Shown: piece by piece, positions 1-24,501 of the stretch
How positions within the stretch are numbered: position 1 is the stretch's first letter
How the letters are laid out: every line of letters begins with the position of its first letter
Program-made: the position numbers and the translations under genes
Notes under the pieces: generated by a model
The model's database searches: none
Seen by the model: only the letters and a program-made list of their open reading frames with translations
Told to the model about the DNA's origin: nothing
Virus record (IMG/VR): IMGVR_UViG_3300030118_000637
Coordinates: 1-24,501 of that record
Length of the DNA stretch: 24,501 nt
Strand: one strand, 5' to 3'
DNA from: a virus

Positions 1-1
1 T

Positions 2-892
2 TCTATTTTTTGGGTTGACTACAGAACTACAAACACAATACAAACTACTGTAGGGTCTGCAAGTAGTTTTACACAGCTAAAGGCGTTTTATGGCTACGGC
101 TTTTTTGAAGACGGAGTGAATCCAACAAACAACAAAGCGGTTTTACAATCAAACACAAAGATTGTCAAGCTAGATGACGCCCCAGCGGTTATTGCTGTAG
201 ATAGGTCTTTAGCAACTAGAGTAACATATCTTAAAAATGGCACACAAGTTTATACAGAAGAGATAACCTCTACAACAAACAGCAGCACACAAATTAAATA
301 CGTTACAAGCGGTGTAAACGGATCTGACGAGTTTGAGGACAGAGTAATACAAGACGGCGGTATTTTTGAGGGTAGCGACTGTCTTACTAATTTCTCAAAG
401 GAGTTTACTTTATTCGACTTCGACACAATACTTGTAGATAGTTCTTTGGGTGTTACAAAGCTAACAGTAACAAACGAGGAAGAGTGTAAGTTCACACCCC
501 TTAAAATAACCTTCATAAACAAATACGGAACACTACAAGACATCTGGTTTTTTAAGAGATCAAACGAAGCCCTAACAACAAAGACAGAGGACTTTAAAAA
601 GAACATTATAAGCGCAGCGAGTTACGACATAAGTAAACACCAAAACAAAACATTAGAGAAAAACGGCAAAGAGAAACTAACCTTAAACACTGGTTACTAC
701 CCAGAGTCTTATAACGATGTATTCAAAGAGATGCAACTAAGTGAGGATTGTTGGATAGAGATAGACTCTAAGACATTGCCTATAAAAGTAACAAGCAGCT
801 CGTTTGCTTACAAGACTCAACTAAATGATAAGATCATAAACTACACAATAGAGGTAGAGTTTGCCTTTGACACTATTAATAACGTCCGTTAA
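2..892 (+). CDS. phage virion (tail-associated) protein, 5' partial
   Basis: This frame is open from base 2, so the gene enters from the left of the window and the GTG at 116 is not its start; 296 residues are visible. It resembles a conserved Bacteroidota phage structural protein. The recognisable C-terminal half contains FINKYG, WFFKRSNE, KEKLTLNTGYYPE and KTQLNDKIINYTIE. The protein is beta-rich and has no signal peptide in the visible part. Its stop overlaps the next start (TAATG), and it lies upstream of the FN3 tail protein and the tape measure gene, which fits a distal tail or baseplate role. The family resemblance is from memory, and the exact place in the virion is inferred. Confidence 0.75.
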   Translation, partial: SIFWVDYRTTNTIQTTVGSASSFTQLKAFYGYGFFEDGVNPTNNKAVLQSNTKIVKLDDAPAVIAVDRSLATRVTYLKNGTQVYTEEITSTTNSSTQIKYVTSGVNGSDEFEDRVIQDGGIFEGSDCLTNFSKEFTLFDFDTILVDSSLGVTKLTVTNEEECKFTPLKITFINKYGTLQDIWFFKRSNEALTTKTEDFKKNIISAASYDISKHQNKTLEKNGKEKLTLNTGYYPESYNDVFKEMQLSEDCWIEIDSKTLPIKVTSSSFAYKTQLNDKIINYTIEVEFAFDTINNVR

Positions 893-3459
893 TGCAGATA
901 CTTGAGTTATACATAAGAGACGGTATAAAATACAAGGGGGCTGCTACAAGCACCTCAACCAATAACCTTGTAGATGCAAACGCTGATTTTACTACAGTTA
1001 AGGTAGGCTATATTGTTTTTAACGATACAGACAGTACAACCGCAAAAGTAACGGCAGTAACAAACAGCACAACTCTTGCTTTATCTGCTGACATATTTGC
1101 AAGTGGGAAACTATACACAATTAAAAGCGACTTTGAACGACTAGACTTATTTGAGGATGAGAGTGTCACAATTACAGACACCATAAAAAACACCAAAGAT
1201 ATTTCTAAAGTCTTTACACCGTTTTCACAGCAATTCAATGTACCAGCTTCAAAGCATAACTCCAAACTGTTCAGACACTACGAGGACTTTGATATATTAA
1301 ACAGTTTTGATGCTAGGTTTAAAATAGATGCGCTTATAAAGTTAAACGGATCCGACTACAAAAAGGGAAGAGTAAGACTTAACAGCGTATCAATGAAGGA
1401 CAATAAGGCACACTCTTACAAATTGGTTTTCTTTGGCGATACAATAGAACTAAAAGACATTTTAGGAGATGACGATTTAAGCCGTCTTAACTTCCCTAGT
1501 AGTTTAAATTTTGCTTATACATATAATAATATTAGAGACAAATTTATCTCTATCACAAGTACAGATGTTTGCTTCCCACTTATCACTCATAGTAAAAATA
1601 TGCGGTTTTCAAACAGCGGTTATAAAAGCACAAATAACGAGTTTTTAAACCACTTAGACATAAAACCAGCTATCAAGGTAAGGGCTATAATAGAGGCAAT
1701 ACAGAACACCTATGACCTAGAGTTTACTGGGAACTTTTTTAACCTCTCAGACTTTCGTAATTTATATATGTGGATGCATAGAGAGCAAGGCTTTATGTCA
1801 AACTCTCCAGAGGGCGGAGGGGTGCAAGTTTTAGAAAGCCGTTTTCATTTGCCTAGTGACGGAGATTTTACACTAGACAGCGGCACAGAGATAAGACCAG
1901 CAGTTTTAGTTACTGCCTCTAACAATGTAAACGAACATTTTAATGGGCGAAGAGTAAGACTGGTTTTTGATATAGATACTAGTGGAAGCGATGAGTATAA
2001 TTTAACAATATTGCGAAGCTCAGACAATTCAGTAATTTTTGAGCGAGATTTTACTGGATCTTCAACGCCAAGTGTAAATATTGGCGGTACTTTTTTTTCG
2101 TCTGATGAAGGAATACTGGACATTAAAATACTATTTACAACAGCATCAACTTTCACTTTTACGGACATAGAAATAACTGCTAAATATCAAACAGTTAATC
2201 TCATAGGGGCACTAGGCACAACAATAAGCACAGGGGTTTATACCCCAACAAGTTTAGCAACCTCAAATCAAGTAATTATTTCAAGGCAGATTCCTAAAAT
2301 GAAAGTCATTGATTTTCTTACAAACTTATTTAAAATGTTTAACCTTGTAGCTTTTAAAGAGGACAATAAAATAAACGTATTACCGCTAAACGACTTCTAC
2401 GCTCAAGGAACTACATACGACATAACAAAATATGTAGACACTACAAAAAGCACAGTTGAAAAAGTCTTACAATACAAAAGTGTTAAGTTTGATTTTAAAA
2501 GTAAAAAAAGCTTTCTAATACAAAACCAACAAGAACTCTTAGGCAATAATTTTGCTGGAGAAAGCTACCCACCAAACAACGATAATGAATGGGACGGCAA
2601 AGACTTTAAAGTAGAACTAGACTTTGAAAAAATGCTTTTTGAGAGGTTGTCAAACAGTGATACTGGGGCTTTGTCAAATATATGTCAAGGGGCTATGCTA
2701 GATAAAGATTTTAACGCTACTATTGGACAGCCTTTACTTTTGTACATAGAGGGACAAGCAACCTCAGACTCCTTTAAATTACAAAACGGTACTGCTGGGG
2801 CTTTACAAGACATAACAGCATATAACAGACCTAGTCAAGTGTTTGTACCTGGTAGTGGGACTGTAGCTGACACTTCTGCTGCTTTAAATTTTGGTTTAGA
2901 GATTGATGAGTTTTTTAGAGAGGTAAGCGGTACGAATCTATTTGCTAAGTATTACTTAGATTATATTATAAGCATATACAACCGCCAAGGACGTATTATA
3001 AAGCTAGAGGCTTATTTGCCTTTGCATATTATTTTAAATTACTCACTAGCAGATAAGTTTATAATTCATAACAAGGCTTATAGAATCAATTCAATAAAAA
3101 CAAACCTACTAAACAACAAAAGCACTTTAGAGCTTTACAACGTTAGTCAACAATCTAGAACAGAAAATGTCACAGATACTCTGCCAAGAATAGCAGCCCT
3201 TAACATAGCTGGAACTTCTAGCAGTTCAGTTACTTTAGGATGGACACCGTTGGGGGATGTTGTAGCAAACAATATTACTGGTTATGACGTTATAAAGGAC
3301 GATGAGTTTGTAGAGACTTTAGGCAATGACATAAGCGGTAGGACAATTACTGGACTTGACAGCGGAGTAACATTTAAGTTTGGTATAAGAACAAGATACA
3401 CAATAGGAGGCACAGTCTTTTTCTCAAAAGATCGGATAGCCTTTGCAACTACAGACTAA
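892..3459 (+). CDS. large tail/virion protein with C-terminal FN3 domain
   Basis: This 855-residue protein is probably a tail tip, baseplate or adsorption component. After a short N-terminus (LELYIRDG) there is a small beta module at about residues 15-77 (LVDANADF, AKVTAVTNSTTLALS). The conserved block LFEDESVTITDTIKNTKDISKVF...FNVPASK follows at about 86-120, seen in many Bacteroidota phage tail proteins. Residues 764-855 form a fibronectin type III domain (SSVTLGW, ITGYDVIKD, GLDSGVTFKFGIRT). The ATG overlaps the preceding TAA by one base, which suggests translational coupling. FN3 domains on phage tails often contact cell-surface glycans; that role here is inferred. No enzymatic motif is visible. 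Confidence 0.8.
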   Translation: MQILELYIRDGIKYKGAATSTSTNNLVDANADFTTVKVGYIVFNDTDSTTAKVTAVTNSTTLALSADIFASGKLYTIKSDFERLDLFEDESVTITDTIKNTKDISKVFTPFSQQFNVPASKHNSKLFRHYEDFDILNSFDARFKIDALIKLNGSDYKKGRVRLNSVSMKDNKAHSYKLVFFGDTIELKDILGDDDLSRLNFPSSLNFAYTYNNIRDKFISITSTDVCFPLITHSKNMRFSNSGYKSTNNEFLNHLDIKPAIKVRAIIEAIQNTYDLEFTGNFFNLSDFRNLYMWMHREQGFMSNSPEGGGVQVLESRFHLPSDGDFTLDSGTEIRPAVLVTASNNVNEHFNGRRVRLVFDIDTSGSDEYNLTILRSSDNSVIFERDFTGSSTPSVNIGGTFFSSDEGILDIKILFTTASTFTFTDIEITAKYQTVNLIGALGTTISTGVYTPTSLATSNQVIISRQIPKMKVIDFLTNLFKMFNLVAFKEDNKINVLPLNDFYAQGTTYDITKYVDTTKSTVEKVLQYKSVKFDFKSKKSFLIQNQQELLGNNFAGESYPPNNDNEWDGKDFKVELDFEKMLFERLSNSDTGALSNICQGAMLDKDFNATIGQPLLLYIEGQATSDSFKLQNGTAGALQDITAYNRPSQVFVPGSGTVADTSAALNFGLEIDEFFREVSGTNLFAKYYLDYIISIYNRQGRIIKLEAYLPLHIILNYSLADKFIIHNKAYRINSIKTNLLNNKSTLELYNVSQQSRTENVTDTLPRIAALNIAGTSSSSVTLGWTPLGDVVANNITGYDVIKDDEFVETLGNDISGRTITGLDSGVTFKFGIRTRYTIGGTVFFSKDRIAFATTD

Positions 3460-3599
3460 TGATAAAACTAATACTAGACTCACTAAAATACGCAAACGGA
3501 GAGACAGAAAACATCCGTATAGCTCAAGGCAAATACAAACTGCCTACGACACTAAAAGAGGGGTACAAAGCACTTAAACAAGAGATAAAATGGCGATAG
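3459..3599 (+). CDS. small protein upstream of the tape measure gene
   Basis: This 46-residue basic protein starts MIKLILDSLKYANGE and ends KQEIKWR. Its ATG overlaps the stop of the FN3 gene (TAATG), and its last 10 bases overlap the start of the tape measure gene. It exactly fills the space between two large virion genes with chained start/stop overlaps, which is the main evidence that it is real. I recognise no domain. The position before the tape measure gene recalls the small tail-assembly proteins of other phages, but nothing in the sequence proves that, and no frameshift signal is evident. Confidence 0.6.
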   Translation: MIKLILDSLKYANGETENIRIAQGKYKLPTTLKEGYKALKQEIKWR

Positions 3600-5488
3600 T
3601 AAAAACAGTTAATATAGAGGTCAATACTAAAAAAGGTCAAAAGGAAATTAAAGACTTAAATAAATCAATAGAGGGGATAAATTTTGAGGTCAAAGAGACT
3701 AATAAATCTAACACAGATTTGGTGGACGGCTTCAGTAAGGGCGGTAAAAAAGCAAGTAAAGGGCTGAGCTTTATTACTAAGGGATTTAAAGGGTTAGGAC
3801 TAGCCATAAAAGCTGCTGGTATTGGTTTAGTGATTTCTGCACTTGCATCTTTAAAAGAAATATTTAGCCAAAACCAAAAAGTTGCAGATGCTTTTACAAC
3901 AGTATTCGAAACTTTTTCTATAGTAGCTAATGAAGTTGTAACAGCCATTATTAATGTCTATGAATCAGTATCTAAAAGCTCAGAAAACTTTGATGCCCTT
4001 GGGAAAGTTCTAGGCAGTATTATAAAATTACAAATGACTCCATTCAAATTAGCTTTTTTTGGTATCAAATTAGCTATACAAACAGCTCAATTAGGCTGGG
4101 AAGAGTCTTTTTTTGGAGACAAAGACCCTGAAACAATAAAAGAATTAAGGGCAAAAATAAAACAAACTGCACAAGACATAAAAGAAGTCGGCTCAGACGC
4201 TATTGATGCGGGGAAAAATATAGTTACAAATATTGGCGAGGCTGTTAATGAGGTTGCTAATATTGGTAAAGTAGCTGGGGATGAATTCGGTAAAATAAGT
4301 GTTAAGAATGCAACAATACAAGCAAAGGCAAATGTAGAACTTAAAAAACAAGCCGAACTAGCTGCTGTTATAAATCAAGGCTTGATAGAGAAATTTGATA
4401 GACAAGCAGAGCAATTAAGACAAGTAAGAGATGACGAAAGCAAAAACATTGAGGTACGTATAAAGGCCAATGAAAAACTCGCTGAAGTTTTAGACCAACA
4501 AGAAGAGGAAATGCGAGCAAACGCAAAATTAATGGTAGCAAGGGCAGAAGCAGAACTTTCAAAAAATGAAGAAAACATTGAGCTTCAAAAAGCCTATCAA
4601 GAGGCTTTAAACGAGCAAGCAGCTATAGAGGCGCAAATCACTGGTTTTAGAAGTGAACAACAAACAAACGTAAACTCTTTACTTAAAGAGCAAAAAGACA
4701 TACAAAACGAACTTGCTTTAATAGGTAAAAGCGAGAGAGATATACAAAGAGAAGAACTTAAACAACAACTTGAGCAAAATAAACAATTAATAAATAGACA
4801 AGTAACAGACGAAGAACAAAAAAATGAGCTGTTGTTAATTGCACAAAATGACTACAGGACTAAACTAAAACATTTAAATGATCAATTTAATGCTGAAGAT
4901 TTAGAAACACAAAAACAATTTGATGAACAGCTAGCAGAATCAGAAACAAACCTACAACAAGCAAAGATAAACGCTGTAAGGGGCGGCTTACAAATTTTAG
5001 GTCAATTAGCTAGTAAAAATAAGGCTTTGTCTGCTGGGCTTTTAGTTGTAGAAAAAGGCTTAGCTATAGCGGAAGTCATTACAAATGCATCTAAGGCAAT
5101 AGCAGCCGCAAAGGCAAACTTAGCAGCCACTCCAGCGGTTATTGGCACAATACCTAACCCCTTATATATAAAACAAGCTGTAGCAACAGCCAAAGGTATT
5201 TTAAGTACAAAACTATCTGCGGCAACTTCAATAGCAACAATAGCAGCTCAAGCAATCCCTGGACTTGCTGGGGGCGGAGGCGGTGGCGGATCTGCTGGAG
5301 GTTTAGGAGGCGGAGGCGGAGACTCACAAGCACCGTCCTTCAATGTAGTTGGGGCTACAGAAACAAGCCAACTAGCGGATGCGGTAGCTGGACAGACTCA
5401 ACAACCAGTACAAGCGTTTGTTGTAGCAAATGATGTCACAACCGCACAGAGCTTAGAAAATAACATAGTTGAAGGGGCTACTTTATAA
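3590..5488 (+). CDS. tail tape measure protein
   Basis: This 632-residue protein has tape-measure architecture. A short N-terminal part with regular Lys/Glu repeats (TKKGQKEIKDLNKSI) is followed by a hydrophobic helix at about 68-88 (GLGLAIKAAGIGLVISALASL). A long alpha-helical coiled-coil rich in Q, E, A and K spans about 230-470. Ala-rich hydrophobic helices occupy about 470-555, then a Gly-rich stretch at about 559-577. The tail PVQAFVVANDVTTAQSLENN is typical of Bacteroidota phage tape measure proteins. In this family length tracks tail length, and a protein this size suggests a fairly short siphovirus-like tail. The gene is followed by an element (5492-5522) that recurs at two other late genes. 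Confidence 0.85.
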   Translation: MAIVKTVNIEVNTKKGQKEIKDLNKSIEGINFEVKETNKSNTDLVDGFSKGGKKASKGLSFITKGFKGLGLAIKAAGIGLVISALASLKEIFSQNQKVADAFTTVFETFSIVANEVVTAIINVYESVSKSSENFDALGKVLGSIIKLQMTPFKLAFFGIKLAIQTAQLGWEESFFGDKDPETIKELRAKIKQTAQDIKEVGSDAIDAGKNIVTNIGEAVNEVANIGKVAGDEFGKISVKNATIQAKANVELKKQAELAAVINQGLIEKFDRQAEQLRQVRDDESKNIEVRIKANEKLAEVLDQQEEEMRANAKLMVARAEAELSKNEENIELQKAYQEALNEQAAIEAQITGFRSEQQTNVNSLLKEQKDIQNELALIGKSERDIQREELKQQLEQNKQLINRQVTDEEQKNELLLIAQNDYRTKLKHLNDQFNAEDLETQKQFDEQLAESETNLQQAKINAVRGGLQILGQLASKNKALSAGLLVVEKGLAIAEVITNASKAIAAAKANLAATPAVIGTIPNPLYIKQAVATAKGILSTKLSAATSIATIAAQAIPGLAGGGGGGGSAGGLGGGGGDSQAPSFNVVGATETSQLADAVAGQTQQPVQAFVVANDVTTAQSLENNIVEGATL

Positions 5489-5491
5489 AAA

Positions 5492-5522
5492 CAAAATAAA
5501 TTAAAAATACTTATATATTAAT
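5492..5522 (+). promoter_or_regulatory. shared late-gene upstream element, copy 1
   Basis: The element reads CAAAAT, 13 variable bases, TTATATATTA, AT, directly against the ATG at 5523. The same two blocks at identical spacing precede the starts at 7668 and 9892. It is not the host TTTG-N19-21-TAnnTTTG pattern. It may be a phage-specific promoter or a translation-initiation element; the sequence alone does not decide. Confidence 0.5.
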
Positions 5523-7106
5523 ATGCGAATAGTAGAGCTTATAATAGACGAAGAGCAAGAAATAGGGATTGAAGCTATTTCAGTTGTAGAAAACCCAGCT
5601 ATCGAAGAGGACTTCGTAGCCCTGAAATCACAAGAGTTCAAACTTGCAGAAGTAGACAAAGAGAAACGTATTTTATTAGGAGCTTTACTTGTCCCAAATA
5701 AGCCTATTTACAGACGTAACGGCAAAGACGAGTATTATATATATTTCTCAAAAGATACGGTCTTAAAAGCCTCTCAAATGTTCTTACAGCAAGGCAAACA
5801 AAACAACTCAACGCTAGAACACCAGCACAAACTAAACGGCCTGTCTTTAGTGGAGTCTTGGATAGTTGAAGATCCTAAAATGGACAAGACAAAATTATAC
5901 GGTATGGAACTGCCCCAAGGAACTTGGGTAGGTGCTGTAAAAGTAAACAATGAACAAGTCTGGAATGAGTTTGTAAAAACTGGCAGAGTCAAAGGGTTTT
6001 CAATAGAGGGCTATTTCGCAGATAAAATGGAGCGACCCAAAGACAAAACCTTAAAAGACGAACTTGCAAAGATTGAGGAAGAGGAAGCAGAATACTTGCT
6101 TAGCCAGTTAGAGGATATAGTGTTATCTAAAAAAATAACTTTAGAAAGTTACACAGACTATCCTGATGCAGTAAAGAACAACGCTCAAAGAGGTATTGAT
6201 CTTAACAAAAAGGTTAACAACAAATGTGCAACAGAAGTAGGCAAAATAAGAGCGCAGCAACTAGCACAAGGCAAAGCAATAAGCGAAGAGACAATCAAGC
6301 GTATGTACTCATTTTTGTCAAGAGCTGAAGAGTATTACGATGAGACAGATAACGAGGCTTGCGGCACTATTTCTTATCTACTATGGGGAGGCTTAGCTGG
6401 TAAAAGATATGCTGCTAAAAAACTAAAAGAGTTTGGGGAACTGAGTTTAGCATCAATGGTTGTAAACGATGACTTCGCTATAATAGACGATAGACTTGCT
6501 TACTCAACCGAAGAGAAAGCCAAAGAGATGTCTAAGGACTTAGGCTGTGAGGGGATACACCAGCACCAGTACGAAGGTAAAACTTGGTATATGCCTTGCG
6601 AGTACCACTCCAAAGAGGATATGTACACACACTACAAAAAATGTCCTAAAGGTTACAAGAAAAAAGATGGCAAATGCGTAAAAATGGCTGAGGTAGGGCC
6701 AAGAGGTGGTATAAGAAAAAGCCCAAAGGCACCAAAGAGCGGCACACCTAACCCAAACCCTAAAGGCAAAGGTACAGCCAAAGGAGATGCTTCTACAAGT
6801 AGAGGGGCTAAAGTATCTAAGGCAGACGAAGCCACCCTAAAAAAAAAGTCTGATGACTTTAACGAGAGATACAAAGATAAGCTAGGCTACGGCGTAAATG
6901 TAGGCACCCTTAAAGCTGTATTTCAAAGAGGATTAGGGGCTTTTAATACAAGCCGAAGTCCTAGAGTTAGTTCTCCTTCGCAGTGGGCTTTTGCTAGGGT
7001 CAATGCGTTTTTGTACTTAGTTAAGAACGGCAGACCTCAAAACAGTAAATATACTGGCGATAACGATTTACTTCCCAAAGGACACCCAAAGAGCGACAAG
7101 AAATGA
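5523..7106 (+). CDS. XkdF-like head maturation protease with extra C-terminal domains
   Basis: This 527-residue protein has at least four parts. Residues 1-170 are an XkdF-like prohead protease domain (IEAISVVENPAIEEDF at the N-terminus, LEHQHK with H100/H102 and GFSIEG with S160 as the likely catalytic His and Ser). Residues 209-303 carry YPDAVKNNAQR, CATEVGKIRAQQLAQG and CGTISYLLWGG, a domain fused to several phage head proteins. Residues 342-388 are a Cys/His-rich patch (GCEGIHQHQYEGKTWYMPC, KCPKGYKKKDGKC). Residues 389-527 include a Gly/Pro-rich linker and a domain like DUF5824 (GVNVGTLKAVFQRGLGAFNT, QWAFARVNAFLYLV). It lies upstream of scaffold and capsid genes, as expected for a head protease. 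The functions of the three C-terminal parts are unknown. Confidence 0.8.
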   Translation: MRIVELIIDEEQEIGIEAISVVENPAIEEDFVALKSQEFKLAEVDKEKRILLGALLVPNKPIYRRNGKDEYYIYFSKDTVLKASQMFLQQGKQNNSTLEHQHKLNGLSLVESWIVEDPKMDKTKLYGMELPQGTWVGAVKVNNEQVWNEFVKTGRVKGFSIEGYFADKMERPKDKTLKDELAKIEEEEAEYLLSQLEDIVLSKKITLESYTDYPDAVKNNAQRGIDLNKKVNNKCATEVGKIRAQQLAQGKAISEETIKRMYSFLSRAEEYYDETDNEACGTISYLLWGGLAGKRYAAKKLKEFGELSLASMVVNDDFAIIDDRLAYSTEEKAKEMSKDLGCEGIHQHQYEGKTWYMPCEYHSKEDMYTHYKKCPKGYKKKDGKCVKMAEVGPRGGIRKSPKAPKSGTPNPNPKGKGTAKGDASTSRGAKVSKADEATLKKKSDDFNERYKDKLGYGVNVGTLKAVFQRGLGAFNTSRSPRVSSPSQWAFARVNAFLYLVKNGRPQNSKYTGDNDLLPKGHPKSDKK

Positions 7107-7252
7107 TAAGACGTATTAAGAGATTTATAACACCAAGTAGAACAAGCCCCAAAGGTGGGCGCAGAGCTTGTCTATGTGAGGACAATACTTATAAGATTGA
7201 GTGTTGTGATGGATCACTAAGGGCGCAAGGGATTGGAAAAATATCACAATAA
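7103..7252 (+). CDS. small conserved Cys-motif protein
   Basis: This 49-residue basic protein begins at an ATGA overlap with the protease stop. Its C-terminal half has RRACLCEDNTYKIECCDGSL followed by AQGIG, with four cysteines as CxC and CC. I recognise the pattern from small proteins in Bacteroidota phage structural clusters. The cysteines could bind a metal or form disulphides in the virion; that is inference. Its stop lies just before the more likely start of the next gene at 7263. Confidence 0.7.
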   Translation: MIRRIKRFITPSRTSPKGGRRACLCEDNTYKIECCDGSLRAQGIGKISQ

Positions 7253-7262
7253 ATATAATAAA

Positions 7263-7628
7263 ATGGAAAACTATAAAAGAGTAATAAAACGCTTAAACAA
7301 AGAACAACTATCAACACAAAAGGTACAATTAGGTATTGTTGATGATTTAAAAAATTATATTGAATCTTTAGAAGGCTCAATAAAAACTTTAAATGGAGAT
7401 TTTCAAATTTTTAGATCTTTAAGAAATAGAGTTCAATCTGAAGCTGAAAATGGCGAACAAAGAATAAAACAAATAAATCAAGAATTGCAAAGATTAAGAC
7501 AAGCAGCAAAAGAACTTGGTATTGACCCAAATAGTTTTGCAGAAGTAAAACAAGCAGAAAGATTATTAAGTAACTTTAAAAGCCTTACGCAAGGTAGAGC
7601 AAAATTAGGCGGTTTACTTTCTTTATAA
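7263..7628 (+). CDS. coiled-coil protein of unknown function (head region)
   Basis: This 121-residue, mostly alpha-helical protein is rich in Lys, Gln, Glu and Leu, with heptad-like spacing over about residues 5-85 (IVDDLKNYIESLEGSIKTL, RIKQINQELQRLRQAAKEL). The ATG at 7263 is preferred over an upstream TTG in the same frame at 7233, because it has the A-rich context (TATAATAAAATG) typical here and avoids overlapping the previous gene. It sits between the protease and the scaffold-like gene, so a head-assembly or chaperone role is possible. No known family is recognised. Confidence 0.7.
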   Translation: MENYKRVIKRLNKEQLSTQKVQLGIVDDLKNYIESLEGSIKTLNGDFQIFRSLRNRVQSEAENGEQRIKQINQELQRLRQAAKELGIDPNSFAEVKQAERLLSNFKSLTQGRAKLGGLLSL

Positions 7629-7636
7629 TAAAAATG

Positions 7637-7667
7637 CAAAATTAATTTTTAAACATTATATATTAAT
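7637..7667 (+). promoter_or_regulatory. shared late-gene upstream element, copy 2
   Basis: CAAAAT, 13 bases, TTATATATTA, AT lie directly before the ATG of the scaffold-like gene at 7668. The conserved blocks and spacing are identical to those of copy 1. The intervening 13 bases differ, which argues against simple recent duplication of the whole segment. Confidence 0.5.
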
Positions 7668-8264
7668 ATGAAATCAAATGATATGATAACTAAAATCAAA
7701 GAGGTTTTAAACTTGACAGAGGAAGTCAAGCTAGAACAACTAAAACTTGAAAACGGCACTATCTTAGAGGCAGACTCTTTTGAGGCTGGCAAAGAAGTCT
7801 TTATAATTACTGAGGACGAGAAAGTAGCCCTACCAGTTGGGGAGTATGAACTTGAAGACGGACGTAGCTTACTTGTAGAAGAGGTAGGTTTAATTGCTGA
7901 AATCAAAGCGGAGGAAGAAGAAAAAGAAGAAGTAGAGGCAGAAAAAAAAGAAAAAGAAGAAATGCAATACGCAACAAAAGAGGAACTAGCAGAGGTTAAA
8001 AAAATGATAGAAGAAATCAAAGCAATGCTAGAGCCTAAAGAAGAAATGAGTGCTGACGAAATGGGCAACTTATTGACAGAGGAACTGTCAAAACAAGAAA
8101 TCCCAGACGAGGTACAAGTAGAACTAAACAAACCAGCAGCGGAGCCAATTAAGGCAAACCCAGAGGCTGAGTCAAAAAATACTGGAGGTTATAGATACGC
8201 AAACAACAGACGTAAAACTACAGCCGACAGAGTAATGGAACGAATATTAAAAATTAACAACTAA
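7668..8264 (+). CDS. acidic scaffold-like capsid assembly protein
   Basis: This 198-residue, very acidic protein lies immediately upstream of the major capsid gene. The first 80 residues form a small beta domain (LEQLKLENGTILEADSFEAG, ELEDGRSLLVEEVG). A charged coiled-coil of about 60 residues follows (EEEEKEEVEAEKKEKEE, LAEVKKMIEEIKAML). The C-terminus is basic (GGYRYANNRRKTTADRVMERI). An acidic helical body with a basic tail next to the capsid gene is the usual layout of a scaffolding protein, whose basic tail binds capsid subunits. No protease fusion is visible; the head protease is encoded separately at 5523. A second in-frame ATG at 7683 is an alternative start. Confidence 0.7.
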   Translation: MKSNDMITKIKEVLNLTEEVKLEQLKLENGTILEADSFEAGKEVFIITEDEKVALPVGEYELEDGRSLLVEEVGLIAEIKAEEEEKEEVEAEKKEKEEMQYATKEELAEVKKMIEEIKAMLEPKEEMSADEMGNLLTEELSKQEIPDEVQVELNKPAAEPIKANPEAESKNTGGYRYANNRRKTTADRVMERILKINN

Positions 8265-8276
8265 AAATAAAAAAAA

Positions 8277-9188
8277 ATGAGTGTATCAATTACAAGTACT
8301 TATGCTGGAGAATTTGCTGGGAAATATATTGCCGCAAGTTTATTAACAGCTAAGACAATAGATGACGGAGCTATCACAGTACTTCCAAACATCAAACTAA
8401 AGTCCACTATGAAAGTTGGGGCTTTTTCAAATCTAATTAAAAATGCGAGTTGCGACTTTGATACTACAACGTCCAGCTTGGCGCTGACAGAAAAAACGCT
8501 AACTCCTAAAGAACTGCAAGTAAACATAGACATTTGTAAAAAAGACTTACATAGTGATTGGGAGGCAGCCCAAATGGGTTTTAGCGCATTTGATGAGCTC
8601 CCTCCTTTATTCTCTGATTTTGTTATCTCAAGAGTAGCTGCTGAGGTAGCTTCTGCTACTGAAACAGCGATTTGGAGTGGAACAGATACAGATGGTAGCT
8701 TCGCTGGGCTAAAAGCTCAGATTAACGCAGACGGCAACAGAACTTTAGTGACAGCAACAGATATTACATCCAGCAATGTGGTAGCACAGCTCGGTGCTGT
8801 GATTGACTCCATACCTGCGGGGGTGTATGGCTCAGAGGATTTGTATATTTACTGCGCACAAAACGTATTTAAAGCTTACATAAGAGCTTTAGGTGGGTTT
8901 GCTGCTACTAACAGCGGTGTAGATGCTAAAAGTCACACTTTCTACAACGGTGGGGAGTTAAGCTTTGACGGTGTTAAATTGTACCCAACAAGCGGAATGG
9001 GTGCAAATGAAATGGTAGCTGCTAGAAGCTCAAACTTATTCTTTGGAACTGGTCTACTTAACGACTACAACGAGGTAAGAGTTTTAGATATGGCAGAGCT
9101 TGACGGAAGTCAAAACGTTAGAGTTATAATGCGTTATACAGCTGGGACTCAAATTGGAGTTGGATCTGATATCGTACTTTACACTTAA
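8277..9188 (+). CDS. major capsid protein
   Basis: This 303-residue protein follows the scaffold-like gene after 12 bases and is itself followed by a strong terminator at 9212. It has the composition of a phage capsid protein: rich in Ala, Gly, Ser and Thr, mixed alpha/beta, with no signal peptide. Recognisable stretches include MKVGAFSNLIKNASCDFD, LTPKELQVNIDICKKDL, AETAIWSGT-like ATETAIWSGTDTDG, and YNGGELSFDGVKLYPTSGM near the end of the middle domain. These resemble HK97-type capsid proteins of flavobacterial phages. Its start context is A-rich (AAATAAAAAAAAATG), consistent with strong initiation. Homology was not computed; position and composition carry the call. Confidence 0.85.
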   Translation: MSVSITSTYAGEFAGKYIAASLLTAKTIDDGAITVLPNIKLKSTMKVGAFSNLIKNASCDFDTTTSSLALTEKTLTPKELQVNIDICKKDLHSDWEAAQMGFSAFDELPPLFSDFVISRVAAEVASATETAIWSGTDTDGSFAGLKAQINADGNRTLVTATDITSSNVVAQLGAVIDSIPAGVYGSEDLYIYCAQNVFKAYIRALGGFAATNSGVDAKSHTFYNGGELSFDGVKLYPTSGMGANEMVAARSSNLFFGTGLLNDYNEVRVLDMAELDGSQNVRVIMRYTAGTQIGVGSDIVLYT

Positions 9189-9211
9189 TAGAAACAATTA
9201 ACTAACATAAG

Positions 9212-9241
9212 AAGGGTGGGCAAAACTGCCTACCCTTTTTT
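9212..9241 (+). terminator. Rho-independent terminator after the capsid gene
   Basis: An 11-bp stem (AAGGGTGGGCA pairing with TGCCTACCCTT, one G-U) closes a 4-base loop, AAAC, and is followed by a run of T. It lies 24 bases after the capsid stop. It would end or reduce transcription between the capsid and tail tube genes. Confidence 0.85.
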
Positions 9242-9256
9242 ATTAAATCTAAAAAT

Positions 9257-9808
9257 ATGGCTTGTGCAATTACAAAAGGGAGAGGGGTAGGATGTAAGAC
9301 CGCTTTCGCTGGAATCAACAATATTTACATACTAGACTATAGCGATGCTATTGCAGCTTTAGCAGACTCAAGCGGTACAATTACACTGCCTACAGATAAT
9401 AGCGCAGAGTTCTTTAAGTTTGATGTACAAGGGGCTTTAAGCAGCCTTGAGACAGCTGTAACAAGTTCAAGAGATAATGGGACTACTTTTTACGAAAGTA
9501 CCTTAAATATCACTTTTCAAAACTTAGACGTAGCAACTCAAGAAGAGCTAAAACTCTTAAACAGAGGAAGAGCGCACTACGTTGTAGAATTATTTGAAGA
9601 CGGTGCCGGTAGCACTAAAAGACTTTTACTAGGTCTTAAAAATGGGTGCGAGGTTACTGCTGGTACAATCGTTACTGGTGCTGCTCCTGGAGATTTACAA
9701 GGCTTCACTTTAACAGTTGTAGCTACAGAGGTAAATCCACCGTTTTTCTGTACTGCTCCTGATATTAAAGAAGCAGACGGTGTGCCTCTACAAATTACAC
9801 CATCATAG
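9257..9808 (+). CDS. probable major tail tube protein
   Basis: This 183-residue, beta-rich protein (MACAITKGRGVGCKTAFAGI at the N-terminus; LNITFQNLDVATQEELKLLN; GFTLTVVATEVNPPFFC near the end) has no enzymatic motif. It stands alone between two strong terminators (9212 and 9830) directly after the capsid gene, the position and isolation expected for a second very abundant virion protein. The pattern of a central beta-sandwich with a helix and a late TLTVVATEVNPP strand is compatible with tail tube folds. The tail tube assignment is inferred from size, beta content and context; a minor capsid or decoration protein is the main alternative. Confidence 0.6.
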   Translation: MACAITKGRGVGCKTAFAGINNIYILDYSDAIAALADSSGTITLPTDNSAEFFKFDVQGALSSLETAVTSSRDNGTTFYESTLNITFQNLDVATQEELKLLNRGRAHYVVELFEDGAGSTKRLLLGLKNGCEVTAGTIVTGAAPGDLQGFTLTVVATEVNPPFFCTAPDIKEADGVPLQITPS

Positions 9809-9829
9809 TAGTTTATTTATATTTAAAAC

Positions 9830-9857
9830 AAGCCTTCCTTTTTGGAGGGCTTTTTTT
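9830..9857 (+). terminator. Rho-independent terminator after the tail tube-like gene
   Basis: A 9-bp stem (AAGCCTTCC with GGAGGGCTT, one G-U) and a TTTTT loop are followed by seven further T residues. It lies 21 bases after the stop at 9808 and just before the third shared upstream element. Confidence 0.85.
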
Positions 9858-9860
9858 ATA

Positions 9861-9891
9861 CAAAATATTTTAATTTTATTTATATATTAGT
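9861..9891 (+). promoter_or_regulatory. shared late-gene upstream element, copy 3
   Basis: CAAAAT, 13 bases, TTATATATTA, GT lie directly before the ATG at 9892, the same layout as at 5492 and 7637. Here the element follows a strong terminator at once, so the downstream portal cluster needs its own promoter or read-through. That favours a transcriptional role for this copy. Confidence 0.55.
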
Positions 9892-10242
9892 ATGAAGATT
9901 ATAACAACAAGCGGCACTAAGGCCTTAAAGATCATACCAAGGACTTTTTTTGCTGGAACTATTAATCTAAAACTTACAAACGAAAGTACGGGCGGTGTAG
10001 TAAATACAACAGCTACAGCCTCAACAGACAGAAATTATATGAGCTTTACTGGTACTTTTGGCACTCTTGTAGAAGGGGAGTTTTACAACTTAGAGGTTTT
10101 ATTGTCTGGGGCTACAATATACAAAGACAAAGTATTCTGCACAGACCAAACAATAGACCAAACAAACAATAATTACTATTCTGTTAATAGTGGAGAATAT
10201 AACACAGAGAATAGCTTTGATAACGATTATATTATTTTATGA
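9892..10242 (+). CDS. small beta-rich virion-cluster protein
   Basis: This 116-residue protein (MKIITTSGTKALKIIPRTFF; GTINLKLTNESTGGVVNTT; YNLEVLLSGATIYKDKVFC) looks like a small Ig-like or beta-sandwich domain with a low-complexity Asn/Tyr-rich C-terminus (NNNYYSVNSGEYNTEN). Similar short proteins occur next to portal genes in Bacteroidota phages. Its stop overlaps the portal start (ATGA). No function is assignable; a minor structural role is inferred only from position. Confidence 0.65.
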   Translation: MKIITTSGTKALKIIPRTFFAGTINLKLTNESTGGVVNTTATASTDRNYMSFTGTFGTLVEGEFYNLEVLLSGATIYKDKVFCTDQTIDQTNNNYYSVNSGEYNTENSFDNDYIIL

Positions 10243-12059
10243 ACGATTTACGGATAGTTAATTTAAGCAGCTACACAAGCCCAGAGATTATTGAGAAATC
10301 AAACAAGAAGTTTGTAGCTTACGGAAGCGATAATAACTACTTTCAATATCTTATAGACAGATACAACGGCAGCCCTACCAATAACGCTATTATAAACGGT
10401 ATTAGTCAAATGATTTACGGCAAGGGTTTAGACGCCTTAGACTCTAGCAAAAAGCCAGAGCAATACGCTCAAATGGTTTCTTTATTTAACAAAGATTGTG
10501 TAAGGAAGCTATGCTATGACTTGAAACTTATGGGTCAATGTTCTATGCAGGTCATTTACTCAAAGGACAGAAAAACAATAGCACAAGTAGAACACATCCC
10601 AGTTGAGAATCTAAGAGCTGAAAAATGCAACGAAAAAGGCGAGATAGAGGCTTACTACTATTCTGATAACTGGCAAAAGGTAACAACAAGAACAGAGCTT
10701 CAAAGGATACCAGCCTTTGGATATTCAAACGAAAATATAGAGATAGTTTACGTCAAACCTTACAGAGCTGGTTACAAATACTATTCAAGTCCTGACTACC
10801 AAGGAGGGCTACAATATGCAGAATTAGAAGAGGAAATAAGCAACTATCACTTAAACAACATACTTAACGGACTCGCTCCGTCTATGCTTATCAACTTCAA
10901 CAACGGCACTCCAAACGCAGAAGAGCGACAAATGCTTGAGAATCGTATTTATCAAAAGTTTAGCGGATCTAGTAACGCTGGTAAGTTTATTCTAGCTTTC
11001 AACGACAATGCAGAAAGCGCAGCACAAATAGAGCCTATACAATTAAGTGATGCTCACAATCAATACCAATTCTTATCTGACGAGAGCGGTAAAAAAATAA
11101 TGGTAGCGCACAGAGTTGTAAGCCCTATGCTTTTAGGAATCAAAGACAGCACAGGTCTAGGCAATAATGCAGACGAACTGCAAACTGCAAGTATATTAAT
11201 GGACAATACCGTTATAAGACCTTTTCAGCACCTTTTGATAGATGCTTTTGATTCTATACTAGCTTTTAACAATATAGCCTTAAAACTATACTTTAAGACC
11301 TTACAGCCGCTAGAATTTACAGACTTAGAAAACGTAGAGGACGAAGAGACAAAAGAGGAAGAGACTGGAGTAAAACTATCAAAGGATTTACCAGCAGAGT
11401 TAGGCAGTAAAATAGCAGACGCCTTAATAGACTTAGGGCAAGACGAAACAGAGCTTCTAAGCGACTTTGACGTTATGGATGAGCGAGAGGTAGACTACGA
11501 CCAAGAGGAGGGCTTAGACGAGGTAATAACAGACCTAAACAAGCCAAAAGAAAAAAGTACACTAGCTAAAATATGGGAGTTTGTAAGTACAGGCAGCGCA
11601 AAGCCTTACAGTAAGAGCGAACAAGATGGTAAAAGCAAACAAGAGAGGGAAGAGGGTAATACTTTTCTAGTACGGTATATGTACAGCCCACAAAAATACA
11701 ATGCAAATTCAAGACCTTTTTGTAAAAAAATGGTTGATGCTAACAAGGTTTACCGCAAAGAGGATATACAAGCTATGACTACTAAGGCTGTGAATCCTGG
11801 TTTTGGTAAGGGTGGGTCTAATACTTACTCAGTATGGCTATACAAAGGAGGTGCTAGATGTCAGCATAAATGGCTCCGAAAGACATACGTACGCAAGGAG
11901 GGTGCTAAGAGTTTAGGGGATGCAATCACAACAACAGAAGCAAGGTCAAGAGGTTTTAAACCAAAGGCAAACGCTCAAAAGGTACCAGTGGCCCCCAAAG
12001 ATATGAAGTACAAAGGTTACACAGCGGAATATTGGAATAAAATAGGATTTAAGAACTAA
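10239..12059 (+). CDS. portal protein with a C-terminal Cys/His extension
   Basis: This 606-residue protein is the putative dodecameric head vertex through which DNA is packaged. The first ~370 residues match a portal layout: FVAYGSDNNYFQYLIDRYNGSPTN near the N-terminus, NAIINGISQMIYGKGLD, then HIPVENLRAE, EIEIVYVKP-like strands, and the helical stem region (QFLSDESGKKIMVAHRVVSP, STGLGNNADELQTASILM). An acidic linker covers about 370-470. The last ~135 residues form a separate domain with NSRPFCKKMVDANKVYRKED, NPGFGKGGSNTYSVWLYKGG and CQHKWLRKTY, known to me as a fusion domain in Bacteroidota phage head proteins. The extension's role is unknown. It starts at an ATGA overlap and its last base is the first base of the next ATG. 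Confidence 0.85.
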   Translation: MNDLRIVNLSSYTSPEIIEKSNKKFVAYGSDNNYFQYLIDRYNGSPTNNAIINGISQMIYGKGLDALDSSKKPEQYAQMVSLFNKDCVRKLCYDLKLMGQCSMQVIYSKDRKTIAQVEHIPVENLRAEKCNEKGEIEAYYYSDNWQKVTTRTELQRIPAFGYSNENIEIVYVKPYRAGYKYYSSPDYQGGLQYAELEEEISNYHLNNILNGLAPSMLINFNNGTPNAEERQMLENRIYQKFSGSSNAGKFILAFNDNAESAAQIEPIQLSDAHNQYQFLSDESGKKIMVAHRVVSPMLLGIKDSTGLGNNADELQTASILMDNTVIRPFQHLLIDAFDSILAFNNIALKLYFKTLQPLEFTDLENVEDEETKEEETGVKLSKDLPAELGSKIADALIDLGQDETELLSDFDVMDEREVDYDQEEGLDEVITDLNKPKEKSTLAKIWEFVSTGSAKPYSKSEQDGKSKQEREEGNTFLVRYMYSPQKYNANSRPFCKKMVDANKVYRKEDIQAMTTKAVNPGFGKGGSNTYSVWLYKGGARCQHKWLRKTYVRKEGAKSLGDAITTTEARSRGFKPKANAQKVPVAPKDMKYKGYTAEYWNKIGFKN

Positions 12060-12574
12060 TGGCAACAGCACTTTTTATAAATAGAACAGACCTTGTAAAG
12101 AACTCTATCTTAGACGGCAACGTAGATACTGACAAATTTATACAGTTTATTAAGGTAGCGCAGCAAATAGACATACAAAACCTTTTAGGGACAGACCTCT
12201 ACAATAGGATAAGTTCAGATATTACAAGCGGTGCTAGTGGGGGTACTGGTTTAACTGGTAATTATTTAACGCTAGTTAATACTTATGTACAACCTACTTT
12301 AATTTGGTTTGCTCAAATGAATTACATTCCATTCGCGGCTTATAGTATAAAAAATGGGGGGGTATTCAAAGGGTCAAGTGAAACAGCAGAAACAGTTAAT
12401 AAAAACGAAGTAGACTATCTAGTAGACAAGGCAAGAGAATACGCCAACTATTACTCGACTCGCTTAGTAGACTATTTGCAGTTTAATACAGATTTGTTTC
12501 CTGAGTATAATTCAAACACAGATAATGATATACACCCTGATACAGATACAACCTTTAAAGGCTGGGTTTTATGA
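12059..12574 (+). CDS. head-tail connector-like protein (DUF6712-like)
   Basis: This 171-residue protein, mostly helical, begins FINRTDLVKNSILDGNVDTDKF and continues IKVAQQIDIQNLLGTDLYNR, a pattern I associate with DUF6712-type proteins next to portal genes in Bacteroidota phages. That family resembles gp6-like connector or adaptor proteins, which bridge the portal and the tail. The central YVQPTLIWFAQMNYIPFAAY helix is hydrophobic but unlikely to be a membrane segment. It directly follows the portal gene with a one-base overlap and ends in an ATGA overlap with a small gene. The connector assignment is inference from context and pattern. Confidence 0.65.
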   Translation: MATALFINRTDLVKNSILDGNVDTDKFIQFIKVAQQIDIQNLLGTDLYNRISSDITSGASGGTGLTGNYLTLVNTYVQPTLIWFAQMNYIPFAAYSIKNGGVFKGSSETAETVNKNEVDYLVDKAREYANYYSTRLVDYLQFNTDLFPEYNSNTDNDIHPDTDTTFKGWVL

Positions 12575-12744
12575 AATATAAAGTAAAAGAGACAAACCTT
12601 AGTAAACTAAAAAATTATATTGATGCCAATACCAAAACCAAAAGCGAACGAGAAGCAGAGAGATTTTATGATACGGTGTATAGCAGAGATGAGAAAAGAA
12701 TACAAACAAGACCAAGCAGTAGCGATATGCTACCAAAGTTATAG
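12571..12744 (+). CDS. small basic protein overlapping another gene
   Basis: This 57-residue protein (MKYKVKETNLSKLKNYIDA at the start) begins at an ATGA overlap with the connector-like gene. From 12623 it shares its DNA with another small gene in the next frame. The N-terminal third looks like ordinary protein. The C-terminal two thirds are Ser/Arg/Lys-rich and may be shaped by the overlapping gene. It is either a real short gene or simply the leader that delivers ribosomes to 12623. No family is recognised. Confidence 0.45.
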   Translation: MKYKVKETNLSKLKNYIDANTKTKSEREAERFYDTVYSRDEKRIQTRPSSSDMLPKL

Positions 12745-12754
12745 AGACAAATGA
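12623..12754 (+). CDS. MPIPKP-type small protein, nested with another frame
   Basis: This 43-residue protein begins MPIPKPKANEKQRDFMIRC and ends AVAICYQSYRDK. This matches a widespread short phage motif (MPIPKP..GE...FM.RC......AVCY..W), found alone or fused to head-protease proteins. Its stop overlaps the start of the first fibre gene (ATGA at 12751). The motif match and the coupled end make it more convincing than the longer overlapping frame. Function is unknown; association with head or protease proteins in other phages suggests a virion assembly role. Confidence 0.7.
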   Translation: MPIPKPKANEKQRDFMIRCIAEMRKEYKQDQAVAICYQSYRDK

Positions 12755-13698
12755 GCAACCCAATTTTAGCACTTATACCAAGCGGATACAAAGCCGATAA
12801 GGTTTATAGTATTATACCTAGTGACGGTACTAAGGACTTTACTTTTGTAAGGGCTGGGGCTGGTACAAGAGTAAGAGAGGACGGACTTATAGAAACTATT
12901 GGGGCTTCTACAGACGATATAGCAAGACTTACTTGGCTAAACACAAATTGCCCTAGTTTACATATTGAGGCTGCAAGAACAAACAGACAGATAAGGTCTG
13001 AAGAGTTTGACAATGCAGCTTGGGTCAAACAGGCAGATATAACAGTAACAGCAAACCAAGTGACCGCACCTAATGGAGAAATGACAGCAGACAAAATACA
13101 AAGGGGGTCAACTATAAACACAAATAACTTTTTATCTGACAATGTAAATAAAAGTGCCTCAAGTGCTTTAGATGCTTGTACCTCTGTTTTTGTAAAACAA
13201 GGGGAAGGAGATTTTTTTGCTATGAGAGCGCAAGGGTCAGGACTCAACCAAGTAAACGGAGTTTACCAATTCAGTACAAATACTTTTACAACAAGCGCAG
13301 ACGGAAGCGGTTTTACTGTAACAAGTTCTAAGGTTGAAAACTACGGCAGAGGTTGGTATAGACTTTCTATTGTTTACAATACAGACACCGCAGCAACAAT
13401 AACAACAGTATTTAGCCCAAGAGGTACGACTGGGGACGTAGATGACACTGACACTAGTACGACTGCTTTTGTGTATTTGTGGGGCTGTCAAGTAGAAGAG
13501 GGCGCAAGTCTTTCAAGCTACATAAAAACAACTGACGGAGCGGCCTCAAGAAATGCGGATGTTTGCAGCGTTACAACCCCTAGCGGAGTGGTAAAAATTA
13601 CTGAGACATTTGCAGACGATACAACAAACGAAATAACAAGTATTCCAACAACTTATACTGTAAGTGCTGGTAAAATCAAAAAAGTTATAATGATATGA
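12751..13698 (+). CDS. fibre/lectin-like receptor-binding candidate 1
   Basis: This 315-residue, beta-rich protein has signatures shared with the larger protein at 13871: FTFVRAGAGTRVREDGLIE, EEFDNAAWVKQ, YGRGWYRLSIVYNT, and YLWGCQVEEGASLSSYIKT. These mark a jelly-roll, carbohydrate-binding-like module seen in phage tail or head fibres. The C-terminal ~45 residues (PSGVVKITETFADDTTN, YTVSAGKIKKVIMI) form a short conserved tail. No signal peptide or catalytic residues are evident. A host-surface-binding role is inferred from the module and from its place among late genes. It begins and ends with ATGA overlaps. Confidence 0.65.
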   Translation: MSNPILALIPSGYKADKVYSIIPSDGTKDFTFVRAGAGTRVREDGLIETIGASTDDIARLTWLNTNCPSLHIEAARTNRQIRSEEFDNAAWVKQADITVTANQVTAPNGEMTADKIQRGSTINTNNFLSDNVNKSASSALDACTSVFVKQGEGDFFAMRAQGSGLNQVNGVYQFSTNTFTTSADGSGFTVTSSKVENYGRGWYRLSIVYNTDTAATITTVFSPRGTTGDVDDTDTSTTAFVYLWGCQVEEGASLSSYIKTTDGAASRNADVCSVTTPSGVVKITETFADDTTNEITSIPTTYTVSAGKIKKVIMI

Positions 13699-13874
13699 GC
13701 TACGGAGAAATTTACAAACAGAGTAATTTTGGGACTGCCGTCAATAATGAAATAGGCTATGGAGATACATACTTAGCACCTTCCTTACTTAACCAGCTAT
13801 TTATAAGGGTTACAAACTTTGAAAACTTTGGAGGATCTTTGGATTTACTAACCGAAATACAAGACGTACTATGA
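13695..13874 (+). CDS. small protein between two fibre genes
   Basis: This 59-residue protein (MSYGEIYKQSNFGTAVNNE; YGDTYLAPSLLNQLFIRV) fits between the two fibre-like genes, with ATGA overlaps at both ends. Such exact packing supports a real gene. The composition is balanced and soluble, with no transmembrane segment. I recognise no family. A role in fibre assembly or attachment is possible from position only. Confidence 0.65.
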   Translation: MSYGEIYKQSNFGTAVNNEIGYGDTYLAPSLLNQLFIRVTNFENFGGSLDLLTEIQDVL

Positions 13875-15508
13875 GCAATTTATTAAGCAAAGCAAGTATC
13901 TTACTAACTCCTACGGCTACAAGTGATGGCAAACTTCACAGCGTAAAGCCTATACAAAATTTAGGAAGTGAGTTAGTGAGTCAACCAAACTTCCAAAGTC
14001 AAGGTAGCTGGTATGTGTTTAACGATAATCAAGGTACAATTAGCGGAGGAACTGCAACAATTATAGGAAACGGCTCGAATGCGTTTGCGCAATGGCGTCA
14101 TAATTTCACCGTTTCAACATCAAAAAAATATGAATTGATTGTAACAATTTCTCAAACTAATCATAATGTTCAAATAGCTGCTGCTGCTGGTGCTTCTGAC
14201 TTCCCAAGTAAATTTACCGATCAAGTAGGTACACATACTTTTAGATTTACTCCAACGGGAACAACTTTTGTGTTAAAAATTGGTATAAATAACAATGCTA
14301 ACGGTAATGCTACACTAACATTTGCCTCACTTAAAGAAGTAAGTGATGGAGATTTCACTTTCACAAGAGACACTTCAGCTACAAGAGTTAACTCAAACGG
14401 TCTTATAGAGTCTGTTGCAAGTGGTTTGCCTAGGATTGATTTTCTAGGCGGTACTGGGCAAGTTCTTTTAGAGCCAGCCTCAACTAATACTGCCACTTAT
14501 TCAAACGATTTTACACAAGGATCAAACTTTAACTCTGGGAACCGCACCCTGTCAGACTGTGTTTTAAGCACTAGTCAAGGTACTGCACCAGACGGAACTA
14601 ATACTGCTCAAAAATTAACCGATAATAACAACGGCGGCACTGGGTCAATAAGTTTAAACTCTTTTGGAGCTGGTTTAACAAGTAACACAGATTCTACTGT
14701 ATCAATGTTTGTCAAAAAAGATACTGTTAGATATTTTGTTATTAAATTCTTGAATTTTGACACTAGCCAAGAAACAAGTTTTGATTTAGACACAGGCACA
14801 GTCAATAGAGGTACGGGTGTTATGACTAATTACGGAAATGGGTGGTACAGATGTTCTGCAACTTTTTCGACTACAACTGACTTAGTAGGGGCTATTCAGT
14901 TTTTAATTACAAACAGCTCAAGCACTACAGGGGGTAATTTAAGAGATGGTTCTAATTCTACTCTTGTTTGGGGTTATCAAGCAGAAGAGAGTTCTTTTGC
15001 TACATCATATATACCAACGGTTGACAGCCCTGTAACAAGAAACAAAGACGAAGCAAACAACAGCGGAGATACAAGCCTAATAAACTCAACAGAGGGCGTT
15101 TTATATGCAGAGATAGCGTCACTGGCAGATGATACTATTGAGAGAAATATTTCTTTATCAAGTGGAGATACAACCAATACAGTAGAAATATTTTATAACA
15201 CTAGCACAAATCAAGTATCTTTTAAATTACGAGCAAACAACGCTAATATTACCGTTCAAAATACAACTGTATCGGATAGAACACAATATATAAAAGTTGC
15301 TTTAAAATATAAAAGCGGAGATATTGAGGGTTTTATTAATGGAGTTAAAGAAGTAGACCGTACAGACAGTTTTACTTTTTCTGCTGCTTTATCTGAGTTG
15401 GCTTTTGATAGAGGCGATGGTGCGAACAACTTTGAAGGTAAAATAAAAACTGTTGCAGTATTTAAAGAGGCTTTAACAGATGCACAAATAATAAGTTTAA
15501 CATCATAA
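13871..15508 (+). CDS. fibre/lectin-like receptor-binding candidate 2, with LamG-like end
   Basis: This 545-residue protein has three beta-rich parts. Residues ~35-155 look like a carbohydrate-binding jelly roll (QGSWYVFNDNQGTISGG, TFRFTPTGTTFVLKIGI). Residues ~160-395 repeat the module of the neighbouring 315-residue protein (FTFTRDTSATRVNSNGLIE, YGNGWYRCSATF, WGYQAEESSFATSYIPT). Residues ~400-545 look like a concanavalin A/LamG domain (GVLYAEIASL, IKVALKYKSGDIEGFINGVK, ELAFDRGDGANNFEGKI, VFKEALTDAQIISL). LamG and jelly-roll modules in phage fibres bind surface polysaccharides; that function here is inferred. The start overlaps the preceding stop. Confidence 0.7.
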   Translation: MSNLLSKASILLTPTATSDGKLHSVKPIQNLGSELVSQPNFQSQGSWYVFNDNQGTISGGTATIIGNGSNAFAQWRHNFTVSTSKKYELIVTISQTNHNVQIAAAAGASDFPSKFTDQVGTHTFRFTPTGTTFVLKIGINNNANGNATLTFASLKEVSDGDFTFTRDTSATRVNSNGLIESVASGLPRIDFLGGTGQVLLEPASTNTATYSNDFTQGSNFNSGNRTLSDCVLSTSQGTAPDGTNTAQKLTDNNNGGTGSISLNSFGAGLTSNTDSTVSMFVKKDTVRYFVIKFLNFDTSQETSFDLDTGTVNRGTGVMTNYGNGWYRCSATFSTTTDLVGAIQFLITNSSSTTGGNLRDGSNSTLVWGYQAEESSFATSYIPTVDSPVTRNKDEANNSGDTSLINSTEGVLYAEIASLADDTIERNISLSSGDTTNTVEIFYNTSTNQVSFKLRANNANITVQNTTVSDRTQYIKVALKYKSGDIEGFINGVKEVDRTDSFTFSAALSELAFDRGDGANNFEGKIKTVAVFKEALTDAQIISLTS

Positions 15509-15510
15509 CA

Positions 15511-15837
15511 ATGAAAATAGGTAAATACGAATTTAAGGATCAAGAAACCGCAGAGAATAAGATAAAATCTCTAGGAGTAGAAACAGACGAGGACGGCAAC
15601 GAGTACCCAACTCACAATCACTCTATAGTAAAACTAGGACATATAATTATAGAAAAAGGGGAGTATGACGGAGAGGAAGTTATAAAAGAGGCAGTTTTTA
15701 GCCCTAAGTATCATATAGACGTTATGTGGGCTGGTTTAGAGGAACACCCCTACGGTTGGAAATCTGCTGCTGTTACAGTAGAGGGACAGGGAGTGCATAG
15801 CTTTTACGGTATTGACTATCAAAAAAACAAAATGTAA
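15511..15837 (+). CDS. conserved small protein of the fibre cluster
   Basis: This 108-residue soluble protein starts MKIGKYEFKDQETAENKIKS and contains THNHSIVKLGHIIIEKGEYD, then SPKYHIDVMWAGLEEHPYGW and GVHSFYGIDYQKNK. Homologous short proteins sit after tail-fibre genes in Bacteroidota phages, so a virion or fibre-associated role is plausible. The His residues in THNHS and YHIDVMW could bind metal; that is speculation. Its start is 2 bases after the preceding stop, and its stop overlaps the next start (TAATG). Confidence 0.7.
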   Translation: MKIGKYEFKDQETAENKIKSLGVETDEDGNEYPTHNHSIVKLGHIIIEKGEYDGEEVIKEAVFSPKYHIDVMWAGLEEHPYGWKSAAVTVEGQGVHSFYGIDYQKNKM

Positions 15838-15935
15838 TGGTACGAATACTTAGATACTTAGCAGACAAACTAGAGGCCTTACAATACTATTTAATAAGTA
15901 AGTGGAATGGCTTACTTAAAAAGCTAATGCTATGA
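15837..15935 (+). CDS. very short basic amphipathic protein
   Basis: This 32-residue peptide (MVRILRYLADKLEALQYYLI, then SKWNGLLKKLML) overlaps both neighbours through TAATG and ATGA. It could form a single amphipathic or membrane-active helix. The placement just ahead of a membrane protein and the lysis genes is suggestive, but no function can be shown. The start/stop chaining is the main support. Confidence 0.5.
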   Translation: MVRILRYLADKLEALQYYLISKWNGLLKKLML

Positions 15936-16105
15936 ACATCCAAGACCTCAGACTCTATTTACTTAATATTATTACTTTAGGTATAAGTTTTACTGCTATT
16001 GAAAACAGCTTAAAGATACTACTTCTTTTGGCTTCTATTGTTTACACCTTCCAAAAGATTTACGAGACTTATAAAAAGAAAAATGCAAATAACAAAAAAC
16101 TTTAA
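15932..16105 (+). CDS. small membrane protein (holin-like candidate)
   Basis: This 57-residue protein has a hydrophobic stretch over about residues 8-41 (LYLLNIITLGISFTA, then ILLLLASIVYTF), enough for one or two membrane segments, and a strongly basic tail (YKKKNANNKK). Small membrane proteins of this form directly before the endolysin gene are common in Bacteroidota phages and may act as holins or lysis regulators. A separate 3TM-type holin candidate lies at 16450, so this may be a partner. It starts at an ATGA overlap and overlaps the peptidase start at 16083. Confidence 0.6.
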   Translation: MNIQDLRLYLLNIITLGISFTAIENSLKILLLLASIVYTFQKIYETYKKKNANNKKL

Positions 16106-16457
16106 GCTAAAAGAGTTTGAGTGCAAAGGCTATGAGATGCCTTTAGAAGTCTACGAAAATATTATAAAACTCTCACATCAGTTGCAAACATTAAGAGACT
16201 ATACAGGCAGAGCAATCACAATAAACAGCGGTTATAGATCTGAGGCCCATAATAGAGATATAGGGGGGGTGCCAAACTCGAGACACTTACTAGGTCAAGC
16301 GGCAGACATCACTATAGAGAGTCTAAAACCAGCAGAGGTCTTTAGAATCATAGAGGACTTAATAGACTTAGGACAAATGCTACAAGGCGGTCTAGGTCTT
16401 TACAAAACTTTCGTTCACTACGATATAAGAAAAACAAAAGCTCGCTGGTATGCCTAA
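16083..16457 (+). CDS. M15-family peptidase (endolysin)
   Basis: This 124-residue protein is a Peptidase_M15_3-type D-Ala-D-Ala carboxypeptidase or L,D-endopeptidase, which would cut peptidoglycan cross-links at lysis. SGYRSEAHN is followed by SRHLLGQAADI (zinc ligands H68 and D75) and FVHYDIR (H112), the expected HxxxxxxD...H pattern. The length fits a single catalytic domain without a cell-wall-binding domain. The ATG at 16083 is preferred to an in-frame TTG at 16038, because the latter would add 15 residues deep inside the previous gene. There is no signal peptide, so export would need a holin; the 3TM-type holin follows at once with an 8-base overlap. Confidence 0.9.
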   Translation: MQITKNFKLKEFECKGYEMPLEVYENIIKLSHQLQTLRDYTGRAITINSGYRSEAHNRDIGGVPNSRHLLGQAADITIESLKPAEVFRIIEDLIDLGQMLQGGLGLYKTFVHYDIRKTKARWYA

Positions 16458-16902
16458 AAAAAAGTTCAAAGATACAACCGTAGGCAAACTGCTTCTAGGA
16501 GCTGCAAAGGTTATCAATCCAGCACTAGGCGAAGTCTTAGAGGGAGTAGTATCTCCTAAAGATGCTATTGAGAAAATTACAAAGTCTGATATTTCTATAG
16601 ACGATAAAATAAAACTTCAACAATTAATCTACGACCAGCAAGCCAAAGAGATAGAAGAGACCACAAAAAGGTGGGTAAGCGACAATCAAACAGAAAGCTA
16701 TTTAACGCGCAATATAAGACCTCTAACGCTTGCTTTTTTAACGGCTACCCTATTTGTCTATATTATTTTAGATAGTTCGTTAGAAGGCTTTAAAATAGAC
16801 CCTAATTGGATAGACTTACTTAGTTCTCTTTTGTTACTTGTTTATGGCGGTTATTTTGGAATGCGATCTGCTGAGAAAATAAGTGATAAGTGGAAAAAGT
16901 AA
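16450..16902 (+). CDS. holin, 3TM-phage-holin type
   Basis: This 150-residue protein has a helical N-terminal half (GKLLLGAAKVINPALGEVL; DDKIKLQQLIYDQQAKEIEE), then NIRPLTLAFLTATLFVYII (membrane segment ~91-109) and WIDLLSSLLLLVYGGYFGM (~119-137), ending in a basic tail (SAEKISDKWKK). The RPLT...YGGYFG...RSAEK pattern matches the 3TM holin family known from phages and gene transfer agents. Partnership with the endolysin is supported by an 8-base overlap. It appears to be the last gene of the late cluster: an AT-rich gap without genes follows. Confidence 0.8.
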   Translation: MPKKKFKDTTVGKLLLGAAKVINPALGEVLEGVVSPKDAIEKITKSDISIDDKIKLQQLIYDQQAKEIEETTKRWVSDNQTESYLTRNIRPLTLAFLTATLFVYIILDSSLEGFKIDPNWIDLLSSLLLLVYGGYFGMRSAEKISDKWKK

Positions 16903-17060
16903 ATCTAAAATTTTTTTATTAAAGATTTTATTAATAACTTTCAATTTTTTATAAAATAAACTGTTACTACAGAAAAAACAGATATATAAAAAAAACAAAA
17001 GAAATAGTTGAAAAACTACAAAGAAAGTTATAAAAATAATGACATCTGGGGTCTAATCAA
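16903..17060 (+). other. AT-rich intergenic region at the late/early boundary
   Basis: No gene is seen in these 158 bases. There are two small hairpins, CTGT-TACT-ACAG (16961-16972) and TAGTT-GAAA-AACTA (17005-17018). A 9-bp inverted repeat (ATAACTTTC at 16934-16942, GAAAGTTAT at 17023-17031) has arms 80 bases apart. TAACTTTC differs by one base from a host -7 box, but no TTTG lies at the right distance upstream. It may hold an operator or a replication site; no strong terminator is visible. Confidence 0.45.
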
Positions 17061-17465
17061 ATGCCAAAAAAAATATCTCGTAAGAATCTTATTAAGAAGC
17101 TAGATAGTGTGTTTAGTGAGTATATAAGGAGAAAATATGCAGATAAAAACGGTATAGTAAAGTGTTATACTTGTGAAAAAAAAGCGTATTGGAAAGGTCA
17201 AGGTATTCAAAACGGACACTTTATAAGTAGGTCTTCTAGGATTTTACGTTGGAATGAGGATAACTGTAGGCCTCAGTGCTACCAATGTAATTGTATGAGA
17301 TATGGTCAAAATTATATCTTTGCTATGAATCTAAATAAAGAGTTTGGGTATGATAAGGCGGCTGAGTTACTACAAAAGTCAAGACAGCTTATAAAACAAG
17401 CAGATTTTGAACTTATTGAGTTAATAGACTATTATAAAAGTTTAGTAGATAGTTTTAATAATTAG
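17061..17465 (+). CDS. ninG: NinG/Rap-type recombination nuclease
   Basis: This 134-residue protein matches the lambda NinG family, which helps recombination by acting on branched DNA. Key features are the zinc-type ligands C35xxC38, then NGHFISRSSRILRWNEDN with H53 (HNH-like), followed by QCYQCN with C73 and C76. The C-terminal third is helical (AAELLQKSRQLIKQADFEL). It stands alone between an AT-rich gap and a terminator, so it is transcribed separately from the holin cluster or by read-through. The symbol is used for the family, not for a proven orthologue. It fits with the SSB, annealing-like protein and exonucleases downstream. Confidence 0.85.
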   Translation: MPKKISRKNLIKKLDSVFSEYIRRKYADKNGIVKCYTCEKKAYWKGQGIQNGHFISRSSRILRWNEDNCRPQCYQCNCMRYGQNYIFAMNLNKEFGYDKAAELLQKSRQLIKQADFELIELIDYYKSLVDSFNN

Positions 17466-17524
17466 TTTTTTATGTTTATATTTGTTTAAAATAATTTTTT
17501 TAAGTTTTTGTTTAGATTGTTTTT

Positions 17525-17559
17525 AAAAGTCTGCTTTTGATTAAGTGGACTTTTTTTTT
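17525..17559 (+). terminator. Rho-independent terminator after ninG
   Basis: AAAAGTCTGC pairs with GTGGACTTTT (10 bp including two G-U pairs) around the loop TTTTGATTAA, followed by a long T run. It ends the ninG transcript and insulates the promoter at 17578. Confidence 0.75.
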
Positions 17560-17566
17560 GTTTATT

Positions 17567-17587
17567 TTTGTTTATATTTTGTTTATA
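17567..17587 (+). repeat. 21-bp direct repeat at the early promoter (copy A)
   Basis: Two TTTGTTTATA units 11 bases apart make a 21-bp sequence that occurs again, identically, at 21666-21686. TTTGTTTA also occurs at 17481, 17507 and 17557, giving five copies within 105 bases. The second unit supplies the -33 TTTG of the promoter, so the repeat may be an operator. Confidence 0.6.
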
Positions 17588-17608
17588 TTATTTTTTTTTA
17601 TAACTTTG
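17578..17608 (+). promoter_or_regulatory. Bacteroidota housekeeping promoter for the early cluster
   Basis: TTTG (17578-17581), 19 bases, TAACTTTG (17601-17608) exactly match the Bacteroidota consensus TTTG-N19-21-TAnnTTTG. A start at about 17613-17616 would leave a short leader of about 10 bases before the ATG at 17625. It probably drives the replication/recombination genes using host RNA polymerase. Confidence 0.85.
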
Positions 17609-17624
17609 GGTAAAACAAAAACAA

Positions 17625-17834
17625 ATGTCTTACAAAAGTCTTTACAGCAGACTCAAACCAGAATACTTAGAGCTGTTTGAAAAATCCAACTTAAAACACC
17701 CTGAAATTATAGGCAGAATACTTGACGCTTTAGAGCAAGAGTCTTTTGTTACTTCTTTGGTGTATAGTATTGTGTTGGATATTAAATTCACTCTAGGTAT
17801 AGACAATCCGTTTGAGATGTTTAAGGATTTATAA
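17625..17834 (+). CDS. first early-cluster protein, unknown function
   Basis: This 69-residue helical protein (MSYKSLYSRLKPEYLELFEK at the start, FVTSLVYSIVLDIKFTLGID in the second half) is the first gene behind the host-type promoter. The start context, AAACAAAAACAAATG, is A-rich like other starts here. There is no helix-turn-helix evident and no family I recognise. First genes of phage early operons are often host-takeover or anti-defence proteins, but nothing in the sequence shows this. Confidence 0.75.
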   Translation: MSYKSLYSRLKPEYLELFEKSNLKHPEIIGRILDALEQESFVTSLVYSIVLDIKFTLGIDNPFEMFKDL

Positions 17835-17844
17835 AATAAAAACT

Positions 17845-17967
17845 ATGACAAGAACAGAGGACGTAGTAAGAGTCAGAAGTATTGATACTAACTACTTAAA
17901 CGCAAGAATAGAGGCCTTAGAAAAAGAGGTACAAAAACTAAAACAAAAACTACAAGAAAATGAATAA
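17845..17967 (+). CDS. short coiled-coil protein
   Basis: This 40-residue protein ends in a clear coiled-coil (LNARIEALEKEVQKLKQKLQ). It begins 10 bases after the preceding stop and overlaps the following gene by 8 bases. The heptad-like leucines and chained positions support a real gene. It might dimerise or pair with the protein downstream; function is unknown. Confidence 0.6.
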   Translation: MTRTEDVVRVRSIDTNYLNARIEALEKEVQKLKQKLQENE

Positions 17968-18361
17968 AGAAAAACTAAGAGAGTTGTACGAAAAATACAA
18001 CCTTGACAAAGAGGACTTTTTTAAACACCAGCACTATACGATTGTCACTAGGCAAGGTATCGACAAGATAATGGCTATAGAACAAATGCGAGTCAATTAC
18101 GAAGTTATTAAATGTGAGCCTAAGTTTGCAGTATTTAAAGCTGTAGCAAGTAAGAACGGCAGAACTATAGAAACCTTTGGCAGTGCCTTAAAAGGAGAAA
18201 GTTATAAAGACGGTACGACAAATTCGTATTATATTGCTGAAATGGCAGAAAAACGAGCTATGTCTAGAGCCGTACTTAAATTAACAGGCTTCTACGAGTT
18301 AGGAGTCTTTGGAGAGGATGAGTCCGAATCTTTTAAAAAACCTACAATCAAAACCCTATAA
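17960..18361 (+). CDS. ERF/Rad52-like candidate single-strand annealing protein
   Basis: This 133-residue protein occurs widely in Bacteroidota phages in a recognisable form: LREKY-like LRELYEKYNLDKEDFFKH, HYTIVTRQGIDKIMA, then EMAEKRAMSRAVLKLTGFYE. The last motif resembles the AE.RA..RAL...G signature of ERF-like annealing proteins of the Rad52 superfamily. The C-terminus (FGEDESESFKKP) is acidic then basic. It sits directly before an SSB gene and in the same cluster as a RecE-like exonuclease, the usual companions of an annealing protein. Function is inferred from this context and the weak motif; it is shorter than typical ERF proteins. Confidence 0.55.
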   Translation: MNKEKLRELYEKYNLDKEDFFKHQHYTIVTRQGIDKIMAIEQMRVNYEVIKCEPKFAVFKAVASKNGRTIETFGSALKGESYKDGTTNSYYIAEMAEKRAMSRAVLKLTGFYELGVFGEDESESFKKPTIKTL

Positions 18362-18373
18362 ATATAAATAAAT

Positions 18374-18652
18374 ATGAGTGCATTAATTAACTTTAGTATA
18401 GATGTAGCAAAGCTACCTAAAGACAATTTTGTAAAAGGTAAAAACGGCAAAGTGTTTTTAAATCTTACAATGGCTGTAAATGACGAAAGCAAGTACGGTA
18501 ATAACACCGCTGTCTACGTTGCGCAGTCAAAGGAAGAGAGAGAGGCAAAGAAAAACCGTACATACTTAGGCAACGGCTCAGTAGTTTGGACAGATAATAA
18601 AATATGCTGTGCTACTAAAGACGAGCCTGTAACGGCTGACTTACCTTTTTAA
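18374..18652 (+). CDS. single-stranded DNA-binding protein (SSB-like)
   Basis: This 92-residue protein has an OB-fold-like body (MSALINFSIDVAKLPKDNF, GKVFLNLTMAVNDESKYG, NTAVYVAQSKEEREAKK, YLGNGSVVWTDNKI) and ends TADLPF, the acidic-Pro-Phe tip by which bacterial SSB proteins (DDIPF) recruit partners. It is shorter than cellular SSB (about 110-180 residues) because the flexible linker is reduced. It would coat phage single-stranded DNA during replication and recombination. A terminator follows 14 bases later, separating the annealing/SSB pair from the ATPase gene. Confidence 0.75.
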   Translation: MSALINFSIDVAKLPKDNFVKGKNGKVFLNLTMAVNDESKYGNNTAVYVAQSKEEREAKKNRTYLGNGSVVWTDNKICCATKDEPVTADLPF

Positions 18653-18666
18653 AATTAATTTAATTC

Positions 18667-18692
18667 AAGGGGGCTTTACAGCCCCTTTTTTT
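18667..18692 (+). terminator. Rho-independent terminator after the SSB-like gene
   Basis: AAGGGGGCT pairs with AGCCCCTTT through a TTAC loop (about 10 bp with one G-U), followed by a T run. It lies 14 bases after the SSB stop. A near-consensus -7 box (TATCTTTA, 18695-18702) follows, but no TTTG lies at the right distance upstream. Confidence 0.85.
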
Positions 18693-18724
18693 TATATCTT
18701 TATGCAAAAACTTAACAAAACTTT

Positions 18725-19567
18725 ATGAATGACGAGAAACTAACCCACCAAATGTATATGGAGCTTTTAAAAGAAGAGCTTACCATAAACACTAAAGAGG
18801 TTTTAGAATACCCACCTACAGCCCTAAGCTACGGAGAAAAAACAATCAAAACCCTCAAAGGACAAATGACAGTTCCTATTAGTATTGGTACGTATGGCAA
18901 TTTCTCGTTTATACAAGCCCCCCCAAAGAAACGCAAAAGTTTTTTAGTATCACTTTTAGCCTCAGTCTATTTAAGCGGTCAGAACAATTTTGGAGGTAAA
19001 CTAAAAGGCCATAGAGACAGCAGATGTCTTCTACATTTTGATACAGAACAAGGAAGGTGGCACTGTCAAAGACTGTTTAAAAGGGTCTTAGATATGGCAA
19101 ACATAAAGGATGTAGGATGCTACAAAACCTTCGCCCTTAGAACTATCAACTACAAAACAAGGATAGAATTTATAGAACATACCTTAAAAGAAAACAAAGG
19201 CAAAAATGGTTTAGTTATTGTAGACGGAGTGGCAGATTTGGTCTCGGACGTCAATAGTTTGGAAGAATCTAATCTCTGTGTACAAAAAATAATGGAGTGG
19301 AGTACCTTATATGACTGTCACATACTTACGGTAATACACTCAAACTTTGCCACAGATAAAGCTACTGGACACCTTGGATCTTTCCTTGAGAAAAAATGTG
19401 AGACTTGCATACAAATAGAACAAAACTCTGTTCACTCAAATAACAGTACGGTCAAGTGTAAAAGGTCAAGAGGCTATGCTTTTGATACTTTTAGCTTTAG
19501 TGTTAATGAGTTTGGACTGCCTTATATAGTTGGACATATATACGACCCCTTAAAAGATTTTGAATGA
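18725..19567 (+). CDS. RecA/RepA-like (AAA_25-type) ATPase
   Basis: This 280-residue protein has a RecA-core ATPase layout of the RepA-helicase or phage Sak4-like kind. The P-loop region at residues 64-73 reads QAPPKKRKSF, which keeps the Lys-Ser pair but lacks the usual first Gly. LHFDTEQG (103-110) follows, then the Walker B strand LVIVD (D167), then TVIHSN (203-208) and GHLGSFLEKKCE (215-226). It likely works on DNA as a replicative or recombination motor. It lies after the SSB and before the PP-loop gene, which it overlaps by ATGA. Homologous proteins in other phages often show the same altered P-loop. Confidence 0.75.
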   Translation: MNDEKLTHQMYMELLKEELTINTKEVLEYPPTALSYGEKTIKTLKGQMTVPISIGTYGNFSFIQAPPKKRKSFLVSLLASVYLSGQNNFGGKLKGHRDSRCLLHFDTEQGRWHCQRLFKRVLDMANIKDVGCYKTFALRTINYKTRIEFIEHTLKENKGKNGLVIVDGVADLVSDVNSLEESNLCVQKIMEWSTLYDCHILTVIHSNFATDKATGHLGSFLEKKCETCIQIEQNSVHSNNSTVKCKRSRGYAFDTFSFSVNEFGLPYIVGHIYDPLKDFE

Positions 19568-20409
19568 AAACAGTAAACAGTCTTAGCGGTGGCAAAACAT
19601 CTAGCTACATAGCTGCTAATTACCCAGCAGACTTTGACGTTTTTTCTTTAGTTAGAACAAGCGATAAAAACTGTATGTATCCAGACAAAAAGCTTAGACA
19701 AATAGTTTCAGATAAAATAGGCACAGAGTTTATAGGCACTCTAGAGGATGACGTTATAATACATACAATGTTAGACCTTGAGCAGTATATAGGCAGAGAG
19801 ATAACTTGGGTTACTGGTAAGACCTTTGATGAAACAATAATAACAACTAAAAAAGGCACAAGATATTTGCCCAATAAGATGGCGAGATATTGTACAACAG
19901 AACTTAAAACAATACCTATACTTACTTGGATATATAAAGAACTTAAAGAGGCTGTAGTTATGCGATTTGGATATAGAGCTAATGAAACAAAAAGAGCTAA
20001 TAGGATGCTCCAAAAAACAGACAGCGAGGGTTTTACTAATGTAAAAGCAACTTTTAAAAAACACAAAGACGGCAGAAACGCTTGGGATGTTTACAGATAT
20101 TGTAAACCAGACTTCCCACTTATTAAGGACAATATTTATAAAGATACAATAGAAAGCTACTGGACGGATAAAAATGTAAGGTTTGCTTATATGAATAACT
20201 GTGTAGGCTGCTGGTGGAGAAGTCCTCTGCTTCTAAAGAAAATGTCAAACAAACACCCCAAAAAAATGAAGTGGTTTGCAGACCAAGAAACAAATAAAAG
20301 CAAATGGAGGAGCGATGTAATGTACAAACATATAATAAGCTGGAACACTCAAGCCGAGTTATTTGACGATGACTTTAACGAATGCGACAGCGGCTATTGC
20401 GGCTTATAA
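19564..20409 (+). CDS. PP-loop / PAPS-reductase-like protein with Cys clusters
   Basis: This 281-residue protein belongs to the adenine nucleotide alpha-hydrolase (PP-loop) superfamily. NSLSGGKTSSYIA at residues 5-17 is the ATP-binding loop, with Thr in the usual D position. Further features are ARYCTTELKTIP (C110), RFGYRANETKRANR (about 134-147), CVGCWWRS (C213, C216) and DFNECDSGYCGL (C274, C279) at the end. Four or more cysteines could hold an Fe-S cluster or act in sulphur transfer. Relatives include PAPS reductase, DndC (DNA phosphorothioation) and tRNA thiolases. The substrate here is unknown. It is translationally coupled to the ATPase. Confidence 0.75.
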   Translation: MKTVNSLSGGKTSSYIAANYPADFDVFSLVRTSDKNCMYPDKKLRQIVSDKIGTEFIGTLEDDVIIHTMLDLEQYIGREITWVTGKTFDETIITTKKGTRYLPNKMARYCTTELKTIPILTWIYKELKEAVVMRFGYRANETKRANRMLQKTDSEGFTNVKATFKKHKDGRNAWDVYRYCKPDFPLIKDNIYKDTIESYWTDKNVRFAYMNNCVGCWWRSPLLLKKMSNKHPKKMKWFADQETNKSKWRSDVMYKHIISWNTQAELFDDDFNECDSGYCGL

Positions 20410-20418
20410 AATAAAAAT

Positions 20419-20913
20419 ATGAAATCACTTGTTGAACTTGCCTACGATAAACACAAAGACTGGATTAAGATTGTTAGATCTTTTGGCTGCAATCCTAGCC
20501 TAGCTGAGGACATAGTACAAAGTATGTACTTGCAGCTTATTTGCGACATTCAAAAAGGTTTAGACCTTTGGTACGGAAACGAAGTCAACACTTACTACGT
20601 CTATAAAGTTTTGAGAGGGATATTCTTAAACACCCACAAGAAACAAGCAAGAGAGCTAAAAACCTACATAGAAGAGATAGAAGGAGAAATAAAGCAAATA
20701 GACGATCTTTCTATTGACGAGGTACAATACGCTAAGAATAAAGACAAAATAGACGCTATTTTAAAAGAAATGTACTGGTATGACTCCAAAGTTTTTACTT
20801 TAGTTGCTAGTGGTAAGTCTGTAGCCTCACTTAGTCGAGAGACTAAAATTTCTTATTATAGTTTATATAATACATATAGGACAGCTTTAAAACACATAAA
20901 AGATAATTTATGA
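20419..20913 (+). CDS. sigma-70-like transcription factor
   Basis: This 164-residue protein has an ECF-like two-domain layout. Residues ~10-70 look like sigma region 2 (HKDWIKIVRSFGCNPSLAED, IVQSMYLQL, VYKVLRGIFLN). An acidic linker (~80-105) follows, and ~115-164 resemble region 4 with a helix-turn-helix (YDSKVFTLVASGKSVASLSR, YYSLYNTYRTALKHI). Such factors redirect host RNA polymerase and are seen in Bacteroidota phages. It could read the shared elements before 5523, 7668 and 9892. The gene stands 9 bases after the PP-loop gene and overlaps the next start by ATGA. The sigma call is from pattern; DNA target and partner are inferred. Confidence 0.7.
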   Translation: MKSLVELAYDKHKDWIKIVRSFGCNPSLAEDIVQSMYLQLICDIQKGLDLWYGNEVNTYYVYKVLRGIFLNTHKKQARELKTYIEEIEGEIKQIDDLSIDEVQYAKNKDKIDAILKEMYWYDSKVFTLVASGKSVASLSRETKISYYSLYNTYRTALKHIKDNL

Positions 20914-21050
20914 GACTAGGAGATTTTGTTTACTACATTACTTATTATACTGGTATAAATTGGATTGTAAAAAAGATAAGCAAACTACTTAAAAAAGATT
21001 GCGGCTGTGATAAGCGAAGGGACGAGTGGAATGACATAGAGCTATGGTAA
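20910..21050 (+). CDS. small CGC-motif protein
   Basis: This 46-residue protein (MRLGDFVYYITYYTGINWIV, then DCGCDKRRDEWNDIELW) matches a small family common in Bacteroidota phages with a CGCDKRR...WN end. The hydrophobic aromatic N-terminal segment is followed by the Cys pair, possibly metal-binding. It starts at the sigma gene's ATGA and overlaps the next gene by 7 bases. Function unknown; its position next to the sigma gene invites the guess of a transcription partner. Confidence 0.65.
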   Translation: MRLGDFVYYITYYTGINWIVKKISKLLKKDCGCDKRRDEWNDIELW

Positions 21051-21244
21051 AAGAAGACATTATACTGTGGGCAAAATTCAAAGAGGACGTAAAAGACCGC
21101 CTCACAAAAGAGCAGTACAAACTCTTGTGCCGTTTGCACTCAGAACTATTCAACCACAAATACTACGAGCCTTGCAACTGTAACCCCCAAAAGTTGGTTG
21201 GTTGGATAAAAGATATTGATAAAATTTATGGAGAATATATTTAG
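21044..21244 (+). CDS. small Cys-pair protein of the early cluster
   Basis: This 66-residue helical protein contains LTKEQYKLLCRLHSELFNH and YYEPCNCNPQKLVGWIKDID, a short conserved pattern I have seen in phage early clusters. CNC could bind a metal. It overlaps its upstream neighbour by 7 bases and the nuclease gene downstream by 17 bases (its stop at 21244 lies past the ATG at 21228). Function unknown. Confidence 0.65.
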   Translation: MVKEDIILWAKFKEDVKDRLTKEQYKLLCRLHSELFNHKYYEPCNCNPQKLVGWIKDIDKIYGEYI

Positions 21245-21665
21245 CGCAGAGGGACTTAACGAGATACACCTTTGGGAGAAAGCCGTAGTACACTTGCTTA
21301 ACTTAGACGGATGGGACTTAAAACATACTGGGGGCGGATCTCAAAGCTGGGATGCTGAGGGCTACACCCCCAAAGGAGTTCCTTGTGTAATAGAGATGAA
21401 ATTTAGAAACAAATACTACCAAAAAAAAATGATTCAGCTAGATAAGTTTAAAAGACTTATAGATACTAGCAAGACGGCTTTATATTTTGTCAATGACCCA
21501 AAAGGCAACTATTTGTTTTGGTTAAACAATCTTAAGGACTTAGAGCCCGTAGACTTTTACTTACCTGACACCACTTTATGGAGCAAAAAGAAACATAAAA
21601 GAGCTTGTTATCTACTAGACGAGCGGCTTGCTTCAATAGTCAATCTTACTGACTTTAAAAAATAA
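21228..21665 (+). CDS. PD-(D/E)XK nuclease (VRR/HJR-like)
   Basis: This 145-residue protein has the core of a small PD-(D/E)XK nuclease: GGGSQSWDAEGY (D42) and PCVIEMKFRNKYYQKKMIQLDKF, giving E56-x-K58 and a later Q70. It follows the E...WEKAVVHLLNLDGW helix typical of compact resolvase-like nucleases. The ATG at 21228 is preferred over an in-frame TTG at 21216. It may cut branched or damaged DNA during phage replication, consistent with the neighbouring recombination genes. The subfamily cannot be settled by eye. A 21-bp promoter-like repeat begins directly after its stop. Confidence 0.7.
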   Translation: MENIFSAEGLNEIHLWEKAVVHLLNLDGWDLKHTGGGSQSWDAEGYTPKGVPCVIEMKFRNKYYQKKMIQLDKFKRLIDTSKTALYFVNDPKGNYLFWLNNLKDLEPVDFYLPDTTLWSKKKHKRACYLLDERLASIVNLTDFKK

Positions 21666-21686
21666 TTTGTTTATATTTTGTTTATA
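21666..21686 (+). repeat. 21-bp direct repeat (copy B)
   Basis: It is identical to 17567-17587. With TTTG at 21677-21680 and TATGTTTG at 21701-21708, 20 bases apart, it also forms a second match to the host promoter consensus. However, the box covers the ATG at 21702, so a transcript would begin inside that gene. This makes an operator, or a promoter for genes further on (21868 onward), the likelier reading. Confidence 0.5.
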
Positions 21687-21701
21687 ACTAAAATATTTTA
21701 T

Positions 21702-22118
21702 ATGTTTGTTAAGCCAAGGTATAAAATAGGAGACTATGTTTACTATTTAGGATATAAAGTACAGATACATAAAGTAAGATACAATATATTCAAAAGACGT
21801 TATAAGTATTCTATTATATTTCGAGGCAAGTTTATAAAAAACAATCTAACATATAAAAACTTAAAAAATGAAATTGACAGAAACAGAAAAAGCCTGGATT
21901 CAAATGATGGTAGAGGCTTACGGTATGAACGAGCAAACAGCGTTATCATATATTCAGAACGTATGAGAACGCAGCTAGACGACCTTAGAAAAGAGTTAAA
22001 GGACATTGATGCTATATTATATTACGATAAGCGCAAGAAATCTTTAACTCAAAAGAAAAAAGCTGAACTAGAAAAAAGGGGCAGCGAGATAAGAACAATT
22101 ATTTTTAACATACAATGA
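21702..22118 (+). CDS. basic protein, possibly a fusion of two short genes
   Basis: This 138-residue open frame starts MFVKPRYKIGDYVYYLGYKV and is strongly basic for its first ~55 residues, like a small beta-barrel nucleic-acid-binding protein. The last ~52 residues (from M at 21963) form a helical, charged segment (TQLDDLRKELKDIDAILYYD, LTQKKKAELEKRG). The middle stretch, 21868-21963, reads poorly in this frame (NDGRGLRYERANSVIIYSE). In the +1 frame it reads as a good short protein. A one-base change may have joined two genes, or the middle may be dual-coding. An in-frame TTG at 21678 is unlikely to be the start. Confidence 0.5.
   Translation: MFVKPRYKIGDYVYYLGYKVQIHKVRYNIFKRRYKYSIIFRGKFIKNNLTYKNLKNEIDRNRKSLDSNDGRGLRYERANSVIIYSERMRTQLDDLRKELKDIDAILYYDKRKKSLTQKKKAELEKRGSEIRTIIFNIQ
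21868..21966 (+). CDS. nested short protein in the +1 frame
   Basis: This 32-residue peptide (MKLTETEKAWIQMMVEAYGM, then NEQTALSYIQNV) has a typical A-rich start context (AACTTAAAAAATG). It ends in an ATGA overlap with an in-frame ATG at 21963 of the longer frame. It looks more protein-like than the overlapping frame. The chain of 21868 to 21963 would give a two-gene reading: this peptide followed by a 51-residue charged protein. Function is unknown. Confidence 0.45.
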   Translation: MKLTETEKAWIQMMVEAYGMNEQTALSYIQNV

Positions 22119-22297
22119 AAAAAACAAAAACTGGTCTGCATATACAGACAAGAAAAAATAGGATAGAGGTTTACACTCAAAAAGAATTAGAGGCTAAGAT
22201 TAAAAAACAAGAGCTACAAAAAGACATCATAATTTATACAAGCGTAGTAGTGTTTTCTTTTTTATGCGCCTTAGTTATTTATTGTGCTTTACTGTAA
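22115..22297 (+). CDS. small single-pass membrane protein
   Basis: This 60-residue protein has a basic, helical N-terminal part (KTKTGLHIQTRKNRIEVYTQ, ELEAKIKKQELQK) followed by a C-terminal membrane segment (DIIIYTSVVVFSFLCALVIY). The topology would place the basic part in the cytoplasm. It starts at an ATGA overlap and its stop overlaps the next start (TAATG). Function unknown; small membrane proteins in early clusters may act in superinfection exclusion or host takeover, but nothing here shows it. Confidence 0.65.
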   Translation: MKKTKTGLHIQTRKNRIEVYTQKELEAKIKKQELQKDIIIYTSVVVFSFLCALVIYCALL

Positions 22298-22545
22298 TGA
22301 CCTTGCTACAAAGACAGTCTTATTTAGTTTGGTATTCGTTTCTTATGGATAAACTCTTAGAGTGGCAAGAACAAAAACCAAACAACAAGGACTTAAAAAA
22401 CTGTATAAAGGCTATAACTCAAATCGGTTTATATAACAACCTTCTACAAACAGAGTTAGAGATTCAAACAAAAAGAGAAAGCCTTACAAGACAAGAAAAA
22501 AACAAACAGATACTAAAACTAGAACAAGAACTAAAACAACTATGA
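22297..22545 (+). CDS. helical protein of unknown function
   Basis: This 82-residue helical protein (LLQRQSYLVWYSFLMDKLLE, then a coiled C-terminus: EIQTKRESLTRQEKNKQILK) has no recognised domain. The ATG at 22297, joined to the previous stop as TAATG, is preferred to an in-frame ATG at 22264 that would overlap the membrane gene by 34 bases. It ends in an ATGA overlap with the next gene. Confidence 0.6.
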   Translation: MTLLQRQSYLVWYSFLMDKLLEWQEQKPNNKDLKNCIKAITQIGLYNNLLQTELEIQTKRESLTRQEKNKQILKLEQELKQL

Positions 22546-22748
22546 CAATAAACTATTGCGGTGTAAAATTACTTGTAGATTTTAGCTACGAAGCACCAGA
22601 AAAAGAAACGTATGACCATCCAGGAAGCCCTGATAGTGCTTATATTGAGAGCATCCTTGTTGAAAACACAGATATATATGACCTCTTAACAGCAGAGCAG
22701 CTTTACGAGATAGAACAGATGATTTGTCAAAAGATGAGGGATGAGTAA
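22542..22748 (+). CDS. small acidic conserved protein
   Basis: This 68-residue protein (MTINYCGVKLLVDFSYEAPE; YDHPGSPDSAYIESILVENT; LTAEQLYEIEQMICQKMRDE) resembles small acidic proteins next to phage nuclease genes in Bacteroidota. It is linked to its neighbours by ATGA upstream and an 8-base overlap downstream. Acidic proteins beside a nuclease can act as regulators or inhibitors; that is only a guess here. Confidence 0.65.
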   Translation: MTINYCGVKLLVDFSYEAPEKETYDHPGSPDSAYIESILVENTDIYDLLTAEQLYEIEQMICQKMRDE

Positions 22749-23526
22749 AATAAAACTTTTAGACGGCAAATATTACGACAAAGCAGAGCTGCTAAAACGG
22801 ATGTATGATGACACCTTTTATTATGGGGAGCTAAACGAATTAGCACTAAGCAGCAGCAGTCTTAAATTATTATTGTCAAGCCCCAAAACTTACAAGTTTA
22901 GTTTAGAGTACGGCAGTTCAGACAGTCAAGCACTTAGAATGGGGGCTTTATTTCATTGGGCAATCTTAGAGCCCTCAAAATTTTCAAAGCAAAAGTTTAT
23001 AGAGGTACAAAGTAGAAACACAAAGAAGTTTAGAGAGGCTGTAGCAGAGTTTGGAACTGTTTACACCGCTAAAGAAAGAAGCGAAACAGAAAGGCTTGTA
23101 GATGCGTTCTATCGAAACGAATACGCTAAGCAACTAATCACTAAGGCTGAGTTTGAAGTGCCAGCTATTGACAATATTTCTGCTGGAGATTTTACAATGC
23201 CATTCAGAGGTAAAGCAGACGTTCTAGCTACTGACAGAATTGTAGACTTGAAAACTACTACAAACATAAAAGACTTTAGCTGGAGTGCTAATAAGTACGG
23301 CTATGACGTCCAATGCTACCTTTACTGTAATTTGTTCAAAAAAGAATACAAAGACTTTCACTTTTTAGTATTAGACAAAGGCAGTCTTGATATTGGTATA
23401 TTTAACTGTTCTGAAGAGTTTTACTACAGAGGCGAAGAGAAAGTACAAAAAGCCCTTGACTTATACAACAAGTTCTTTATAGAAGGGGCAGACTTAGACA
23501 ATTATTGTTTAACTGGGGAGTTGTGA
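22741..23526 (+). CDS. RecE/exonuclease VIII-like PD-(D/E)XK exonuclease
   Basis: This 261-residue protein has the RecE-like (PDDEXK) core: MGALFHWAILEPSKF with H72 at an early helix, then FEVPAI with E138, PFRGKADVLATDRIVDLKTT giving D160 and D169-x-K171, and the motif IV-like DVQCYLYC (Q191, Y194). It would digest double-stranded ends to give single strands for the annealing-like protein at 17960 and the SSB. The length is close to the isolated nuclease domain. Downstream it touches the Mom-like gene by ATGA-type overlap at 23526. Confidence 0.8.
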   Translation: MSKIKLLDGKYYDKAELLKRMYDDTFYYGELNELALSSSSLKLLLSSPKTYKFSLEYGSSDSQALRMGALFHWAILEPSKFSKQKFIEVQSRNTKKFREAVAEFGTVYTAKERSETERLVDAFYRNEYAKQLITKAEFEVPAIDNISAGDFTMPFRGKADVLATDRIVDLKTTTNIKDFSWSANKYGYDVQCYLYCNLFKKEYKDFHFLVLDKGSLDIGIFNCSEEFYYRGEEKVQKALDLYNKFFIEGADLDNYCLTGEL

Positions 23527-24224
23527 TGGAAAATATTTTTTTTGTTAAATCAATTAAATCAAAAATGACTTATGAATGGTTGTTAAAAAAACATTACGCA
23601 AAAAGAATACCATCAATAAAATATGCTTTTGGTTTATTCACTAAAGACAGTAAAATTATGATTGGTTGTTGTACTTATGGAATCCCTCCTTCAACGAACG
23701 CGCTTTTGTTATGTGGGGATAGAAATAAAGAAATAGCTATCGAACTGAACAGATTGATAAAAAATGACGGTCTGCCAAAAAACACACAGAGTTGGTTTGT
23801 TGCACAAACTTTTAAGTTATTGCCAAAACCAATGATTATATTAAGTTATAGTGACCTTAATAATGGGCATAACGGATATACTTACCAAGCACTTAATTTT
23901 ATTTACACAGGAGAGGGTGGATCGTCTTTCGAATATGTTTTTAGAAAAAAACAATATCACAGTAGACACATAAATAGAGAGTGGATAGAAAAAAGAGGTG
24001 GTGTTTGGAGTGATAACCAAACTGTAAACCAAAATTTTAAAAATTTGGGGGGTCAAGTAATACCACAAAAACCAAAACACAGATACGTCCTTTTTTTGGG
24101 AAATAAATCACAAAAAAAAAGATTAAGTAAAGAGTTAAAATGGAATACTTTACCTTACCCCAAAAAACAAAATATTACCTACGACACATCGTATAAAACA
24201 TCAACTCAATATGAAATCTTTTAA
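23526..24224 (+). CDS. Mom-like DNA-modification candidate
   Basis: This 232-residue protein resembles the Mom family (adenine methylcarbamoylation in phage Mu), which protects phage DNA from restriction and has a GNAT-like fold. Features: KHYAKRIPSIKYAFGLF (23-38), IGCCTYGIPPS (46-56), IELNRLI (73-79), KLLPKPMIILSYSD (97-110), and NGHNGYTYQALNFIYTG (113-129). Start: the ATG at 23526, joined by TGATG to the RecE-like gene, is preferred over an in-frame ATG at 23505. The gene looks more AT-rich and richer in A/T-ending codons than its neighbours, which may mean separate acquisition. No Com-like regulator is visible beside it. The family match is from memory. Confidence 0.7.
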   Translation: MENIFFVKSIKSKMTYEWLLKKHYAKRIPSIKYAFGLFTKDSKIMIGCCTYGIPPSTNALLLCGDRNKEIAIELNRLIKNDGLPKNTQSWFVAQTFKLLPKPMIILSYSDLNNGHNGYTYQALNFIYTGEGGSSFEYVFRKKQYHSRHINREWIEKRGGVWSDNQTVNQNFKNLGGQVIPQKPKHRYVLFLGNKSQKKRLSKELKWNTLPYPKKQNITYDTSYKTSTQYEIF

Positions 24225-24357
24225 ACAAAAGAAACACACACAGATACAACGCATACTAAGACTTGAAAACATAGTAGCTCAAATGTATGTAAAGTTAGAG
24301 GCACTAAAATTAATAATAGACAAACAAATAAAAAAAAACAATGGTAATACACAATGA
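24211..24357 (+). CDS. short coiled-coil protein
   Basis: This 48-residue basic, helical protein (MKSFKQKKHTQIQRILRLEN; MYVKLEALKLIIDKQIKKN) starts 14 bases before the end of the Mom-like gene and is itself overlapped by the next gene at 24341. No family is recognised; chaining and composition are the support. Confidence 0.55.
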   Translation: MKSFKQKKHTQIQRILRLENIVAQMYVKLEALKLIIDKQIKKNNGNTQ

Positions 24358-24472
24358 AATATTTTGCACTTACAGACAAGAGCAAGAGAAAATAGAAAAA
24401 GCAATACAACTGCTAAAAGAAAACGGCTATCTTATACACAAAGTTAAAAACTATGAAGCTAGAAACGATTAG
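24341..24472 (+). CDS. small helical protein of the early cluster
   Basis: This 43-residue protein (MVIHNEIFCTYRQEQEKIEK; IQLLKENGYLIHKVKNYEA) resembles short phage proteins with an IEKAIQLLKENGY-type motif. It overlaps the preceding gene by 17 bases and the partial gene that follows by 20 bases. Function unknown. Confidence 0.55.
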   Translation: MVIHNEIFCTYRQEQEKIEKAIQLLKENGYLIHKVKNYEARND

Positions 24473-24501
24473 AGATACAATCAAAGATCTTACACAAATA
24501 G
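24453..24501 (+). CDS. start of a gene running off the right edge
   Basis: An open frame begins at the ATG at 24453 (MKLETIRDTIKDLTQI) and remains open to the last base. It overlaps the previous gene by 20 bases, longer than most overlaps here. Only 16 residues are visible, so its reality and product cannot be judged. Confidence 0.4.
   Translation, partial: MKLETIRDTIKDLTQI

Follow-up and report, generated by a model that had tools for sequence, protein, structure and literature searches.

The closest described systems are found in two phages, 7-11 of Salmonella and the coliphage phiEco32, whose small sigma factors (SaPh711_gp47 and phi32_gp36, respectively) bring the host core RNA polymerase to a few late promoters (PMC8948821). 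The 7-11 sites are bipartite (GTAAtg-16-aCTA), and among the kin of these phages with diverged sigma factors promoter positions were kept while the sequence changed (PMC8948821). The principle of a phage sigma factor with its own late promoters is already known. Phage-specific late promoters that overlap or lie near the start position occur in phiKZ (TATG) and AR9 (AACA-N6-TA/G) (PMC5312081), where the readers are phage multisubunit polymerases; none was seen in the DNA analysed here. A literature search on sigma factors or late promoters of Bacteroidota phages yielded no description.

Late element and neighbouring genes

The window is the whole stretch of viral DNA analysed, 24,501 nucleotides in length. 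The element CAAAAT-N13-TTATATATTA-RT-ATG was located in three exact copies (5492-5520, 7637-7665 and 9861-9889). The original prediction of three identically spaced copies held, with 0 matches in 100 dinucleotide shuffles of the window (0 expected against 3 found). The TTATATATTA block is followed by AT, AT and GT, respectively, and then by ATG at 5523, 7668 and 9892. The three 13-base middles are unlike one another, as had been claimed. Recent duplication of the element was rejected, since the middles differ while the blocks persist at orthologous sites. Predicted features of the late region are as follows.

5492-5497, + strand: CAAAAT, the -35-like block in late promoter 1 (for the protease gene); exact motif, conserved at orthologous sites
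5511-5520, + strand: TTATATATTA, the -10-like block in late promoter 1; exact motif, spacer of exactly 13 conserved
5523-7106, + strand: prohead protease gene (XkdF-like, Peptidase_S78_2); Pfam PF14550, 2.4e-14
7637-7642, + strand: CAAAAT, the -35-like block in late promoter 2 (for the scaffold gene and the capsid-like gene downstream); motif, relatives
7656-7665, + strand: TTATATATTA, the -10-like block in late promoter 2; motif, relatives
7668-8264, + strand: putative scaffold gene; PHROG 24921 (C-terminal part), function suggested by gene order
8277-9188, + strand: putative major capsid protein; PHROG 11320, function putative
9214-9237, + strand: terminator-like hairpin with a T run, 3' of the capsid-like gene
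9830-9856, + strand: terminator-like hairpin (stem 9830-9852) and T run just 5' of late promoter 3
9861-9866, + strand: CAAAAT, the -35-like block in late promoter 3 (for the 116-aa head gene and the portal); motif, relatives
9880-9889, + strand: TTATATATTA, the -10-like block in late promoter 3; motif, relatives
9892-10242, + strand: 116-aa head gene, opens the portal unit; no family match
10239-12059, + strand: portal protein gene; PHROG 33693, 2.4e-113

The genes behind the three copies (protease, putative scaffold and a head gene ahead of the portal) agree with their earlier designation as late genes. The scaffold gene is the first of a unit shared with the putative major capsid gene, which has no element of its own and whose product is 32% identical to gp02 of Nonlabens phage P12024S. 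The terminator reported ahead of the third copy was recovered as the hairpin and T run at 9830-9856, and the same arrangement of hairpin and promoter 3 is present in many relatives. Near-complete relative genomes carry the element at 4-6 late genes; the window has only 3 sites because it ends before the terminase region, which carries the others.

Strong conservation of the element extends through a large clade of viral contigs, from related phages whose sites are not independent of one another; at least 120 IMG/VR stretches have it with a spacer of 13, against one locus with a spacer of 10-12 and two with 14-16. Exactly two bases and then ATG follow 134 of the 164 IMG/VR matches. The exact element was found 71 times in the sense orientation and 0 times in antisense in 21 genomes, where the A-block stands at spacer 13 for 71 of 85 TTATATATTA blocks (spacer 14: 1; spacer 12: 0). 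The bipartite sequence with its fixed spacer is conserved at late genes that open units. The two checks that had been suggested, whether related phages keep the blocks and whether the element clusters before structural genes, both came out positive, the element being confined to late genes.

The distance to the start codon is variable. At one orthologous gene the block lies 2 nt from the ATG in 10 genomes and 14 nt from it in 9, with an unchanged N-terminus, and the tree of that gene contains at least 3 switches between the two states (most simply 5). At another gene the distance is 24-39 nt. Over all sites it is 2, 4, 14, 16 or 24-39 nt, the position being independent of the coding start.

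Phage sigma factor

A gene for a candidate reader was located downstream of boxes of host type:

17477-17608, + strand: three host-type -7 boxes, candidate early promoters (TATATTTG at 17477, TATTTTTG at 17563 and TAACTTTG at 17601)
20419-20913, + strand: gene for an ECF-like sigma factor of 164 aa, the proposed reader; Pfam, fold, co-occurrence

The early block with the sigma gene lies downstream of the boxes. Pfam Sigma70_r2 was found in 21 of 23 relatives (best 1.5e-4), the window protein itself lying under the cut-off (16.4 against 24 bits), and r4_2 in only 5 of the 23 (E up to 0.1, best 0.012). The best PDB matches of an AlphaFold model were nearly all ECF sigma factors. Residues 101-164 of the model match region 4 of sigF (Z 10.1, 1.9 Å over 63 residues) and the fold of region 2 was matched with Z 9.3 (2.5 Å over 70 residues); the pTM of only 0.49 supports the two domains and not their mutual arrangement. 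Region 2 is followed directly by region 4, without region 3, as in ECF-type factors. The window sigma gave no match by tblastn against named phages, profile comparison tied it to gp33 of P12024S, and a PDB sequence search with the sigma profile returned weak matches only, headed by a sigma factor at E 0.08.

The sigma gene is present in 11 of 11 element-bearing contigs longer than 23.7 kb. Conversely, 18 of 19 sigma-bearing contigs carry the element, and a reversed-pattern control gave 1 match over all. An element-like site inside the sigma gene, at 20844, is probably a coding coincidence.

Reading of the element

The element is best explained, with a probability of roughly 0.8, as a late promoter with CAAAAT as the -35-like and TTATATATTA as the -10-like block, read by host RNA polymerase carrying the phage ECF-like sigma factor (20419-20913). 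The sigma gene lies in the early block, with the host-type boxes in front, and its product, once made, would take host polymerase away to some five late promoters, for which the two blocks would form a bipartite site. One such promoter would stand at the head of each of the units for terminase, tail, protease, scaffold-capsid and head-portal. The most likely start of transcription, judging from the conserved bases, is an A three bases past the -10-like block. Leadered sites keep a T in 22 of 23 cases and then a purine in 23 of 23, which places the probable start at the A of the ATG; most copies would then yield leaderless mRNA. The three window copies all have their ATG 2 nt off, where the starting A would coincide with the first base of the start codon; transcription starts are predicted at the A of ATG 5523 and at that of ATG 9892. 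The T/purine pair argues for leaderless late messages. Leaderless mRNAs make up 5.5% of the mapped mRNAs in Flavobacterium psychrophilum (PMC9723704).

With TATATT (-12 to -7) as a classical -10 hexamer, transcription would start 2-4 nt past the A of the ATG, at codon 2, and either read-through RNA would serve for translation of the ATG or initiation would use a codon further on. If the hexamer is TATATA or TTATAT, a start at the A is accommodated, and the spacer of 13-14 nt is then unusually short. A start inside or just after the ATG is nevertheless quite unlikely, as T and then a purine are conserved at the presumed -1/+1 even at sites without an ATG there, the N-termini of the proteins are conserved from this ATG, and GTG replaces it in one relative (L123). 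That the promoter is served by another factor of the phage, either an activator or a polymerase not recognised as such, with the sigma-like protein acting at other genes, is also unlikely. The link between sigma and element is one of co-occurrence and parallel divergence, and many window ORFs have no family. Against this, a two-domain sigma factor reads just such a bipartite site with fixed spacer, the window proteins searched with Pfam showed no RNA polymerase, and elements differ with the sigma factors even where capsid genes are close. Two relatives with no detected sigma (G044 and G046) likewise have no such element at the protease gene.

The original prediction had also offered a translation-initiation element, and in a phylum without Shine-Dalgarno sequences an AU-rich block beside the AUG could recruit ribosomes. 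The CAAAAT block at -31 is outside the usual ribosome footprint. The -10-like block does adjoin the ATG in most copies, and Flavobacterium favours adenine at -3 (PMC6847099). A translation element should keep a constant distance to the ATG, whereas among orthologues this distance is 2 or 14, or 24-39 nt, while the spacing between blocks stays 13. The element is also found only at unit-opening late genes, one copy following a terminator. A role in translation is on these grounds highly improbable and was rejected; the fixed spacer of 13, separability from the ATG, confinement to late genes and the co-occurring phage sigma factor support the promoter function that had been predicted, and as far as can be read from the DNA the element is a promoter, not a translation element. 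Use of host sigmaA holoenzyme or a host ECF sigma factor has a close to negligible probability. The core polymerase must come from the host, and Bacteroidota hosts have several ECF sigma factors (PMC9723704), but the predicted mismatch to the host consensus was confirmed: the TAHHTTTG box expected at -12 to -5 is absent from the sense strand at all three sites, and a host sigmaA promoter was rejected. Matches from a scan for classical sigma-70 promoters formed an AT-rich background and did not line up with the element sites. The full pattern with ATG had a single match in a 257-Gb genome collection, before an 8-codon frame, so the element is not a host promoter class there; a host or prophage origin was rejected, this match being a chance site.

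Other lineages and known systems

In four further phage lineages, with sigma factors 19-35% identical, the corresponding position ahead of the same genes is occupied by other sequences; their elements were compared partly by eye, from 2-5 sites per genome. P12024S, with its own sigma gp33, has CGTTAATATA-NN-ATG. G037 has AGTTWTAATA-NT-ATG and a distant sigma factor, though its capsid gene is 67% identical to that of P12024S. No element of this kind was seen at the protease gene of G044 and G046 (records of 19-29 kb). It is on balance probable that at least five related lineages each pair an ECF-like sigma factor with a matching late promoter fused to the ATG, giving leaderless virion-gene mRNAs, in a phylum in which few messages are of that kind, with a layout that was kept while sigma and promoter changed together. 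If so, both transcription and the mode of translation would be switched specifically for late genes, and leaderless late messages would make a strong case for asking why phages use so rare a start mode.

The phage is marine and probably infects Bacteroidota, and its group is very common; gene control in the group appears undescribed. The proposed early-to-late switch is complete and testable, in that promoters, likely sigma factor and predicted starts are all named. The diverged sigma-promoter pairs form a natural series that offers a view on the evolution of sigma specificity and could provide orthogonal promoters for Bacteroidota genetics.

The window sigma resembles ECF (group 4) factors in protein size, fold and the possession of regions 2 and 4 only, with very low sequence similarity to known ECFs. 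Sites of the P12024S lineage (AAAAC-N17-CGTT) resemble ECF promoters. The flavobacterial ECF motif SM6 has a CGT box (PMC9723704); the window site lacks one, and its -10-like block consists of A and T only. Host sigmaA promoters of Bacteroidota (TTTG/TAHHTTTG) are also of two blocks and such boxes precede the early block here, whereas the late element matches neither block.

The Bacteroidota system, the leaderless layout and the co-divergence of sigma and promoter appear to be unreported. Leaderless late messages are not described for 7-11 and phiEco32 in the passages of PMC8948821 consulted. Compared with those phages, the host phylum, the phages themselves (records of about 25-37 kb) and the consensus are different here, and the spacer is 13. 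Starts in 7-11 and phiEco32 lie 6-9 bp from the promoter element, whereas most sites described here are fused to the start codon.

The element in the window and its viral relatives

Three exact copies of the two-block element CAAAAT-N13-TTATATATTA were found in the window, as originally noted, with 0 expected in shuffled sequence. AT, AT and GT separate them from the ATGs of open frames at 5523, 7668 and 9892. The terminator proposed ahead of the third copy was recovered as a terminator-like hairpin immediately upstream.

5492-5520, first copy; prohead protease gene (PF14550) at 5523
7637-7665, second copy; putative scaffold gene at 7668
9861-9889, third copy; 116-aa head gene at 9892, portal gene directly downstream
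20419-20913, putative phage sigma factor ORF, 164 aa, weak Sigma70 region 2 match (E 0.008)

A small ORF without family matches lies between protease and scaffold (7260-7628) and is missing from that place in the close relative G018.

An exact scan located the element in at least 120 IMG/VR stretches. Among the matches listed from these, 134 of 164 were followed directly by two bases and ATG; the remainder look like chance sites. With ATG required, spacers of 10-12 bases gave 1 locus and spacers of 14-16 bases gave 2. Across bacterial and archaeal genomes totalling 257 Gb, the element with ATG was matched once, upstream of an eight-codon frame. The spacing preference and near-absence from cellular genomes therefore indicate a real, viral and spacing-specific signal, and conservation in related phages, which the original prediction had left to be checked, was borne out.

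The window and 20 relatives of 21-32 kb were scanned with the relaxed pattern [CT]AAAA[AT]-N13-TTATATATTA, giving 71 sense and 0 antisense exact matches, or 97 and 4 with one mismatch allowed. The A-block stood at spacer 13 in 71 of 85 exact sense TTATATATTA blocks (spacer 14, 1; spacer 12, 0). Near-complete genomes carried 4-6 sites, located upstream of an 88-90 aa gene adjoining the terminase large subunit (Terminase_3), a 214-218 aa gene, and the protease, scaffold and 116-aa head genes, with an extra site ahead of other genes in some. The window is a fragment without the terminase side.

Promoter function and predicted transcription start

The distance from the TTATATATTA block to the ATG was 2 nt at 69 sites, 4 nt at 1, 14 nt at 10, 16 nt at 2 and 24-39 nt at 10. 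Ahead of the 214-218 aa gene it was 2 nt in 10 genomes and 14 nt in 9 with the protein N-terminus unchanged, and it differed between near-identical sister proteins (contigs G005 and G014). The tree of this gene needed five distance changes, at least three of them forced by well-supported branches. Inter-block spacing is kept while the start codon shifts, which is promoter behaviour and not that of a translation signal. Of the two readings originally offered, the translation element was discarded and the promoter retained, as a late promoter (probability about 0.93). In the 24-39 nt leader of the 88-90 aa gene, such as that at 11075-11104 in G018, a short palindrome, TTGATTAATCAA or one like it, often stands between the predicted start site and the ATG.

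Twenty-three sites have their ATG elsewhere than at +2; in these, T was the second base past the block in 22 cases and a purine the third in all 23, and the following bases varied. Judged from sequence, this T-purine pair matches the pyrimidine-purine pattern usual at transcription starts. Where the ATG does stand at +2, the conserved purine is its A; hence leaderless messages are predicted, all three window copies included, and transcription probably starts at that A. GTG replaces ATG in one relative (L123), so this codon does serve to start translation. If TATATT were the -10 hexamer, transcription would by classical geometry begin 2-4 bases further on; a start at the A agrees with TATATA or TTATAT as the hexamer. 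Leaderless mRNAs make up 5.5% in Flavobacterium psychrophilum (PMC9723704), and 87% of predicted leaders in F. johnsoniae exceed 10 nt (PMC6847099).

A putative phage sigma factor as likely reader

The Sigma70 region 2 match was present in 21 of 23 relatives of the window sigma (best 1.5e-4) and a region 4 match in five. Best PDB matches of its AlphaFold model (pLDDT 78.8, pTM 0.49) were ECF sigmas; modelled residues 1-74 aligned with SigR region 2 (Z 9.3, 2.5 Å over 70) and 101-164 with SigF region 4 (Z 10.1, 1.9 Å over 63). IMG/VR holds at least 590 relatives. Of 17 contigs with the element, 11 exceed 23.7 kb and every one of these carried the sigma gene; the five without it were fragments of 12-23 kb. 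The element, with up to three mismatches, occurred in 18 of 19 sigma-bearing contigs; a reversed-pattern control gave 1 match in all. The sigma gene lies in the early block, preceded by three host-type TAHHTTTG boxes (17477, 17563, 17601), and no such box was found on the sense strand upstream of the window late genes. It is very likely that the phage sigma reads the element.

A two-mismatch copy within the region 4 coding sequence (20844-20872), also seen in a few relatives, is probably a coding coincidence, though it may be an internal promoter. A phosphoadenosine phosphosulfate reductase-like gene (19564-20409, PHROG 424) is inserted right upstream of the sigma gene; in G018 no such gene lies between the AAA protein and sigma. 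The window also encodes a Mom-family DNA modification protein (23529-24221; PF25680, 3.3e-34), which the G018 ORF map does not show.

Divergent lineages and known systems

Cross-lineage elements were compared from few sites per genome, in part by inspection. Nonlabens phage P12024S has head genes related to those of the window (capsid 32%, portal 37%) and a sigma, gp33, above the Pfam cut-off with a profile match to the window sigma family (E 1e-6). In place of the window element, P12024S has AAAACA-N16-CGTTAATATA-NN-ATG at its protease and head genes and at three others. In contig G037, whose capsid protein is 67% identical to that of P12024S and whose sigma is distant, CGTTAATATA-NN-ATG was not found; the same three gene types carry GTAACAAAA...AGTTWTAATA-NT-ATG. 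Two more lineages (L315-L320; L325) have their own element versions at the same position, and sigma genes in near-complete records. Across the five lineages the sigmas are pairwise 19-35% identical, the -10-like block occupies positions -12 to -3 relative to the ATG, and a CAAA-type block starts at about -29 to -31.

In L322 (about 9490-9538; also L321, L323 and L324) a terminator hairpin ahead of the head gene seems to hold ataacaata, -35-like, in its loop, with tagtttaata-gt-ATG past the T run; this seems to be a promoter embedded in a terminator. The 28.7-kb record G044 yielded no sigma. Loci L327, L328 and L329 share a different 20-base string, GTTGTTTTTAGAATAAATAA, ahead of both protease and head genes, and no sigma was detected in record G046, so other late control may operate there.

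Among the papers searched, none described how phages of this group use sigma factors or late promoters. In phages 7-11 and phiEco32, encoded sigmas are described as sending host core polymerase to late promoters (PMC8948821; PMC4331800); those of 7-11 are reported as bipartite, and the two phages' late promoters as keeping position but differing in sequence (PMC8948821). By analogy, the window system, with its putative phage sigma and late promoters, would work like that of 7-11 and phiEco32.
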